Shown one piece after another: positions 1-64,000 of a stretch of 64,000 nucleotides of DNA (its first letter is position 1; every line of letters starts with the position of its first letter). Source of the DNA: a virus. A program made the position numbers and the translations under genes. The notes beneath the pieces are model-generated. The model was not told the origin of the DNA. It did no database searches and saw only the letters and a list, made by a program, of their open reading frames with translations. The stretch is from IMG/VR virus record IMGVR_UViG_3300025645_000038, positions 100,846-164,845 of that record; one strand, written 5' to 3'.

Positions 1-78
1 ATACAACCTACAAGGACTGCTGAGTTTATTGTATTAGACTTCTCAGTACTTCCAACGGGTGCTGCATTTCCTGAATAA
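1..78 (+). CDS. gp18: Tail sheath protein, C-terminal end (partial)
   Basis: An open frame enters from the left edge and ends at TAA 76-78, giving 25 residues that finish in VLPTGAAFPE. A hydrophobic EFIVLDF strand followed by a PTGA(S/T)FPE-type tail is how many T4-like sheath proteins end, and the next gene is the tail tube, matching the T4 order 18-19. The sheath surrounds the tube and contracts at infection. Only the end is visible, so the name rests on this short match and on gene order. Confidence 0.6.
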   Translation: MQPTRTAEFIVLDFSVLPTGAAFPE

Positions 79-102
79 TAGGGAGGTGTAAAACAGTAGA
101 AG

Positions 103-128
103 AGGGGAACAATAGTTCCCCTTTTTTA
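103..128 (+). terminator. Rho-independent terminator after the sheath gene
   Basis: A perfect stem GGGGAAC / GTTCCCC (104-110 with 115-121) has a 4-nt AATA loop and is followed by six T (122-127). It lies 25 nt past the sheath stop codon and separates sheath from tube transcription. Confidence 0.9.
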
Positions 129-196
129 TTATATCAAAAAACTATGAAAAAACTATGAAATAATAACTCAATATTCTGTATCGATTTTTCAGTTTG

Positions 197-212
197 TTTA
201 TATTTATATATG
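197..212 (+). promoter_or_regulatory. Putative phage promoter upstream of the tail tube gene
   Basis: The 165-nt gap between sheath and tube holds the terminator and then an AT-rich stretch around GTTTATATTTATATATG, about 20-30 nt upstream of the TAGGAG ribosome binding site. It resembles both the TATAAATA late promoter of T4 relatives and the TTATATAC-type boxes found before several other transcription units here. The assignment is inferred from position and composition. Confidence 0.35.
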
Positions 213-243
213 AAAGAATTAAACACTTATTAGGAGAACTGAA

Positions 244-732
244 ATGGCAGATATAATCGATCCTTCAGAAATTATGTTTACACCCTTTGAACCGAAAGTT
301 AAAAATCGGTTTATTATGTACATAGAAGGAATCCCTGCATACCTTATTAGAGCTGCTGCTCGACCAACTATTACATTCGAAGAAATAGAATTAAATCATA
401 TCAACGTTAAAAGATATGTTAAAGGAAAAGGTTCTTGGGAACCATTGGAAATCACTCTTTACGATCCTATTGTACCATCAGGTGCACAGGCAGTTATGGA
501 GTGGGTTCGTTTACACAAAGAATCTGTTACAGGTAGAGATGGATACTCAGACTTTTACAAGAAAGATGTTACTTTCAACGTATTGGGTCCTGTAGGAGAT
601 AAAGTAGAAGAATGGACACTAAAAGGTTCTATGATTCAATCTGCTAACTTTGGTGACATGAACTTTGAAACCAATGAACCTAATGAGATTACATTAACAC
701 TAAGATACGATTACGCTATCTTACAATTCTAA
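244..732 (+). CDS. gp19: Tail tube protein (T4 gp19-like)
   Basis: The 162-residue product matches T4 gp19 in length (163 residues). It has the usual layout of the family: an N-terminal PFEPKVKNRFIMYIEGIPAYLI segment (given here in outline), a GSWEPLEITLYDPI strand pair and a C-terminal ITLTLRYDYAIL strand. Stacked hexamers of this protein form the inner tube through which DNA passes. It sits directly after the sheath gene, with a TAGGAG site 8 nt before ATG. Confidence is high from family features and context. Confidence 0.9.
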   Translation: MADIIDPSEIMFTPFEPKVKNRFIMYIEGIPAYLIRAAARPTITFEEIELNHINVKRYVKGKGSWEPLEITLYDPIVPSGAQAVMEWVRLHKESVTGRDGYSDFYKKDVTFNVLGPVGDKVEEWTLKGSMIQSANFGDMNFETNEPNEITLTLRYDYAILQF

Positions 733-741
733 GAGGATAAT

Positions 742-951
742 ATGAGTTTTTTAAGAGAAATGCTTTCTAGTGATGCTAAAATCTCTAGTAAAAGATTTGT
801 CGGTTTTATGGCTTTCTTTATGCTGATTTGTAGTTGGGGTGCTGATACCTTTTCTGCATTTGAGGTCAAGGATAAGATATTGGAATGTTTTATGTACATT
901 TCAGTAGTTGGACTTGGTGTTACAGCGGCTGAGAAGTTCGGTAAAAAATAG
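742..951 (+). CDS. Small two-helix membrane protein (holin-like)
   Basis: This 69-residue protein has two predicted membrane segments, about residues 20-38 (FVGFMAFFMLICSWGAD) and 46-63 (ILECFMYISVVGLGVTAAE). A charged SSDAKISSKR start and a basic GKK end flank them. Similar small proteins in other phages, with an SSKR start and a GLGVTAAEKF-like end, are often labelled putative holins. A holin role is possible, but its place among tail genes offers no lysis context, so it is best called a small membrane protein. Confidence 0.6.
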   Translation: MSFLREMLSSDAKISSKRFVGFMAFFMLICSWGADTFSAFEVKDKILECFMYISVVGLGVTAAEKFGKK

Positions 952-984
952 TTATAGTTCAAAACTAAATCATAGGAGTCAAAT

Positions 985-1728
985 ATGGCTGAAGTCAAAT
1001 TCCCTACAGAAGTAGTGGATTTGCCGTCAAAGGGATTATTGTATCCAGAAGGTAGCCCTCTATCATCTGGTAAAATAGAAATCAAATACATGACGGCAAG
1101 AGAAGAAGATATTCTAACATCTGCTAACCTTATTAAACAAGGTGTGGTGGTTCAAAAATTATTAGAGTCTCTTATTATAGACAAATCAATTAAGGTAGAT
1201 GATTTACTGATTGGTGATAAAAATGCTGTTTTAATAGCAGCTCGTATTCTTGCTTATGGTAAAGAGTATGAAGTTGAAATATTTGGTAGGAAGGTAGAAG
1301 TTGATTTAACTCAATTAAAAGATAACAAGTTAGATGAGAGTATAGTTACAAAAGGAGTTAATGAGTTTGAGTTTGAATTACCCGCTACAAAAAGAAAATT
1401 AACTTTTAAAATGCTTGTATCAGGCGATGAAAAAACAATTGATGATGAGGTTAAAGGTTATGAGAAAATACATGGTATTGGATACGAACTAACCACAAGA
1501 TTAAAACACCAAATTATTTCAGTAGATGGTGATACTAAAAGAGCTAGTATTAACTCTTTTGTAGATAATGAGTTCTTATCAAGAGATTCAATGGCTTTTA
1601 GAAATCATATATCTGATATTATGCCAGATGTGGATATGACATCAACTTTTACTGATGAGGATGGAAACGAAAAGGAGTTCACGGTCCCTATGACCGTTAC
1701 GTTTCTTTGGCCTAACGCCGGAATATAA
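985..1728 (+). CDS. gp26: Baseplate hub / tail assembly protein (T4 gp26-like)
   Basis: The 247-residue protein has the hallmarks of the T4 gp26 baseplate family: VDLPSKGLLYPEGSPLSSG, then KYMTAREEDILTS near residues 35-47, and a C-terminus ending in a TFLWPNAGI-like segment. In T4 relatives it helps assemble the baseplate hub. Its position just before the tape measure corresponds to the slot of the tail assembly chaperone in other tailed phages. A further open frame in the +1 register overlaps its end (see 1694-1927), suggesting a frameshifted longer product. ATG follows an AGGAG site. Confidence 0.75.
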   Translation: MAEVKFPTEVVDLPSKGLLYPEGSPLSSGKIEIKYMTAREEDILTSANLIKQGVVVQKLLESLIIDKSIKVDDLLIGDKNAVLIAARILAYGKEYEVEIFGRKVEVDLTQLKDNKLDESIVTKGVNEFEFELPATKRKLTFKMLVSGDEKTIDDEVKGYEKIHGIGYELTTRLKHQIISVDGDTKRASINSFVDNEFLSRDSMAFRNHISDIMPDVDMTSTFTDEDGNEKEFTVPMTVTFLWPNAGI

Positions 1729-1927
1729 ACCACAAATACACGAACAACTTTTTCAAATAAGTTTTAACTCACAAGGTATGTTCTCTTTTTCAGAGGTATA
1801 TAACATGCCTATATATCTCCGTACATTCTACTTTAAGAGATTACAAAAACATTTTAAGGATGAAGCTGAAGAGGTCAAGAAAGCTCAACAAAGTAACAAA
1901 TCATCTATTCCATCTTATAAAAAATGA
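1694..1927 (+). CDS. Frameshift-dependent tail assembly chaperone-like ORF
   Basis: This 77-codon open frame lies in the +1 register relative to the gp26-like gene and overlaps its last 35 nt. It has no usable start codon before ATG 1778, which itself has no properly spaced ribosome binding site. The residues before that ATG (TPEYKPQIHEQLFQISFNSQ) run smoothly into a chaperone-like segment (VYNMPIYLRTFYFKRLQKHF). I recall this pattern from proteins in the same position in other T4-like phages. Expression by a +1 or -2 ribosomal frameshift between 1694 and 1728 is the simplest explanation. Without it only a 49-residue product from 1778 is possible. Confidence 0.6.
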   Translation, partial: PLRFFGLTPEYKPQIHEQLFQISFNSQGMFSFSEVYNMPIYLRTFYFKRLQKHFKDEAEEVKKAQQSNKSSIPSYKK

Positions 1928-1986
1928 TAAATGTGATATTTATTATTGAATAATTCCACACAAAAATAATCTTATGGAGAACAGAA

Positions 1987-2187
1987 ATGGCTGACAGAGA
2001 AGGTTTAATATTTAAATTCTTTGATAAATGGAAAAGAAAACGTTTAAATAGATTCGCAAAACAGTTAGTAAAAGACGATCCTTCCATAGAAAAAAACTTA
2101 GATAATTTAGGAAAAGCTTTTTCAGATTTAGAGAGTAAACTAAAAAAGAAGTATCCTGATGCTTATAAGAAAGCTATGGGGAAGTAA
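1987..2187 (+). CDS. Small charged hypothetical protein
   Basis: A 66-residue, lysine-rich, probably all-helical protein (FFDKWKRKRLNRFAK, then SDLESKLKKKYPDAYKKAMGK). It has a TATGGAGAACAGAA leader with a good GGAG site and ends 3 nt before the tape measure gene, so the two are cotranscribed. I do not recognise a family. By position it could be a tail assembly factor. Confidence 0.6.
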   Translation: MADREGLIFKFFDKWKRKRLNRFAKQLVKDDPSIEKNLDNLGKAFSDLESKLKKKYPDAYKKAMGK

Positions 2188-2190
2188 TAA

Positions 2191-3924
2191 ATGGCTAAAA
2201 AAGTTGATAGTAGAGAACAGGTAATAAACTTAAAAAAACAGACTGAAGAGTTAAGAAAACAAAGTGAAGTTATGCGTAGTCATAACGACTACTCTAAGTC
2301 ATATACTCAGTCTCTTGAAAAGGGTAGATCTATTCTCAAAGATATAACTGGTTTACAAAGTGACCAAGCACAGATTTCAAAAAATACTCAAAGTATTGAG
2401 AAGAATATAAGCGCTCTTTTCGCAAAAAAAGAAAAGAGTGAAGCACTAATAAATAGTCTAAAGATAAGTCAATACTCTAATAGTAAAAAATTAACATCAG
2501 AAGCAAAAAACTTTTCTGGTCTTACCGATAGATTTTTGAAAGGTGAAGTAGAGTTGGATGAACTTTACAGAGCTAGAGAACAATTTATTGGAACAGACTT
2601 TTACAACACACTCGAAGAGTTAATTGAACTTATGGAAAAGTCCCCAAACTTATCAGAAAAATTAAGTTTAGAGGCTGATGCTCAAAAGAAGATAGACGAT
2701 TTTAGAAAAAAGGTAAAAGAAACTTCAGCTTTTCTAAGTAGTCCAAAGGCTATGGGAGTAGCTGCTGTAGGATTACTGGTTCAACAGATGGGTGATTTTG
2801 CTAGTAAGGCTTTTGAAGCTAGACAATCTTTAGGAACAACAGCAGTTGAGTCAGCTAGAGTAGCTGGTAATCTAAAAGTAGCTGGGTTAGCTGCTAAAGC
2901 TGTTGGTGGTAGTTCAGAACAAGCTGAAGCAGCTGTAATGTCATTGGTTGATGAGTTTGGTTCTGTATCCGTTATAAGTGCTGGTGTATCAAAACAATTA
3001 GGTTTGGTAACAGGTCAGTTTGGTTTAAGTGGAGACAATGCTGGTAAGTTATTAAAACAAATGCAGGCTATAAATGGTTCTTCAATAGAAACCAATCTAA
3101 ATCTAATAAGTTCTGTTGGTGAACTTGCAAGAGCTGAAGGAGTTGCGCCTGCTAAAGTTCTAAACGACATAGCTGGAGATACGGAGACATTTGCTAAGTT
3201 CGCAAAAGATGGTGGAAAAAATATAGGTGCAGCTGCTATTCAAGCTGCTAAGTTAGGTTTAAATATGTCTACAGTAGCCGGTATAGCTGAAAATCTATTA
3301 GACTTTGAGAGTTCGATAGAAAAGCAGATGGAAGCATCTGTTCTATTGGGTAGACAACTTAACTTAGATAAAGCTAGAGAGTTGTCCTTAATGGGAGACT
3401 TAGAAGGTTTACAAAAAGAAGTATTAAAACAAGTTGGTTCAGAAGCTGATTTTAACGCTATGAATGTGATGCAAAGAAAAGCTCTTGCTGATGCTATCGG
3501 TGTTAGTGTTGCCGACTTAGGTAAGATGGTAGCTGGTGAACAAACATCAGCACAGGCAGCAGCTGATAAGGTTAAAGCTCAAGAGAAATCATTAAAATTA
3601 CAAGAAAAAGCTTCTTACGCAGCTTTAGTGACAGCAGCTGCACAAATCGGTGCAAGTTTTGGAAAATTTGGTCCAGTTGGATTTGCACTAGCCATACCCG
3701 CAATTATGAAGTTATATTCTTTAGCAAAAGGAGCTCCAAAAGCTCAAACCGGTGGTGTAGTAAGAGAAACCGGTATGGCTGTAGTGCACAAAGGTGAGAC
3801 GATAGCTGGAACTCAGTTTGGTGGTAGAGAAAGTAATAACTTACTAAAAGAATTAATTAAACAAAACTCAACCTTAATGGGTAGACTAACAAACAAAGTT
3901 GGTGAAATGGCATTAGGTTCATAG
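2191..3924 (+). CDS. Tail tape measure protein
   Basis: The 577-residue protein begins with about 170 residues of coiled coil rich in K, E and Q. A hydrophobic, alanine- and glycine-rich centre follows (about 185-470, including SPKAMGVAAVGLLVQQM and repeated AGL/AAK helices). It ends in QTGGVVRETGMAVVHKGE, a C-terminal pattern common in tape measures. The length is close to T4 gp29 (590 residues). At the usual 0.15 nm per residue it would set a tail of roughly 85 nm; this figure is an inference. Confidence 0.8.
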   Translation: MAKKVDSREQVINLKKQTEELRKQSEVMRSHNDYSKSYTQSLEKGRSILKDITGLQSDQAQISKNTQSIEKNISALFAKKEKSEALINSLKISQYSNSKKLTSEAKNFSGLTDRFLKGEVELDELYRAREQFIGTDFYNTLEELIELMEKSPNLSEKLSLEADAQKKIDDFRKKVKETSAFLSSPKAMGVAAVGLLVQQMGDFASKAFEARQSLGTTAVESARVAGNLKVAGLAAKAVGGSSEQAEAAVMSLVDEFGSVSVISAGVSKQLGLVTGQFGLSGDNAGKLLKQMQAINGSSIETNLNLISSVGELARAEGVAPAKVLNDIAGDTETFAKFAKDGGKNIGAAAIQAAKLGLNMSTVAGIAENLLDFESSIEKQMEASVLLGRQLNLDKARELSLMGDLEGLQKEVLKQVGSEADFNAMNVMQRKALADAIGVSVADLGKMVAGEQTSAQAAADKVKAQEKSLKLQEKASYAALVTAAAQIGASFGKFGPVGFALAIPAIMKLYSLAKGAPKAQTGGVVRETGMAVVHKGETIAGTQFGGRESNNLLKELIKQNSTLMGRLTNKVGEMALGS

Positions 3925-3934
3925 GAGATAAGAA

Positions 3935-6385
3935 GTGGCTTTAGAAGACTTAGTATCAGACTTATCTAATTTCAAAGGACAATCTCAGTACGATGATTTA
4001 GATGGTCAGATAAAAAATGGTGTGGATTTTATTCCTAATACGGATGCTCCTGGTTTTACTCCTAAAACAGATTTAGAGTCTTTATACAATAAAGTTAAAG
4101 ATGGTACAGTGGTTGCTCCAAACTCTGGAGTGGTATCTAATGAGAAAACAAGAAATCCTTATGGTGCACAAGGAGAGTATCTTGTTGCTAACGGAATAGG
4201 TATAGCAAATCCATCTCATATAATAAGTGGTGATAATATCTTGGGAGTCAAGGTACAACCACAATTCGTAACAGACTTTATGACCACACCATTAGCTGAT
4301 TACAATAGTAGATTTTCACTATCCACACCTTTGGGTGCAGGAACTAAAACACTTAAAGTTAGAAAAGAGTCTTTTAGAACAGTAGAGGGTGAATCTCCAT
4401 TTGATAAATTTATAAAACCATTTTCTGTAGAAACAACAAAAAACATTTACGGAGATAGCGACTATATAAAAGATTTATTTGAGTTTAGAAAAGATGGTAG
4501 GGATACATTTAAAAACGTTCCAAATGGAGTGGATGGTAATGGTTTATTTAGTACTGCTGATTTTAGAAAGGTAGCTAACAAAGGCCCATTTGATGGTAAC
4601 AACACTCATCCAATTATATTAAGAAAGCCGGGTTCAAATTGGGACAGTGTTCTATCAGAAACACCTGGATTAGGTGGAACGATAGGTGGTGTTTTACAAG
4701 GTGCTTTAAGCGTATTTGGTTTACTAACAAAGAGTTCAAGAAATATTGCTGATAAAGCTAGAATAGGTACTTATTTGTTATCAGATCCTGGTAAATTATT
4801 TATTGCTAAACAATTTGGTATGCAATTACTTAATCCTACAATAGAAAGTAAGATATACAATCCTCTTTCTACTTTAGGTATAGCTGGAGCAAATAGTTTA
4901 CTGGATGGAGATGTAAGGGGATTATTACAGGCAGCTGCTTCTTTTATCTTACCTGTAAGTCATGTAGAAAGACATTTAGGTGGTGGTAGATATGAGGATA
5001 TAATGCCGTTAAGAGAATTGCCTGCTATGGCAAAACTTTTACTACCTGGCGCAATAAAAAGTGTAATTCCTGATAATGGCTTTGATACAAAAGCTAAATA
5101 TGGTTTTGGTAGTAGACTTGCTTTACAAAGTAATCCTGAAATAATACCAGAAGTATCAGCATACGGTTACACCATTGGTGGAAAAGATTTAGGAACTTCT
5201 TTACTTTTTATGAATCCTAATAAATATTTATTCCCAATTTCATCTGCTCCTAAAAGTATTGGTCCTGATGGTAGTATTTCATTTTTAGGTGGTCCTAGAT
5301 TTGCTGCTGTGGATGCTGATAGAGCTGAAAATACACAAAAAATAGGAAATACTCATGGTGGTGTTACTTTCAATGACGCAGCTTCAAATAATTTTGGTAG
5401 AGCAGCAAATGGTACTGGTGATAGAACAAGATTTCATACATCAACATATTCTGAACTAAGAAGAGAAAACAGATATGAGAAAGATATTAAAACATCAGCA
5501 GTAAACCAAAATACACATATGCAAAATACTGAAGAAAGAAGAAAAGAGTATAAAAAGATAAATGATAATATAGGTAATCCTGGAGGAACTACTTTTTCAA
5601 CAACAAATGGTACAGGAATAGTTGTTAATGAAATACTTGGTGGTGGTGTAAAAAGAGGACAAGGCCCTAGTACAATATCAAGTGCTGTAGATAAAGTTAA
5701 CATTATTCCATATGGTAGTGATGGTAATGGGGACATACCTACCGATCATCAAAGTACAAAAGATTTTATTAAATTTAGGTTCTTTGATGTGGTGAACAAA
5801 AAGTTCATTATATTTAGAGCTATTTTAGAAGGCATAACAGATACCATTACGCCGGAGTATAGTGAGGAAAGATATATTGGTAGGCCTGATAAACTATTTA
5901 CATATCAAGGTGTTGATAGAAGTTTATCGTTTACTTTTAGTATCTATCCCAAAACAAAACAAGAGTTGCCAGTTTTGATGGAGAAATTAAATTACTTAAT
6001 AGGGTTGTGTTATCCATCATTTACAACAGGTGACAGAATGGTTACACCATTTATAGATTTAACATTAGGTGATATGTTTGTGAGTACTCCTGGTATTTTG
6101 AGTTCTCTAACAGTTACTGTTGAGGAGCAAAGCACATGGGAAATAACCGATGGTTTACAATTTCCACATTTTATAAAAGCTGCATGTGAGTTTAGACATA
6201 TTGGTAAGCATGTTCCTGTATCAACAGGTAGACATTATGATTTACCATTTGGGTTAGATGACGCAAGACAAAAACAAATTGATAGATTTACAAGCGATAA
6301 AGCATTTGGATTTAATCAGTATCCAAGTAGAAAAGAAGATTTTAGAAAAGAAATATTTGGTTCTTTAGGACAACCAAACGAATAG
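3935..6385 (+). CDS. Large baseplate / tail-tube initiator-like structural protein
   Basis: The 816-residue protein starts with GTG after a clear AGGAG site. Its C-terminal part (about residues 615-780) has strands with the pattern GITDTITPEYSEERYIGRPD, LFTYQGVDRSLSFTFSIYP and LNYLIGLCYP. I associate this pattern with tube-like baseplate proteins that start tail polymerisation, the role played by gp48/gp54 in T4. The first 600 residues are low in recognisable motifs and rich in N, G and D. Its position between tape measure and LysM-type wedge gene supports a baseplate role. The exact T4 counterpart is not resolved. Confidence 0.6.
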   Translation: MALEDLVSDLSNFKGQSQYDDLDGQIKNGVDFIPNTDAPGFTPKTDLESLYNKVKDGTVVAPNSGVVSNEKTRNPYGAQGEYLVANGIGIANPSHIISGDNILGVKVQPQFVTDFMTTPLADYNSRFSLSTPLGAGTKTLKVRKESFRTVEGESPFDKFIKPFSVETTKNIYGDSDYIKDLFEFRKDGRDTFKNVPNGVDGNGLFSTADFRKVANKGPFDGNNTHPIILRKPGSNWDSVLSETPGLGGTIGGVLQGALSVFGLLTKSSRNIADKARIGTYLLSDPGKLFIAKQFGMQLLNPTIESKIYNPLSTLGIAGANSLLDGDVRGLLQAAASFILPVSHVERHLGGGRYEDIMPLRELPAMAKLLLPGAIKSVIPDNGFDTKAKYGFGSRLALQSNPEIIPEVSAYGYTIGGKDLGTSLLFMNPNKYLFPISSAPKSIGPDGSISFLGGPRFAAVDADRAENTQKIGNTHGGVTFNDAASNNFGRAANGTGDRTRFHTSTYSELRRENRYEKDIKTSAVNQNTHMQNTEERRKEYKKINDNIGNPGGTTFSTTNGTGIVVNEILGGGVKRGQGPSTISSAVDKVNIIPYGSDGNGDIPTDHQSTKDFIKFRFFDVVNKKFIIFRAILEGITDTITPEYSEERYIGRPDKLFTYQGVDRSLSFTFSIYPKTKQELPVLMEKLNYLIGLCYPSFTTGDRMVTPFIDLTLGDMFVSTPGILSSLTVTVEEQSTWEITDGLQFPHFIKAACEFRHIGKHVPVSTGRHYDLPFGLDDARQKQIDRFTSDKAFGFNQYPSRKEDFRKEIFGSLGQPNE

Positions 6386-6393
6386 GGTAAGTT

Positions 6394-6684
6394 ATGAGAT
6401 ACAAAAGTAATGTAATAAAAAAAGATAGAAACAATGTCAGATACTATAAACCAAGAATAGTACCTAACATACCTATAAAAGATAGTGATATTTTTATTTA
6501 TCCATTATATGGTGATAGGTTTGATACATTAGCTCAAAGGTATTATGAAGACTCTAATCTTTGGTGGATTATTGCTAAAGCTAATGAAATCGGTAACGGT
6601 AAAATAGCTCCAAATCCTGAAAAAAAACTTAGAATACCAACAGAGATAGATGATATATTAGAATCAATAAACAAAGCTAATTAA
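6394..6684 (+). CDS. gp53: Baseplate wedge protein with LysM-like domain (gp53-like)
   Basis: A 96-residue protein with IYPLYGDRFDTLAQRYYEDSN followed by LWWIIAKANEIGNG and a closing KLRIPTEIDDIL. This matches the LysM-like tail domain seen in T4 gp53 and tail protein X families (the YxxGDRxDxLAxxYYxDxxLWWxIAxAN pattern). T4 gp53 is 196 residues; this is essentially the domain alone. The family joins baseplate wedges around the hub. Confidence 0.7.
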   Translation: MRYKSNVIKKDRNNVRYYKPRIVPNIPIKDSDIFIYPLYGDRFDTLAQRYYEDSNLWWIIAKANEIGNGKIAPNPEKKLRIPTEIDDILESINKAN

Positions 6685-6686
6685 AT

Positions 6687-9600
6687 ATGTATACAAAGTT
6701 TATATCAAAACCCATTCAAGAAAAGTTGAAAGCTAAAGAACGAGCGCTCGCACGTTTAGGTAAACCATCACAACAACAACAGAATGACGACTCTTTGGAG
6801 CTAAAAGATTTAGCAAGTAGAACAATTTTCGTGAGAATGTGTTCTAACAAATCTAAAGTTCCAAATATATTAATATCAGGTGGTGAACACAACGAAAGGG
6901 GTATACCTTTAGGATTTGGAGATTCCTATAAAGATAGAACAGGTAATGTAGACGAAGAAGGTAATCCTATAGATAATTCTGGCATAAAAGCAGTGCCTGG
7001 TGTAAAGGATATTAGTGTTGAGTATAAAGGTGGATTTAAAGCTATTAGAGAGTGTACAATAAATTGGACTGTACCTGCTATAGAAGATTTAGATAGATTA
7101 ACACCATACTTTTTAACTGTTGGTAAGACAGTTGTTGTAGATTGGGGTTGGGTAAATGCTAATAAAAAGAGTTTAAGGCAACAGATTGGTGTCGAACCTT
7201 TTATTCAAAGAAATATAGATGTTGCGAATAACACTGTAAACTATTCCGTTGACCAAGAGATATTTACAAATCCCCAACAAAGAGTTATAGAGGCTGGTGG
7301 TGATTATGATGCAATAGGTGGAAGGATAAAAAACTTTAATTATACTCTAAGAGAAGATGGTGGGTTTGATTGTATAACCACTATTACCGCTCTAGGTGCA
7401 GCCCTTTTCCATAAACCAGTAGATGTTAGTGGTGATAAACAAGGAACAAGAAAGTCTAAGAAAGATAATAGTCCTGTATTCACACCACCTGATACTTTGA
7501 TTAATTTTTTACTTAATTTAAAGAATGTGCTTAAATACGATGTATTGGGTATAGAAAAAGACAGAGAATTTGAATCATTATACGAATTATCTAAAGGGGA
7601 AAGAGGATTGTATAGTAGTGCTGTTTACCATACAAGCTACTCACTTAGTGGTAAGAAAAAATTCGCTGTATCAAAAAATTTTTCTTGTATAATAGTTAAT
7701 GATTCTAAAAATCCTGATGTTATTTTAACTGTTCATCCAGAAGGAAAAACTGATATTTTCGTGACTTGGGGATATTTTGAAGACCAAATATTAAACAGAT
7801 ACTTATCTTACAGTGGTGGTTCAGAAGATGGTTCTGGAATAAAAATGACTATGAGAAGTACAGATACAATTTTAGATGCAGAAGGAAAGGCTATTTCTAC
7901 TGAAGATTTAGATGGAGCTATTATTGAAAGATATGGTGTGAATTTAGACATACCATCTGACGATTATAACTCCACATTAAAACAGACTACTCTAATTAGA
8001 TATCCGTCTTTACTTTATCCTACAGACCCAATGAAGTTTTTTATTTTAGAGACAAACTCATTGATTGTCGCTACTGATAAGAAAACAGGAGCTATTAGTG
8101 AAGAGGGTTTGAAAACATCTTTTTTCAAAGAGAAACTTCAGGCTGCAGGGGATGTCAAAAAAAGAATTAAAGAGTTTTTACACGCTTTTTTAGATATGGG
8201 ATTTCAAAACAAAGCTGACTTTTCTTCTAAATCATTTAATGCACAGAACATTGGAACTCGTGGTAAAGGTAAACTTAGAAATATATACGTTAATATAAAA
8301 GAGATACAGAGAGCATTTGGTATAACTAATGCCGATTCTAATGATACGACTAAAAATAATGTGAGTCCACCTGGAACCATCGGCGCAGCTATGACAAATC
8401 TTCTTAATGAACTTAATGGTAATTTTCATAATTGTTGGGATTTTGATTTAGCGGTTGACCAATACGATTCGACAAATATAAAAGTTGTAGATAAATCCGA
8501 TACAAATACTGATAACCCTAAATACACAACTTATGAGGGCGGGGTAGATGATAAAGAGGGTAGGAACAGTCACAAGGTTCAAGACTTGGGTTTATTTAAG
8601 TTTCCATCATTTAAGATAGGCAGTATAGTCAAGACACAGAATTTAGAATTTAAGATTCCTGACGCACAAGCAATCACGATACTATATGGTTCTAATAAAG
8701 AAAAAGGACAAAGTGATTCCTCTGCTAAATCACGATTGGATAAACTCTTTAGGTTGGATAAAGTAGATACTGATAAAGATCCTTACGCAGATAAATTTTT
8801 AGAAAGTTTGGAAACATCAAACTTTAAGGTAGAAGATAAAGTTATAGGTGAAGCTACCCAGAGTATAGTTGTTAGTAGACGGGTGGGTAGTTATCAATCG
8901 GATGAAAATTCAAAAATTGTTGAGGGAGAAGGTATATCTCTGAATATCAAAGAATCTCCGTATGAGTGGAAACGATACTTACCTGATGTTGAAAAGACTG
9001 ATAAACCCGATTCTAATCCAAAAACAACAACTAATTATGAAGTAGACGATTTTGGTAATCTTAAATATGTGACTAGAAAAATAACGAAAGACGGAAAAAA
9101 TCCCATACATTTATCTCGCGATAATACTTTCTATAGTTACGATACAACAAACAAAACATTAGTATTAGAATCAAATGCACAAGGTGCTTTAAATAGTTAC
9201 ATAAATGCTAGTTCACCGACTGCTGAGTACGATGTCAACTCTTTGATACCAGCAGATTTAACTTTAGAAATAGATGGTACAGGAGGTATAATACCAGGTG
9301 ACATAATTCAAACCGACTACATACAGAACAAATATAAAGCTTCCATCTCATTTACAGACTTAAAAGGAAAAAGAACAGACGCAGGTCCTTTGACTTATTT
9401 TCAGCTATTCGGAGTTACTCAAAAGATAGACCCGAGTGGTTGGAAGACAGAACTAACAAGTAAAATGAGAATCAATTATATAAATGATGGTATAGACTTA
9501 GAGTACAAAGTTCCTGTTGATAATCCCCTTAATCCCAAAACATCCACAATCCAAAATTCAGACGAACCTGAAAGACCATTTATTTCAATACCAATAGAAG

Positions 9601-10667
9601 AAGAGGATATAGTAGGTGACCAAGTACTAGATGATTTAGATTTTGAAGATATTCCGGAGTTTCAAGAAATACCAGCTCCTGTGAGTAGACCAAACATACC
9701 AGTTCCTATTGATGATGAGGACATTGCAGATGACGTTGAATTAGAAGATTTAGACTTTGATGAAATACCACCTTGGATACCACCACCTTACCCATCTACA
9801 TTATCTTTGAGAAGAGCTAAAATTGAAATAGAAAACCAACCGGAGAGAGTTCCTGATGAGTCTCCACCTGATGTTCCACTAATTCCTGTAGGTGGTATGT
9901 TATCATCTGAAGATATAAATGCTCTTATAGCACAAGGACTTGAAAGTAGTAATATATCAGGCAACAGTACAGACTTAGTAGAGTACCCACCTGAACCAGA
10001 CCCAAGAGCTGAACCAGCTCTACCATCTCAACCGATAAGAAGAGGTGGGGATTATGGTAATCTAGATCCATTATCTTTACTTGACCAGATAAAGTCACAG
10101 AAGATTATATATGTTCAACCAGCTCCTGAGCTAACCAATGAAACTGGAGAAGTTCAGAAACCACAAAGGTTTGAAGCACCACAAGTAGAAGAGCTTAACT
10201 TTGAAAGTCCTGTTGAGGCTACGATTGCTGTAAATGAAAATATTAAGAAAGAGTTACCAAAGGAGATAGTGGTTGCAACTCCACAAGAGTTGAACTTCAT
10301 CGAAAAGAAGTCTACATACAACTTCAGTCTTGACCATAATCGAATACTTTACAATCTAAGAGAGGATTGGAGACCTTTATACAAAAAAACTAATGGTAGT
10401 TTGACCGGTGCTAGATTTTCAGGTAAAGGTGAGGATAGGGTTGAGAATACATTGGTCAGAAGTGGACAACCAAAAGAGATAAGACAAGCTTATTGGGATG
10501 CTTACATTGAAGGTAAGAATGAAAGTGGTAAATCACAAACTAAATTTGTGGATAAGGATAATTTTACAATATTTCCTCCTGTACAACCAACAGGTGATTT
10601 ATTAAGAAGAGAAAGAGATACTTATTGGTATGGGGAGTGGAATCCAGGATACACACCACCATCATAG
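6687..10667 (+). CDS. Giant baseplate/tail structural protein
   Basis: At 1326 residues this is the largest product of the window. An N-terminal globular part contains a VPGVKDISVEYKGGFKAIRE strand and a LTPYFLTVGKTVVVDWGWVN segment (about residues 115-160), which I associate with large baseplate proteins of marine T4-like phages. A middle region reaches about residue 950. An acidic, proline-rich part (about 960-1200) holds a tandem repeat (965-998 and 1003-1036: IPIEEEDIVGDQ and VPIDDEDIADDV). The last 120 residues are folded again and rich in W and Y. It sits in the baseplate cluster; the exact function is unknown. Confidence 0.55.
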   Translation: MYTKFISKPIQEKLKAKERALARLGKPSQQQQNDDSLELKDLASRTIFVRMCSNKSKVPNILISGGEHNERGIPLGFGDSYKDRTGNVDEEGNPIDNSGIKAVPGVKDISVEYKGGFKAIRECTINWTVPAIEDLDRLTPYFLTVGKTVVVDWGWVNANKKSLRQQIGVEPFIQRNIDVANNTVNYSVDQEIFTNPQQRVIEAGGDYDAIGGRIKNFNYTLREDGGFDCITTITALGAALFHKPVDVSGDKQGTRKSKKDNSPVFTPPDTLINFLLNLKNVLKYDVLGIEKDREFESLYELSKGERGLYSSAVYHTSYSLSGKKKFAVSKNFSCIIVNDSKNPDVILTVHPEGKTDIFVTWGYFEDQILNRYLSYSGGSEDGSGIKMTMRSTDTILDAEGKAISTEDLDGAIIERYGVNLDIPSDDYNSTLKQTTLIRYPSLLYPTDPMKFFILETNSLIVATDKKTGAISEEGLKTSFFKEKLQAAGDVKKRIKEFLHAFLDMGFQNKADFSSKSFNAQNIGTRGKGKLRNIYVNIKEIQRAFGITNADSNDTTKNNVSPPGTIGAAMTNLLNELNGNFHNCWDFDLAVDQYDSTNIKVVDKSDTNTDNPKYTTYEGGVDDKEGRNSHKVQDLGLFKFPSFKIGSIVKTQNLEFKIPDAQAITILYGSNKEKGQSDSSAKSRLDKLFRLDKVDTDKDPYADKFLESLETSNFKVEDKVIGEATQSIVVSRRVGSYQSDENSKIVEGEGISLNIKESPYEWKRYLPDVEKTDKPDSNPKTTTNYEVDDFGNLKYVTRKITKDGKNPIHLSRDNTFYSYDTTNKTLVLESNAQGALNSYINASSPTAEYDVNSLIPADLTLEIDGTGGIIPGDIIQTDYIQNKYKASISFTDLKGKRTDAGPLTYFQLFGVTQKIDPSGWKTELTSKMRINYINDGIDLEYKVPVDNPLNPKTSTIQNSDEPERPFISIPIEEEDIVGDQVLDDLDFEDIPEFQEIPAPVSRPNIPVPIDDEDIADDVELEDLDFDEIPPWIPPPYPSTLSLRRAKIEIENQPERVPDESPPDVPLIPVGGMLSSEDINALIAQGLESSNISGNSTDLVEYPPEPDPRAEPALPSQPIRRGGDYGNLDPLSLLDQIKSQKIIYVQPAPELTNETGEVQKPQRFEAPQVEELNFESPVEATIAVNENIKKELPKEIVVATPQELNFIEKKSTYNFSLDHNRILYNLREDWRPLYKKTNGSLTGARFSGKGEDRVENTLVRSGQPKEIRQAYWDAYIEGKNESGKSQTKFVDKDNFTIFPPVQPTGDLLRRERDTYWYGEWNPGYTPPS

Positions 10668-10677
10668 GAGATAAAGA

Positions 10678-11466
10678 ATGAGTGTTCAACTACAAGAATT
10701 TTTAGAAAAAAGAAGTAATAAGCTACCAAGAGTATCTCCTGCTATATCTGCTATACACGAAAATACGGACAGAGTAGAAAAGAATAAGGTTGCTAAAGAG
10801 AAAGAATTTTACTCTAAAAGAGGAAAGTATATTTCAAAAGGATCTCTTTATCATGTACACTATACAAAAGATTTAGAGGTTCATTATATGACTGGTGGAG
10901 AACACAACGAAAGAACTCAGTTGATATTTAGAAAGAGTATTTTTGATAGCGACTTTGATTACTACAATACTTTAAACAAACAAGAGGTTGTACAATTAAA
11001 ATCAACATCTAAACCACCAACCGAAGATGATTACAAGAATGGTACGATGACTAGATACTTTGCTAAAAAAGCTAACGATACAAGGTCACCAGCATTCGAA
11101 GTTTCAGAAGATGATTTTGAATCATCACCTATGTACAACTTTGTATCATTACGCTGGTATATTAGAGGAAATAAGATTAGGGTTACTAAGTCAAATCAGA
11201 GAGAAATAAAGGTGGCTTCAATAAAGATACCTAACATTGGTAAGTTGCTACCTATTCTACAATACTATCGTTCAGATTCTAAAGTTGGTGTTAGACAATC
11301 GATAATCGATAGGTTAGGAATAACAAGTGAACAAGGAGAGGCTCAACAAGAAACTACCACAACAACACAAACAACAACTACTCCAAAAACTAATACACAA
11401 CAAAACGCACCAACTGGTACTCCACCAGAAGTAATAACGCGTGGGGCTTACGGTGCTGGTAATTAA
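10678..11466 (+). CDS. Hypothetical tail-region protein with Thr/Gln-rich tail
   Basis: This 262-residue protein has a folded first part (to about residue 215) and a low-complexity end of T, Q, P and N (about 220-250). It shares the exact heptapeptide GGEHNER with the giant protein upstream (here near residues 76-82, there near 66-72), which hints at a shared binding loop. It is the last gene of the tail cluster, with a GGAG site before ATG. Structural by context; no family recognised. Confidence 0.5.
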   Translation: MSVQLQEFLEKRSNKLPRVSPAISAIHENTDRVEKNKVAKEKEFYSKRGKYISKGSLYHVHYTKDLEVHYMTGGEHNERTQLIFRKSIFDSDFDYYNTLNKQEVVQLKSTSKPPTEDDYKNGTMTRYFAKKANDTRSPAFEVSEDDFESSPMYNFVSLRWYIRGNKIRVTKSNQREIKVASIKIPNIGKLLPILQYYRSDSKVGVRQSIIDRLGITSEQGEAQQETTTTTQTTTTPKTNTQQNAPTGTPPEVITRGAYGAGN

Positions 11467-11480
11467 TTTACATTTTGGGT

Positions 11481-11503
11481 TATCTATATAATACTTATAT
11501 ACA
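11481..11503 (+). promoter_or_regulatory. Putative promoter/operator of the thyX operon
   Basis: The 51-nt gap before thyX contains TATCTATATAATACTTATATAC. The TTATATAC box at 11495-11502 recurs before 34083, in a close variant before 48326, and less exactly before 63735. It marks the change from tail to replication genes. Role inferred from repetition and position. Confidence 0.4.
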
Positions 11504-11517
11504 AATAGAGGTTACAT

Positions 11518-12219
11518 ATGAAAAGTAAAGTTTTAGACAAAGGCTTTATTGAGGTTATTGATTCGTTAGGAAACGATTTAACAGTCGTCAATTCAGCTAG
11601 AGTATCATTCGGTAAAAGAAAAACAAAGTTCGATAAGTCAGACGAAAGACTTGTTCGTTATCTTGCTAAACACAAACACTATTCACCATTCAGACATTTA
11701 CAAGTTCAGTTCCATTTAAAAGCACCTGAGTTCGTGATGAGACAATGGTATAAACATGTAGTTGGGATAGAGACTACATCTAATAGTTCTACTAAAGACC
11801 ATGCTTGGAATGAAATAAGTGGAAGATATGTTGAGTATGATGAGTTTTACGAACCAACCATTTACAGAAAACAATCTGATGATAACAAACAAGCATCAGA
11901 AGGTCAGTTTGAAGGTCAGTCTGAAATAGCAATAGCTGCTAATTGGAAACAAGCACATAGTATGACTTTGACTGCTTACAAAAATATGATAGATGCTGGT
12001 ATGGCTAAAGAACAAGCTCGTTGTATATTACCACTTACATTATACACAGAGGTATATTGGACAGCTTCCTTTCAGGCCGTAATGAATTTTATTGAGTTGA
12101 GAAACGAAAAGACTGCACAGATAGAGATACAAGATTATGCTAAGGTTCTATTAGATTTAATGTTAGAGGTTTATCCGATGACAACTAAACTATGGGCTGA
12201 GGCACACGATTGGTTATAG
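11518..12219 (+). CDS. thyX: FAD-dependent thymidylate synthase ThyX
   Basis: ThyX makes dTMP from dUMP using methylene-tetrahydrofolate, NADPH and FAD. The 233-residue product has the family pattern: FRHLQVQFHLKAPEFVMRQW (about 62-81), NEISGRY near residue 103, and AKEQARCILPLTLYTEVYWT (about 162-181), then FIELRNEKTAQIEIQDYAK. The signature is altered: the usual RHR reads YKH here, and about 13 residues sit between it and NEISGRY. The next gene, a polymerase-like protein, overlaps its end by 10 nt. Confidence 0.9.
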   Translation: MKSKVLDKGFIEVIDSLGNDLTVVNSARVSFGKRKTKFDKSDERLVRYLAKHKHYSPFRHLQVQFHLKAPEFVMRQWYKHVVGIETTSNSSTKDHAWNEISGRYVEYDEFYEPTIYRKQSDDNKQASEGQFEGQSEIAIAANWKQAHSMTLTAYKNMIDAGMAKEQARCILPLTLYTEVYWTASFQAVMNFIELRNEKTAQIEIQDYAKVLLDLMLEVYPMTTKLWAEAHDWL

Positions 12220-13514
12220 TAGAAACAAAGAAAGAGTATAGAAAGTTTGCTAGGATATTCAGTAAAGAGGATTCCATAGTTATACCAATCGAATGTGATT
12301 TTAATAAACATCCAAGAAGTACTAGATTGTGTATACTCTATGTAAAAACTATAGATAAAGATTCCAAAGAATATATCCTACCATTTAGACATTCAGATAC
12401 TCTTAACTTAGAAGAGCATATCATTGATAGTCTTTGGACTCCCAAAAATGTTTACACTCACGATAAGAAGAAGCTACTACATTTCTTTGATTGGAAGAAC
12501 ACACACGATGTACAGATGAATCATTACTTAGAAAAGAACGAACCATTGTCTATAGATGATATATTGACAAATGCACATGAATACTTTTATAGAAAGTATT
12601 ATGGTAAGTCTAACATAAATTGTGTGATACCTATCATGAAGCATTTAGAATGGTGTAGGAAAGTGGTAGAGGTTCTAAAGGTAGCTGGTATCATTGGACT
12701 GAAAGAAACTCAATCGGTGTATAACATTTATAATGAGGATGTATTGGAGAACCTACAAAAGATAGAATCAAATGGATTACAGACTGTAGATGGTATGGTA
12801 TATTCAGAATACAATCCTTACACCGCTACAGGCCGCCCATCAAATAGATTCGGTGGTTTAAACTTTGCTGCTCTTAATAAGAAGGATGGTAGTAGAAAGA
12901 AGTTTGTAAGTAGATATGGTAAAGAGGGTATGTTGGTAGAGATGGATTATGATGCTTATCATCTAAGATTGATCGGTGAGGTAGTAGACTATCAGTTTCC
13001 AAAGGGTTCGGTACATAATCATATGGCTAAATTATATGATACCGATTATGACGAAGCAAAGTCTTTATCATTTCAGTTTTTGTATGGTCATATACCTGAT
13101 GAGGTGATAAAAACCAATCCGTTTTTCGCTAAAGTTCAAGTATATATAGATGAGGTTTGGAGTCAATATAAATCAATGAATTTCATAGAATCTTATATTT
13201 ATAATAAGAGAATATATAAGAAAAATCTGTCTGATATGAACAAAAATAAGGTATTTAACTATCTTATACAGTTAATGGAAACAGAGAATAATATGAAGAT
13301 ACTAACAGAGCTTCTACCTAAAATAGATGGTTACAAAAGTAAATTAGTTCTGTATAGTTACGATTCATTTTTATTTGACTTTTACCTGCCAGATGGATTA
13401 GATTTTCTACAGAAGGTAAAAGGTATTATTGAACAAAAGGGTAAGTTTCCAGTCAAAGTTGGCAAAGGTTGGAACTATCATGAAATGGAAGATATAACGA
13501 GGAAGTTTAAATGA
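12210..13514 (+). CDS. Family A DNA polymerase-like protein (divergent, short)
   Basis: The 434-residue protein keeps the polymerase core motifs of Pol I/T7 enzymes. Before motif A is the TATGRPSNRFGGLN segment. Motif A is VEMDYDAYHLR with D246, motif B is AKSLSFQFLYG with K284 and the YG pair, and motif C is SYDSFLFD with D385. The motif C HDE has become YDS. The N-terminal 130 residues resemble a decayed 3'-5' exonuclease domain without obvious catalytic acids. The start is TTG at 12210, with a GAGG site 7 nt upstream. A separate family B polymerase follows at 25604, so this enzyme may act in repair or be specialised. Activity is not proven. Confidence 0.7.
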   Translation: MVIVETKKEYRKFARIFSKEDSIVIPIECDFNKHPRSTRLCILYVKTIDKDSKEYILPFRHSDTLNLEEHIIDSLWTPKNVYTHDKKKLLHFFDWKNTHDVQMNHYLEKNEPLSIDDILTNAHEYFYRKYYGKSNINCVIPIMKHLEWCRKVVEVLKVAGIIGLKETQSVYNIYNEDVLENLQKIESNGLQTVDGMVYSEYNPYTATGRPSNRFGGLNFAALNKKDGSRKKFVSRYGKEGMLVEMDYDAYHLRLIGEVVDYQFPKGSVHNHMAKLYDTDYDEAKSLSFQFLYGHIPDEVIKTNPFFAKVQVYIDEVWSQYKSMNFIESYIYNKRIYKKNLSDMNKNKVFNYLIQLMETENNMKILTELLPKIDGYKSKLVLYSYDSFLFDFYLPDGLDFLQKVKGIIEQKGKFPVKVGKGWNYHEMEDITRKFK

Positions 13515-15598
13515 TTACAGATTTAAATGAAATATTAGTAGAATGGTCTTATCGTACAAGCGATGGTAAGCCAGATGTAAAGAATAATGCTAAGTTGATA
13601 ATACTAGAGTCAGTACTGAATGACTTTGGTTGGAGTAGAGAAGCGAGAGCTGAGTTGTTAAATACGTTGATGGAAGTGGACATAGTTAGAAAAAAACAAC
13701 CAGATGGAAGTATGGGCTCTTCATACACAGTACAAAAACACAATCCTGAAAAAGGACAGGTTTTAGTAACAAAGAATGCTTCCGATGATGCTGTTGCTAA
13801 AGTGACAAAGGGTAAAGTAGATAAAGAAAAAGACAAAGGTGAAGAAAAACCAAAGGATAATGAAGAAGGGCCAAAAGTCTCTATGTCTAACACAATAGAT
13901 AGAGGTGGAGATAGTAAGGTTAAAAATTTAGCATTTAAATATGGTTTTAAAGAGGTAAAAGATAAAGATGGAAATACTATATTTAAACCTGCGCCAGGTA
14001 ATGCAGGTTCATTGTTAAATGAGGTTGTTTCAGGTGAAGTCGCACAGATGCTTGAAGAGAATCCAAATTTATCAGATGAAGAGCTTATTGATATATTGGA
14101 AGATAGATTTGGTGAAACTGAATTATTTAAAAGTAAAGGCAAAAATGGAAATTCAGGTAGTAAACTTGCAGGAGGACTAACAAAAAAAGATATTGATGTT
14201 CCTGAAGGAAAAAATGTTGGTTTGTATAGTAAATTATTCTTAGCTGTAAAGAGTGGAAGAAGAAAACATAACAAAGCTGTAGATAAAGCTGAGAAAAGAG
14301 GTTTTAAAAATCCAAAGATGGAAAACTACTACGGTCACTCATCATCATTTGACGCGATGGTGGATGCTATTAAGGACAAACAAGTGATTGGTCCCGAAGG
14401 TGAAAAAATATCACAAGAAGAGGCAGAAGAATTAATTAGGTCAGGTGGTGGTGGAGATAACCCATCGGATACTGGAACATTGGTATTTGATGAAGCTTCT
14501 AATAAAGTTATAATGCTATTTCACTCCGATAAAGATAGTTTAGATGCGATTGTCGCACAATCAAGCGCAAACGCAGAAGCTGTAGCAAATGAAAAAAATG
14601 TTGATAGGCTGGTTAAAGATGGTAAAATTACAGAAGAACAAGCTGAAGCAGTTAAGGGTAAAAATAGAGAGTTGGTAGATACTTTAGATGATACAGAAAA
14701 AGAATTGAAACAAGTGGTTACAGGTCCAGGTAAGTGGTTTCAGAAAAATGTAGAACCAAAAGATGCAATTAATAGTATAAAGAATGATGAGAATCTTGAT
14801 GGTAGTAAAGATAAAAATGCAACATCTACAAAGTGGAAATCTGTTGTTAACCAAAGAGGTGAACTAAATTCAAAATTGAGAAAATATTTACCGGATGGAG
14901 TAAACCATAGAACTGTAACTGATGAACAAGCCTTAGATGCATTCTTAAAATTTATGGCTGATGAAGATAAGGGAGTAGATGTAAAAGGTAATCCTATAGA
15001 ACCAACTGATGACCAAGTAACATTGATGGAAAGATTAAATTCAAGGTTTGTCGAAAAAGGTGCACCTGATATATTTACTCAATTAGAAGATATAAGAAAT
15101 AGAACATTACAAGCCCAAAGAGATTTCACAAAAGATAATGATGAAATAAAAATAGATGTAGATGGTAAAGAAGTAGGATTAGGAACATTTTTAGAGGGTG
15201 GAACTGTGTGGAAACAATTTCATTTGGAAGCATCCAATTCTGATTCAAAGACAGGTGTTCATAAGTATCCTGGTATGTTTGAAACTAATCACGCTGGACT
15301 TGCAGTTGATGGCGAGACGTTGGTTGGTTGTATGGGTGGTGATGTTAAAAACAAAAATGATTTCGTAACTCGTTTAGAAGTTGGTGATATTGAAGCACAA
15401 AAAGGTGTTAGTGGAACACAAAAAGGATTAACTACAGGTGGAAAAAGATTAGTGTATGCTATAACTGCTGGTGGTGAAAAAATTGAAATAGGTCAGAAAA
15501 CAATGAGAACAAAACGAGGTAAAACAGGTAAATTAGCAACCGATTACAAGTGGTCTAAAGATATGAAAGATTGTTTTTCTAAAAAGGGAAAGAAGTAA
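13511..15598 (+). CDS. Large hypothetical phage protein
   Basis: A 695-residue, highly charged protein coupled by an ATGA overlap to the polymerase-like gene. The start (LNEILVEWSYRTSDGKPD, then DIVRKKQPDGSMGSSYTVQKHNPEKGQ) looks like a short N-terminal module I have seen in hypothetical proteins of marine phages. The centre is lysine/glutamate rich and partly coiled coil. The last 130 residues form a compact glycine-rich domain (HLEASNSDSKTGVHKYPGMF, GLAVDGETLVGCMGG). I do not recognise a function. Confidence 0.55.
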   Translation: MITDLNEILVEWSYRTSDGKPDVKNNAKLIILESVLNDFGWSREARAELLNTLMEVDIVRKKQPDGSMGSSYTVQKHNPEKGQVLVTKNASDDAVAKVTKGKVDKEKDKGEEKPKDNEEGPKVSMSNTIDRGGDSKVKNLAFKYGFKEVKDKDGNTIFKPAPGNAGSLLNEVVSGEVAQMLEENPNLSDEELIDILEDRFGETELFKSKGKNGNSGSKLAGGLTKKDIDVPEGKNVGLYSKLFLAVKSGRRKHNKAVDKAEKRGFKNPKMENYYGHSSSFDAMVDAIKDKQVIGPEGEKISQEEAEELIRSGGGGDNPSDTGTLVFDEASNKVIMLFHSDKDSLDAIVAQSSANAEAVANEKNVDRLVKDGKITEEQAEAVKGKNRELVDTLDDTEKELKQVVTGPGKWFQKNVEPKDAINSIKNDENLDGSKDKNATSTKWKSVVNQRGELNSKLRKYLPDGVNHRTVTDEQALDAFLKFMADEDKGVDVKGNPIEPTDDQVTLMERLNSRFVEKGAPDIFTQLEDIRNRTLQAQRDFTKDNDEIKIDVDGKEVGLGTFLEGGTVWKQFHLEASNSDSKTGVHKYPGMFETNHAGLAVDGETLVGCMGGDVKNKNDFVTRLEVGDIEAQKGVSGTQKGLTTGGKRLVYAITAGGEKIEIGQKTMRTKRGKTGKLATDYKWSKDMKDCFSKKGKK

Positions 15599-16011
15599 TG
15601 AAAACACAACTACTCTGCACATTCACCCAAAAAGAAAATCTAAATGATATTCTTGACCTAATCATTTTATGTAATGATATACTCTACGATAAGATATATG
15701 TATTTCAGAATGGTAAAGACCACAACCAGCTTATCTGTACATACAATGTTGAGTACGATGGTGATAATCATCCTGAAGATATTCCAAATACGATATCACT
15801 ACATAGAAAGAAACAAAGTAATACACTATACACAATCAACGCACTCAACGAAGTTATCAGAGAACTAAATGGTGGTGTGCTTGATAAGAGATTTCCCATA
15901 CCTTGGGATGATTACTATAATAGTTTATTACTAACTAATGAGAACGGACTAAATAAAATACCGACAAAAATACACAGCATCGTTGATACAAAAAATCATA
16001 AAGAAAATTAA
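15598..16011 (+). CDS. Hypothetical protein
   Basis: A 137-residue protein whose ATG overlaps the stop codon of the preceding gene by 1 nt (TAATG). It is a mixed alpha/beta protein with a TINALNEVIRELNGG helix near residue 81 and PIPWDDYYNSLLLTNENGL near 100. It lies just upstream of the ssDNA-binding protein gene, so it probably belongs to the replication block. No family recognised. Confidence 0.55.
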   Translation: MKTQLLCTFTQKENLNDILDLIILCNDILYDKIYVFQNGKDHNQLICTYNVEYDGDNHPEDIPNTISLHRKKQSNTLYTINALNEVIRELNGGVLDKRFPIPWDDYYNSLLLTNENGLNKIPTKIHSIVDTKNHKEN

Positions 16012-16113
16012 AAAAATAATTGTATTTCACTATTACGGGTGATATATATTATTGGTTACAGAATGATGTAACTAACAAATGAATAATAACTAATAAAATA
16101 AGGAGAATAAAAA

Positions 16114-16869
16114 ATGGATATTAATTCTATTCGTAAGCGTCTTAATCAATTACAAACCACAAACAATAGGACTTCAAACCTATGGAAACCTCAACCAGGA
16201 AAACAAGTCATTAGGGTATTACCTTACAAACATAATAAGGATAATCCTTTCATTGAGTTGTTCTTTCATTTTGGTTTGAATAACAAAACCTATTTATCAC
16301 CAATCTCTTTTGGTCGTCCAGACCCAATTGAAGAGTTTGCTCAGAAACTAAAAACAAGTGGAAACAGAGAAGAGTATCAGATGGCTCGTAAGTTAGAAGC
16401 CAAGATGAGAACTTTTGCTCCTGTTATTGTTAGAGGTGAAGAGACTCAAGGTGTTCGTTTTTGGGGATTTGGTAAGACGGTCTATCAAGAATTACTTTCT
16501 GTAATAGCAGATCCAGACTATGGTGATATCACAGACGCTGTTAGTGGTCGTGATGTATCAGTAGAGTTTATTACTGCTGAAGAAAGTGGTGCTTCTTTTC
16601 CTAAGACTACCATTCGTGTTAAACCTAATCAGAATCCTATCGTAGAGGATAAAGCACAATTGGAAAATCTCTTAGAAAACCAAAAAGACATTACTGAATT
16701 ATATCAGGAATTATCTTATGAGGAGCTAACAGATGTTCTTAACACTTGGTTGAATCCAGATGATACATCAACCGAGAGTGGAACTCAGACTGAAGCTTCG
16801 TCAGTAGTAGCTGAAACAGCAAAAGTTGAAGATGCTAGTGCTGCATTTGATGAGTTATTCAATAAGTAA
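16114..16869 (+). CDS. gp32: Single-stranded DNA-binding protein (T4 gp32-like)
   Basis: The 251-residue product starts with a basic helix (IRKRLNQLQ), a LAST-like cooperativity arm, followed by LWKPQPGKQVIRVLPYKHN and FHFGLNNKTYLSPISFG, the OB-fold entry of gp32 homologues in marine T4-like phages. It ends in an acidic segment (DASAAFDELF) used for protein contacts. The zinc-binding His/Cys set of T4 gp32 is absent, as in other distant members. The 102-nt leader carries a TGATATATATTATTGG box and an AAGGAGAA ribosome binding site. It protects ssDNA for UvsX and the replisome. Confidence 0.85.
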   Translation: MDINSIRKRLNQLQTTNNRTSNLWKPQPGKQVIRVLPYKHNKDNPFIELFFHFGLNNKTYLSPISFGRPDPIEEFAQKLKTSGNREEYQMARKLEAKMRTFAPVIVRGEETQGVRFWGFGKTVYQELLSVIADPDYGDITDAVSGRDVSVEFITAEESGASFPKTTIRVKPNQNPIVEDKAQLENLLENQKDITELYQELSYEELTDVLNTWLNPDDTSTESGTQTEASSVVAETAKVEDASAAFDELFNK

Positions 16870-16874
16870 ATAAA

Positions 16875-16956
16875 GTGTAGTGGGTGTTGAAGCCAACACT
16901 AATAAAACCGAGTGTGTGCGAAGGATTCTTTACAAAGCCGGACACACCCACTATCT
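16875..16956 (+). ncRNA. Structured RNA leader between gp32 and uvsX
   Basis: The 101-nt gap can fold in two mutually exclusive ways. One is a perfect 10-bp stem, TAGTGGGTGT (16878-16887) with ACACCCACTA (16944-16953), closing the whole region. The alternative uses GTGTTG-AAGC-CAACAC (16884-16899) plus GTGTGT/ACACAC (16912-16917 with 16942-16947), which share bases with the first. The uvsX AGGAG site begins 7 nt after the long stem. There is no T-run, so it is not a simple terminator. A regulatory leader or a processed RNA is inferred. Confidence 0.5.
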
Positions 16957-16970
16957 AATAGGAGAAATAT

Positions 16971-18068
16971 ATGTCAGTTAAAGACGATTTAGCTGGGGTT
17001 CTTGCCGACTCTCTAAATAAGAAGTTCAAAGATTATAAGGTTGCTTACTTCTTGGATGGAGTTCAAGAAACACCAACAGATATCAAAGAGTTCATTTCAA
17101 CAGGTTCAACAATGTTAGACTTAGCAATTTCAAATCGCCCTAATGGTGGTATTGCAGTTGGTAGGATTACAGAACTGAATGGATTGGAAAGTAGTGGTAA
17201 ATCATTAGTAGGTGCTCACCTACTTTCAGAGACTCAAAAGAAAGGTGGTGTCGCTGTTTATATAGATACAGAGACTGCCGTAAGTGAAGAATTTTTAGGT
17301 GTTATAGGTGTTGATATAAATAATATGTTGTATCTACATTTAGAAACAGTAGAAGATATCTTTGAAGCTATTGAAGAAATCGTAACCAAAGTTCGTGAGT
17401 CTGATAAGGATAGGTTAGTAACCATCTTAGTAGATTCATTAGCTGCTGCTACAACTAAGGTTGAGTTAAATGCAGACTTTGATAAGGATGGTTGGGCTAC
17501 TTCAAAAGCTATCGTAATATCTAAAGCTATGAGAAAGATTACTCAGATGATTGGAAGACAAAGAGTAGCTTTGGTATTCACAAATCAGTTAAGGGTAAAG
17601 TTAGGTGCTATGTTTGGAGATCCTTATACCACATCAGGTGGTAAGGCTCTTCCTTTTCATGCATCAACTCGTATTCGTTTAAAGAATAAAGGTCAAATAA
17701 AGGATACTAAAAAGAATGTAATCGGTATGACTATTCTGGCACAAGTGATTAAGAATCGTTTGGGTCCTCCACTTAGAAAAGCAGAGTTTCCTCTGTACTT
17801 TGAAAGTGGTGTAGATGATGAGGGTAGTTGGTTACAAGTTCTTAAAGACCACAACTTAGTCAAAGTTGGTGGTGCTTGGTATACTATGAAAGACCACAAT
17901 GATGAAGAGATTAAGTTTCAATCTAAGGATTGGGCTGAAAAGTTAGAAGATGAAGATTTCAAAGACTATTGTTACAAGTTGATTTGTGATAAAGTCATAC
18001 TGAAATACACTAAAGCTGATTTAGGTATCGATGATGTAGAGATTACAGAAGAGGTGTTGGGTGACTAA
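16971..18068 (+). CDS. uvsX: RecA-like recombinase UvsX
   Basis: The 365-residue recombinase carries Walker A GLESSGKS (71-78), Walker B TILVDSLAA (D155) and an RLKNKG-type segment typical of phage UvsX. It pairs homologous strands for recombination-dependent replication and repair, working with gp32. The length is close to T4 UvsX (391). A structured leader precedes it and the exonuclease gene overlaps its end by 8 nt. Confidence 0.93.
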   Translation: MSVKDDLAGVLADSLNKKFKDYKVAYFLDGVQETPTDIKEFISTGSTMLDLAISNRPNGGIAVGRITELNGLESSGKSLVGAHLLSETQKKGGVAVYIDTETAVSEEFLGVIGVDINNMLYLHLETVEDIFEAIEEIVTKVRESDKDRLVTILVDSLAAATTKVELNADFDKDGWATSKAIVISKAMRKITQMIGRQRVALVFTNQLRVKLGAMFGDPYTTSGGKALPFHASTRIRLKNKGQIKDTKKNVIGMTILAQVIKNRLGPPLRKAEFPLYFESGVDDEGSWLQVLKDHNLVKVGGAWYTMKDHNDEEIKFQSKDWAEKLEDEDFKDYCYKLICDKVILKYTKADLGIDDVEITEEVLGD

Positions 18069-19095
18069 TGCTAGATACCTTTCTATTCTCGATGAGATAA
18101 AGAAAAAAGGCGGTGAGTTAGATTCAGAAGAACCTGACGACAAGGTATTGATTATAGATGGACTAAATACATTCATAAGATGTTTTAGCGCTATACCAAC
18201 TCTCAATGATGACGGTGCTCATGTTGGGGGAATAGTTGGTTTTCTAAGGTCAATCGGATACGCTATTAGGACTATTAGACCTACTCGAACTGTCATAGTA
18301 TTTGATGGTAAAGGTGGGTCTAACCGCCGAAAGAAGTTATTTCCAGATTACAAAGCTGGTAGGAACATGTCGGAAAGACTTAATCGTTCCTATGATTTCA
18401 ATGATAAAGAAGATGAACATCAATCTATGAAGATGCAATTGACTAGGGTTATAGATTACTTAGATTATCTTCCAATCACAACGATTACTATTGAAGGTAT
18501 AGAAGCAGATGATACGATGGCTTATCTTACCAAACAGGTTATGAAGACATCTAAGATAGTTTTAATGTCTACGGACAAAGACTTTCTTCAGTTGGTAAAT
18601 CACAGAGTATCGGTTTGGTCACCAACAAAAAAGAAGATGTACGATCCTCCTAAAGTTTTAGAGGACTATGGTATTCCATCTCATAACTTTGCTGTTTATA
18701 GGTCAATAGATGGTGACAAGTCTGATAACATAGATGGAGTTCGTGGTTGGGGTTTGAAAACTATTCAAAAAAAAATACCACTTTTGCTCGAAGACAAGAT
18801 ACTTAATATAGATGACATTATTAAAGAAGATGAAAAGCTCAAGGAGAGTGAAGAGTTATTGAAAAGAAACTATAGGTTGATGCAGTTAGATGAAGTAGAC
18901 ATCAGCACCTCTGCTAAAACTAAAATCTTAGATAAAATTAGAGAACCTATCAATGGGTTAAATAAAATACAATTTCAAAAAAGGTTTATTGAGGATAGAC
19001 TATTTGCAACATTACCAAATATGGATAGTTGGTTGGTTCAATGTTTTGCTAAACTCAATCAGATGGCTGAGAAATCAAATGGGAAGAAAACGTAA
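18061..19095 (+). CDS. rnh: 5'-3' exonuclease / RNase H (T4 Rnh-like, FEN family)
   Basis: The 344-residue protein has the flap nuclease pattern: VLIIDGLNTFIRCF (about 29-42), RTVIVFDGKGGSNRRKKLFPDYKAGR-type helical arch, EGIEADDTMAYL and MSTDKDFLQLV acid clusters, and an RSIDGDKSDNIDGVRGWG helix-hairpin-helix. T4 RNase H (305 residues) removes RNA primers from lagging-strand fragments. The start is GTG at 18061, supported by a GAGG site 6 nt upstream and an 8-nt overlap with uvsX. Confidence 0.88.
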   Translation: MTNARYLSILDEIKKKGGELDSEEPDDKVLIIDGLNTFIRCFSAIPTLNDDGAHVGGIVGFLRSIGYAIRTIRPTRTVIVFDGKGGSNRRKKLFPDYKAGRNMSERLNRSYDFNDKEDEHQSMKMQLTRVIDYLDYLPITTITIEGIEADDTMAYLTKQVMKTSKIVLMSTDKDFLQLVNHRVSVWSPTKKKMYDPPKVLEDYGIPSHNFAVYRSIDGDKSDNIDGVRGWGLKTIQKKIPLLLEDKILNIDDIIKEDEKLKESEELLKRNYRLMQLDEVDISTSAKTKILDKIREPINGLNKIQFQKRFIEDRLFATLPNMDSWLVQCFAKLNQMAEKSNGKKT

Positions 19096-19258
19096 ATACA
19101 ACACAGAGTCAGAAAAAAAGGAAGCACAACGTAAGTGGTCTATGAACTACTACCATAAAAATAGAGCGGCTCTACAAGCTAAAGCTAGAGAACGTTATCG
19201 TAGAAAAAAACAAATGGAACTAAAGGAAAAACAAAGAAGAGAACTATATGGCGAGTGA
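19079..19258 (+). CDS. Small basic helical protein
   Basis: A 59-residue protein (MGRKRKYNTESEKKEAQRKW, then NYYHKNRAALQAKARERYRRKK). It has many lysines and arginines along one long helix and probably binds nucleic acid. A longer in-frame start at 18989 exists, but its extra 30 residues lie wholly inside the exonuclease gene and look non-coding. The ATG at 19079 overlaps the exonuclease end by 17 nt. Similar short basic proteins occur in many phages; function unknown. Confidence 0.6.
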   Translation: MGRKRKYNTESEKKEAQRKWSMNYYHKNRAALQAKARERYRRKKQMELKEKQRRELYGE

Positions 19259-20606
19259 AAATTTTAATCAGTTCGGCCCGACATTTCAATCAAAGGTAAT
19301 CTCATCTTTATTGTCGGATAACAAATTCATACAGACTATAAGTGATATATTAGAACCAGAATATTTTGACTCAGATGCAAACAAATGGTTAACAAAAGAA
19401 ATAGCTAAATACTTTATGGAGTTTAGAAAGTCTCCAACGTTAGAAGTTCTGAAGATAAAAATCAATCAGATGGAAGACGAGATTCTAAAAGTATCTGTTG
19501 TAGAAAATCTAAAAGATGCTTGGAGAAATATAGAAGCTACAGACTTAGAGTTTGTAAAACAAGAAACATTAGGTTTCTGTAAAAACCAAGTCATCAAAGA
19601 ATCAATCATGCAATCGGTAGACCTATTAGAACAAAAGAAATACGATGAGATAAAAGTTCTTATCGATGCTGCTATGAAAGCTGGTAGTGAAAGAGACTTA
19701 GGTCATGATTATATTATATCCCTAAATGACAGACTTACAGAATCAGTAAGAGAGACACTACCAACACCTTGGGATTCTATAACCAATGTAATGGATGGTG
19801 GATTAGCTGGTGGTGAGTTAGGTGTGTTAGTTGCTCCTGCTGGTATCGGTAAGACTTGGTGTTTACAATCTTTAGCTGCTCACTTGGTAAGACAAGGTAA
19901 AACTGTAGTTCATTATACATTAGAGTTGAATGAGGCTTATGTTGGTTTAAGATATGATACAGTATTTAGTGGTACACCAACTGCTAACATTAAATTTTAT
20001 CAAGATGATGTACAGAAAGTTATAGATGGACTAAAAGGTAAGTTGATTATAAAATACTATCCAACTCGTTCTGCTTCGGTAAACACATTAGCTTCTCATC
20101 TTAAACAGATGGAGATACAAGAAATCAAACCTGATGCTGTCATAGTTGATTATGCTGATATTCTAAAACCAACTACATTCTATAAAGAGAAGAGACACGC
20201 TACAGGTGAGACTTATGAAAATCTTCGTGGTATGGCTGGTGAGTTTGATATTCCAATATGGACTGCTTCACAGGCAAATAGAAGTTCGTTAGAAGAAGAT
20301 GTGATTGATGCCAGTAAGGTGGCTGAAGATTATAGTAAGGTGATGACTGCTGACTTTGTTATGTCTGTAAGTCGTAAGGTTGAGGATAAGATTGCAAACA
20401 CAGGCAGAGTTCATGTAATCAAAAATAGATTTGGTGTTGATGGAATAACATTTCCTGCAGAAATCAATACAAATACAGGCAACATACAAGTGTATGAAGC
20501 TTCAACGCAGGGTGGGAAAGAAGCTCAAGGTAAGATGGATAATTCAGAAGAGTACCTAAGACAAACTTTATCTAAAAAATATAAAGATATGGGTGGATTC
20601 GAGTAA
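19248..20606 (+). CDS. gp41: Replicative DNA helicase (DnaB-type, T4 gp41-like)
   Basis: The 452-residue protein has an N-terminal helical domain and a RecA-like motor. Walker A is APAGIGKTW (196-204), Walker B is AVIVDYADIL, and ASQANR provides the sensor motif, in the DnaB/gp41 arrangement. It unwinds DNA ahead of the polymerase as a hexamer. It overlaps the small basic gene by 11 nt. T4 gp41 is 475 residues. Confidence 0.9.
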   Translation: MASENFNQFGPTFQSKVISSLLSDNKFIQTISDILEPEYFDSDANKWLTKEIAKYFMEFRKSPTLEVLKIKINQMEDEILKVSVVENLKDAWRNIEATDLEFVKQETLGFCKNQVIKESIMQSVDLLEQKKYDEIKVLIDAAMKAGSERDLGHDYIISLNDRLTESVRETLPTPWDSITNVMDGGLAGGELGVLVAPAGIGKTWCLQSLAAHLVRQGKTVVHYTLELNEAYVGLRYDTVFSGTPTANIKFYQDDVQKVIDGLKGKLIIKYYPTRSASVNTLASHLKQMEIQEIKPDAVIVDYADILKPTTFYKEKRHATGETYENLRGMAGEFDIPIWTASQANRSSLEEDVIDASKVAEDYSKVMTADFVMSVSRKVEDKIANTGRVHVIKNRFGVDGITFPAEINTNTGNIQVYEASTQGGKEAQGKMDNSEEYLRQTLSKKYKDMGGFE

Positions 20607-20611
20607 TAAGA

Positions 20612-20640
20612 ATTGGTATATATTATATTTAATATTGTGT
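20612..20640 (+). promoter_or_regulatory. Putative promoter of the nrdJ-TonB receptor unit
   Basis: The 62-nt gap between the helicase and nrdJ holds GGTATATATTATATTTAATATTG, similar to the AT-rich boxes before gp32 and other units, followed by TAGGAG at 20661. There is not enough room for a cobalamin riboswitch. Inferred from position and composition. Confidence 0.3.
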
Positions 20641-20668
20641 ACAAAAGAACAAAAATAAATTAGGAGTT

Positions 20669-22681
20669 ATGATGGAAAAATTTCAGTTATCAGAAAATTT
20701 TATAAATAAATTTAAAAGAAAAAAGCCACCATTTGGTTTCAACGGATTAGGTGAATTAGTTTATATGAGAACCTACTCAAGAATTAAAGAAGATGGTAAA
20801 AATGAGAGATGGTGGGAAACTGTACAAAGGGTTGTAGAAGGTACATACTCAATGCAGAAGAAATGGATTGAGTCTCACGAGTTAGGTTGGAATGCATGGC
20901 AGGCTCAGAAGAGTGCTCAAGATATGTATGAAAGAATTTTTACAATGAAGTTCCTACCACCAGGTAGAGGACTTTGGGCTATGGGAACTCCTATCACAGA
21001 AGAAAAAGGTTTATATGCAGCTCTTAACAATTGTGCATTTGTATCAACCAAAACAATAAAAGAAGATTATTCAAAACCTTTCTGTTTCCTTATGGATGCA
21101 AGTATGTTAGGTGTTGGAGTTGGGTTTGATACTAAAGGGGCTGATGAGATAATAGTAAAAGGAATAGATAAAGGTAGAGACGAACAATTGTTTGAAATAC
21201 CTGATACTCGTGAAGGTTGGGTAGAATCTCTAAAGTTATTATTAGAAAGTTACTTTCATGGAACTGCTTCAATGAAGTTTGATTACTCAAAGATAAGAGG
21301 CGCTGGTGAACCAATAAGTGGATTCGGTGGTGTTGCTAGTGGTTATGAACCATTAGAAGAAGTTCATGAAGATATAAGAAAAGTATTAGAAAAAAATAGT
21401 GGAGAACCAATCACAATCACTACAATTGTTGATATTATGAATCTTATAGGAAAATGTGTAGTAGCAGGTAATGTTCGTAGAACTGCTGAGATTGTATTTG
21501 GTGAGCCAGACAATGAAGAATATTTAGATTTAAAAAACTATGAAGTAAACCCACACAGAGACCAATATGGATGGACAAGTAATAATAGTATATTTGCAGA
21601 ATTGGGTATGGATTATACTGAAGCTGCCAAACGAATCGTAGATAACGGAGAGCCAGGTTTTGCTTGGTTAGATAATATGAGAAAGTATTCTCGTATGAAG
21701 AATGGTGGAGATGATAAAGACCATAGAGCTATGGGTGGTAATCCTTGTTTAGAACAAACATTGGAGTCATATGAGTTATGTTGTTTAGTAGAAACTTTTC
21801 CTGATAATCATGATGACTTTGAAGATTATGCGAGAACTCTAAAGTATGCTTATCTTTATGCTAAAACAGTAACTCTTGGTAGAACACATTGGTCAGAAAC
21901 TAACAGAGTTATGTTAAGAAACAGAAGAATAGGATGTTCGGTTAGTGGTATCGCTCAGTTCATCACTCATAGAGGATTGGGAACTTTAAAGGAGTGGTTA
22001 AATGATGGATACGATGTCATACAAGAATGGGATGATATGTACTCTGATTGGTTTGCTGTACCGAACTCAATCAAAACTACATCAGTTAAACCAAGTGGAA
22101 CAGTTTCATTGTTGGCTGGCTCTACTCCAGGTTTACATTATCCCGAAAGTAGATTTTATATAAGAAGAATAAGGGTTTCAAAACATTCAGAACTATTAGT
22201 ACCTATGGAAAAAGCAGGATATAAAATAGAACCTGCATTTGGTTCAGAGGATACTACAATGGTTGTTGAAGTACCAGTAGATGTTGGAGAGGGAATAAGA
22301 ACAGCGGCTGACCTATCGATATGGGAACAATTCAGTTTAGCTGCTTTTATGCAAAGACATTGGGCAGACAATCAAGTTAGTTGTACGGTTACATTCAATC
22401 CAGAAACAGAGGGTGAACAAATCGCACCCGCTCTAAATTATTATCAATATCATCTAAAAGGTATATCCCTTTTACCAAGACATGATTACGGAGCATATCC
22501 ACAGATGCCGTATGAAGCTATAGATGAGAAAGAGTACAATAAACAAGTTAAGAAACTTGGTAAACTTTCATTTGGTGTTATCAAAAATGAAGAGGCAGAA
22601 GTAGATAAGTTCTGTAATAACGATTCGTGTGAGATAATTCCAACGACTGGTGATAACGATGACCAAGACTATGCTAATTAA
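20669..22681 (+). CDS. nrdJ: Class II (B12-dependent) ribonucleotide reductase
   Basis: This enzyme reduces ribonucleotides to deoxyribonucleotides using adenosylcobalamin instead of a second subunit or oxygen. The 670-residue chain resembles the monomeric Lactobacillus-type triphosphate reductase: PPGRGLWAMGT near residue 93, catalytic loop N358-P-C360-L-E362 and KPSGTVSLLAGSTPG. A C-terminal C649-x4-C654 pair passes electrons from thioredoxin. Length and all key residues are intact. It has its own leader and is followed 72 nt later by the TonB-dependent receptor, with no terminator between. That proximity suggests a link with cobalamin supply. Confidence 0.9.
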   Translation: MMEKFQLSENFINKFKRKKPPFGFNGLGELVYMRTYSRIKEDGKNERWWETVQRVVEGTYSMQKKWIESHELGWNAWQAQKSAQDMYERIFTMKFLPPGRGLWAMGTPITEEKGLYAALNNCAFVSTKTIKEDYSKPFCFLMDASMLGVGVGFDTKGADEIIVKGIDKGRDEQLFEIPDTREGWVESLKLLLESYFHGTASMKFDYSKIRGAGEPISGFGGVASGYEPLEEVHEDIRKVLEKNSGEPITITTIVDIMNLIGKCVVAGNVRRTAEIVFGEPDNEEYLDLKNYEVNPHRDQYGWTSNNSIFAELGMDYTEAAKRIVDNGEPGFAWLDNMRKYSRMKNGGDDKDHRAMGGNPCLEQTLESYELCCLVETFPDNHDDFEDYARTLKYAYLYAKTVTLGRTHWSETNRVMLRNRRIGCSVSGIAQFITHRGLGTLKEWLNDGYDVIQEWDDMYSDWFAVPNSIKTTSVKPSGTVSLLAGSTPGLHYPESRFYIRRIRVSKHSELLVPMEKAGYKIEPAFGSEDTTMVVEVPVDVGEGIRTAADLSIWEQFSLAAFMQRHWADNQVSCTVTFNPETEGEQIAPALNYYQYHLKGISLLPRHDYGAYPQMPYEAIDEKEYNKQVKKLGKLSFGVIKNEEAEVDKFCNNDSCEIIPTTGDNDDQDYAN

Positions 22682-22701
22682 AAACTTGCGGATAGGCAGA
22701 C

Positions 22702-22725
22702 GACACACCTATACAAAAATGTGTC
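22702..22725 (+). other. Hairpin between nrdJ and the TonB receptor gene
   Basis: GACACA (22702-22707) can pair with TGTGTC (22720-22725) over a 12-nt loop in the 72-nt gap. No T-run follows, so it should not end transcription. It may stabilise the mRNA end or mark a processing site. A GAGGAG site for the receptor lies 16 nt downstream. Confidence 0.4.
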
Positions 22726-22753
22726 TTAACCAAAAACAAAGAGGAGACGTTTT

Positions 22754-25492
22754 ATGAATAAACGTAATCTATTATCTTGGCTGTTAATAGCTTTCACTCC
22801 AATTTTCCTTATGGGAAGTTCGGTAGTAGGAGTTGTTAGTGGCGAAGGTAAACCTTTGGTTGGAGCAAACGTAGTCATTGATGGTACAAACTTAGGAACC
22901 GTATCAGACGATGATGGTTTCTATAGTATTGATGTGCCTTTAGGTGAACATACTGTAGTTGCTTCATTCATAGGGTATTCATCTGTAACTCAAGTAGTTA
23001 TGGTGGATTCAACAAGTGACGCTATAGCTGATTTCTCATTAGAGATGGATGCTATTGCAATGTCTGCATTAGAAGTTCTTGCTTCTCGTGCTGACGAAAC
23101 AACACCTGTTGCTTATACAACTGTAGATAAAGCTGAAATGGAAATCAGACTTGGTAGTCAAGATATTCCAATGATTCTTAATACTACACCGAGTGTATAT
23201 GCTACTAACCAAGGTGGTGGTGCGGGTGATGCTCGTATCAATGTTCGTGGTTTCAACCAAAGAAACGTTGCTGTTATGATTAATGGTGTTCCCCAAAATG
23301 ATATGGAGAACGGATGGGTTTATTGGTCTAATTGGGATGGAGTAGGTGATGCTACTTCTTCAATTCAGATGCAAAGAGGACTATCAGCTGTTAATCTTGC
23401 AACACCATCTATTGGTGGAACAATGAATATCATTACAGATCCTGCTGCTATGGAAAAAGGTGGTAAGTTCAAACAAGAAGTAGGTGAAGGTGGTTTTCTA
23501 AAAACTACTATGACTTACAACTCAGGTCTTATCAATGATAAACTAGCAATTGGTGGTGCGATAGTTCGTAAAACTGGTGATGGGTTTATTGATGGAACTT
23601 GGACAGACGCTTGGGCTTATTACTTAGGAACATCATATGCTATTAGTGATGACCAAAGGGTTGAACTATATGCTATCGGTGCTCCACAGAGACATGGACA
23701 GAACCTATACAAACAGAATATTGCTACTTACTCACAAGAGTTAGCAGGTAGTATTGATGGGTATGATGATTCTGCTTATGTTGCTGGTAACAAGTTTGAA
23801 ACTGAAGCTGGTAGGTTTTATAATCAAAACGTAGCACCGATAAGTTCCGATTATAAAGGAAAGCAATATTGGTATATGTATGGGGATAAAACATCAGACA
23901 GATTTAGTCCCGACTTCCTAAATGAAAGAGAAAACTTCTTTCATAAACCACTTGTAAACTTAAATCATTTCTACGATATAAATGACGAACTTAGATTAAG
24001 TTCTGTTCTATATTGGAGTGGTGGTTCAGGTGGTGGTACTGGTACATATGGAAGTGTTAGTAGAAAACCTGCAGTTGAGGGAGAAAGATGGTATGCATCT
24101 TCACCTTGGACTTGGGATTGGGATGGAGAAATTGCTGAGAACTCTGCTAATGTAGATTCTGCTTTCTCTGATACCGAAAATCGTTCTACTGGTATTCTTC
24201 GTAATTCAATTAATAGACAAGATACTTATGGTTTGATTTCAAAGTTAAACTATGATGTATCAGATGAACTTGAAGTTCAGATTGGTATTGATTGGAGAAC
24301 TGCTGGTATAGAACACGCTAGAGAAGTTCGTGACTTACTTGGTGGAGACTACTATGTAGACTTTGCTGATAAGAATGCTCCCGATGGAAAAGTTGTTAGA
24401 TTAGGTGATGAGATTGCTTATCACAATGAAACAACTGTCGATTGGTTTGGTGCTTTCTTACAAGGTAAGTATGATGCTGATAAGTTCAATCTTTATGGTA
24501 TGGGTGGTATTTCAACCATTGGTTATACATATAAAGACCATTTCTCTGTAGAGAAAGAACTTGTTGAAGCTGATGCTATAACATCTTTCCAAGTAAAAGG
24601 TGGTGGTAGATATAATCTTGATGATAGATTATCTGCATTCGCTAATCTTGGATATGTTCAGAAGCCGCCAATCCTTGATAATGTAATTTCTTATGATGGA
24701 ACTGTATCTACAGATCCTGATAATGAGAAGTTCACATCAATGGAAGTCGGTGGTGAGTATAATAGTGGTTTAGTATCCATTAAGGGTAGTTACTACAATA
24801 CTCAATGGAAAGATAGAAACCTTACAAAATCTGTAACAACAGGTCAAGGTGACTCAGGTGATACTGATATCATTTATCTAACTGGTGTAAATCAAAGTCA
24901 TAGTGGAGTAGAAGTAGAAACGAAAGTTGCTCTTCACGAAATGGTTGACTTGGATGTAGTAGTTAGTGTTGGTGATTGGTATTTCGATGGAGATGCTAAA
25001 GGTGACTATACAGAGATGGAATATAACGATGACAACCAAATCATTGGACAAACATCTACAGAGTATGAATATGCTCTTAATGGTCTAATGGTTGGTGACA
25101 TGCCACAAACTGCTTATGTTGGTGGATTAACTATTAAACCTATCGATGGATTAAGAATACAAGGTCTTTATAAGTGGTATGATAACCACTATTCAGATTG
25201 GAGTCCTGATTCTCGTGAGGTTGATGGTGATGCTGACAGAGCACAAGTATGGAAAACTCCATCTTATGGCAAGTTAGACTTACATCTATCTTACAAACTA
25301 CCAGAGATTGGTGGTTTAGATATGACACTTAGTGGTCATATATTTAACGTTCTTGATGATGTTTATGTTCAAGACGCTGTTGACAATAGTAAGTATAATG
25401 GGTTTGGTGACAAAGTTCACGCTGCTCATAACGCTGAAGTATTTCTTGGTTCTCCAAGAAGTTTTAACTTAGGACTTGCTGTCAATTTCTAA
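22754..25492 (+). CDS. TonB-dependent outer-membrane receptor
   Basis: The 912-residue receptor is complete. A signal peptide covers about residues 1-22 (MNKRNLLSWLLIAFTPIF), then a carboxypeptidase-regulatory-like domain (about 24-95, PLVGANVVIDGTNLGTVSDD). A plug domain follows (about 115-225, INVRGFNQRNVAVMINGVPQ and PSIGGTMNIITD). The rest is a 22-strand-type barrel ending in the aromatic residue F912, the outer-membrane assembly signal. Such receptors import iron chelates, cobalamin or glycans using TonB energy, and this architecture is typical of FCB-group bacteria. It sits between nrdJ and a strong terminator. The substrate is unknown; cobalamin is a guess from its neighbour. It could also alter phage receptor use. 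Confidence 0.9.
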   Translation: MNKRNLLSWLLIAFTPIFLMGSSVVGVVSGEGKPLVGANVVIDGTNLGTVSDDDGFYSIDVPLGEHTVVASFIGYSSVTQVVMVDSTSDAIADFSLEMDAIAMSALEVLASRADETTPVAYTTVDKAEMEIRLGSQDIPMILNTTPSVYATNQGGGAGDARINVRGFNQRNVAVMINGVPQNDMENGWVYWSNWDGVGDATSSIQMQRGLSAVNLATPSIGGTMNIITDPAAMEKGGKFKQEVGEGGFLKTTMTYNSGLINDKLAIGGAIVRKTGDGFIDGTWTDAWAYYLGTSYAISDDQRVELYAIGAPQRHGQNLYKQNIATYSQELAGSIDGYDDSAYVAGNKFETEAGRFYNQNVAPISSDYKGKQYWYMYGDKTSDRFSPDFLNERENFFHKPLVNLNHFYDINDELRLSSVLYWSGGSGGGTGTYGSVSRKPAVEGERWYASSPWTWDWDGEIAENSANVDSAFSDTENRSTGILRNSINRQDTYGLISKLNYDVSDELEVQIGIDWRTAGIEHAREVRDLLGGDYYVDFADKNAPDGKVVRLGDEIAYHNETTVDWFGAFLQGKYDADKFNLYGMGGISTIGYTYKDHFSVEKELVEADAITSFQVKGGGRYNLDDRLSAFANLGYVQKPPILDNVISYDGTVSTDPDNEKFTSMEVGGEYNSGLVSIKGSYYNTQWKDRNLTKSVTTGQGDSGDTDIIYLTGVNQSHSGVEVETKVALHEMVDLDVVVSVGDWYFDGDAKGDYTEMEYNDDNQIIGQTSTEYEYALNGLMVGDMPQTAYVGGLTIKPIDGLRIQGLYKWYDNHYSDWSPDSREVDGDADRAQVWKTPSYGKLDLHLSYKLPEIGGLDMTLSGHIFNVLDDVYVQDAVDNSKYNGFGDKVHAAHNAEVFLGSPRSFNLGLAVNF

Positions 25493-25504
25493 AATGGTAA
25501 ACTT

Positions 25505-25530
25505 GGGGGGAATTTATTTCCCCCCTTTTT
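25505..25530 (+). terminator. Rho-independent terminator after the TonB receptor gene
   Basis: A perfect stem GGGGGGAA (25505-25512) / TTCCCCCC (25518-25525) with a 5-nt loop is followed by five T. It lies 12 nt after the stop codon and closes the nrdJ-receptor unit. Confidence 0.92.
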
Positions 25531-25542
25531 ATCAAAAAACTC

Positions 25543-25573
25543 TTGACTTTTATCAAATTTATTCGTAGCTTTA
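25543..25573 (+). promoter_or_regulatory. Promoter of the DNA polymerase operon (TTGACT...CGTAGCTTTA type)
   Basis: TTGACT (25543-25548), 15 nt, then CGTAGCTTTA (25564-25573). The same two elements occur at 31938 and 61299 with 15-16 nt spacing. TAGCTTTA fits the Bacteroidota -7 element TAnnTTTG in 7 of 8 positions, and TTG fits the -33 element. It follows directly on a terminator and precedes the polymerase ATG by 30 nt, so a promoter is very likely. Confidence 0.8.
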
Positions 25574-25603
25574 AGTATAGAAAATGGGGATTATATAATC
25601 TAA

Positions 25604-28099
25604 ATGTATCAAAATTGTTATTTCGATAATAAAAAACAAACAGTTCATATTTGGGATGACGAAAAAGGTTATTTCACAATGCCGTATAAAAGGTATGCTT
25701 ATGTAAAAGATAGAAGTGGTGTACACATATCTTTATATGGAGACAAACTTAGAAAAGTTTACAGGTTTGATCCAGAGACACCTAATTTATTTGAATCAGA
25801 TGTACCGCCAGAAACTCGTACATTGGTTGACCAATATGCTGACTCTGAAGAATTATCTACAGGCCATCGTATTATGACAATTGATATTGAGGTTGAAGTT
25901 ACAGATGGTTTTCCATATCCAGAAGACTCAAAAGATAAGATAACTGCTATCGCAGTTCATAACTCAGAAGAAGATGAGTATTATTGTTTAGTATTAGATG
26001 ATAAAAAGAAACTCACTTTAGAATCAAAAGATAATGTGATTATCGAATCTTTTGAAAATGAGTTTGATTTACTACAAAGATTTTTTCTATTATATTTAGA
26101 TTGGAAACCAACCATCATTACAGGTTGGAACTCTGATTCATTTGATATGCCTTACATCTACAATAGAGCTTGTAAGATTGTTGGTTCTGATATAGCTAAT
26201 TTAATCTCACCAATAAGAGAAGTAAAGTGGAACAAACATCGTAAGAGGTTTATGTTTGCTGGTGTTAGTTGTTTAGATTACTTAGCTCTATACAAACTAT
26301 TCACATACACTCAACTATCCTCTTACAGATTAGATGCTGTGGCTGAACACGAACTTAGTGAAAAGAAGGTTGAGTATAGTGGAACACTCAATGATTTATA
26401 TGAAAACAATATAGATAAGTTTGTGGAGTATAACATTCATGATGTTAGACTTGTAAAGAGATTACATGATAAGTTAGACTTTATCGATATGGCTCGTGGT
26501 GTATGTCATGTAGGCCATGTTCCTTATGAGGATGTGTATTTCTCATCAAGATATTTAGAGGGTGCTATCTTGGTATACCTAAAAAACTTAGGTGTGGTTG
26601 CTCCAAATAAACCACCAAGAGTAATGAAGAATGATGACGAAAAGTTCGCTGGTGCTTATGTACAACCACCACAAAGGGGCAAACACGATTGGGTATTTGA
26701 TTTGGATATTACATCTATGTATCCATCAGTTATTATGTCTCTCAATATCTCACCCGAAACAAAGATGGGTAAGTTAAATGGTTGGGATGTAGAGGAGTTT
26801 ATGAAAGGAACTAAGAAAACATACACTCTTATACAGAATGATAAAGAGATGGGTAGACTTACTGAAACAGAACTTAAAGATTTCTTTGATAAAAACAAAG
26901 TTTCAGTATCTTCTAATGGTGTTCTATATCGTAGTGATAAGAAAGGATTGATTCCAGCACTACTAGAGAAGTGGTTTGATACTCGTGTGGAGTATAGAAA
27001 GTTGATGAAGAAGTTTGGTGATGCTGGAGATAATGAAAAATACACATACTTTAAAAGTCGTCAGCTAATACAAAAGGTTGTACTAAACTCTCTCTATGGT
27101 GTATTGGGTTTACCTGTATTTCGTTTCTATGATTTAGATAATGCAGAGGCTACTACACTTACAGGTCAAGAACTAATTAAGTTCACCAAGAAGATTGGTA
27201 ATCATTTTTACAATAAAGAATTAGGAGATGATAAAGACTATTGTATTTATATCGATACAGATTCAGTATTCTATTCAGCTCTTCCATTAGTTAAGAAGAG
27301 ATTTCCTACTATGGATTTCGATAGTGAGACTATGATGAGTAAGAGGATATTAGATGTAGCTGATGAGATGCAGGGGTTTCTAAATAAGTCTTATGATTAC
27401 TTCGCTAGTAAGTTCCTAAACTTAGACAAACATAGGTTTGAGATAAAGCAGGAGTTAATAGCTAAATCAGGTTTGTTTATTGTTAAGAAGAGATATGGCA
27501 TGAAGATTATCAATGACAATGGTGTTAAAGTAAACAAACTCCATGTAAAAGGTTTGGACTTGGTTCGTAGTAACTTTCCGAAAGCTATGGGTGAACTACT
27601 GAAAGATGTGTTGGAAGATATCTTAGCTACTGTACCCAAGGATAAGATTGACGAAAGGATAATAAACTTTAAGGAGTCTATGAAGTTGGTAGACTTTGAT
27701 AGGATAGCGATGCCAACAGGCATAAATAATCTATCTAAATACTCTGATGGTAAAGCTGGTAAGTTTACAAAGTTTGCTAAAGGTGCACCTGCTCATATCA
27801 AAGCTGCTATAACATATAATGATTTACTAAGACACTTTGGTGTTGGTAAGAAGTATGAGAAGATAAGTAACTCTGAAAAGATTAAGTGGGTATATCTTAA
27901 ACAGAATGACTTGGGATTATTATCTTGTGGTTATAAAGGTTATGAAGACCCACCACAGATAATTGAGTTTATTAAAGCTAACATAGATTACAAAAAGATG
28001 TATGCTCAAATGTTAGAGAAGAAGATAATGATGTTTTATGAATCTCTAAAATGGAATGAGCCTGTAAATAAAAAGACATCTATGGAAAGATTTTTTTGA
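25604..28099 (+). CDS. gp43: Family B DNA polymerase (T4 gp43-like)
   Basis: The main replicative polymerase, 831 residues (T4: 898). The proofreading exonuclease motif DIEVEV starts at D94, followed by GWNSDSFDMPYI and the YNIHDVRL exo III region. Polymerase motif A is DITSMYPS (D368), motif B is VVLNSLYGVLG and motif C is YIDTDSVF (D551, D553). All catalytic acids are present. The leader is only about 30 nt and its ribosome binding site is weak (GGGGA), unlike its neighbours. Confidence 0.95.
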   Translation: MYQNCYFDNKKQTVHIWDDEKGYFTMPYKRYAYVKDRSGVHISLYGDKLRKVYRFDPETPNLFESDVPPETRTLVDQYADSEELSTGHRIMTIDIEVEVTDGFPYPEDSKDKITAIAVHNSEEDEYYCLVLDDKKKLTLESKDNVIIESFENEFDLLQRFFLLYLDWKPTIITGWNSDSFDMPYIYNRACKIVGSDIANLISPIREVKWNKHRKRFMFAGVSCLDYLALYKLFTYTQLSSYRLDAVAEHELSEKKVEYSGTLNDLYENNIDKFVEYNIHDVRLVKRLHDKLDFIDMARGVCHVGHVPYEDVYFSSRYLEGAILVYLKNLGVVAPNKPPRVMKNDDEKFAGAYVQPPQRGKHDWVFDLDITSMYPSVIMSLNISPETKMGKLNGWDVEEFMKGTKKTYTLIQNDKEMGRLTETELKDFFDKNKVSVSSNGVLYRSDKKGLIPALLEKWFDTRVEYRKLMKKFGDAGDNEKYTYFKSRQLIQKVVLNSLYGVLGLPVFRFYDLDNAEATTLTGQELIKFTKKIGNHFYNKELGDDKDYCIYIDTDSVFYSALPLVKKRFPTMDFDSETMMSKRILDVADEMQGFLNKSYDYFASKFLNLDKHRFEIKQELIAKSGLFIVKKRYGMKIINDNGVKVNKLHVKGLDLVRSNFPKAMGELLKDVLEDILATVPKDKIDERIINFKESMKLVDFDRIAMPTGINNLSKYSDGKAGKFTKFAKGAPAHIKAAITYNDLLRHFGVGKKYEKISNSEKIKWVYLKQNDLGLLSCGYKGYEDPPQIIEFIKANIDYKKMYAQMLEKKIMMFYESLKWNEPVNKKTSMERFF

Positions 28100-28116
28100 T
28101 TTTGATAAATAACTTT

Positions 28117-28142
28117 GATATGTATATATGTATATATCGATT
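28117..28142 (+). promoter_or_regulatory. AT-rich repeat box before the sliding clamp gene
   Basis: The 62-nt gap before gp45 holds GATATGTATATATGTATATATC, a TATGTATA unit repeated at 8-nt spacing. This recalls the tandem 8-nt repeats at 34047. It may be a middle promoter or operator; AAGGAG follows at 28150. Confidence 0.35.
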
Positions 28143-28161
28143 AACTAATAAGGAGTAATAA

Positions 28162-28878
28162 ATGAATAAACATTCGTTAAACCGATTCATTGATAAATAT
28201 TATCTTGGTGGGAACTGCTCATCAGTTGTGATTAATAGTAAGGGAGATTCTCTTTCTACTAGATTCATTACGGGTGATAAGAATCTACTTGGTGAACTAA
28301 CCATGAGTGGTTGGAGTTTTGATGAAGCTGACTTAGGTGTGTATAACACAGAGCAGCTCGTTAAACTTCTATCTGTTCTATCAGAGAATATTTCAATGAA
28401 CCTAACCAAAGCTGGTGACAAAGCTGTTTCATTAAAAATATCAGATACAAAGTCTGATGTAAATTATATGCTATCAGATTTGTCTGTTATCAGTTCACCA
28501 CCTAACCTAAAGTCTATACCTGATTTCGAGGTAAAGATTAAAGTTGACAAATCTTTTATGTCAAAGTTTGTTGCAGGTAAGGGTGCTCTAACTGATACGG
28601 ATAACTTTACAGTCATCACAGATGATGAGGGTGTAAAGGTTGTTATTGGTTATGCTGAGATTAACACTAATCGTGTTACTCTTCCTGTAGAAACAGAATC
28701 TTATGATAAGATTGAGAATGTTTCTTTCAATGCTAATCTGTTCAGAGATGTATTAGTGGCTAACAAAGAATGTGAAAGTGCTACATTAGAAGTAAGTTCA
28801 CAAGGTTTGGCTCGTATCAATTTTAAGATTGATGAGTATGATGCTACTTATTACTTGGTTGCTGATACAGATGTATAA
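28162..28878 (+). CDS. gp45: Sliding clamp (T4 gp45-like)
   Basis: The 238-residue protein (T4 gp45: 228) shows the two-domain clamp pattern, with DVNYMLSDLSVISSPP near residue 95 and a second-domain VSFNANLFRDVLVANKECES. It ends in an ATYYLVADTDV-like strand. A trimer of it tethers the polymerase to DNA and, in T4, also activates late transcription. It is followed with a 1-nt overlap by a Mom-like gene, then the clamp loader. Confidence 0.85.
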   Translation: MNKHSLNRFIDKYYLGGNCSSVVINSKGDSLSTRFITGDKNLLGELTMSGWSFDEADLGVYNTEQLVKLLSVLSENISMNLTKAGDKAVSLKISDTKSDVNYMLSDLSVISSPPNLKSIPDFEVKIKVDKSFMSKFVAGKGALTDTDNFTVITDDEGVKVVIGYAEINTNRVTLPVETESYDKIENVSFNANLFRDVLVANKECESATLEVSSQGLARINFKIDEYDATYYLVADTDV

Positions 28879-29639
28879 TGGAATCTTATGTAGATAAATC
28901 TAAAGTATCTTTACGGCCAGTCAATAAAAAACTGGCCAAAGATATGATAGAAAAATACCATTATAGTGGTGTAATGTCGGCTTGTAGATATACTCTTGGT
29001 GTATTTTACAAGTCAGACAACCACAAGTTTTTCGATGGAGATGTCGATGACTTTATTGGTGTAGCTTGTTATGGTTTTCCAGTTGGCAGAAGCGTAGTAT
29101 CTTCTATGTTTACAGAAGATGTATTAGAAAATAAGAATGTTTTGGAATTAAAAAGACTATTTATACATGATGGTTATGGAAAGAACATAGAATCCTATGT
29201 TATATCGCAGAGTTTCAAATGGTTAAAAGAATATTCGCCTGATATTAAAGTATTAATATCTTACGCTGATCCTGAACAAGCTCATGATGGTTGTATCTAC
29301 CAAGCTACTAATTGGATTTATCAAGGTTGTGGTAGTTTTCAGTTGATGCCGACATACTCATTAAGATTAAACGAAGAAGATGATTGGATGCATAGTAGAA
29401 ATGTTTACTCTATGTATGGTTCTAATAATCTTGATAAGATGAAGAAGGCTATAGGACATGACTTCTGGTTAAAAAGAGAAACCACGAAACATAGATATAT
29501 TTACTTTCTCGGTAATAAAAAAGAGAATAGAAATTTTAATAAGATATTGAAACACCCATCGATGGACTATCCAAAAGATACAGAGTTCATTGATGAAGTA
29601 ATTAAAGTAGAAGTAAAGGATAACAAATGGAAAAATTAG
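28878..29639 (+). CDS. Mom-like DNA adenine modification protein (paralog 1)
   Basis: This 253-residue GNAT-fold protein belongs, by pattern, with phage Mu Mom, which converts adenine to N6-carbamoylmethyl-adenine. Visible motifs are KYHYS (H28, Y29), VLELKRLFIHDGYG, and SYADPEQAHDGCIYQATNW, where D131 and Y141 are 10 residues apart. As I recall, this matches the essential Asp and Tyr spacing of Mu Mom. A KHRYIYFLG strand follows near residue 212. Its ATG overlaps the clamp stop (TAATG) and its end overlaps gp44 by 13 nt. Two paralogs lie at 31322 and 62415. Modification chemistry is inferred. Confidence 0.7.
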   Translation: MESYVDKSKVSLRPVNKKLAKDMIEKYHYSGVMSACRYTLGVFYKSDNHKFFDGDVDDFIGVACYGFPVGRSVVSSMFTEDVLENKNVLELKRLFIHDGYGKNIESYVISQSFKWLKEYSPDIKVLISYADPEQAHDGCIYQATNWIYQGCGSFQLMPTYSLRLNEEDDWMHSRNVYSMYGSNNLDKMKKAIGHDFWLKRETTKHRYIYFLGNKKENRNFNKILKHPSMDYPKDTEFIDEVIKVEVKDNKWKN

Positions 29640-30550
29640 AACATAGTTTATGGGTTGAGAAATACCGGCCGACATCACTAGATACTTACATTGGGAATGA
29701 ACATCTCAAAAGTAAAGTATCTGTATATCTTGAGAGTGGGGACTTACCACACCTTTTACTGTATGGGAAAGCCGGTACAGGTAAAACCACTCTCGCTAAA
29801 ATATTAGTCAACAACATAGAATGTGACTATATGTATATTAACGCCTCCGATGAGAATAGTGTGGATACGGTTCGTACTAAAGTTCGTGGGTTCGCTTCTA
29901 CGATGGGGTTCAAAGATTATAAGATTATAATCTTAGATGAGTGTGATTACATCACACCTAACGCTCAAGCCGCTTTGCGTAACCTTATGGAGACTTTTTC
30001 TAAACACTGTAGGTTCATTCTAACTTGTAACTTTGTAGAAAGAATAATTGACCCGATACAATCTCGTTGTCAATCATTTCAGGTGATACCACCATCAAAG
30101 AAAGAAGTTGCTATTCATATGACTAATATCCTAAAAGAAGAGGGTGTTGCTTCTAAGATGGATGATATAGCTGGTTTGGTTAACGCTGGTTATCCTGATA
30201 TTCGTAGGGTGATAAACTCTTGTCAAAGGCAAGTCGTAGATGGTATGTTGGTTGTAGACAAACAATCTTTAGTTGAGAGTGACTATAAGATGAAGTTGAT
30301 GGAAATAATTAAGAAAGAAAGTAAGAAAGATGCATTTAAAAGTGCAAGAAAGTTATTGGCTGATAGTCAAGTAACAGACTTCGCTGAACTATATAAGTTG
30401 ATGTATGATGAGGTAGATTCATATGGTACAGGACATATAGCGGAATGTATTTTGATTATAGCTAAGTATCAGTTATCGGATAGTCAGGTAGTTGATAAGG
30501 AAATAAATGCTATGGCTATGATAATAGAATTATTAGGAGTAATAAAATGA
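29627..30550 (+). CDS. gp44: Clamp loader large subunit (T4 gp44-like AAA+ ATPase)
   Basis: The 307-residue ATPase has Walker A GKAGTGKT (47-54), Walker B IILDECDYITPNAQ, sensor 1 FILTCNF and an IQSRCQSF arginine finger (SRC), all standard for gp44/RFC small subunits. It opens and loads the gp45 clamp with gp62. Its start lies inside the end of the Mom-like gene. Confidence 0.93.
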   Translation: MEKLEHSLWVEKYRPTSLDTYIGNEHLKSKVSVYLESGDLPHLLLYGKAGTGKTTLAKILVNNIECDYMYINASDENSVDTVRTKVRGFASTMGFKDYKIIILDECDYITPNAQAALRNLMETFSKHCRFILTCNFVERIIDPIQSRCQSFQVIPPSKKEVAIHMTNILKEEGVASKMDDIAGLVNAGYPDIRRVINSCQRQVVDGMLVVDKQSLVESDYKMKLMEIIKKESKKDAFKSARKLLADSQVTDFAELYKLMYDEVDSYGTGHIAECILIIAKYQLSDSQVVDKEINAMAMIIELLGVIK

Positions 30551-30795
30551 GTACGAAACCAATGAAACCATTACCAGGTGGACAACCACCACAACAAGAA
30601 ATAAGTATAGAAGATACAGAATCAATCAAGTGTGATGATTGCGGTAACTATTCTTTTATTAAATCTTACTTTATAAGAAGAATATCACCAATCGTATCAC
30701 CGACAGGTCAAGAAGCATTAGTACCAATCGAAGTATTCAGTTGTGGTAATTGTGGTAAAGTGCCAGACTCAATGATGCCAAAAGGTAATGAGTAA
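30547..30795 (+). CDS. Small zinc-ribbon protein
   Basis: An 82-residue protein with two cysteine pairs, IKCDDCGN near residue 28 and SCGNCGK near residue 66. The 35 residues between them include a basic FIRRISPIVSPTGQE stretch. A four-cysteine zinc ribbon is likely. The ATGA overlap with gp44 couples them. Similar small proteins occur next to clamp loader genes in marine T4-like phages, as far as I recall. It may bind nucleic acid; function unknown. Confidence 0.65.
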   Translation: MSTKPMKPLPGGQPPQQEISIEDTESIKCDDCGNYSFIKSYFIRRISPIVSPTGQEALVPIEVFSCGNCGKVPDSMMPKGNE

Positions 30796-30937
30796 AGATA
30801 CTGGCGCTGGTAAAGGTGACAAACTAAGAAGAGGAATAACTCAAGATGAGTGGGAAAAGAAATGGGAAAAAATCTTTGGTAAAAAAGAAAAGTCTGTTCG
30901 ACCACATAAATCAAATAACAGCAGTTCAAAATCCTAA
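30788..30937 (+). CDS. Short conserved phage protein (49 aa)
   Basis: A 49-residue frame starting MSKDTGAGKGDKLRRGITQD and continuing EWEKKWEKIFGKKEK. The MSKxTGxGKGD...R...W..IF pattern is familiar from small proteins of many T4-like phages. It starts inside the zinc-ribbon gene's end (8-nt overlap) and overlaps the clamp loader small subunit frame by up to 92 nt. The familiar pattern supports a real gene despite its size. Confidence 0.6.
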   Translation: MSKDTGAGKGDKLRRGITQDEWEKKWEKIFGKKEKSVRPHKSNNSSSKS

Positions 30938-31322
30938 CTATTGGGATGATATATCAGACGAAGATAAGAAGTCTTGGTCTAATTATATGGTAAATAGATT
31001 TCTATCTATGAACTCTGATTGGACAGATTTGGTTAATGAGATTCAGAAGTATCCTATTGAACCTAAAGATTTATATAAAGTTTATACAAGCATCTTACCA
31101 AAGAAAAAACAATGGTTAAGATATATCAAAGGAGATAAAAAAATGAAGTATCCTATATGGGTTTACGAAATAGTCGGTAAACATTTACAATGTAGTATTA
31201 AAGAAGCTAACGAAGCAGTAGAGATGTATCGTATATCAGCTGGTGGACAATCAGAGTTAGCAGACATCATGTTTAAGTATGGTGTAGAAGATAAAGAAGT
31301 AAGGAAGCTTGGACTTATATAG
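30846..31322 (+). CDS. gp62: Clamp loader small subunit (T4 gp62-like)
   Basis: The product (158 residues from ATG 30846) shows the gp62 pattern: SLFDHINQITAVQNPNYWDD, NYMVNRFLSMNSDWTDLVNE and YKVYTSILPKKKQWLRYIKG. It pairs with gp44 to load the clamp. The start is uncertain: ATG 30846 lacks a clear ribosome binding site and lies inside the 49-aa gene. TTG 30876 would still keep the conserved SLFDH part. Translation is probably coupled to upstream genes. Confidence 0.75.
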   Translation: MSGKRNGKKSLVKKKSLFDHINQITAVQNPNYWDDISDEDKKSWSNYMVNRFLSMNSDWTDLVNEIQKYPIEPKDLYKVYTSILPKKKQWLRYIKGDKKMKYPIWVYEIVGKHLQCSIKEANEAVEMYRISAGGQSELADIMFKYGVEDKEVRKLGLI

Positions 31323-31963
31323 TGTCTGTTACCAACTTCACAGTCGAATCAATACCAAGAAAATCATTAGTACCTTTCGTAGAAAAACATCACTACTCTC
31401 ATAATACAAATGGTGTACAATCGATATACCATTTTGGGTTATATGGTGAAGGTAACTTTGGTTTACCTAAGATGATTGGAGCAGCTATGTACGCTTATCC
31501 ATCTATGCCCGATACCGCTAAGAAGTACAATCCAATCAATCCAACCAAATGTTTAGAACTTAGAAGGTTGGTTTGTATCGATGATACACCTAAGAATACA
31601 GAGAGTTACTTTATAGGTCAGACTTTCAAGTGGTTGAAACAGAATACGGATATGGAAGTTATAGTATCATTTGCTGATGAACATCATGGACATACAGGTG
31701 TGATATACAAAGCTACTAACTTTGAGTATTGGGGTGAAACTGCTGGTGGTAGGATACTGATGGTTGATGGAAAAGAAACACATAGTCGGTCACTTAATCA
31801 AATAAAGAGACCATATGGTAGAGAACTTAATCGTAGATATAAAGCTGGTGATGAAAATATATTTTGGAAGAAGACAAAACCAAAGCATATTTATGTATAC
31901 TATCTCAATAAAATAATTAAAAGAAAAATAAAAAAGCTTGACTTTATCAAGAAAAAGTCGTAG
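31322..31963 (+). CDS. Mom-like DNA adenine modification protein (paralog 2)
   Basis: A 213-residue Mom/GNAT-fold relative of the products at 28878 and 62415, but shorter and more diverged. It keeps KHHYS (H24, Y25), CLELRRLVCID, and SFADEHHGHTGVIYKATNF with D119 and Y129 again 10 apart. The strand near the end reads KHIYVYYLN. The GTG start overlaps the gp62 stop by 1 nt. Divergence suggests a different target site or substrate. Followed immediately by a strong promoter. Confidence 0.65.
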   Translation: MSVTNFTVESIPRKSLVPFVEKHHYSHNTNGVQSIYHFGLYGEGNFGLPKMIGAAMYAYPSMPDTAKKYNPINPTKCLELRRLVCIDDTPKNTESYFIGQTFKWLKQNTDMEVIVSFADEHHGHTGVIYKATNFEYWGETAGGRILMVDGKETHSRSLNQIKRPYGRELNRRYKAGDENIFWKKTKPKHIYVYYLNKIIKRKIKKLDFIKKKS

Positions 31964-31968
31964 CTTTA
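31938..31968 (+). promoter_or_regulatory. Promoter of the Nmad1-nuclease operon (TTGACT...CGTAGCTTTA type)
   Basis: TTGACT (31938-31943), 15 nt, CGTAGCTTTA (31959-31968), identical in both elements to the promoter at 25543. It overlaps the end of the Mom-like gene. A CTTGA-CTTTA-TCAAG palindrome (31937-31951) covers the -33 element and could be an operator. The start codon is 21 nt downstream, so the leader is very short. Confidence 0.78.
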
Positions 31969-31989
31969 TACTGTAAATTGGAGTGATAT

Positions 31990-32373
31990 ATGAAGGTTAT
32001 AAAAGACACATCTAAAGGAACAGAAGAAGAATACACAGATATTGTATCTTACATGGAAGATAAATATCCTGAGATGACATCGGAGTTCAAAAAGATACAA
32101 CAAGAACAATATGAATTGTTTCTTCACAAACAACATGACTATGGCCCACAAAACATAGCCGTTGGTCAGATGTTGGTAAACGAAGAAGAGAAGAGACTAT
32201 CCCTTATGGGTATTTGGTTTAGGATAAACGATAAGGTGGAACGTATCAAAACCATACTAATGCGTGGAGACAATGGTTCTCTTGAAGGTGAAGGTTTGGT
32301 AGATAGTTATTCAGACATATCTAACTATGGAGTTATGGCTCAAGTTGTAGCTAGAGGAAAGTGGGCTAAGTGA
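31990..32373 (+). CDS. Nucleotide modification-associated protein (Nmad1 / DUF1599)
   Basis: The 127-residue protein has the Nmad1 core: FLHKQHDYGPQNIAVG (D50), LSLMGIWFRINDKVERIK and GLVDSYSDISNYGVMAQVVA. This small helical family occurs in phages together with base-modifying enzymes and is thought to act on modified nucleotides or their precursors. It follows the second Mom-like gene and supports a DNA hypermodification theme. The next gene overlaps by ATGA. Confidence 0.75.
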   Translation: MKVIKDTSKGTEEEYTDIVSYMEDKYPEMTSEFKKIQQEQYELFLHKQHDYGPQNIAVGQMLVNEEEKRLSLMGIWFRINDKVERIKTILMRGDNGSLEGEGLVDSYSDISNYGVMAQVVARGKWAK

Positions 32374-33236
32374 AGAAGATAAGTTATAGTCAGTATTCAA
32401 TGTGGGCTCAATGTCCTCATAGATGGAAAACTGCATACATAGATGGGAACAGAGAGTTTTCTGATAACATACACACACTTTTTGGTACATCAATGCATGA
32501 GGTTATACAAACCTTTCTAACAGTTATGTACAATGACACAGCAAAGATGGCTGAGGCTCTACCATTGGAAGATATGTTACTCACAAGAATGAAGAGAAAC
32601 TTTGAAAGAGTGTTAGAAACGAATGGTGGTGAGATGTTCTGTACTGAAAAGGACATGGTTGAGTTTTATGGTCATGGTGTGGAGATACTAAAGTTTATTA
32701 AGAAGAGAAGAGCTCAATACTTTAGTAAGAAAGGTTATGAACTCGTTGGTATAGAGGTTCCACTAAACTATGACTTACCAAACAATATAAAGTTTATAGG
32801 TTATATAGATATAGTAATCAAAGATACAGTTAGAGATGTAATTAAGATATATGATATTAAGACATCTACTATGGGTTGGAACAAATGGATGAAGGCTGAT
32901 AAGAATAAGACAGACCAATTACTATTATACAAACAATTCTACTCAAAACAATTCAATCATCCTATGGATAGAATAGAAGTGGAATACTTTATTGTGAAGA
33001 GAAAGCTGTATGAGAACTTAGACTTCCCTCAAAAGAGAGTTCAAAAGTTTGTACCAGCAAATGGTAAGCCATCAATCAATCAAGTTGTGAATAGATTAGA
33101 TGAATTTATAAAAGATGGGTTTAATGATGATGGAGAATATCGAACTGAACATATTTATAGGAAAGAGGCATCTAAGAAAAATTGCAAGTATTGTGATTTC
33201 AATCAAACAGAATTTTGTGATGTGGGAGTAAAGTAA
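32370..33236 (+). CDS. RecB/Cas4-like PD-(D/E)XK nuclease with probable Fe-S cluster
   Basis: The 288-residue nuclease has an N-terminal SYSQYSMWAQCPHRW helix, FGTSMHEVIQ, and active-site strands IGYIDIV (D147) and YDIKTS (D162, K164), then QLLLYKQFY. Cysteines C15, C272, C275 and C283 follow the spacing of the 4Fe-4S cluster in Cas4 and AddB. It probably trims DNA ends as part of recombination or host DNA breakdown. No cas1/cas2 or CRISPR is nearby, so this is not a CRISPR gene. Confidence 0.8.
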   Translation: MKKISYSQYSMWAQCPHRWKTAYIDGNREFSDNIHTLFGTSMHEVIQTFLTVMYNDTAKMAEALPLEDMLLTRMKRNFERVLETNGGEMFCTEKDMVEFYGHGVEILKFIKKRRAQYFSKKGYELVGIEVPLNYDLPNNIKFIGYIDIVIKDTVRDVIKIYDIKTSTMGWNKWMKADKNKTDQLLLYKQFYSKQFNHPMDRIEVEYFIVKRKLYENLDFPQKRVQKFVPANGKPSINQVVNRLDEFIKDGFNDDGEYRTEHIYRKEASKKNCKYCDFNQTEFCDVGVK

Positions 33237-33667
33237 TGAAAATAAGCTTGAGAATGAACCTTTCTGATTTTATAAACAAAGATAATGAGAAAGATATTAT
33301 TGATAAATTAGAAAGCGTGCATAACGATGATGTAAAGTATTATATTACTTTTTGGTATAAAGATGGAACTGTATCACCACAAGACATAAAAAGATTTCTG
33401 TTAGACTATGAATCCAATTTACACTTCAAGACAAAGATAAAAGTAGATGGTAGGTTACATCCAAATGATTTTATCTGGTATGATATAGTCAGTAGAGAAA
33501 ATGTAAATCCAAAACAAAGGGTTAGATTTCAACATATCTACGACAATGATATTCAGATGTTAAAAGCTATTGATGAGTTTCATAAAGCAGCTAAGTTCTG
33601 TACTACAGAGAAACCACCAAGAGTTCAAAAGAGGAATGACTATGAGAGTAGCAATAGTAGGAAGTAG
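33236..33667 (+). CDS. Hypothetical protein
   Basis: A 143-residue protein in an operon with the nuclease; its ATG overlaps the TAA by 1 nt. Mixed alpha/beta, with VKYYITFWYKDGTVSPQDIK near residue 35 and a charged KRNDYESSNSRK end that overlaps the next gene. No family recognised. Confidence 0.55.
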   Translation: MKISLRMNLSDFINKDNEKDIIDKLESVHNDDVKYYITFWYKDGTVSPQDIKRFLLDYESNLHFKTKIKVDGRLHPNDFIWYDIVSRENVNPKQRVRFQHIYDNDIQMLKAIDEFHKAAKFCTTEKPPRVQKRNDYESSNSRK

Positions 33668-34043
33668 AAAGTATACAAATAAAAGGCGTATACAAGAGTT
33701 TGTATTTAAACTAAAGCAGAAGTATGGTGAAGAGTTAGAGATAGTAAGTGGTGGACAAAAAGATGGTGCTGATGGATACGCTAAGAAATATGCTTTAGAG
33801 TTTGATATAAACTATTCAGAATTTCCACCATCACATTACGCTTACAATCAACATTGTGTCCTCGAAAGTTTTAAATACGGAAGACCATATGCTAGTTGGC
33901 ATTATCATGATAGAAACAAAAAGATAGTTGAATATAGTGATGTTGTAGCAGCATTCATACCTAAAGATACCACATCCAAAGGAACAGAAAGCACACTAAA
34001 AGAAGCTCAGAAAAAAGAAAAAAAATATTGTATAATAAGTTAG
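33642..34043 (+). CDS. SLOG-domain nucleotide-binding protein (YspA/DUF2493-like)
   Basis: A 133-residue Rossmann-like protein from ATG 33642: MRVAIVGSRKYTNKRRIQEF, then EIVSGGQKDGADGYAKKYAL. The GSR and GG..GAD glycine loops define the SLOG/DprA-like superfamily that binds nucleotides or nucleotide-derived ligands. Longer starts at 33570 and 33636 are possible. However, 33642 has the GAGG site at the best distance (7 nt) and begins exactly at the fold. Role unknown; relatives occur widely in phages. Confidence 0.75.
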   Translation: MRVAIVGSRKYTNKRRIQEFVFKLKQKYGEELEIVSGGQKDGADGYAKKYALEFDINYSEFPPSHYAYNQHCVLESFKYGRPYASWHYHDRNKKIVEYSDVVAAFIPKDTTSKGTESTLKEAQKKEKKYCIIS

Positions 34044-34046
34044 TTC

Positions 34047-34070
34047 TTATATACTTATATACATATATAC
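34047..34070 (+). promoter_or_regulatory. Three tandem TTATATAC repeats (operator/promoter)
   Basis: TTATATAC, TTATATAC and ATATATAC follow each other exactly (34047-34054, 34055-34062, 34063-34070), right before the GGAGG site of a possible ribbon-helix-helix gene. Perfect 8-nt spacing suggests cooperative protein binding or a phage promoter. The unit recurs at 11495 and, in a variant, at 48299; a looser form is at 63678. Confidence 0.5.
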
Positions 34071-34082
34071 GGAGGAAATGTT

Positions 34083-34271
34083 ATGTTGAAACTAACATCC
34101 GTAAAGTTATTAGACAATCTATACAAGAAGTTTAAAATAAGCAATTTAGATGATAACTTTACATTACAAAAGCTAATCAATCGCTCAATGGACTTATATG
34201 TTCACAATGAGGACTTTAGACATCAAATAAACGAATGGCAAAATCTTAAACCAAGCGGGAGTGCATTATGA
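34083..34271 (+). CDS. Small protein, possible ribbon-helix-helix regulator
   Basis: A 62-residue protein: a short strand (KLTSVKLLDNLYKKFK), then a helix pair (FTLQKLINRSMDLYV and NEDFRHQINEW). The strand-helix-helix order and size fit small DNA-binding regulators, but similarity is weak. It has the strongest ribosome binding site of the region (GGAGGAAATGTT) and lies under three tandem repeats it might bind. The ATGA of the next gene overlaps its stop. Confidence 0.5.
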   Translation: MLKLTSVKLLDNLYKKFKISNLDDNFTLQKLINRSMDLYVHNEDFRHQINEWQNLKPSGSAL

Positions 34272-34501
34272 GAACTGATTTAATTAAAGCTAGTGAACTA
34301 CACTTTAAAGCACATATTGAAAAACATAGAATAAATGTAGAAAATTTATTAGAAAATGGTGTGGGTGTTGCTGAACATGCAGATATTATGGATACGATAG
34401 AAAAAGAGTTAGAGATTATGGCTGAATATGATGATAAGCTATCTATCTTAAATAAATACTTCACAATCAATGGTGGTTCTAAAGAGGTTATAAATGGTTA
34501 A
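34268..34501 (+). CDS. Small hypothetical protein
   Basis: A 77-residue, acidic, all-helical protein (SELHFKAHIEKHRINVENLL, then MDTIEKELEIMAEYDDK). It is translationally coupled on both sides, by 4 nt to the gene before and 8 nt to the glycosyltransferase after. No family recognised. Confidence 0.55.
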   Translation: MRTDLIKASELHFKAHIEKHRINVENLLENGVGVAEHADIMDTIEKELEIMAEYDDKLSILNKYFTINGGSKEVING

Positions 34502-35888
34502 GAAAAAGATTTTACTATTATCGGATGATTTAAGAATGTCTTCTGGCGTAGGTACGATGTCAAGAGAGTTTGTTTTAGGAACTCTCAAACATTACGATTG
34601 GGTACAAGTTGGTGGTGCTATTAAACATCCTGATGAAGGTAAGATTATAGACATGAATGAATCTGTGAGAAAAGATACAGGTATAGAAGACGCTTATCTT
34701 AAAATATATCCTGTGAGTGGTTATGGTAGTCCAGATGTAATCAGGCAAGTTACCCAAATGGAAAATGGTATTGACGCTATTTTACATTATACAGACCCAA
34801 GATTTTGGGGATGGTTGTATCAGATGGAACATGAGTTAAGAAGAACCACTCCGATATTTTACTATAATATATGGGATGATTTACCTTATCCAATGTGGAA
34901 TGAACCATTCTATGAGTCTTGTGATTTGATTATGAATATATCTAAACAAACAGTCAATATTGTAGACAATGTATGTCAGATTAAACCAAGAACAGAGTGG
35001 GATAATACTTACATTCCACATGGCATAAATGAAAATAACTTTTATCCTATCGACTCTTCTCATACAGAATGGAATGATTTACTAAAATTCAAAAGAAATG
35101 TGACTAATGGTAAAGACTACAAATACATAGTATTTTGGAACAATAGAAACATCAGAAGAAAGTTACCTGGTGATGTTATAATGGCTTACAAACAATTCTG
35201 TGACCAATTACCAAAAGAAGAAGCTGAAAAATGTGCTCTCATAATGCACACCCAACCAAGAGATGAAAATGGTACAGATTTACCAGAGGTTGTAAAACAA
35301 TGTTGTCCAGATTATGATGTAATATTTTCACATCAAAAGTTAAGTGATAAAGAACTTTGTTTCTTATATAACATAGCAGATGTTGGAATGAACATGGCTT
35401 CTAATGAAGGATTTGGTTTAGGAACTTGTGAGGCTCTAATGTGTGGTACACCGATATCGGTAAATGTCACAGGTGGATTACAAGACCAATGTGGTTTTAA
35501 ATACAAAGGTGAGTTTATAACTTACAAAGACTATAGTTGGATTCATTCATTACATGATGATAAGAAGTGGAAAGATAATGAAGATTTGGCTCATGGTGAG
35601 TGGGTAAAGCCGGTATGGCCGTCTAACAGGAGTCTACAAGGTTCAATACCAACACCATATATCTATGATGACAGACCTCGTTCAGAAGACTTTGGTGATG
35701 CCCTAAAAGAGTGGTATGATATGGGGGATGAAGAAAGAAAAAGATGTGGTAAGTTAGGTCATGAGTTTGTTATGAGTGATGATGCTAGTATGTCAGCCAC
35801 CGCTATGTCCAACTTATTCATAGAACATATGGATACAGCATTTGAGAAGTGGACACCTCGTAAACGATTTACAATGTTTAAAGCATAG
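34494..35888 (+). CDS. GT-B glycosyltransferase (GT4-like)
   Basis: The first enzyme of the long sugar locus. The 464-residue protein has a glycine-rich N-terminus (LLLSDDLRMSSGVGTMSREF) and the C-terminal donor-binding motif MASNEGFGLGTCEALMCGTP (about 300-320). This gives the E-x7-E pattern of retaining GT4 enzymes that use nucleotide sugars. Soluble, no membrane segment. Its target, whether host glycan, virion protein or DNA, cannot be told from sequence. Confidence 0.8.
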   Translation: MVKKKILLLSDDLRMSSGVGTMSREFVLGTLKHYDWVQVGGAIKHPDEGKIIDMNESVRKDTGIEDAYLKIYPVSGYGSPDVIRQVTQMENGIDAILHYTDPRFWGWLYQMEHELRRTTPIFYYNIWDDLPYPMWNEPFYESCDLIMNISKQTVNIVDNVCQIKPRTEWDNTYIPHGINENNFYPIDSSHTEWNDLLKFKRNVTNGKDYKYIVFWNNRNIRRKLPGDVIMAYKQFCDQLPKEEAEKCALIMHTQPRDENGTDLPEVVKQCCPDYDVIFSHQKLSDKELCFLYNIADVGMNMASNEGFGLGTCEALMCGTPISVNVTGGLQDQCGFKYKGEFITYKDYSWIHSLHDDKKWKDNEDLAHGEWVKPVWPSNRSLQGSIPTPYIYDDRPRSEDFGDALKEWYDMGDEERKRCGKLGHEFVMSDDASMSATAMSNLFIEHMDTAFEKWTPRKRFTMFKA

Positions 35889-35896
35889 GAGTTATA

Positions 35897-37231
35897 ATGA
35901 AACCATTAATGTTAATCACAGGACCAGTTGCTACAAGAAGTGGGTATGGTTCACATAGTAGAGATTTATGTAGAAGTCTAATAGCTATGGATAAGTTTGA
36001 TATAAAGATTAATTCACTTCGTTGGGGTAATTGTCCAATGAATGCTTTAGATGAAAGTAAACCAGAGGATGTAGAAATACTTAGTAGAATATTATCTAAC
36101 AATGAGTTACCGAGACAACCCGAAGTTCACATACAGATAAGTGTACCTAATGAATTTACTCCTATAGCTAAGTATAATATAGGTGTAACTGCTGGTATAG
36201 AAAATACAGCACCTAAAGCTGAGTGGATTCAAGGTATGAATCGTATGAATATGAATATAGTTCCATCTAAGTTTGTGAAAGGTATATTTGAGTCAGTTTC
36301 ATACGAAGAGATAAATGAACAAACAAAACAGAAGACGGGTGAGCTGAAATGTACATCACCGATAGAGGTTCTTTTTGAAGGAGCCGATACTAAAATCTAT
36401 GGTAAGACAAAAGATATATCAGATGACTTAAAAGCTGAAATGGACAACATAGAGGAAAGATTTGTATTCTTATACACAGGACATTGGTTGCAAGGTGATA
36501 TAGGACAAGACAGAAAAGATACAGGAATGTTACTACAGACTTTCTTAGAGACATTTAAAAACAAACCTAATCCACCAGCTTTGGTTATGAAAACAAGTGG
36601 TGCTACTTTTTCTGTTATAGATAGAAATGAAATTAAAGGTAAGATAGAAGATATTAAGAACACTGTCAAGGGACAACTTCCTCCTGTTTATTTCTTACAC
36701 GGTGATTTAACTGATGAGGAAATGAATCAGTTATACAACCATCCTAAAGTTAAAGCTCATATTACATTTACTCATGGTGAAGGTTTTGGTCGTCCTCTAT
36801 TAGAAGCTAGTTTATCAGAAAAGATAGTTATAGCTCCTAATTGGAGTGGTCATATAGATTTTCTTAATAAAAATAACTCAGTTCTTTTGCCTGGTGTGAT
36901 GACAGATGTTCACAAATCAGCTCTACCTAAAGAGATGTTAGTCGAAGGAGCTAAATGGTTTACTGTAAACTATCAATACGCTTCTCAGGTTATGAAAGAT
37001 GTGCTTAAAGATAATAGAAAGTATACTATGATGGCTAAAAAACAATCTATGTATAATAGGGTAAACTTTTCTATGGATAAGATGACTAAAGACTTTGGTA
37101 AAATATTGGATAGATATCTACCTAAGTTTGAAGAACAACCACAACAGGTTGATTTAAAGTTGCCAAAGCTAAAAAAAGTTGGCGATAGTAAACCAAAACA
37201 AATAAAACTACCAAAGTTAAAGAAGGTGTAA
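35897..37231 (+). CDS. GT-B glycosyltransferase with Lys-rich tail
   Basis: The 444-residue protein has a PVATRSGYGSHSRDLCRSL start and a THGEGFGRPLLEASLSEKIV donor motif (about 292-311), again the retaining GT4 pattern. The last 30 residues are basic and carry LPKLKKV twice, which could bind membrane phosphate or nucleic acid. It is preceded by a GGAG site and follows the first glycosyltransferase after 8 nt. Confidence 0.78.
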   Translation: MKPLMLITGPVATRSGYGSHSRDLCRSLIAMDKFDIKINSLRWGNCPMNALDESKPEDVEILSRILSNNELPRQPEVHIQISVPNEFTPIAKYNIGVTAGIENTAPKAEWIQGMNRMNMNIVPSKFVKGIFESVSYEEINEQTKQKTGELKCTSPIEVLFEGADTKIYGKTKDISDDLKAEMDNIEERFVFLYTGHWLQGDIGQDRKDTGMLLQTFLETFKNKPNPPALVMKTSGATFSVIDRNEIKGKIEDIKNTVKGQLPPVYFLHGDLTDEEMNQLYNHPKVKAHITFTHGEGFGRPLLEASLSEKIVIAPNWSGHIDFLNKNNSVLLPGVMTDVHKSALPKEMLVEGAKWFTVNYQYASQVMKDVLKDNRKYTMMAKKQSMYNRVNFSMDKMTKDFGKILDRYLPKFEEQPQQVDLKLPKLKKVGDSKPKQIKLPKLKKV

Positions 37232-37232
37232 T

Positions 37233-37688
37233 ATGGAAGAGAAATCAAAATGTCCTCTGTGTAATGATTTGTATGACAATTGTTTTGTAGAAAAAACAGA
37301 AATAGAAGGTAAACCATTTGAATCTTACATGTGCTTTCAATGTGGTATGACTTCCAATTCTTATCTGGCTTTCGATAGTGAGAAGCTAGAAGAGTACACA
37401 AAGAGTCACAGTGAACTAATGAACGACTTGAAGATAATGGATGAAAAAAGAGGAATAGTTTGGTTCCCATCTGTAATTAATATGGGTGAAAAAGGTATTA
37501 TATATCCTGATGGACAACTTGCTGATTGGCATTGGCATTATGCTAAGGTTATAGATATACCTGAAGAAGATAGAGAAAAATATGATGGTCACGAAAAAAG
37601 ATTAGATGTAGAGAACTCTGAAAAGTTTGGTCAGTTTGAATTTATGGAAGCTTGTAAATCTATGGGGATAATAAAAGACAATGGCTAA
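37233..37688 (+). CDS. Zinc-binding hypothetical protein
   Basis: A 151-residue protein with CPLCNDLYDNC near residues 7-17 and MCFQCGM near residues 34-40, a likely zinc ribbon. An alpha/beta part follows, with WFPSVINMGEKGIIYPDGQL and a WHWHYAKV segment. The second half resembles small proteins I have seen in phage genomes without known function. It sits between sugar genes but may be unrelated. Confidence 0.55.
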   Translation: MEEKSKCPLCNDLYDNCFVEKTEIEGKPFESYMCFQCGMTSNSYLAFDSEKLEEYTKSHSELMNDLKIMDEKRGIVWFPSVINMGEKGIIYPDGQLADWHWHYAKVIDIPEEDREKYDGHEKRLDVENSEKFGQFEFMEACKSMGIIKDNG

Positions 37689-38121
37689 ATTACCTTACAG
37701 TTGGAATAAAGTAAGTCCTGGTGATATAGTATCTTTCGTCTATGAAAATAGAGATGGTAGAAAACTTCGTAGAACTATATTAGTGTTAGACCCAAAGTTA
37801 AGAAACAGAGCTAAAAATCCATCAAGTCAGTATTTGGTTCATGGTATTCAGTTAGAGGTATCCAATCAACCAACATTAGTACAGATGAAAACTCTTTTAG
37901 AACAAGCTGGTGTAACAGAGATAGTCGATGAGAAAAAGAAGATATACAGAGTTCAGTTAGATGGTACTGCTAGACAGATTTACAAAAAGATGAGAACTAT
38001 AATAAATAAGTATGGTATCTACAGAAGTTATAATTATGATAAAGCTAGAAAAAGCTCGGTAACCTTAGAAGATTTAAGACTACCAACACAATTTGTACAA
38101 GAGTTAAAGAATGAAAATTAG
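37681..38121 (+). CDS. Conserved hypothetical phage protein
   Basis: A 146-residue protein starting YSWNKVSPGDIVSFVYENRD followed by KLRRTILVLDPKLRNR, a small beta-barrel-like start. A basic helical end follows (RQIYKKMRTIINKYGIYRSY). I recall similar proteins in marine T4-like phages but no function. It overlaps both neighbours by 8-11 nt. Confidence 0.55.
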   Translation: MAKLPYSWNKVSPGDIVSFVYENRDGRKLRRTILVLDPKLRNRAKNPSSQYLVHGIQLEVSNQPTLVQMKTLLEQAGVTEIVDEKKKIYRVQLDGTARQIYKKMRTIINKYGIYRSYNYDKARKSSVTLEDLRLPTQFVQELKNEN

Positions 38122-38758
38122 TTATGGCATTACAGTTCACAATGAAGCTGAAGAGCTACAGAAGTTATTAGAAGTATTAAATAAGAATATAGATAAAGAA
38201 GATGAGATAGTAGTTTGTGTAGATGGTGATGATGAAAAGGTAGAAGCTGTTTTGGGTGAATCATTGTCTAGTTGGCAGAATTACATTGTTTACAAAAGAA
38301 AACTTGATGGTAACTTTGCAGAACATAAAAATTCAGTTATAGAAAAAGCAAGTGGTGATTATGTATTTCATATTGATGCGGATGAATATCCAAATGAAAT
38401 ATTAATACAACAACTTAAAGAAATATTAGAGATAAACGAAGTTGATTTGATTTGGATACCAAGAGTGAATACAATCGAAGGTATGAAACAAGAACATGTA
38501 CAAAAATGGGGATGGAGAATTACAGGAAAAGGTTGGGTAAATTATCCTGATTATCAAGCTCGTGTATTTAGAAGAGATGAGTCTATAAGATGGACAAGAC
38601 CATTACATGAGTATATTAAAGGATGTAAGACATACGCTCATCTACCACCACATGAAGAGTTGAGTTTGTATCATCCAAAAACAATACAGAAGCAAGAAAA
38701 ACAAAATCTCTTTTACAATGAAAACTTTAGTAAAGAAATGAATGTGAGGAAACTTTGA
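38111..38758 (+). CDS. Family 2 glycosyltransferase (GT-A)
   Basis: The 215-residue enzyme begins MKISYGITVHNEAEELQKLL, has EIVVCVDGDDEKVE, and a metal-binding DXD in VFHIDADEYPNE (about 85-96). It ends with a GWVNYPDYQARVFRR region typical of small WaaE/KdtX-like LPS transferases. Likely adds one sugar to a lipid or glycan acceptor. Confidence 0.8.
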   Translation: MKISYGITVHNEAEELQKLLEVLNKNIDKEDEIVVCVDGDDEKVEAVLGESLSSWQNYIVYKRKLDGNFAEHKNSVIEKASGDYVFHIDADEYPNEILIQQLKEILEINEVDLIWIPRVNTIEGMKQEHVQKWGWRITGKGWVNYPDYQARVFRRDESIRWTRPLHEYIKGCKTYAHLPPHEELSLYHPKTIQKQEKQNLFYNENFSKEMNVRKL

Positions 38759-39681
38759 TATTTTGGAGAGTATTAGATAATAATCTGTACACAGTAGGTA
38801 ATGTTGATAAACTTGGGTTTGAAAAATCTGAAGGTTTTAGAATACCAGATGAATACTTAGAAAAAAAAGAGTTCACAATTATGAGAACTGCTCATGGTGT
38901 TGGTGATTGGGGTATCATATCTGCTATGCCAAGACTAATAAAAGAAAAGTATCCAGACAGCAAAGTTTATGTACCATCTGTAAATTTACTTGAAAAATTA
39001 TTTGGTCAAATGAAATCTAATTGGGGAACTTGGGACAATCCTTTTAAAAATGTAGAATATATATTCGGTAATAATCCTTATGTTGATGGTTACAAAGATT
39101 ATATTATTGGTGAAATTTTTCATGACCATTACAGAATATATGACAAAGATAATAAGGGAATACCTTTGACTAAACAAATGTTAAAGTTTTGGCAGTTTGA
39201 AGAAGATGAGTATGTAAATTATTATCCGGAACTTTATTTTTCCAATCAAGAAATTGAAATGGGAGATGAGATTATAAACAGGTTTGTAGGCAATAATGAG
39301 TTTGGGGGTTTATTAATTACTAATAGATTTGAAAGTAGTGGTGGTAGATATGATGAAGAAAGTAATAAAATGTTAATGAATACACTTTTAGAAAAGTGTG
39401 GAGACTTGCCATTCTTTTATTGGACTTACAAAAAGCCAGAAGATTTACCGATTAGTTTCAATAAAGGTTTTGATTTAAGACATGTCCCTACTAGATTACA
39501 ATTGTATATAAGATCTAAAGCAAAATTAAATATCGGGACTCATTGTGGATTTTTAGATTGTGTGTCTAAATACTCAAAGGTGTTTCAGATACAAAGAGTA
39601 TTTCCATTAAATCAAAATATAATAGAAGCTGAGTATTATGTAAACAAGGAAAATTACAAGGAGCAAGTAGAGTATGTTTAA
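38755..39681 (+). CDS. GT9 (heptosyltransferase)-like glycosyltransferase
   Basis: The 308-residue protein has IMRTAHGVGDWGIISAMPRL (about 42-61), the glycine motif of ADP-heptose:LPS heptosyltransferases. Near the end is NIGTHCGFLDCVSKYSKVFQ, replacing the usual GPDTGxxHLA donor loop. The start is TTG with ATG-free overlap of 4 nt and a GAGG site upstream. A heptose donor is plausible given the isomerase and kinase downstream, but not certain. Confidence 0.55.
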   Translation: MIFWRVLDNNLYTVGNVDKLGFEKSEGFRIPDEYLEKKEFTIMRTAHGVGDWGIISAMPRLIKEKYPDSKVYVPSVNLLEKLFGQMKSNWGTWDNPFKNVEYIFGNNPYVDGYKDYIIGEIFHDHYRIYDKDNKGIPLTKQMLKFWQFEEDEYVNYYPELYFSNQEIEMGDEIINRFVGNNEFGGLLITNRFESSGGRYDEESNKMLMNTLLEKCGDLPFFYWTYKKPEDLPISFNKGFDLRHVPTRLQLYIRSKAKLNIGTHCGFLDCVSKYSKVFQIQRVFPLNQNIIEAEYYVNKENYKEQVEYV

Positions 39682-40852
39682 AGAATTTTTAGATTTAGGT
39701 AGACACCCAATAGCAAATGCATTTTTAAATGAAGAAGATTTTAAAGATGAGTTTCTATTTGATTTAAAAGTGTGTTGGGATGAGGAAACAAAGTTAGTAT
39801 CTATCAAAGAGTTTGTAGAGCCAGAGAAAATATTCAATGAGGACTATCCTTATAATACCTCTAATTCTTTTCCAATGATAGAACATTTTAAAAATACTGC
39901 TGAGATGTTGAAGATGAAATTCAAACCAAGTAAAGTTTTAGAGATAGGCTCTAACTCAGGTCCTTTTATAGAGAACTTTGATAAAGAAAATTCTGTATGT
40001 GTAGAACCATGTGGAAACTTTGCGAAAGCTACAGAGAATATGGGATATAAAACTCATGTAGATTTTTGGACAACCGATTTAGCTGATAAGATTGTAAAAG
40101 AAGATGGGTACATGGATTTAATATATGCAGCTAATTGTATCTGTCACATACACGACTTAGACGATACGTTTAAAGCTGTAAAGAATATCCTAAAGCCAAA
40201 TGGTGCTTTTGTATTTGAAGATCCGTCACTACTTAGAATACTGGAAAGAGGTTCATACGACCAAATATACGATGAACATCCTCATATATTTTCAGTAACT
40301 GCATTAGACAACTTGTTGAGAAGGAATGGATTACAAATATTTAAAGTAGACAATTTATCAGTACATGGTGGTTCTAATAGAATTTATGCTTGTCACTTTG
40401 ATGGTATTACAATCGGAGATAGTGTGAAGTTTAATCTAAATGAAGAGTCTATATTTGGTATAAATAACTTTCAGACTTATGAAATATTTGCTGAAAGGGT
40501 AGCTAACTCAAAAGAGAAATTGGTAAAATTACTGAAAGATTTGAAGAGTGATGGTAAGAAGATAATGAGTATAGGTGCTACAGCAAAGTCAACCACTGTC
40601 TTTAATTACTGTGGTATAGATAATAGTTTGATAGATGTTATAACAGATACTACGATAGATAAGCAAGGTAAGTGTTCACCAGGCATGCATATTCCTATTG
40701 TTGCTAGAGAGGACATAAACATACTTGATTATGATTATGTATATTTAGGAGCTTGGAATTTTAAAGATGTGATAGCTACAAAAGAAAAAGAGTTCGTAGA
40801 AAATGGTGGTAAATTTATAACTCATGTGCCGGATGTAATGGTGTTCTCATGA
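39674..40852 (+). CDS. SAM-dependent sugar C-methyltransferase
   Basis: The 392-residue protein has the SAM loop VLEIGSNSGPF (about 88-98), FVFEDPSLLRILERGSYDQI (about 176-195), YDEHPHIFSV and a C-terminal SIGATAKSTTVFNYCGID domain. This is the three-part layout of NDP-hexose C-methyltransferases such as TylC3/TcaB9. Those enzymes usually have an N-terminal cysteine zinc site, which is shortened here with few cysteines. It would methylate a keto-sugar nucleotide made by neighbouring enzymes. Confidence 0.75.
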   Translation: MFKEFLDLGRHPIANAFLNEEDFKDEFLFDLKVCWDEETKLVSIKEFVEPEKIFNEDYPYNTSNSFPMIEHFKNTAEMLKMKFKPSKVLEIGSNSGPFIENFDKENSVCVEPCGNFAKATENMGYKTHVDFWTTDLADKIVKEDGYMDLIYAANCICHIHDLDDTFKAVKNILKPNGAFVFEDPSLLRILERGSYDQIYDEHPHIFSVTALDNLLRRNGLQIFKVDNLSVHGGSNRIYACHFDGITIGDSVKFNLNEESIFGINNFQTYEIFAERVANSKEKLVKLLKDLKSDGKKIMSIGATAKSTTVFNYCGIDNSLIDVITDTTIDKQGKCSPGMHIPIVAREDINILDYDYVYLGAWNFKDVIATKEKEFVENGGKFITHVPDVMVFS

Positions 40853-41547
40853 TTTTAGTTAGTGGCAGTGGTAGGTTAGCTAAAGAGTTGGAAGAATTAT
40901 CTAACGATTCTTTACCAATAAGAATACTTTCAAGAAGAGAAATGGATATTACCGATGAACATCGTGTTTCTGAAGTAATTAAAACTTATATGATGAAACC
41001 TGATTATCCTAAGTATTTTATACATACAGCTGCTTTAACTAAACCTATGGAAGTTAATGATAGAAATCCATTAATGAGTATGGACACCAACATAGTTGGT
41101 ACTGCTAATGTGGCTAGAATATGTGATAAGTATGGTATAAAATTTATCTACATATCAACAGATTTTGTTTACGGAGATTCAAATTTAGTTGATGAAGAGA
41201 GTGAAGTAAAACCATCAAACAATTATGGATGGTCTAAATTAGGTGGTGAATGTGTCACAAGACTTATACCAAACTCTTTGATATTGAGATGTTCTTTATG
41301 TGATATACCTTTCAGACACAATGTTGCATTTGATGATGTCTATAGAAATTCAATAACACATAAGGATGTTGCTAATATTATAGTAAAAGTAAAAGAAGAG
41401 ATTGGGGTTATAAATGTTGGTGGTGAATATCAAAGTGTGTATGATTTTGTATCTAAACATCAAGATGTGAAGAAAGGGAGTGGTTCTGATATAGCGCCAT
41501 CATTACATCTTTTAACAGGTAAACTAATGAGTATAGTAAATGAATAA
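40849..41547 (+). CDS. Sugar-nucleotide reductase (RmlD-like SDR)
   Basis: The 232-residue protein starts with the NAD(P) loop ILVSGSGRLAKEL. It has FIHTAALTKPMEVNDRNPL and ISTDFVYG, and a catalytic YGWSK with Y126 and K130. This is the dTDP-4-dehydrorhamnose reductase subgroup, shorter than RmlD (about 290) at the C-terminal substrate part. Coupled by ATGA to the methyltransferase before it, which suggests one pathway. Confidence 0.78.
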   Translation: MILVSGSGRLAKELEELSNDSLPIRILSRREMDITDEHRVSEVIKTYMMKPDYPKYFIHTAALTKPMEVNDRNPLMSMDTNIVGTANVARICDKYGIKFIYISTDFVYGDSNLVDEESEVKPSNNYGWSKLGGECVTRLIPNSLILRCSLCDIPFRHNVAFDDVYRNSITHKDVANIIVKVKEEIGVINVGGEYQSVYDFVSKHQDVKKGSGSDIAPSLHLLTGKLMSIVNE

Positions 41548-43222
41548 AAAAGTAATATACACATCAGTATTTGGTTGTACAGAAGAAAACAATTACCATC
41601 TACATAAGCCTGATGTTGACTTGAGTGGTTGGGATTTCATATGTTTTACAGACAATCCAAATTTTAAGTCTGATTTATGGGATGTTAAATTAGTGAAACC
41701 ACTTTATGATGATAACGCCAGAAATGCTAAAAGATATAAATTAAAACCACATTTGTTTCTGAAAGATTACGATGTGAGTGTTTGGCATGATATAGAAGTT
41801 AAGATTACAAAAGATATAGATGAGATAGTAGATAAAATGCTATCTAATAACAATCTTGCTATACTAAATCATGAGTTGTGTGGTAGAAGTGTGTCCGGAA
41901 ATCTTAACGTAAGAAAGTGTGTATATGAAGAAGCTAGATTTATACAATGGTTAGGTGACAATAATCCTAAGAAAATATATAAAGATAATATGGATATAAT
42001 TCATGCTCAAGTAGATAGGTATAGAAAAGATGGTTACCCTGAAAATAATGGTTTAGCCAGAACTACTGTTATGTTTATGAAACATAATGAAGAAGATGTA
42101 AAACAACAGATGAATAGGTGGTGGGAAGAAATGAAATATGGTAGTAGAAGAGACCAAATAAGTTTTAACTACAGCGCTTGGAAAAATAAATTTAATTTTT
42201 CTTACATACAAGAAGATATAGATGATAATCCTTACTTTCTTTACATGAAAAAGTGGAGACAAATTAAAAGAAAAGAGATGAGGAACAATCGTATAGATGC
42301 TGCTCCAATATCATTTGATTACTTTATGAATATGGAAATAGCTAATGGTGGTGGTGGAAAAGAAATAATTAAACAAAATGGTAAACTAAAAACTGTAAAA
42401 GATGTCTGTATGTTTTACTCTGTTCCTGGTAATCTTAAAACAGTAAGAGATAGATTGAATCCTAACAACTGGCAATACTTTAATTGTATGGTAGCAGAGT
42501 TTAGAAAAGATGTTGGAGACCATCATGAATTGGGATGGGATAACATGACAGAGGATTATTACAATTCTTTAGAAATGATGACAGATGAAGAGTTAGAAAT
42601 ATTTTTAAAAAACAATCCTGTTGAATTTGATAATGGTTTTATCAGACATAGTTATCATAGGGCTTGTGCGATGATTGGTAGATTGATAAATGGAAAATCT
42701 TACATACCATTTTATATGAAAAAATCACAAATATATGATGAACCAAGAAAGCATGATGGTATGTCTAGGGTAGAACCTTTAATAAATAATGTAAAAGGTT
42801 TATCTAATATTACAATACCATCTGGTGAGTTTACTGTATGCCAATCTGGAATACTAGCGTTGATGGGTATTAGAGATAATGATGATGTGGATATTATAAT
42901 ATCTACAGAAGCTAGAAATCAGTTATTTGAAGGTAACATTAATTTTATTAGAACTAATGGTGCAGAAATATTCGAACCAAACAGAGGTAAGTTTAGAATA
43001 TTTGATGCTCAAGGTGATGATGATTTAATAGATAACTACAGCTTCAAAGTAAATGGCTACAACTTTTTAGAACCAAGATTTTATTTCAGTAGAAAGAACA
43101 AATATACTGATAGAGACAAATCAGATTGGGAAGGTATAAGAAAGTTTTTTAAGATGAAAAGTTATTTAGGATACCCTTTCAATCAACTTACTGAAGAACA
43201 ATGGGGAGTGCAATACATATGA
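41540..43222 (+). CDS. DUF616-type glycosyltransferase fused to a nucleotidyltransferase-like domain
   Basis: The first half of this 560-residue protein (about 1-235) matches DUF616 (TOD1-like): IYTSVFGCTEENNYHLHKP, WDFICFTDNPNF, VSVWHDIEVKI and a WWEEMKYGSRRDQISFNYSAW block. The end (about 430-540) has SGILALMGIRDNDDVDIIIS, which resembles a nucleotidyltransferase-fold strand pair. The middle has no known motif. The fusion and the second domain's activity are uncertain. Confidence 0.6.
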   Translation: MNKKVIYTSVFGCTEENNYHLHKPDVDLSGWDFICFTDNPNFKSDLWDVKLVKPLYDDNARNAKRYKLKPHLFLKDYDVSVWHDIEVKITKDIDEIVDKMLSNNNLAILNHELCGRSVSGNLNVRKCVYEEARFIQWLGDNNPKKIYKDNMDIIHAQVDRYRKDGYPENNGLARTTVMFMKHNEEDVKQQMNRWWEEMKYGSRRDQISFNYSAWKNKFNFSYIQEDIDDNPYFLYMKKWRQIKRKEMRNNRIDAAPISFDYFMNMEIANGGGGKEIIKQNGKLKTVKDVCMFYSVPGNLKTVRDRLNPNNWQYFNCMVAEFRKDVGDHHELGWDNMTEDYYNSLEMMTDEELEIFLKNNPVEFDNGFIRHSYHRACAMIGRLINGKSYIPFYMKKSQIYDEPRKHDGMSRVEPLINNVKGLSNITIPSGEFTVCQSGILALMGIRDNDDVDIIISTEARNQLFEGNINFIRTNGAEIFEPNRGKFRIFDAQGDDDLIDNYSFKVNGYNFLEPRFYFSRKNKYTDRDKSDWEGIRKFFKMKSYLGYPFNQLTEEQWGVQYI

Positions 43223-43986
43223 AAAATATAGTATTTATTCCTAACATAGATTTAGGTAATGGTAGAAGTAATAACTATTCCTATTGTATTAAGAGTTGGA
43301 AATATTGGTGTGATAGAAACGATTGTGAACTTTTGTTACTAGAAGACTTACTCGTTCCTGTAGAACAAATGAAAATTACATGGCAACGTTATTATGTGTT
43401 TGATATTTTAGATAATAGTGACATAGATTACAATCAAGTATTAGTCGTTGACGCTGACACGATAGTACATCCTGATTGTCCTAACTTTTTTGATGAAACT
43501 GATGGTAAGTATGCGGCTGTAATGAATGATGGTGATTATGAGTGGGTAAATAAAAGTATATCACAATATGGTCTTAAGTTTTTTGGAAAGGATTCATTCC
43601 CAACTTGGAGATATGTAAATGGTGGTTTTCAAATATTTAACAAATCGCATAAAGAATATCTAAAGGGACTAACAGATTGGTATAACAAAAACACCACAGA
43701 GTTAAATCAAGTTTTTGGTAAGTGGAACTCTACAGACCAAACTTGTATAAACTTTTACAGAGAAGAACAAAAGCTTCCAATGACGATACTACCACCATGT
43801 TATAACTTACAAGATATATCGAGAAAAAACCTAATGTATTGGCATCCACAACATTGGTGGACAGATGAATTACATTACTTAAAAAATGGTTGGGTTTATC
43901 ACTTCAATGCTATACCTCAAAATCAAATGGGTAGGGATGCCAACTATTGGATAAAAAGAACTTATGAGGAGTTGTACAATGTGTAG
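43219..43986 (+). CDS. GT-A glycosyltransferase
   Basis: From ATG 43219 (ATGA overlap with the previous stop; an upstream in-frame ATG at 43201 is less likely) the product is 255 residues. It has IVFIPNIDLGNGRSNNYSYC, a metal motif LVVDADTIVHPDCPNFFDE (about 75-93), and YVNGGFQIFNKSHKEYL. This is the general GT-A plan of galactosyl- and glucosyltransferases. Acceptor and donor unknown. Confidence 0.75.
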   Translation: MKNIVFIPNIDLGNGRSNNYSYCIKSWKYWCDRNDCELLLLEDLLVPVEQMKITWQRYYVFDILDNSDIDYNQVLVVDADTIVHPDCPNFFDETDGKYAAVMNDGDYEWVNKSISQYGLKFFGKDSFPTWRYVNGGFQIFNKSHKEYLKGLTDWYNKNTTELNQVFGKWNSTDQTCINFYREEQKLPMTILPPCYNLQDISRKNLMYWHPQHWWTDELHYLKNGWVYHFNAIPQNQMGRDANYWIKRTYEELYNV

Positions 43987-45331
43987 TATATTGTGTACAA
44001 GTAAAGACATAAAAGACTATGATGATATAAATTATTATTTAAAGTTTAGAGGACCTGATGATACATCAATTGTAAAAGATGAAGTAAATAATTTTACATT
44101 TTTACATAACCTATTAAGTATGACTGGCAAATTTACGACTCAACCTTTTCAAGAAGATGGTATTATTTGTCTGTACAACGGTGAGATATATAATTACAAA
44201 GATTTTGGAGATTACGAAAGTGATGGTTATTGTATTATAGATTTGTACAAAGAGTATGGTGTTGATTTTGTCAAAAAATTAGATGGTGAATTTGCTATAG
44301 TTCTTTTAGATTTTCATAATGATTTAATACTGATGGTTACAGACCCATTCAAAACCAAACCATTATTTTATTCAAATGCTGATGGTCATTTTGGTTGTTC
44401 TACTTACAGAACTGCTTTAGATAAGGTTAACCATAGAGATGTAAAGAAAGCTAAACCTAATACGGCTATGATTTTTAAGATATCAGATGCTAGCTATGTA
44501 AGAGAGTTTACTGTATGTGAGTTTGATTTAAATCAACACAAAGATACTTTTGATGATTGGACTAAATCATTTGAAAATTCTATTTTTAAAAGAACTCGTG
44601 ATACTACACAGAATATATTTATAGGTTTAAGTTCTGGATACGATAGTGGAGCTATATGTTGTGAACTTTTAAAACAAAGTGTTCCATTTAAATCTTATAG
44701 TGTTTTGACTCCTGTTATCGTTCATGAAAATGTTCGTATAGTAGAAGATAGGCAGAAGCTAATATCTCAAAGCGGTATATCTTCTTACCATAATTTTATG
44801 AAAGACCAAGATATTAGAGTTCAACATAGAAATTTTATAAAAAGTGGGACAGAGGAGTTTTACTATACTATAAAATCTGATACTAGTAGTTATAATGAGT
44901 ATGACAGAAGACTCATAGATGATAAAGCTGCTTCGTGGATGTCTTGGGTTTGTGATACTGCTAAAAAAGAAAACAATAAATTGTATTTAACAGGTATGGG
45001 AGCTGATGAAATATTTTCAGATTATGGATTCGGTGGTATTAAGAAAACTCAACATAGTAACTTCGGTGGTTTGTTTCCAAAAGATTTGTCTACTGTATTT
45101 CCTTGGGCTAGTTTTTATTATAGTAGCATGGAATCTTATTTAGCTAAAGAAGAATATGTCGCGGGGTTACATGGTTTGGAAGCTAGATATCCCTTTCTTG
45201 ACAGAGATGTAGTTCAAGAATTTTTATGGTTGACTTCTGATTTAAAAAATAGTAGTTACAAGTCGGTATTGGATAATTATTTTACAGAAAATAGTTTTCC
45301 TTTTTCAAGAGGGGAGAAGAAAGGTTTCTAA
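43979..45331 (+). CDS. Asparagine synthetase-like amidotransferase
   Basis: Starting at ATG 43979 the second residue is the catalytic cysteine (MCSILCTSK), as required for N-terminal-nucleophile glutaminases; the longer frame from 43964 would bury it. The glutaminase domain has LKFRGPDD and LYNGEIYNY. The synthetase domain has the PP-loop SSGYDSGA (about 218-225) and TGMGADEIFSDYG. At 450 residues it is shorter than AsnB (about 550). In sugar loci such enzymes amidate uronic acids or peptides. Confidence 0.8.
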   Translation: MCSILCTSKDIKDYDDINYYLKFRGPDDTSIVKDEVNNFTFLHNLLSMTGKFTTQPFQEDGIICLYNGEIYNYKDFGDYESDGYCIIDLYKEYGVDFVKKLDGEFAIVLLDFHNDLILMVTDPFKTKPLFYSNADGHFGCSTYRTALDKVNHRDVKKAKPNTAMIFKISDASYVREFTVCEFDLNQHKDTFDDWTKSFENSIFKRTRDTTQNIFIGLSSGYDSGAICCELLKQSVPFKSYSVLTPVIVHENVRIVEDRQKLISQSGISSYHNFMKDQDIRVQHRNFIKSGTEEFYYTIKSDTSSYNEYDRRLIDDKAASWMSWVCDTAKKENNKLYLTGMGADEIFSDYGFGGIKKTQHSNFGGLFPKDLSTVFPWASFYYSSMESYLAKEEYVAGLHGLEARYPFLDRDVVQEFLWLTSDLKNSSYKSVLDNYFTENSFPFSRGEKKGF

Positions 45332-46146
45332 TGATAAAAGCAGAAAATAAACAAATTCATAAATCCGTATCTATTGGAGAAAATGTTTCTATAGAGTGTG
45401 AAAGTGTAAAGATAGGAAAGTACTCAAAGATAGGAAACAACGTAAAGATAAGATGTAAAGAACTTATCATAGGTGACCATCTGTATATGGCTGATAATGT
45501 TGAGATAGGTAGGGGTGGCTGTACTAATCCTGAATCAGTTGTTAAGATAGGTAATGGTGTTGGTATATTTGAGAACACTATAATAAATCCAAACTCATCT
45601 GTTGAGATAGGGGACAACACAGGAATAGGAGCAGAGGTAATGATATGGACTCATGGAGCTTGGTTAGACATTACCCAAGGATTTCCATCAGACTTCGGTC
45701 CTGTAAAAATAGGTAAGAATGTTTGGTTGCCAGCTAGAAGTATAGTTTTACCTAATGTAACAATAGGTGACAATGTAGTTGTGGGTATAAACTCAATCGT
45801 AAACAGAAGTTTGCCTGATGGTAGTTTAGCTGCTGGTTTACCCTGTAAAGTTATCAAGGAGAATATGTATCCTAAAAAACTTAGTGATGAACAGATAAAA
45901 GAAATGGTGGAAGGTATTATTTCAGATTGGTTAGAGTTGATAAAATATAAAGGTGTGACCAGAACTGTAAAAATTAGTTATGATAATAATAAAATAATTT
46001 TGAATCAAGGATACGAACAGACTATTTATAATATAAGAGATAAGACTGTAGAAGGTGAAGTCAACATAGTATCAGAGGACTTGAGAGATTATCTAAGAAG
46101 AAGAGGTATAAAAATATACGCAGATAGGTTTTTTAAATCAATATGA
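45331..46146 (+). CDS. Hexapeptide-repeat acyltransferase
   Basis: The 271-residue protein is a left-handed beta helix made of many (I/V)GxxxxI hexads: VKIGKYSKIGNNVKI, MADNVEIGRGG, VEIGDNTGIGAEVMIWTHGA, VKIGKNVWLPARSIVLPNVT. Its IWTHGA carries the likely catalytic His. It ends with AAGLPCKVIKEN as in O-acetyltransferases. The last 70 residues are extra. It probably O- or N-acetylates a sugar. Confidence 0.82.
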   Translation: MIKAENKQIHKSVSIGENVSIECESVKIGKYSKIGNNVKIRCKELIIGDHLYMADNVEIGRGGCTNPESVVKIGNGVGIFENTIINPNSSVEIGDNTGIGAEVMIWTHGAWLDITQGFPSDFGPVKIGKNVWLPARSIVLPNVTIGDNVVVGINSIVNRSLPDGSLAAGLPCKVIKENMYPKKLSDEQIKEMVEGIISDWLELIKYKGVTRTVKISYDNNKIILNQGYEQTIYNIRDKTVEGEVNIVSEDLRDYLRRRGIKIYADRFFKSI

Positions 46147-46772
46147 AATTCTTAAATTTAAATAAAGTATTATGTTTATCAGCTCATCCAGATGATGTTG
46201 AGTATGGTGTTTTGGGTTCAATGATAAAGTTTGGAGACACACAATTTGATGTGGTCGTACTTTCAAATGGTGGTGATTTTGATGTGACTACAGGCAACTC
46301 AAGGTTTGAGGAGTGTCGTTGGATTTGGAATCAGCTTGATGGTGTAAATGGTACTTGTTTGGATTTTACTTGTGTTAGAGATAGTTCAGAAGACTTTTGG
46401 GTTAATCATCTTGAAAATAATTTTGATATAAAAAGTTATGATGCAATATTATCTTTACCAGAATATGACTCACACTTTGAACATAGAAAGGTAAATAATA
46501 TATCCAAAGCTCTACTACGAGGAGTTAATGTGGGACTTATTACATACAGAACTCCATCCACATTGGAACAATGGATACCAAATTATTATACTGAATTGAG
46601 AAACGAGCTGATGGAATCTAAAATAGATATACTTAGAGATGGGTTTGATTCTCAGAAAGATAAGTTATATTTTCAAAGACAAAGAATAAAAGATTTTCAT
46701 ATCAATTACCAATGTTCAAAAGTTGGAGTAAGTTATGTTGAACAATTTAAAGTAGAGAGGTTATTTGGATGA
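46143..46772 (+). CDS. PIG-L family sugar deacetylase
   Basis: The 209-residue enzyme has the zinc motif SAHPDDVEYG (H15, D17, D18) and a second metal His in SLPEYDSHFEHRKVNNIS (about 110-127). PIG-L/LmbE enzymes remove acetyl groups from N-acetyl sugars. The ATGA overlap with the acetyltransferase before it suggests that the two act on the same amino sugar. Confidence 0.85.
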   Translation: MKFLNLNKVLCLSAHPDDVEYGVLGSMIKFGDTQFDVVVLSNGGDFDVTTGNSRFEECRWIWNQLDGVNGTCLDFTCVRDSSEDFWVNHLENNFDIKSYDAILSLPEYDSHFEHRKVNNISKALLRGVNVGLITYRTPSTLEQWIPNYYTELRNELMESKIDILRDGFDSQKDKLYFQRQRIKDFHINYQCSKVGVSYVEQFKVERLFG

Positions 46773-47320
46773 ACACTGCTTTAGTCGTTGTGGATGCTTG
46801 GAACACTTCAAAATCATCCTTACATAAAGAAAAACCAATGTGGGATAAAGATGTTAAAGATAATGTGAAGAGCTTTTCAAATTTTATTAATTATGTTTGT
46901 AGAGTTGAGAGAAAGAAAAATACAACGATAGTACATAGTTTTGGTATGGATGTACAAACGGCTGATGTATACGATAGAAATCTATCAGCTATTACCATTG
47001 ATAAAAAAGACGAAGTGACAAACTCTCTTGAGTTAGGAAAAGTTATTGAAAACATGGATGAGATATTCTTTTGTGGTTTTCATTTTGGAAAATGTGTTCA
47101 AATGCACATGAAAATGTCAAATAAATACCTCTCTCAGAGTAACAATATACTACATACTAAAAATAAAAATATAGCTTTAAATTTGTGTATGATATTACCA
47201 TTCAATCAAGAGCCTGGTTTTAATCCTAGAAACTCTTGGAAATTTGAAATTCGTGAGGAATATTACAGGTATTTTATGTGGTCTCCTTGGAAGTTTGAAC
47301 AGATTTTAGGAAGAGGATAA
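46769..47320 (+). CDS. Isochorismatase-fold hydrolase (probable)
   Basis: The 183-residue protein starts with TALVVVDAWN (D9) and has a late cysteine in FCGFHFGKCVQMHMK (C109), the Asp and Cys positions of the isochorismatase/cysteine hydrolase fold. The lysine of the triad is less clear. Substrate unknown. Coupled by ATGA to the deacetylase. Confidence 0.5.
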   Translation: MNTALVVVDAWNTSKSSLHKEKPMWDKDVKDNVKSFSNFINYVCRVERKKNTTIVHSFGMDVQTADVYDRNLSAITIDKKDEVTNSLELGKVIENMDEIFFCGFHFGKCVQMHMKMSNKYLSQSNNILHTKNKNIALNLCMILPFNQEPGFNPRNSWKFEIREEYYRYFMWSPWKFEQILGRG

Positions 47321-48297
47321 TGAAGATAGGATTCTTTTCAGAGGCTGGATACGAAGGTAAAGTACCAAGAAACCATCCTAACATGAGAACGGATGTTGCT
47401 TGGGTTTGCGCTTTAGATGCAACACATCATCCAATACCAACACTACAAAATTTACCTAATAATTTATATGATGTTGGTATTATGATAATACCAAAAAAGA
47501 GAGAAAGATTACTTAACTATCCTTTGCTAGAACAATATCGTAGAGTTTGTAAAAAGGTTACAGTTATGCAAGAGAGTTACTACAATTACTGGCAAGATAG
47601 TGAAATAGCTGAACAAATTTGGTACTTCAATTTTATTACAGAGATGGATTTAATATTTTGTCATAATGATGTGGACTTATCATATTATAGTGGTCTGACA
47701 AACGTTAGAACTGAATTACTACCATCATTGATGATAACAGATGGTATAGTCAGAAGAGCGGATAAGTTAGTTGACCATTACAATGACATAGAATCAACTT
47801 TCAGTCATATTCAGCGTGACATAATAATTGGTGGTAATTGGGTAAGAGATTATGGTGGATTTGATTCTTATCAAGTTGGGTTAGAGATTAGTGATGATAT
47901 TACTGCAGTAACTACAGGCAGAATGAAACCTGAAGAAGAACAAGTAATGAAACATTTACCTTGGATGTTATGGAAAGAGTGGATAAATACTTTGAGTAAC
48001 TTTAAGTATGGTATACAATTAGGCACAGCAGCCGCTGGTACATTTAATCTTAATTGTAGTTTTCATGGTATACCTTGTATTGCATACTCAAACTCAAACA
48101 CTCAAAATATTTTACATCCATTAACCACAGTTGAACTTGGTGATATGGATAAAGCTAAACATATAGCTAAGAAGCTGAAGAATGATAAATTTTATAATTT
48201 GTGCTCAGATACTACATTGAAGAGGTACGACTTATACTATTCAGAATCCAAGTTTATTGAAAATACACAAAGAATTTTTAGTACTTTAGTAAATTAG
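47320..48297 (+). CDS. Putative GT-B glycosyltransferase
   Basis: A 325-residue alpha/beta protein with an N-terminal IGFFSEAGYEGKVPRNHPNM segment. Later comes a donor-site-like region GIQLGTAAAGTFNLNCSFHG, then IPCIAYSNSNTQNILHP (about 230-266). The two-domain pattern suggests GT-B fold, but the sequence is far from named families. It is the last gene before a small gap with a promoter-like box. Confidence 0.5.
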   Translation: MKIGFFSEAGYEGKVPRNHPNMRTDVAWVCALDATHHPIPTLQNLPNNLYDVGIMIIPKKRERLLNYPLLEQYRRVCKKVTVMQESYYNYWQDSEIAEQIWYFNFITEMDLIFCHNDVDLSYYSGLTNVRTELLPSLMITDGIVRRADKLVDHYNDIESTFSHIQRDIIIGGNWVRDYGGFDSYQVGLEISDDITAVTTGRMKPEEEQVMKHLPWMLWKEWINTLSNFKYGIQLGTAAAGTFNLNCSFHGIPCIAYSNSNTQNILHPLTTVELGDMDKAKHIAKKLKNDKFYNLCSDTTLKRYDLYYSESKFIENTQRIFSTLVN

Positions 48298-48312
48298 TAT
48301 ATACTTATATAT
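48298..48312 (+). promoter_or_regulatory. Putative internal promoter in the sugar locus
   Basis: TATATACTTATATATAGG in the 28-nt gap before the phosphatase gene repeats the ATACTTATATA motif of 11491 and 34051. It is the only clear promoter-like gap in the 26-kb sugar locus. An AGGAATAAAAG site follows. Confidence 0.4.
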
Positions 48313-48325
48313 AGGAATAAAAGTT

Positions 48326-48694
48326 ATGAACAAACCAAAGACAATATTTTGTGATATAGATGGAACACTAAGTGAATACCCGTATTCAGCTGAAATGGGT
48401 AATTATCAGTTTGATAAATGGAATATGAAACCACTACCAGGAACTATAGCTAAACTATGGGAATGGGACAAGGCTGGTCATATGATTATTTTAACGACTG
48501 GTAGAAAAGAAGGAATGAGAAGAATCACAGAAGAACAACTAGAGGCTGCTGGTATTATCTATGATAGATTGATTATGGGTATAGGTGGTGGCGCAAGAGT
48601 TTTAATAAATGATTTGAAACCAGACAGAGATGGTGATACAGCAATCGCTATAAATTTAAAAAGAGACACAGGAGTTAAAAATGTCAAAATATGA
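48326..48694 (+). CDS. HAD-family phosphatase
   Basis: The 122-residue protein has the catalytic IFCDIDGTLSEYP (D10, D12), ILTTGRKEGMRR (about 51-62) and VLINDLKPDRDGD (about 92-104). It is a compact, capless HAD phosphatase. In this locus it could remove a phosphate from a sugar bisphosphate, the GmhB step of heptose synthesis. Small HAD enzymes of this kind also occur in other marine sugar loci. Confidence 0.75.
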   Translation: MNKPKTIFCDIDGTLSEYPYSAEMGNYQFDKWNMKPLPGTIAKLWEWDKAGHMIILTTGRKEGMRRITEEQLEAAGIIYDRLIMGIGGGARVLINDLKPDRDGDTAIAINLKRDTGVKNVKI

Positions 48695-49157
48695 CCACAT
48701 TGAAGATGCTTGGGTAAAAGAAGCATTAGAAGAATATAAAGATAAAATAGATGAGAACAAATCTCATCGTTTAGATATAAGTTCATACAGAGTTGAAAAA
48801 CCTTGGGGATATGAACTATGGTTAGAACTAAATGAACATTATGCTTACAAACTAATTCATATGAACAAAGGTTATCAGAGTAGTTTACAATGGCATGAAA
48901 AGAAAGTTGAAACTAACTATGTTATTGAAGGTGAAGCTGAGGTTCTACTTCAAAATGAAGATGGTACTATGGAGTCAAGAACATACAAAGCTGGTGATGG
49001 TTGGTGTGTTCCTCTAAAAACAAAACATAGAGTCATTGCTACAACCGATTATACAGCACTAGAATGTTCAACTGCTCATCTAAATGATTGTATTAGATTT
49101 GAAGATGATTCAGATAGAGGTAGTGGTAAGATAAACACAGAGCACGAAGGCAATTAA
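48681..49157 (+). CDS. Cupin sugar isomerase / mannose-6-P isomerase-like
   Basis: A 158-residue single cupin with VEKPWGYELWL (about 35-45), SSLQWHEKKVETNYVIEGEA and KAGDGWCVPLKTKHRV, like the C-terminal domain of type II phosphomannose isomerases. The metal His set (H-x-K...E...H) is visible. It may interconvert sugar phosphates or act as an epimerase. Confidence 0.75.
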   Translation: MSKYDHIEDAWVKEALEEYKDKIDENKSHRLDISSYRVEKPWGYELWLELNEHYAYKLIHMNKGYQSSLQWHEKKVETNYVIEGEAEVLLQNEDGTMESRTYKAGDGWCVPLKTKHRVIATTDYTALECSTAHLNDCIRFEDDSDRGSGKINTEHEGN

Positions 49158-50759
49158 TTGAACAAATTTTGCATACTCGCAGCCGGTAGAGGTACAAGAA
49201 ATAATCACATAGTTGGGTTACACAAAGCTTTACTTCCTTTAGAAAATAAACCTGTAATATCCCATATTATAGACAAGTTAGATAAAAGTGTTGAGATAGT
49301 AATAGCTGTAGGTTATAAATCAGAACAAATAAAAACTTATATGAGTTTAGTTCATTCAGATAAAAAGATAACTTACATTGATGTTGATAATTTTGATGGG
49401 ATTGGTTCGGGACCTGGCTATAGTTTATTGTGTTGTAAACAAGAGTTGCAAGAACCATTTGTTTTTACATCTGTAGATACATTGGTTGGTGAAGATATTG
49501 ATTTGATGTCCATAGATGAAAATTGGTTAGGTGTATCACCTGTTGAAAAAGAAGATTCTTTAAATTACTGCTTGGTAAATGGTAGTAAATATTTAGATAA
49601 TCTTTATTATGGAACAGGTGATTCTGCTTATATTGGTATGGCTGGTATCTATGACTATGAATCTTTTTGGGATTCTTTAGAAAACCATAAAATAGTAAAA
49701 GATGAATATCAAGTTATTCATGGTTTTGATGGATTAGAACACATGAAATTAATTAATTTTACTTGGTATGATACAGGAAACAATCAATCTTATATTGAGA
49801 CAAAGAAAGTTTTTTGTAATGATGTTGTCGCCAATAAAAGTGATGAAGCTATATTCATAGACAATAAAAAAGTTATTAAGTATTTTGATGACAATCAAAA
49901 GGTATCTAAAAGAATAAAAAGAGCAGAATATCTAAATGGAAACTCTCCTAAAATAGAATCTGTAAACGATAATATGTACGCTTACGACTTTGTAAAGGGT
50001 GATTTGCTCTCAAACATATATGATGAATCTTTGATGTGGGAATTTCTTTCTTATTGTAAAAGTAATTTATGGTTGCATACCGAAAAGAACAATACATTTT
50101 TAGATAATTGTAAAGAAATGTATGAAACTAAAACTAAAAGTAGAGTGAAATCTTTATCTGGTACTGAAATAGATAATATTAAAACAGTAAATGGTATAGA
50201 AGTAAAGCCAATTGAAGAAATGTTAGATGATATAGATTGGTCAAAGTTTTATGCTGATTCAATACCAACTCTTTTTCATGGTGATTTACAACCTGAAAAC
50301 ATTCTTTTTGATTTTGAAAAAAAGAAGTTTGTATTGATAGATTGGAGACAACAATTTGGAGATAGTTTGAAGGTAGGTGATGTTTATTATGACCTAGCTA
50401 AGTTGTATCATGCGATTATGATAAATGGGCAAACTATATTACAAGATATGTTTGATTGTAAAATAAATGGTAACGAAGCCAGCGTAAGTTTTTACGCAAA
50501 AAGTAATTTAGTATTTTTAAATGAAATCTTTCGTGAGTTTTGTCACAAAAATGATTACAAATGGATTAATGTAGAACTCTTGGGTATACTACAATATTTC
50601 AGTATTTGTACATTATATGACAACTTCAAAGATGGGAAATATGGAAAGTTTTTATTTTTATATGGTAAATATCAATTAGCAAAGTTAATAAATAGGAGCA
50701 AAAATGCAGAAACAAAAGTTAATAAATTTATACAAAAACGAGTCAGCAGAGGTATTTAG
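49158..50759 (+). CDS. Bifunctional nucleotidyltransferase / kinase for an activated sugar
   Basis: The 533-residue fusion has an N-terminal sugar-1-phosphate nucleotidyltransferase (LAAGRGTRNNHIVGLHKALL, residues 7-26; FVFTSVDTLVGEDI) and a C-terminal APH/choline-kinase-type domain. The latter shows the catalytic loop HGDLQPENILF from about residue 374 and LIDWRQQFGD from about 393. The start is TTG at 49158. The pair could phosphorylate and then nucleotidylate one substrate, such as a heptose, or choline/ethanolamine as in LicA/LicC. Substrate is not determined. Confidence 0.75.
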   Translation: MNKFCILAAGRGTRNNHIVGLHKALLPLENKPVISHIIDKLDKSVEIVIAVGYKSEQIKTYMSLVHSDKKITYIDVDNFDGIGSGPGYSLLCCKQELQEPFVFTSVDTLVGEDIDLMSIDENWLGVSPVEKEDSLNYCLVNGSKYLDNLYYGTGDSAYIGMAGIYDYESFWDSLENHKIVKDEYQVIHGFDGLEHMKLINFTWYDTGNNQSYIETKKVFCNDVVANKSDEAIFIDNKKVIKYFDDNQKVSKRIKRAEYLNGNSPKIESVNDNMYAYDFVKGDLLSNIYDESLMWEFLSYCKSNLWLHTEKNNTFLDNCKEMYETKTKSRVKSLSGTEIDNIKTVNGIEVKPIEEMLDDIDWSKFYADSIPTLFHGDLQPENILFDFEKKKFVLIDWRQQFGDSLKVGDVYYDLAKLYHAIMINGQTILQDMFDCKINGNEASVSFYAKSNLVFLNEIFREFCHKNDYKWINVELLGILQYFSICTLYDNFKDGKYGKFLFLYGKYQLAKLINRSKNAETKVNKFIQKRVSRGI

Positions 50760-51336
50760 TAATATACCAACATCAAAAATAGTTGAGTTCGTGGACATGG
50801 TTTTTGAAGCATATGAAAACGAACAAACTATATTTGCCTGTGGTAATGGTGGTAATGTAGCATCAGTTCAAAACTTGGTTGTGGATATGAATATGCACCC
50901 ATTTGTTTCTGAAGACAAAGGAGCTCAGACTATTCCACGAAACAAGTTTAAGTGTGTTAGTCTATGTAGTGACCAAGCTAGTATTACAGGCATTGGTAAT
51001 GATTTAGGATTTCGTTTTATATTTAGTGAACAATTAAAATATCAAGGTATAAAGGGTGATGTTGTATTCGGTATGTCTGGTTCAGGTAATTCAAAGAATG
51101 TGTTAGAAGCATTTAGGGTTGCTAAAGAAAGAGGAATGAAGACTATATTGGTTACAAGAAACTCTGTAAACAATTGCAATGATTTTGCTGATTTAACTAT
51201 ATCTTTAGAAGGTACATCAGAATTTCCTGGTCAAACAGGTGGTAATAATAATAACTTTCACTTTGAAGATATACTATCAAAAATAACTCACATTGCTGTG
51301 GGGTTACTAAAGGAGAAAGTACATAATGAAAATTAA
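50704..51336 (+). CDS. SIS-domain phosphosugar isomerase (GmhA-like)
   Basis: The 210-residue protein has IFACGNGGNVASVQNLVVDM (about 43-62), LCSDQASITGIGND and MSGSGNSKNVLEAF (about 124-137), the pattern of sedoheptulose-7-phosphate isomerase GmhA. Its ATG lies inside the previous gene's last 56 nt, with an AGGAG site well placed. It would make a heptose-7-phosphate, fitting the transketolase genes downstream that can make sedoheptulose-7-phosphate. Confidence 0.82.
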   Translation: MQKQKLINLYKNESAEVFSNIPTSKIVEFVDMVFEAYENEQTIFACGNGGNVASVQNLVVDMNMHPFVSEDKGAQTIPRNKFKCVSLCSDQASITGIGNDLGFRFIFSEQLKYQGIKGDVVFGMSGSGNSKNVLEAFRVAKERGMKTILVTRNSVNNCNDFADLTISLEGTSEFPGQTGGNNNNFHFEDILSKITHIAVGLLKEKVHNEN

Positions 51337-52093
51337 TCCAAATATATTAAGAAAGAAAGTTATAGATATGGTTGTTGCAAAACAATCAGGTCACATAGGT
51401 GGTGCTTTTTCTATGGCTGAACTAACGAGTGTATTGTATGAAGATTATGAAATTGGTGGTAAAGATAAGTTGATTCTATCTAAAGGACACGCGGTTCCAA
51501 TTATATACGCTGTGTTACATGAAACTGGTCAAATATCAGATGAAGATTTAGATTTGTTTAGAGAAATAGATTCACCACTTCAAGGTCATCCTGATAAGTT
51601 AAGACTACCTCTGATGGATGCTACAACAGGTTCTTTAGGACAAGGTTTGAGTATTGCTATCGGACACTCACTTGGTAAGAAGTTAAAGAATGAAGATGGT
51701 ACTATATTTTGTGTGTTGGGTGATGGAGAACTTCAAGAAGGACAAGTTTGGGAAGCTCTTATGCATTATCCAAAAACTAAAATGAACAACATGATTTGTA
51801 TCATCGATTGGAATAAAGGACAAAATGATGGTTACACTAAAGACTTCAGTATTATGTATGATAATTTAGAAGAAAGGGTTTCATCTTTTGGTTGGACTAC
51901 AAAAGTTATTGATGGTCATGATATGGGTGCAATAAGAAAATCATTTGAAGAAGTAGAAGTTGACAAACCTTTGTGTGTTATATTAGATACTGTAAAGGGT
52001 AAAGGAGTTTCTTTTATGGAACATCCAAGTTGGCACTGTAAAGTTCCTACAGAAGAGGAATATGAAATAGCTATGAAAGAATTAGGAGTATAA
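51326..52093 (+). CDS. Transketolase, N-terminal (TPP-binding) subunit
   Basis: A 255-residue half transketolase with KQSGHIGGAFSMAELTSVLY, ILSKGHAVPIIYAVL, TGSLGQGLSIAIG and the TPP/metal motif GDGELQEGQVWEA (about 131-143) with N in IIDWNKGQ. The partner half follows 1 nt downstream. Split transketolases are common in archaea and sugar loci. The complex moves two-carbon units and could supply sedoheptulose-7-phosphate or an unusual ketose. Confidence 0.85.
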   Translation: MKINPNILRKKVIDMVVAKQSGHIGGAFSMAELTSVLYEDYEIGGKDKLILSKGHAVPIIYAVLHETGQISDEDLDLFREIDSPLQGHPDKLRLPLMDATTGSLGQGLSIAIGHSLGKKLKNEDGTIFCVLGDGELQEGQVWEALMHYPKTKMNNMICIIDWNKGQNDGYTKDFSIMYDNLEERVSSFGWTTKVIDGHDMGAIRKSFEEVEVDKPLCVILDTVKGKGVSFMEHPSWHCKVPTEEEYEIAMKELGV

Positions 52094-52094
52094 C

Positions 52095-53018
52095 ATGAGA
52101 GCTACAAGAGAAGCATTCGGTGAACATTTACCTGTAATGGGTGAGAAACATAATAATATAGTAGCGTTAGATGCTGATTTAGGTAAAGCAACTAAGATAG
52201 CTAGTTTTAGAGATTCACATCCTGATAGGTTCTTTCAGATTGGTATAGCTGAAGCTAACATGATTGGAGTTGCATCTGGTATATCGGAGTATGGATATAA
52301 AGTATTTCTAGCATCATTTGGTTCATTTCTAACAGGAAGATATGACCAAATTAGATGTAGTCTAGCTTATTCTAATCGTCCTGTTGTATTGGTTGGTACT
52401 CATGTAGGTATGGCTATTGGTAAAGATGGTGTAACTCAAATGGGATTGGAAGATGTCAGTATTATGAGAGCACTACCAAATATGAAAGTATTGAATCCAG
52501 CTACATTTTCAGAAGCTAAAAAGGTAATAGAGTTTCTTGCAGAAACAGAATTAGATTCACCATACTATTTAAGGTTAGGTAGACAACCTGTAAAGGACAT
52601 TGATATACCTTTTGAGATTGGTAAAGGTCAGATTATAAAAGAAGGTGATGATATTACTCTTTTATCTACTGGTTGTATATTAAGTGATGTTATGGACTCT
52701 GCTAGTATTATTGAAGATATGACACAAATGAGTGTTAGAGTAGTTAGTTTTACATCATTAAAACCAATAGATAGAGATATGATTGTTAAGTGTGCTCAAG
52801 AAACAAAACGATTATTTACTATAGAAGACCATTCCATAATAGGTGGTTTGGGTTCTATAGTATCAGATGTTTTATCAGAAGAGTATCCAGCAAAAGTGGT
52901 AAAGATAGGATTGAATGATGTATTTCCTGAATCTGCTCCACCAGCTGATTTGTATGAAAAGTATGGACTAAGTTCTAACCAAATATCTAAAAGGGTTGTA
53001 AGTGAGTTGGATAAATAA
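52095..53018 (+). CDS. Transketolase, C-terminal subunit
   Basis: The 307-residue partner subunit has the pyrimidine-binding domain (QIGIAEANMIGVASGISEYG with the catalytic Glu, about 47-66), GKDGVTQMGLEDVSIMRAL and a C-terminal IEDHSIIGGLGSIVSDVLSE. Together with the preceding gene it forms a complete transketolase. The AroE-like gene starts 16 nt inside its end. Confidence 0.85.
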   Translation: MRATREAFGEHLPVMGEKHNNIVALDADLGKATKIASFRDSHPDRFFQIGIAEANMIGVASGISEYGYKVFLASFGSFLTGRYDQIRCSLAYSNRPVVLVGTHVGMAIGKDGVTQMGLEDVSIMRALPNMKVLNPATFSEAKKVIEFLAETELDSPYYLRLGRQPVKDIDIPFEIGKGQIIKEGDDITLLSTGCILSDVMDSASIIEDMTQMSVRVVSFTSLKPIDRDMIVKCAQETKRLFTIEDHSIIGGLGSIVSDVLSEEYPAKVVKIGLNDVFPESAPPADLYEKYGLSSNQISKRVVSELDK

Positions 53019-53640
53019 AGATACGGAAATATATTGTTCATTTGCTAAAGAAGCCGGTGATACAGGTTGTAGGATGATGAACACAGCTTTCTACTTTTAT
53101 AGACTAAATAAAATATACAAATCATTTTCTGTTGATAGTATAGAGAAGGCTGTAGATTCTGTAAGAACTTTAGGTATAAAGGGTTTTGCTATAACAATGC
53201 CCTACAAAGAAGAAGTTCTAAAGTATGTAGACACAACAGATGCTGCTGTATCACAGATAGGAGCAGCTAACACTGTTATTAATGAGGATGGTAGACTATC
53301 AGCTTACAACACAGATTCTTATTCCGCTCTAGCTTATTTAGATTTATATGATAACGGAAAACCTTTATACATAATCGGCGATGGTGGTTATGCTAAAGCT
53401 GTAAAATGGGCTAGTAAGGGTTTTGATGTAAATCAAATCACTAGAGATAATTGGGATGAGTTGTTTGATATAAAGGATTCTATTGTATATAATTGTACAC
53501 CATTGGATATTACAGATTGGATTCACAAATCAAATGACTTTATTAATTGTTTAGTTACTACACAAACAGGTATAGATTTAGCTACATTACAAGCTTCTAA
53601 ACAGTTTGAATTATATACTGGATTAGACTTTCCGTTATGA
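53002..53640 (+). CDS. Shikimate dehydrogenase-like protein
   Basis: The 212-residue protein resembles AroE: GIKGFAITMPYKEEVLKYVD (about 54-73, with the catalytic Lys), IGAANTVINEDGRLSAYNTD and a short IIGDGGYAKAVKWA cofactor loop. AroE is usually about 270 residues; here the NAD(P) domain is shortened. The start is GTG 53002. Paired with transketolase and an aminotransferase, it may reduce a cyclic or keto-sugar precursor rather than shikimate itself. Confidence 0.7.
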   Translation: MSWINKDTEIYCSFAKEAGDTGCRMMNTAFYFYRLNKIYKSFSVDSIEKAVDSVRTLGIKGFAITMPYKEEVLKYVDTTDAAVSQIGAANTVINEDGRLSAYNTDSYSALAYLDLYDNGKPLYIIGDGGYAKAVKWASKGFDVNQITRDNWDELFDIKDSIVYNCTPLDITDWIHKSNDFINCLVTTQTGIDLATLQASKQFELYTGLDFPL

Positions 53641-54440
53641 AAGATATAGTAGAAAAGTATAAAAGAGATGGTTATTATATATTCAAAAACCTTTATTCAG
53701 AAAAATATTGTGACGAATTAAAAGATTATGTTAACACTTTAGAGATAAAGAGATACATACCTTTCAGCAATATTGCTTGGGGTTGGGGTAGTTTACTCAA
53801 TAAAGGTCCTTTCTCCAAAGTAGTTAAAAACAAAACACTAAATCACTTTTGTGAGTCTGTTTTTCAAAGTGATGACTATGTTTTTCCAAACATGATGATT
53901 AACAACAAAGCACCTTGGATAGGACCTGAGGCTGAGTGGCATAGAGAAATATTCAATGTAGATACATATGCTCCAGGATACACAGAAGATGATTGGGAAA
54001 GTTTTATAAGGGTATATATAGCTCTTGATAAACAAACTATTGAAAATGGGTGTTTAAGATTATATTCTGGTTCTCATAAGATAGGATATTTACCATCAGA
54101 GGATATTATAGATGGTAATCTTGGACACAAGAGAAGGATACCAAGTGAAAATATGGATGATGTTAATGATTCTTGTGAACAGATTTTTGCTGAGATGGAA
54201 GTTGGTGATATGTTGGTTTTTACTGATAAAACCGTACATGGTTCTAATAGCAACAAAGGTCCCAATGAGAGAAAATCAATAGTGTTAGGAGTTAGAAATA
54301 ATATAAAAGAATTTGATGAGAAGATATACCAAAAGGCTACAGATTATAGAAGAAATTTTTTGTGTAATGAACTTCAAAAAATTGTAGATAAAACTAAAGG
54401 TATAAATATGTACCAAGACTTTAATCAGGATAAGAAATGA
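53637..54440 (+). CDS. Phytanoyl-CoA dioxygenase (PhyH) family oxygenase
   Basis: The 267-residue Fe(II)/2-oxoglutarate enzyme has EAEWHREIFN, giving the H102-x-E104 iron ligands. A distal His follows in VFTDKTVHGSNSN (about 196-208), with an Arg in ERKSIVLG for 2-oxoglutarate. NGCLRLYSGSHKIG between them is typical of PhyH. It likely hydroxylates or epimerises a sugar or small precursor. Coupled by 4 nt to neighbours on both sides. Confidence 0.78.
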   Translation: MKDIVEKYKRDGYYIFKNLYSEKYCDELKDYVNTLEIKRYIPFSNIAWGWGSLLNKGPFSKVVKNKTLNHFCESVFQSDDYVFPNMMINNKAPWIGPEAEWHREIFNVDTYAPGYTEDDWESFIRVYIALDKQTIENGCLRLYSGSHKIGYLPSEDIIDGNLGHKRRIPSENMDDVNDSCEQIFAEMEVGDMLVFTDKTVHGSNSNKGPNERKSIVLGVRNNIKEFDEKIYQKATDYRRNFLCNELQKIVDKTKGINMYQDFNQDKK

Positions 54441-55519
54441 AATATAATTATTGGATAGAAAATATAAAAAGAATGTTTATTCCTAGACCTACGAAGGAAG
54501 AAAACAAAAGATTTGATATGGCTGAAAGAACATTTAGCTTTCCGAAGTCATATATGAGTAATTTCATGGATACAATTTCTCAAGAAGATTTGATTACCTA
54601 TCCATCATATGCAGAGTATGATTTACTGAAAGATGATATTGCTAACTACAACAGTTTAGGTAGAGAAAACGTATATCTTTCAACAGGCTCGGGTGCTTGT
54701 ATAAAATCTTTATGTGAGATTACAATGAATACTAACTCTAATGTGGTTTCTCCAGTTCCTTGTTACCCAATGTATGGCATTTATGGTAGGATATTTGGTG
54801 GTAAACATATTGGTGTGGACTATGATGATTCTATTGTTTTTGATTTAAATAAATTAATAAATAGTATAAATAACGATACAACTCTAGTGGTTATATCAAA
54901 TCCTTTTAGCCCGATTGGTGAGTATAAAACAATTGAAGAGGTAAGAAAACTATGTCAGGTGTGTCATGATAAAGGTATTATTCTGTTGATAGATGAAGCT
55001 TATGTGGATTTTTCACCTGGTACATTGCTTCCTTTAATTAAAGAGTATGATAATGTAGTTATATCAAGAACATTTTCTAAAGCATTTGGTGCTGCTGGAA
55101 TAAGAGTTGGTTACTTACTTGGTAGCAAAAAGTTAATTGATGTAGTTACAAAAGTACAACTAACTTATCCATTGAGTAATATTTCTGTAAAGTTTGCTTC
55201 TTACTTACTAAACAATTCAGATGAAGTCAGTAGTTATGCTCAAAATACAGTAATTGCTAGAGAAAACTTGTGTGAAATATTACATGGTGGTGGTTACAAT
55301 GTTATCAACTCACATACAAACTCAATACACTTTCATGAAAAACATGGTGATAATAGTGAAACCGTGAATGTAATGAATAGATATGGACTAGCATTCAAAA
55401 GTGGGAATACAAAAACAGGAACACCAGTAACAATTCCTGGCGACAAAAGAAAGACTTGGATACGTTTATCAGTAGGTCCTGATATTGATAAGATGAATTT
55501 TGTAGGAGATATTTTATGA
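54437..55519 (+). CDS. PLP aminotransferase (class I/II, HisC-like)
   Basis: The 360-residue enzyme has YLSTGSGACIKSL (about 80-92), VVISNPFSPIGEYKTIEEV (about 153-171), ILLIDEAYVDF and the PLP lysine in SRTFSKAFGAAGIRVGY (K about 215). The RLSVGP-like end is present. HisC relatives aminate keto compounds, including phosphonate and amino-sugar precursors. Placed after AroE-like and PhyH enzymes, it may aminate their product. Confidence 0.85.
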   Translation: MKYNYWIENIKRMFIPRPTKEENKRFDMAERTFSFPKSYMSNFMDTISQEDLITYPSYAEYDLLKDDIANYNSLGRENVYLSTGSGACIKSLCEITMNTNSNVVSPVPCYPMYGIYGRIFGGKHIGVDYDDSIVFDLNKLINSINNDTTLVVISNPFSPIGEYKTIEEVRKLCQVCHDKGIILLIDEAYVDFSPGTLLPLIKEYDNVVISRTFSKAFGAAGIRVGYLLGSKKLIDVVTKVQLTYPLSNISVKFASYLLNNSDEVSSYAQNTVIARENLCEILHGGGYNVINSHTNSIHFHEKHGDNSETVNVMNRYGLAFKSGNTKTGTPVTIPGDKRKTWIRLSVGPDIDKMNFVGDIL

Positions 55520-56439
55520 GAGTAGCACTTTGTTTATATGGTTTAACAGGCTCTGTTGATTTTGGGTTGGGTTTAGGAAAACCAATAGACCCTAGAATAG
55601 CACATTACCATCACACAAAAAGAATTATTGAACCAAATGAAAATGTAGATGTTTTCTTCCACACTTGGAGTACAGACTTTGAGGATATGTTAGTGGACAT
55701 ATATAAACCTAAAGGACATATAGCTGAAGAACAAATATTATTTAATCCTGATTCTGTTGGTAAAAATTCAATACCAAGTAGATGGTGGTCTAATGCTATG
55801 GTAATGCAGTTAAAAAGGAAGTATGAAGAAGAGAATAATTTTAAATACGATTGGGTTATGTTGTATAGATTTGACCATATATTTTTAGTAAATTTAAATT
55901 TCTCACAATTTGATAATCAGTATATATACTTCAGACATACTAATGGTTTAAGAGCTCCACAACAATTCTCACATGGATATACAGGCAGAGAAGAATGTAG
56001 ATGTTACGATAAAAGGGGAAAGCATGGTATAAGGTTACAAGATGTATTTACATTTAGTAGTTCAGAAAATATGGATAAATTTGCTTCTGTTTATGATTAT
56101 CATGAGGCTAGTGGTACTCCATTTTTAGATCCCCATGATGGTTGTTATGCTCATTTAAAATATACAAATTTAGAAAGTAAACTAAAATTTGCTTTCTTTG
56201 GTTACGATCCTCACGCACCAAAAAATATAATGCAGTGTGAAATAATGAGAGCTTTGTTTGAAGATCCATCGTATGATGAAACTAAAGAATTTGACATAAA
56301 TAATTTTAATATGTTTACAGATAATTTGACTTCTAATCCAATAGTTCAATCAAGATTTCCAGGTTGGGCTGGATGGAGTGGTGTTGATAAAGCAGAATTA
56401 AAAGAAAATGCTGGATTTAGTCCAGATGCTAAAATTTAA
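55516..56439 (+). CDS. Putative glycosyltransferase / sugar locus protein
   Basis: A 307-residue alpha/beta protein beginning MRVALCLYGLTGSVDFGLGL, with NENVDVFFHTWSTDFEDML and WVMLYRFDHIFLVNLNF (about 114-130). Proteins with a VDVFFHTW segment occur widely in viral and bacterial sugar loci and are thought to be GT-A-like enzymes. No catalytic DXD is obvious; RFDH may serve. Function uncertain. Confidence 0.5.
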   Translation: MRVALCLYGLTGSVDFGLGLGKPIDPRIAHYHHTKRIIEPNENVDVFFHTWSTDFEDMLVDIYKPKGHIAEEQILFNPDSVGKNSIPSRWWSNAMVMQLKRKYEEENNFKYDWVMLYRFDHIFLVNLNFSQFDNQYIYFRHTNGLRAPQQFSHGYTGREECRCYDKRGKHGIRLQDVFTFSSSENMDKFASVYDYHEASGTPFLDPHDGCYAHLKYTNLESKLKFAFFGYDPHAPKNIMQCEIMRALFEDPSYDETKEFDINNFNMFTDNLTSNPIVQSRFPGWAGWSGVDKAELKENAGFSPDAKI

Positions 56440-56451
56440 AAGGAGTTACAA

Positions 56452-57630
56452 ATGATTTCAGAAGAATTAAAACAGAGATTAAAAGATAATGGTCAGTTTC
56501 CATATGGTAAAAGAGATAGAGCTTATCAATCAATAGATGGTAATCCTGGTATAAGGGATATGGAACATCGGTATGAAATAATTAATTTCCCTAAATCATT
56601 TGATGGAGAAACAGTTATTGATTTTGGATGTAGTGCTGGTGCTATATGTTTAGAAGCTAAAAAAAGAGGAGCTAAAAGAGCGGTAGGTTTGGATTATAAA
56701 GATGAAACAATCCAAGTAGCTAAAAGTTTAGCTAAAGAGATGAACTTAGATGTCGAGTTTTACACCTTTAATATAGATGATGGTTTAGATAAACTGAAAT
56801 CTTTGATAGGTGAAGATAAATTTGACCATGTGTTTGCCTTATCTATATGGGCTCATTGTGATGAGAATAAATTAGCTGATATGATTAATTTTTATACTGA
56901 TAAATTATGTTGGTTTGAAGGACATAACACTATTACATATGGTGATACTAAATCTAAAATGGATGTTGAGTTAGAAAGACTTTTAGATTTACCCTATCAT
57001 GAATACATAGGAGAAACTAACGATAGGAGTACAAGGCAAAACTACAAACTTAGCAGAAGTCTAAGAATAGAGATTGGAGAAAAGAATGAATATGTTTATT
57101 TCTCAGGAGATATCTATAATACTGTCACAGAAGCTAACCATAATTATGAGAACAAAGAAGTGGGTGGAGCTCATCTAATTGGAAACAATTCTTATCAGAA
57201 AGGAAACTATAACTACAATGGAAAATATAGTTGTTATATATCAAACTCAGAGTCAGAATTTGGGTATAAGATTCTAAGTTTCGATCCTTCTGTCACTAAT
57301 TTAGAGGATAAATACAATCATGTTAAAAACATATTTGATATACAATCCAAGTTAAGTTCAGCCGGATTTGCACCAAAACCTTTGGAGATAGTAACATGTC
57401 ACGATTCACAAACATTTTATTATGCAATTAAGATGCAGAATATAAAAGGTCAGTTTGTACAGCCAAGTGAAGATTGGAAAGAATCTTTAGTTTCTTTCTG
57501 TGACGAAAATGGTATATCAAGAGATGGTTGGTCTATCAAGAAAGATTGTGTACCAAAGAATTGTATTGAGATGAATGAAACTATATACATTGTTGATATA
57601 GACTACAAGTGGGTATACAAAAATGCTTGA
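56452..57630 (+). CDS. SAM methyltransferase fused to a kinase-like domain
   Basis: The 392-residue protein has a class I methyltransferase domain with VIDFGCSAGAICLEAKKRG (about 55-73) and FDHVFALSIWAHC. Its end (about 255-392) looks kinase-like: a KKDCVPKNCIEMN catalytic-loop-like segment and IYIVDIDYKWVY, matching HxDxxPxN and the metal Asp of APH-type kinases. The loop His is missing, so activity is unclear. Fusions of this type can link sugar methylation and phosphorylation. Confidence 0.6.
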   Translation: MISEELKQRLKDNGQFPYGKRDRAYQSIDGNPGIRDMEHRYEIINFPKSFDGETVIDFGCSAGAICLEAKKRGAKRAVGLDYKDETIQVAKSLAKEMNLDVEFYTFNIDDGLDKLKSLIGEDKFDHVFALSIWAHCDENKLADMINFYTDKLCWFEGHNTITYGDTKSKMDVELERLLDLPYHEYIGETNDRSTRQNYKLSRSLRIEIGEKNEYVYFSGDIYNTVTEANHNYENKEVGGAHLIGNNSYQKGNYNYNGKYSCYISNSESEFGYKILSFDPSVTNLEDKYNHVKNIFDIQSKLSSAGFAPKPLEIVTCHDSQTFYYAIKMQNIKGQFVQPSEDWKESLVSFCDENGISRDGWSIKKDCVPKNCIEMNETIYIVDIDYKWVYKNA

Positions 57631-58477
57631 TAAAAATCTCAGTATAATTCAATGTCATATTCTCTTTGATGATGAGAGAGGAAAAAAAAGATTAGAGCAT
57701 CAAAAGTCTTATAAAGGTATCCCATCTTTTGGTAGTATATTTGAAGATTGTGACTTTTATGTTAACTACAAGACAAAGGTTTTTTTAGAAGATATAAAAG
57801 AAACCTATGAAAAGTATATAAAAAATATAAATTTATACAACAACTTAGAGGGTACTGATTTTAATTGGGTTGCTATAAAACTACTTCTTGTTAAAGAATC
57901 CAAAACACCTTACGTTATGTTTTCTACAGAGGACAGAATGTTCCACAAAACAAACAAAAAAGAGTTTGAGAGAGTAATGCAAGATATTATAGATAATGAT
58001 GTTCATTACATGCCAATAGGTAAATTAGACCACTTAACTGTTGGTACTAGATACAAAACTACTGATGAACTAATGGCTCCAATGAGTGTACATGGTAGAA
58101 CTTGTATAAAAAAATATAAAGATAGTGGTAAAGAACTATTTTTGTTTAAAGCTGAGGATGCTCCTGTTAAGATGACAAGTTTTTCTGCTGATGCGATATA
58201 CAAAAGAGAGTTGATAATAGATTTACTCGAAGAGATGGTTAATGTTTATGGACTTAAACCCGTATCACCTAATGCAAAATTAGGACAGAATACATCTAAA
58301 TATTTTGAGGACTATTACACAGATGTGTATGGAAAGGGAATAAGACAGCAAGGTAGTATGATGTGTGCAGTACCTAAAAGGGAAATAGTAGTGTCTGATG
58401 AGACTCCTGGTGAAGAGCTTGGTACTTTAAATGAAACACCGAAAGAGGTATTAGAGTATGATGTTAGAAAAAATTAA
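57623..58477 (+). CDS. Putative GT-A-type glycosyltransferase
   Basis: A 284-residue protein with IIQCHILFDDERGKKRLEHQ at the start, DFNWVAIKLLLVKESKTPYV and MFSTEDRMFHKTNKKEFERV (about 93-112). There the EDR could stand for a DXD motif. It overlaps the methyltransferase-kinase gene and the next kinase-glycosyltransferase gene. Assigned by context and weak pattern; it might also be a sulfo- or phosphotransferase. Confidence 0.45.
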   Translation: MLDKNLSIIQCHILFDDERGKKRLEHQKSYKGIPSFGSIFEDCDFYVNYKTKVFLEDIKETYEKYIKNINLYNNLEGTDFNWVAIKLLLVKESKTPYVMFSTEDRMFHKTNKKEFERVMQDIIDNDVHYMPIGKLDHLTVGTRYKTTDELMAPMSVHGRTCIKKYKDSGKELFLFKAEDAPVKMTSFSADAIYKRELIIDLLEEMVNVYGLKPVSPNAKLGQNTSKYFEDYYTDVYGKGIRQQGSMMCAVPKREIVVSDETPGEELGTLNETPKEVLEYDVRKN

Positions 58478-60203
58478 ATTAAAAGATATAGATTTAGGTT
58501 CTCTTGGTATTATACTCAACAAAGCTGGTAGAGTAGTTGATGGTGTGAATCATGGTAGAATGGTTCTCAAAGGAGATGGTGTCTATTATAAGATATTTGA
58601 TAAAGAGTATTGTCGTAGAGAAAACTTTGTAAAAGCTCTTGAGGCTGGTTTCTTTGAAGAGGTTGCACCAGCTCTTCAATCACTAATAGTTGATGGAGAT
58701 GATATAGTTGGTTATGTCTGTGAGCTTGGGGAGTTAATAGGTTCAGAGTTTGATAAAGTTCCCGATGATTTCTATCAAAAGGTACTATCTTTGGTAAATG
58801 AAAAAAAAATGTTCTTTTACGATTTGGTCTCGATAAATATTATTAGAACAAAGAATGGTGAACTAAGTCTTATTGATTTGGAAAGCGTGTATGACATAGA
58901 TGAGTTATATACCATAGACAAACATAATGCTAAAGTTAAACCAGACTATTATTACACAGAGTTACAAAGGTTATGGAAGAAAAATATGAAAAAGATAAGT
59001 TTTATACAACCAAGTAGAAACAACTTAAAATACCTCAAATGGTCTTACAATAGTATCAGAAAAAACTTAGGTTCTGAACATGAAATATGTTGGGCTGATG
59101 ATTTCTCAGATGATGGTACTTGGGATTGGATGAATAAGATAATGAGAAAAGACGAAAACGTACAGATAATGAGAAACGATGGGCCCGATAGGTTAGGACA
59201 TACAATACTGTATGATAGGTTAGTAGATATGGCTACCAATGATATTGTGATGATATATCATGCTGATATGTATGCGTGTCCTAATATGGATGTGGAAGTT
59301 CTAAAACATCTACAGCCTGGAAAGGTTGTCTCAGCCACACGCATAGAGCCACCACTACATCCTGATGGTCCCGAAAAGATACTACAGGATTTCGGTATAG
59401 AACCTGAAGAGTTCGATGAGTTAGGATTAATGAGTTTTCTTAACGAAGATAAACAAACGGGTGATAATAAACTTACCGAAGGTATATTCGCACCTTGGGC
59501 TATATACAAAGAAGACTTTCAATCCATTGGTGGACACGATCCTTTATACGCTCCACAATCAAAAGAGGACTCTGATATATTCAATCGGTTTGTATTAGCT
59601 GGTTATAATACGATACAGACTTGGAAAGGGTTCGTATACCATATGACTTGTAGAGGTAGTAGATTTAAGGATGGAGCTATGAGAAACCCAGCAGGTCAAG
59701 TATTTATGAAGGGTAGAGAATCATCAGAGTGGTTAGCTCAAAATCTTAGGTCAACTCGTAACTTTATTCGTAAGTGGGGACATATGGTAAAACATGATGA
59801 GTATCTTAAACCGATAGTACCACCTAAATATGATATAGGTTTTGTGGCTTATAATTGTGATAAGAACCTATTAAGAGAATTAGAACCTTGGTGTAGTAAG
59901 ATATACCTTGACTTTGGTTCAGACTATTTGGGTGATTATATAAAGGAAGAGCAACCAGATACTCAGTTTGATTTGGGAGAGAGGATAAAGTTATATGGTA
60001 ACAGTAAAATATCAGAGTTGCATGATATTTGTGTTGAGTTTGATTGTCGTAATCTCAACGCTAATAACTTTCAAGTAATAGTAAACCTATCAGAGATAAT
60101 AAAAGAAAGTGGTGAAGTAGGTATAATGGAACATGAGATATTCAAGTTTTATATAAATTCATTGGATACATACGAAAAGGATTTAATTATATGCAAGTCT
60201 TAG
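58458..60203 (+). CDS. Kinase-like domain fused to family 2 glycosyltransferase
   Basis: The 581-residue protein begins with a compact kinase-like part (about 1-165). MVLKGDGVYYKIFDKEYCRR carries the ATP lysine; FFYDLVSINIIRTKNGELSL and LIDLESVYD align with the HGDLQPENILF and LIDWR loops of the 49158 kinase. A GT2 domain (about 178-460) follows, with ISFIQPSRNNLKYLKWSYNS and ICWADDFSDDGTWDWM. It has HADMYACPNMD as metal motif and a GGHDPLYAPQSKEDSD acceptor loop. It may transfer a sugar and phosphorylate it. A closely placed second ATG (58461) is possible. Confidence 0.65.
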   Translation: MMLEKIKLKDIDLGSLGIILNKAGRVVDGVNHGRMVLKGDGVYYKIFDKEYCRRENFVKALEAGFFEEVAPALQSLIVDGDDIVGYVCELGELIGSEFDKVPDDFYQKVLSLVNEKKMFFYDLVSINIIRTKNGELSLIDLESVYDIDELYTIDKHNAKVKPDYYYTELQRLWKKNMKKISFIQPSRNNLKYLKWSYNSIRKNLGSEHEICWADDFSDDGTWDWMNKIMRKDENVQIMRNDGPDRLGHTILYDRLVDMATNDIVMIYHADMYACPNMDVEVLKHLQPGKVVSATRIEPPLHPDGPEKILQDFGIEPEEFDELGLMSFLNEDKQTGDNKLTEGIFAPWAIYKEDFQSIGGHDPLYAPQSKEDSDIFNRFVLAGYNTIQTWKGFVYHMTCRGSRFKDGAMRNPAGQVFMKGRESSEWLAQNLRSTRNFIRKWGHMVKHDEYLKPIVPPKYDIGFVAYNCDKNLLRELEPWCSKIYLDFGSDYLGDYIKEEQPDTQFDLGERIKLYGNSKISELHDICVEFDCRNLNANNFQVIVNLSEIIKESGEVGIMEHEIFKFYINSLDTYEKDLIICKS

Positions 60204-61069
60204 TTACAGGAGGAGTAGGATTCGTAGGTTCTAATTTAATAGAAAAACTACATAAACAAGGACATGAAGTGATATCTGTAGATAACTATTCTACAGGCAA
60301 AAAAGAGAATGAACATTCTTTTTGTAAATATCATAATGTCGATTTACAAGAACATCCTTTGGAATATGTAAAGATGGAGAAACCAGACATTATATATCAT
60401 TTAGCAGCTAAAGCTAGGATACTACCATCAATACAGAATCCATTACACACTATGAAAAATAATGTAAATAGTATGATACATGTATTAGATTATGCTAGAA
60501 GTAAGAATGTACCCGTAGTATATGCTGGTTCATCGTCTGTTGTTGGTGACATCTATTCTAATCCGTACACATTGTCTAAATTTTATGGTGAAGAACTATG
60601 CAAGATGTATTCAGAGGTTTATGATACACCAATATCTATATGTAGGTTTTATAATGTTTATGGTAAGTATCAGCTTACTGAAGGGGCTTATTGTACGCTT
60701 ATTGGTATCTTTGAGAGACTATATAACAACAACCAGCCCTTGACTATTACAGGTGATGGAGAACAAAGACGAGATTTTACTCATGTTGATGACATTGTGG
60801 ATGGGTTGATTAGATGTGGTAAAGGATTAAATAGTTCTGGTGATAGATTAGTTATCATGGGAAAAACTTTTGAATTGGGTAGGGGTAAAAACTATTCAGT
60901 AAATGAGATAGCTGATACATTTGGTGATTATCCAAGAGAGTATATAGATGTAAGGCCTGGTGAAATGAGAAACACGCTAAATACTGATACAATGGCTAAA
61001 GATATGTTAGGTTGGAATCCAAAGGGTGATGTGATAGATTACATAAAAAATAACATTTTGAAGAAATGA
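60191..61069 (+). CDS. NAD-dependent sugar-nucleotide epimerase/dehydratase (GalE-like)
   Basis: The 292-residue extended SDR has VLVTGGVGFVGSNLIEKLHK with the GxxGxxG loop, DIIYHLAAKARILPSIQNPL and the catalytic YTLSK (Y126, K130). RFYNVYG and GDGEQRRDFTHVDDIVDGL follow, the typical UDP-sugar 4-epimerase pattern. It is the last certain enzyme of the sugar locus and overlaps the previous gene by 13 nt. Confidence 0.88.
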   Translation: MQVLVTGGVGFVGSNLIEKLHKQGHEVISVDNYSTGKKENEHSFCKYHNVDLQEHPLEYVKMEKPDIIYHLAAKARILPSIQNPLHTMKNNVNSMIHVLDYARSKNVPVVYAGSSSVVGDIYSNPYTLSKFYGEELCKMYSEVYDTPISICRFYNVYGKYQLTEGAYCTLIGIFERLYNNNQPLTITGDGEQRRDFTHVDDIVDGLIRCGKGLNSSGDRLVIMGKTFELGRGKNYSVNEIADTFGDYPREYIDVRPGEMRNTLNTDTMAKDMLGWNPKGDVIDYIKNNILKK

Positions 61070-61302
61070 CATACTATATATTATTAGAAGGAGATTCCAA
61101 AAACGCTATTTGGGATGAGAATACGTTAGGAGAAGAATCCTTTGGAACATTTTATACAGGAGCTGGTTTTAAGGCGTTAAATACAATAGTTATGAGTGAA
61201 TCACATTTAGTAGAAACAGTCAAAATAGTAGATGAAAAGAATCAGTCTTATTCAGTAGAAGAGTTTGTAAAATTAATATCAAAATGGAAAATTAGGTCTT
61301 GA
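61066..61302 (+). CDS. Small hypothetical protein
   Basis: A 78-residue protein coupled by ATGA to the epimerase gene. YYILLEGDSKNAIWDENTLG then FYTGAGFKALNTIVMSESH suggests a small beta-rich fold. Its last codons run into the -33 region of the next promoter. No family recognised. Confidence 0.55.
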   Translation: MTYYILLEGDSKNAIWDENTLGEESFGTFYTGAGFKALNTIVMSESHLVETVKIVDEKNQSYSVEEFVKLISKWKIRS

Positions 61303-61330
61303 CTTATATACCATTTTGTTCGTAGCTTTA
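61299..61330 (+). promoter_or_regulatory. Promoter of the small-gene/lipoprotein operon (TTGACT...CGTAGCTTTA type)
   Basis: TTGACT (61299-61304), 16 nt, CGTAGCTTTA (61321-61330), the third copy of the pair seen at 25543 and 31938. It begins the post-locus operon. The ribosome binding site AGGAG (61330-61334) overlaps the last base of the -7 element, so transcription must start at or past it. The leader is very short or nearly absent. Confidence 0.78.
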
Positions 61331-61341
61331 GGAGTAAGTTA

Positions 61342-61512
61342 ATGGTGGATTATAGATATTTAGAAGAGCTTGAAGACGAAGCATTTGAAGAAAAAACTAA
61401 ACCAAAAAGAAAACCAAAGAAACAAAAGAAAAAATGGAAGGAATTAAGTAATGAGTCTAAAAGGAATAAAAAGACTGGTAAGCTATGGACTAATAAGTCT
61501 AACGGGATTTAA
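61342..61512 (+). CDS. Small basic protein (56 aa)
   Basis: A 56-residue protein: acidic start (MVDYRYLEELEDEAFEE) then a lysine-rich part (KRKPKKQKKKWKE). It has the ideal AGGAG site 7 nt before ATG and lies directly under a strong promoter. The last 62 nt overlap the lipoprotein gene in another frame. Function unknown; the charge pattern suggests nucleic acid or protein binding. Confidence 0.6.
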   Translation: MVDYRYLEELEDEAFEEKTKPKRKPKKQKKKWKELSNESKRNKKTGKLWTNKSNGI

Positions 61513-62005
61513 TTTATTTGTAGGGTGTTCATCTCCCTACGAACCAACAGAACTATCTACAATAGAATTTGAGTTAGACACTCGTATGTCTATAGATGGT
61601 AATGGTTATTATCATCTAACATTGGATACAACAAAGTGGCAGACACCTCATAGATTGAGTGGACATGTTTACAGAGATGGTAAACCAATGAATATACTGA
61701 AGTTTGGTTGGGGTAGTAATCACTATTGGATTATAGGAGACGACTTCGGTTATTTTGTAGCAAATACAGGACTAACTGATAATGGAACATATATTGGCTA
61801 TGATACAACATATGTAGATTGGTTTGAAGGATATACAGTACCTATAGTCAACGGTTCATCTTATAGTAACGAGAGTGGAGAAGTAAACACAATGATGGCT
61901 CCTACACGAAACATGAAAGGTGATACTGCTACTATATTCTATGGTTGGTATGATGATTGGAAAGATGAAGAGATAATCGGTGAATTTTATGTAATATTTG
62001 ATTAG
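61451..62005 (+). CDS. Predicted lipoprotein
   Basis: A 184-residue protein with a type II signal peptide (KGIKRLVSYGLISLTGFNLF, cleavage before C in FVGCSSPYEP, Cys about 26). The mature part is beta-rich with W, Y and G (FGWGSNHYWIIGDDFGYFVA). The residue after Cys is Ser, so outer-membrane sorting is plausible. No LES-type acidic run follows. Phage lipoproteins are known to block receptors against superinfection (T5 Llp blocks the TonB-dependent FhuA). Such a role is possible but unproven. Confidence 0.75.
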   Translation: MSLKGIKRLVSYGLISLTGFNLFVGCSSPYEPTELSTIEFELDTRMSIDGNGYYHLTLDTTKWQTPHRLSGHVYRDGKPMNILKFGWGSNHYWIIGDDFGYFVANTGLTDNGTYIGYDTTYVDWFEGYTVPIVNGSSYSNESGEVNTMMAPTRNMKGDTATIFYGWYDDWKDEEIIGEFYVIFD

Positions 62006-62016
62006 GAGTTATTATT

Positions 62017-62289
62017 ATGTTGTACGTTATGATAGATAAAAACTATGAGATAGTTAATACTATAGAAGCAGAAAGTTTGAATCACGCTGAAGAATATTTT
62101 GTATCAAGAAAACAATTCGTAGACAAGGATACATTCGATAGTCTGTATAAGGTGTTGTCAAAACAAGAGTATAATTTAAATCAAGAAGCCTTTGAAAGAA
62201 AACCATCATCGGAACAGATACAATGGTGGAAAGACGAAGAGACTTATTTGGATGCTGATGCACCCATAACAAAGAGTAATCATGGCTAA
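62017..62289 (+). CDS. Small hypothetical protein
   Basis: A 90-residue acidic protein, YVMIDKNYEIVNTIEAESLN then SEQIQWWKDEETYLDADAPI, with a GGAG site before ATG. Possibly an alpha/beta protein. No family recognised. Confidence 0.55.
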   Translation: MLYVMIDKNYEIVNTIEAESLNHAEEYFVSRKQFVDKDTFDSLYKVLSKQEYNLNQEAFERKPSSEQIQWWKDEETYLDADAPITKSNHG

Positions 62290-62449
62290 ATTAACAAAAG
62301 AACAACAAAAAGAATTAGAGATACTAGCAGCTGAGATAGAGGCTGAAGCTATCCAAATGAAATTAGACTACGAACAAACACCATCGGAAGAGAGTGGTAG
62401 CATAGTGGTGGTTCATGAAAACGCTAAAATATTGGATGAAGAAGAATAA
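62282..62449 (+). CDS. Small acidic helical protein (55 aa)
   Basis: A 55-residue protein (MAKLTKEQQKELEILAAEIE, ending in IVVVHENAKILDEEE), one long amphipathic helix plus a short strand. It overlaps its neighbours by 8 and 35 nt. No ribosome binding site is obvious; translation is probably coupled. Function unknown. Confidence 0.5.
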   Translation: MAKLTKEQQKELEILAAEIEAEAIQMKLDYEQTPSEESGSIVVVHENAKILDEEE

Positions 62450-63188
62450 ATACGTAGACACATCTAAACTATCTGTTAGGGAGATAGATAGAAAAGTGGC
62501 TAAGGATATGGTGGTAAAATACCATTACTCTAAACAATGGACTAAATGTAGTGTTGCTCTTGGGTTATACTATACCACAGGTAATGAACATCAGTTCTTT
62601 GATGAGCCAGAAGAAAAGTTAATCGGTACGATATGTTATGGAGACCCTATAGGAAGACACTCAGGAGCCTCTATATCAGCGGCTATACCAAGAGAGAATG
62701 TCTATGAGTTGGTAAGGTTATTCGTACATGATGGTTATGGTAGTAATATTGAGTCTTATCTAATAGGAGAAGGATTCAATTGGTTAAAGAAGAATAGAGA
62801 CGATATAAAGGCTCTCATATCATACTCAGATCCACAACAAGGTCATGTCGGTACGATATATCAAGCTACTAATTGGTTATATCAAGGTAATAAGATAAGA
62901 CCAAATGATAGCTGGTTATTTAAATGGGAAGAGGAAGGTAAGTGGCAACATGGTAGAACTATCTTTCCATACTACGGGACAAACGACATAGAGAAGATGA
63001 AAGATTTAGTTGAGAAAGACTTTTGGATAAAGAAAGAGCTAAGAAAACATAGGTATGTATATCTGCTCGGTAGTAAGAATGAAAAGAGGAAGGCTCTAAA
63101 GAATTTAAAACATCCACTATTCCCCTATCCTAAGACAGCGGATATAGTGGAACCAGAAGTAATTAAAATTAATGTAAGGAGTAAATAA
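62415..63188 (+). CDS. Mom-like DNA adenine modification protein (paralog 3)
   Basis: The 257-residue third Mom/GNAT-fold paralog, clearly related to paralog 1 along its length. It has KYHYSKQWTKCSVALGLYY (H37, Y38), VYELVRLFVHDGYGSNIESYL and SYSDPQQGHVGTIYQATNWLYQG with D139 and Y149 again 10 apart. A KHRYVYLLGSKNEKRK strand is near residue 215. An alternative start at 62436 would match paralog 1 better at the N-terminus. It lies about 31 kb from the other two, in a small-gene operon. Confidence 0.72.
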   Translation: MKTLKYWMKKNKYVDTSKLSVREIDRKVAKDMVVKYHYSKQWTKCSVALGLYYTTGNEHQFFDEPEEKLIGTICYGDPIGRHSGASISAAIPRENVYELVRLFVHDGYGSNIESYLIGEGFNWLKKNRDDIKALISYSDPQQGHVGTIYQATNWLYQGNKIRPNDSWLFKWEEEGKWQHGRTIFPYYGTNDIEKMKDLVEKDFWIKKELRKHRYVYLLGSKNEKRKALKNLKHPLFPYPKTADIVEPEVIKINVRSK

Positions 63189-63301
63189 TGGACACAATAG
63201 GAATGTGGAACGAACTAGGTTATCTAGATGGTATATTATTCACGGTATGGTTAGGTATACTATACTATGGTAAGTGCTGGATAGATAGTAAATTTAAATA
63301 A
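63188..63301 (+). CDS. Tiny membrane protein (37 aa)
   Basis: A 37-residue protein with one hydrophobic segment (about 14-28, DGILFTVWLGILYYG) and a KCWIDSKFK end. Its ATG overlaps the stop of the Mom-like gene (TAATG). Probably a single-pass inner membrane peptide; function unknown. Confidence 0.5.
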   Translation: MDTIGMWNELGYLDGILFTVWLGILYYGKCWIDSKFK

Positions 63302-63319
63302 ATAATAAGGAGTAATATA

Positions 63320-63427
63320 ATGAACGAAACACAAGCAAATCAGATGATTAATCTTTTGGTATCAATAGAACATAAGTTAAATTCTATAGTTAAAAAGCTA
63401 GAAGAAAAGAAACCAAAAGGTAAATAA
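63320..63427 (+). CDS. Small helical protein (35 aa)
   Basis: A 35-residue, coiled-coil-like peptide (NQMINLLVSIEHKLNSIVKK, then a KKPKGK end) with an AAGGAG site 7 nt upstream. Its stop overlaps the next ATG by 1 nt. A short coding peptide of this type often accompanies membrane proteins in phage lysis or envelope modules. Function unknown. Confidence 0.5.
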   Translation: MNETQANQMINLLVSIEHKLNSIVKKLEEKKPKGK

Positions 63428-63666
63428 TGGATATAACAATAATAGGCTGGGTATGGTTAGGAATATTAGTAGGAACCATACTCGGCTTCATGTTGTGTTC
63501 TTGGTTAACACAATCTAAAGTATCAGACTTAGAGTCAGAGATAGTACATCACATATTCGTAAGAGACTCGCTAAAAGAAGAGATAATCAAGCTAGATAAT
63601 CAAGCTAAACCAAAGCCAAGAAAACGAAGAAATATTAAAGCAAAATCAATAAAAGTTGGTGATTAA
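63427..63666 (+). CDS. Small membrane protein with coiled coil and basic tail
   Basis: A 79-residue protein with one N-terminal membrane segment (about 5-27, IIGWVWLGILVGTILGFMLC). A coiled coil (SKVSDLESEIVHHIFVRDSL) and a basic tail (KPKPRKRRNIKAKSIKVGD) follow. The shape recalls phage spanin/Rz-type proteins, but it lacks a partner and may simply be a membrane anchor. Confidence 0.5.
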   Translation: MDITIIGWVWLGILVGTILGFMLCSWLTQSKVSDLESEIVHHIFVRDSLKEEIIKLDNQAKPKPRKRRNIKAKSIKVGD

Positions 63667-63673
63667 ATAACTT

Positions 63674-63692
63674 ACTATATACTTATTACTAA
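63674..63692 (+). promoter_or_regulatory. Putative promoter box before the last gene
   Basis: ACTATATACTTATTACTAAG in the 68-nt gap before 63735 resembles the ATACTTATATA motif seen elsewhere, though less exactly. The rest of the gap holds no further recognisable signal. Confidence 0.25.
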
Positions 63693-63734
63693 GTTAGAAA
63701 CTTGCAAGACTATAACTTAAACGGAGATTAGATA

Positions 63735-64000
63735 GTGAATCAAAATGACCGAAAGGAATTTGAGATTGTTCATTTGAAGATAGATGAACTCAAAAATGAT
63801 ATAGTAGAACTAAAAGCAGATATGGAAAAGGCTCATTCTAAAACGGATGAAAATCTCAGCTTCATTAAGGAAAATCTATTTAATCCCAATCAAGGCTTGT
63901 GGGCTGAAACAAAAGAGAACACACGACATAGACAAGACTCACAGAAGTGGAGAATGACTATCGGTGCCGGTTTTATAGGGTTATTTTTTAAACAAATATA
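63735..64000 (+). CDS. Coiled-coil protein with C-terminal membrane segment (partial)
   Basis: A frame that runs off the window: GTG start at 63735 with a GGAG site 8 nt upstream, 88 residues visible. The first 45 residues form a coiled coil (HLKIDELKNDIVELKADMEK), then a linker. Near the window edge a hydrophobic segment begins (MTIGAGFIGLFFKQI). This layout recalls XhlA-type hemolysin or holin-associated proteins. The end is missing, so the fold and family remain open. Confidence 0.55.
   Translation, partial: MNQNDRKEFEIVHLKIDELKNDIVELKADMEKAHSKTDENLSFIKENLFNPNQGLWAETKENTRHRQDSQKWRMTIGAGFIGLFFKQI

Follow-up and report, generated by a model that had tools for sequence, protein, structure and literature searches.

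Frameshifting within tail chaperone genes is a known kind of event. It is described as broadly conserved among long-tailed phages, with T4 as the exception (PMC5009743). Most tail phages studied shift the chaperone in the −1 direction, opposite to the shift considered here, and T4 is said not to shift. Lambda gpG/gpGT and the other G-T tail chaperones are the closest layout, but lambda uses −1 shifting, whereas our locus has its extension in the +1 frame, behind a 5′ stem-loop and an SD-like element (PMC5009743). A relation between lambda G and the PF12322 protein of our locus has not been shown. The only +1 chaperone shift in the same review is that of the archaeal virus HSTV-2 (PMC5009743). 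This predicted shift and SPP1 gp17.1* (CCC_UAA) resemble our locus in being +1 cases in a tail gene (PMC6316719, PMC5009743). Unlike our locus, the +1 case of SPP1 is the tube protein, and its chaperone shifts −1; the site differs from ours, and no 5′ hairpin is described in the text consulted (PMC6316719, PMC5009743).

The +1 shift of prfB (RF2) is alike in its CUU_U or UUU_U slip, CUU_U being the prfB slip (PMC5009743), and in having an upstream SD-like element; CUU UGG C in our locus resembles CUU UGA C. In contrast to prfB, our locus has no stop in the A site, and the SD-like element lies 24–42 nt away with a hairpin between, rather than adjoining the slip codon. In SARS coronavirus, a stem-loop located 4 nt upstream (5′) of the shift site attenuates the natural −1 shift, and it can stimulate +1 shifting in synthetic constructs; how such a stem-loop hinders −1 and stimulates +1 movement has been called mysterious (PMC5009743). 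The hairpin of our locus, in contrast, would accompany a natural +1 shift.

T4 gp26 and gp51 belong to the same family as our protein, and gp51 looks like the short domain joined to a related extension at the C-terminus. T4 makes the two forms from two separate genes, whereas our locus would use one gene and a shift. Both T4 proteins are tail assembly chaperones according to Vladimirov et al. 2022, as cited in PMC10885494 and PMC12846349. Cyanophages S-PM2, P-HM1, and S-SM2 likewise have an extension overlapping the gp26 end, but in the −1 frame, at TCT/GAT/GGT TTT TTC with a −1 heptamer. In a 2025 paper, Vladimirov et al. are the reference for polyT −1 signals in T4-like phages; −1 shifting may thus already be known for some relatives. 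We found no literature report of +1 shifting in the PF12322 family, and none describing the 5′ hairpin or a switch of direction; the search did not cover Vladimirov et al. 2022 in full.

Gene order and predicted proteins

We analyzed a 64,000-nt part of a 164.8-kb viral contig, hereafter the window. Its genes are ordered as tube protein, 69-aa ORF, gp26-like gene, extension frame, 66-aa ORF, and tape measure (Table 1).

Table 1 Features of the gp26-like locus in the window.
Feature	Position	Strand	Evidence
Tube protein gene	244–732
69-aa ORF between the tube and chaperone genes	742–951
gp26-like gene, short chaperone form (TAC-N), 247 aa	985–1728	+	ORF; PF12322; phrog_150
SD-like purine element AAGGAG, putative part of the shift signal	1672–1677	+	Peak of SD-like words, synonymous bias
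5′ stem-loop ACGGTC-CCTAT-GACCGT, ending 4 nt before the slip site	1681–1697	+	MFE, covariation
+1-frame TGA, blocking any +1-frame start farther upstream	1691–1693	+	Sequence
Proposed slip site TTT CTT TGG CCT (frame 0), +1 slip at UUU_C or CUU_U	1702–1713	+	Conservation
+1-frame extension, 72 codons from GGC, then TGA; C-terminal part of the predicted long form (TAC-NC, 313 aa)	1709–1927	+	pN/pS, homologs, AF2
66-aa ORF with GGAG upstream, between chaperone and tape measure	1987–2187	+
Tape measure protein gene	2191–3924	+	BLASTP to annotated tape measure of Flavobacterium phage immuto, E 9e-17

The gp26-like gene is present as a single copy in its genome and was assigned to the baseplate hub family phrog_150. 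Its match to Pfam PF12322 (T4_baseplate) is marginal (26.2 bits; curated cut-off 24.5) and was missed in a first genome-wide look; the homolog in Bacillus phage SP-15 scores 99.9 bits and agrees also by fold. The short form and the extension were modeled by AF2 separately, not as a fused protein. The short-form model (pLDDT 88.9) matched predicted baseplate hub assembly proteins by fold in BFVD. A PDB fold search with the short form gave nothing significant, the only chaperone in the list being HK97 2ob9 (E 2.1, probability 0.30, target TM 0.39). The extension was modeled as three helices (pLDDT 83). The function of the gp26-like gene in tail assembly is inferred from its position close upstream of the tape measure gene, as in G/GT-type tail assembly chaperones, from synteny, from the frameshift layout, and from second-hand literature on T4 26/51, without binding or virion data.

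The 69-aa ORF has hydrophobic stretches and possibly encodes a small membrane protein, and showed no significant family match. Family searches with the 66-aa ORF gave no match over the cut-off. At the corresponding position, Mel-JY01 carries an ORF of comparable size, with no detectable similarity between the two.

Relative to the gp26-like coding sequence, the +1 frame is open for 77 codons (1694–1927) and overlaps its end by 35 nt, confirming the overlapping frame described in the initial annotation of this DNA. The start given there, 1670, was too early, as the +1-frame TGA makes 1694 the first possible codon. That annotation had also assigned the frame a single ATG with a poorly spaced ribosome binding site. 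Two ATGs are present: AAGG precedes the one at 1778 by only 1 nt, and GAGG the one at 1805 by approximately 8 nt. Neither is conserved; in many relatives, the first is missing and NLP replaces NMP at the second. The frame was placed there right before the tape measure, but the 66-aa ORF intervenes.

Conservation and frame of selection at the switch site

The extension was found by tblastn in immuto, Microcystis phage Mel-JY01, and other phages, overlapping the gp26 end every time, and scans of IMG/VR gave several hundred more loci. Conservation was evaluated on 210 non-identical homologous loci; these share ancestry, and the counts are therefore not independent events. The extension was directly observed in the +1 frame in 198 of them and in the −1 frame in 11, and one further locus (L207) is +1 with an upstream indel. 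The conservation in relatives called for with the initial annotation was thus found for both overlap and reading frame. The open +1 frame of the window is far beyond chance, because homologous extensions hold the same relative frame in these 198 loci. L207 was considered as a −1 case and rejected, as its indel is followed, approximately 300 nt downstream, by a normal +1 site. The gp26-like gene of L207 is internally frame-broken at approximately 1100–1160, which reflects either a sequencing error or a damaged gene.

The frame-0 switch codons TTT YTT TGG CCT were exact in 192 of the 198 +1 loci. The exceptions were TTT TTA TGG CCT (L191), TTC TTT TGG CCT (L237), TTT TTT TAC CCT (L244), TTT CTA TTC CCT (L003), CTT TTT TGG CCT (L241), and one locus with CCA. 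An in-frame UUU followed by C or U occurred in all 196 scored loci, every exception included, and also in L003, RM378, SP-15, LIS04, GXN1, and LuckySocke despite their otherwise differing sites; a slippery codon with cognate or near-cognate +1 re-pairing is thus present throughout. The Phe codon of the site is TTT in 195/196 loci, compared with 78% in the rest of the gene and 83–94% at two other conserved Phe columns. Similarly, the CCT codon is used in 195/196 versus 34%, with the caveat that CCT is read in the +1 frame too. A T7 run is present in 135 of the 198 loci and the TTTCTTT of the window in 57. A slow or stop codon in the A site is common but not universal in +1 shifts. No stop was seen in this position; nearly all loci have UGG, and distant relatives have other codons. 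The cause of a pause is unclear, since the 0-frame A-site codon is neither a stop nor obviously rare. The canonical X XXY YYZ with a −1 extension is absent from the window and its kin, being confined to the 11-member −1 clade and cyanophage-like relatives. A −1 reading in the window was rejected, as that frame is closed.

We calculated pN/pS on 39 loci of the window type. In the five codons before the site, the ratio was 0.31 in the gp26 frame and 4.5 in the +1 frame, whereas past the gp26 stop it was 0.18 in the +1 frame versus 2.1 in the other two, which also hold stops. The frame under selection was thus observed to change at the site, and therefore the +1 frame starts to matter there. Usable start codons were not generally available. 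Upstream of the switch point, the +1 frame contains neither ATG nor GTG nor TTG in 169 of 196 loci. Among 186 complete loci, 14 have none of these anywhere in the extension and 27 have no ATG.

Upstream stem-loop and SD-like element

We folded 27-nt windows along gp26 in 98 loci less than 80% identical to each other. The gene showed one deep MFE dip, just before the site (mean −6.6 kcal/mol versus an average of −1.7). Synonymous recodings of this region gave −2.9, and 60 of the 98 loci ranked within the bottom 5% of their respective controls. Stems of 6 bp or more were present in 62 of the 98 loci (control mean 32, maximum 47). Covariation was directly observed. In 28 loci selected for the register of the window, 97% of cells were paired and compensatory changes occurred at 4 of 6 pairs (C-G to U-A or G-C; G-C to C-G or A-U; A-U to G-C), with a covariation score reached by 0 of 500 shuffles. 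Selecting the loci inflates the pairing percentage, but not the types of compensatory change. The unselected 98 loci gave 57 double changes versus 30 in shuffled data, and every slid version was lower. Over all 98 loci, only 65% of cells pair in the register of the window; the hairpin is weak or register-shifted in part of the +1 loci, and other clades use neighboring registers. It was not evident in RM378, GXN1, or LIS04, and the −1 clade has no hairpin (energy −2.4 versus −2.8 in controls). An Rfam search gave no match, and folding downstream of the site gave no clear signal of a stimulatory structure (mean z −0.56; 17 of 98 loci in the lowest 5%).

SD-like words in the +1 loci peak 24–42 nt 5′ of the slip site, at 66–70% in the peak bin versus 0–17% per bin elsewhere in gp26. 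The element tracks the register of the hairpin and lies 2–5 nt before the stem in most loci. At this element, GAG and AAG are preferred synonymously over GAA and AAA. In the −1 clade, it is found in 4 of 11 loci. A close, prfB-like arrangement was rare, with the core 7–18 nt upstream in only 5 of 196 loci and 4–6 nt upstream in none. In a 42-nt fold of the window sequence, AAGGAG is able to pair with TTCTTT of the slip site (1672–1708) as an outer helix around the hairpin in free RNA. The possibility that such pairing is all that the purine element does is disfavored, though not excluded; G is preferred over A synonymously even at all-U sites.

Proposed shift, competing explanations, and direction in relatives

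We consider it very probable that a programmed +1 frameshift by tRNA-Phe (UUU to UUY) yields a minor 313-aa tail assembly chaperone beside the major 247-aa form, although there is no protein evidence. The shift of the ribosome, the slipping tRNA, the efficiency, and the roles of the hairpin and SD-like element are inferred, as is the chaperone function, in the absence of peptide, reporter, or ribosome profiling data. Most ribosomes would terminate at 1726–1728 and release the 247-aa protein, and a fraction would slip one base forward at UUU_CUU_UGG (1702–1710). The most likely slip is that of the P-site tRNA-Phe from UUU to the overlapping UUC, or else of tRNA-Leu from CUU to UUU. Judging from the aligned sites, UUU_Y is the common denominator, at which tRNA-Phe would stay cognate on moving from UUU to UUY; L191 and L003 allow a slip only at the first codon and L237 only at the second. 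In the window, a slip at UUU would give the junction ...TVTFFGLTPEYK, and a slip at CUU the junction ...TVTFLGLTPEYK. Reading in the +1 frame to 1927 would then add the 72-residue helical extension. By analogy with lambda gpG/gpGT, the long form may be a minor partner linking the tape measure protein to the tail tube. The stem-loop 4 nt 5′ of the site and the SD-like element ahead of it would stimulate the forward slip; the hairpin may push the ribosome forward by refolding as it leaves the ribosome or by shortening the distance from the SD to the site.

The extension could instead be a small separate gene, translated independently after gp26 from its own start (ATG 1778 or 1805). Short coding sequences are indeed annotated here in immuto (4839–4949), SP-15 (3755–3874), and S-PM2 (gp51, 2191–2364), and ATG 1805 of the window has GAGG approximately 8 nt before it. 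Against this, residues are conserved from GGC 1709 onward, far ahead of either ATG; the ATGs themselves are not conserved, and +1-frame selection begins at the slip site. Because of the +1-frame TGA 8 nt before the slip site and the 14 of 186 complete loci without a start codon, independent initiation fails as a general explanation of the extension, and we regard a separate gene as very unlikely. The initial annotation had named as refuting evidence a homolog in relatives that starts separately from its own ribosome binding site; relatives were checked and did not show this, most having no start codon upstream of the switch point and some none at all. Its proposal of programmed frameshifting is supported by the overlap, the frame, and the 12-nt site kept across diverse phages, and by the canonical −1 heptamer that the −1 clade has at the same place. 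It had left +1 and −2 side by side. Frameshifting by −2 has been reported for phage Mu. Here it would reach the same frame with one residue added (junction in the window ...TVTFLFGLTPEYK), and U7 sites could re-pair after such a move. Re-pairing would be poorer at TTTCTTT and in L191 (TTT TTA TGG), L237 (TTC TTT TGG), L003 (TTT CTA TTC), and GXN1 (TTC TTT CGT), whereas a +1 slip from UUU to UUY stays cognate in all of them. In addition, attenuation of −1 shifting by a 5′ stem-loop has been reported, as has its ability to stimulate +1 (PMC5009743). We thus favor +1 by re-pairing logic and sequence variants, without a junction peptide, and consider −2 very unlikely.

Two further explanations dispense with a ribosomal shift. 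RNA polymerase could slip on the T run and produce mRNAs reading into the extension, as the T7 runs of 135/198 loci would permit; but in the 57 loci with TTTCTTT the run is broken into 3-nt stretches, and the ribosome is the simplest target for the covarying stem-loop and the SD-like element, which leaves transcriptional slippage very unlikely. The site is also homopolymer-like, such that a sequencing or assembly error could hide a true in-frame fusion. The same frame break in approximately 200 non-identical loci and in the finished isolates immuto, Mel-JY01, SP-15, and RM378, together with the conserved WP codon pair and the nearby frame-0 stop, makes this scarcely conceivable, and it was rejected for the breadth of the pattern.

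Ribosomal shifting into the extension is predicted in both directions among relatives. The 11-member marine clade (support 100/100) reaches the extension by −1 at A AAU UUC (TTC TTC) and is nested among +1 lineages. Distant +1 relatives include RM378 (TTT TTT TGG), SP-15, LIS04, GXN1, and LuckySocke, and distant −1 relatives XacN1, Atu_ph07, and LR756511; S-PM2, P-HM1, S-SM2, pf16, ACP17, phi-pp2, and VP-1 are also −1, mostly at T TTT TTC or T TTT TTT. A gp26 tree of 55 rows requires a minimum of four changes of direction, with the reservation that its deep branches are long and uncertain. We lean only slightly towards regarding the SD-like element, the covarying stem-loop that ends 2–6 nt before the slip site, and UUU_YUU_UGG as a new three-part bacterial +1 signal in a family that switched direction several times for the same product. 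The conserved 5′ stem-loop offers a natural comparative test bed for upstream RNA structure favoring forward slippage.

T4 itself has two separate PF12322 genes (26 and 51), and the shifting phages have one. The C-terminus of T4 gp51 matches the −1 extension of S-PM2 (E 5e-5); the link to T4 came via S-PM2, as single-sequence HMM comparison with T4 gp26/gp51 gave no match. An R-centered motif is common to all extensions. Because of the copy numbers, the S-PM2 match, and this motif, T4 gene 51 is best read, by homology, as encoding the long form, which fits the cited Vladimirov et al. 2022. The wider kin of T4 thus appear to shift, in both directions, with the separate 26 and 51 of T4 as one of three solutions.

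In cyanophages, a T TTT TTC heptamer precedes the small gene after gp26, which occupies the −1 frame, and the gene annotated as gp51 is probably a −1 frameshift extension of gp26 and not a separate gene. Genes named "gp51" or "baseplate hub assembly catalyst" are found in S-PM2 (L343, 2191–2364), P-HM1 (L344, 1720–1881), and S-SM2 (L349, 1732–1905). Current annotations miss the long form, calling fragments separate genes or omitting them. In isolate genomes, the extension is annotated merely in part, under the name of a hypothetical protein (L001, 4839–4949; L339, 3755–3874; L340, 3803–3958; L342, 3909–4031), and in LIS04 (L337) and GXN1 (L004) the extension is unannotated.
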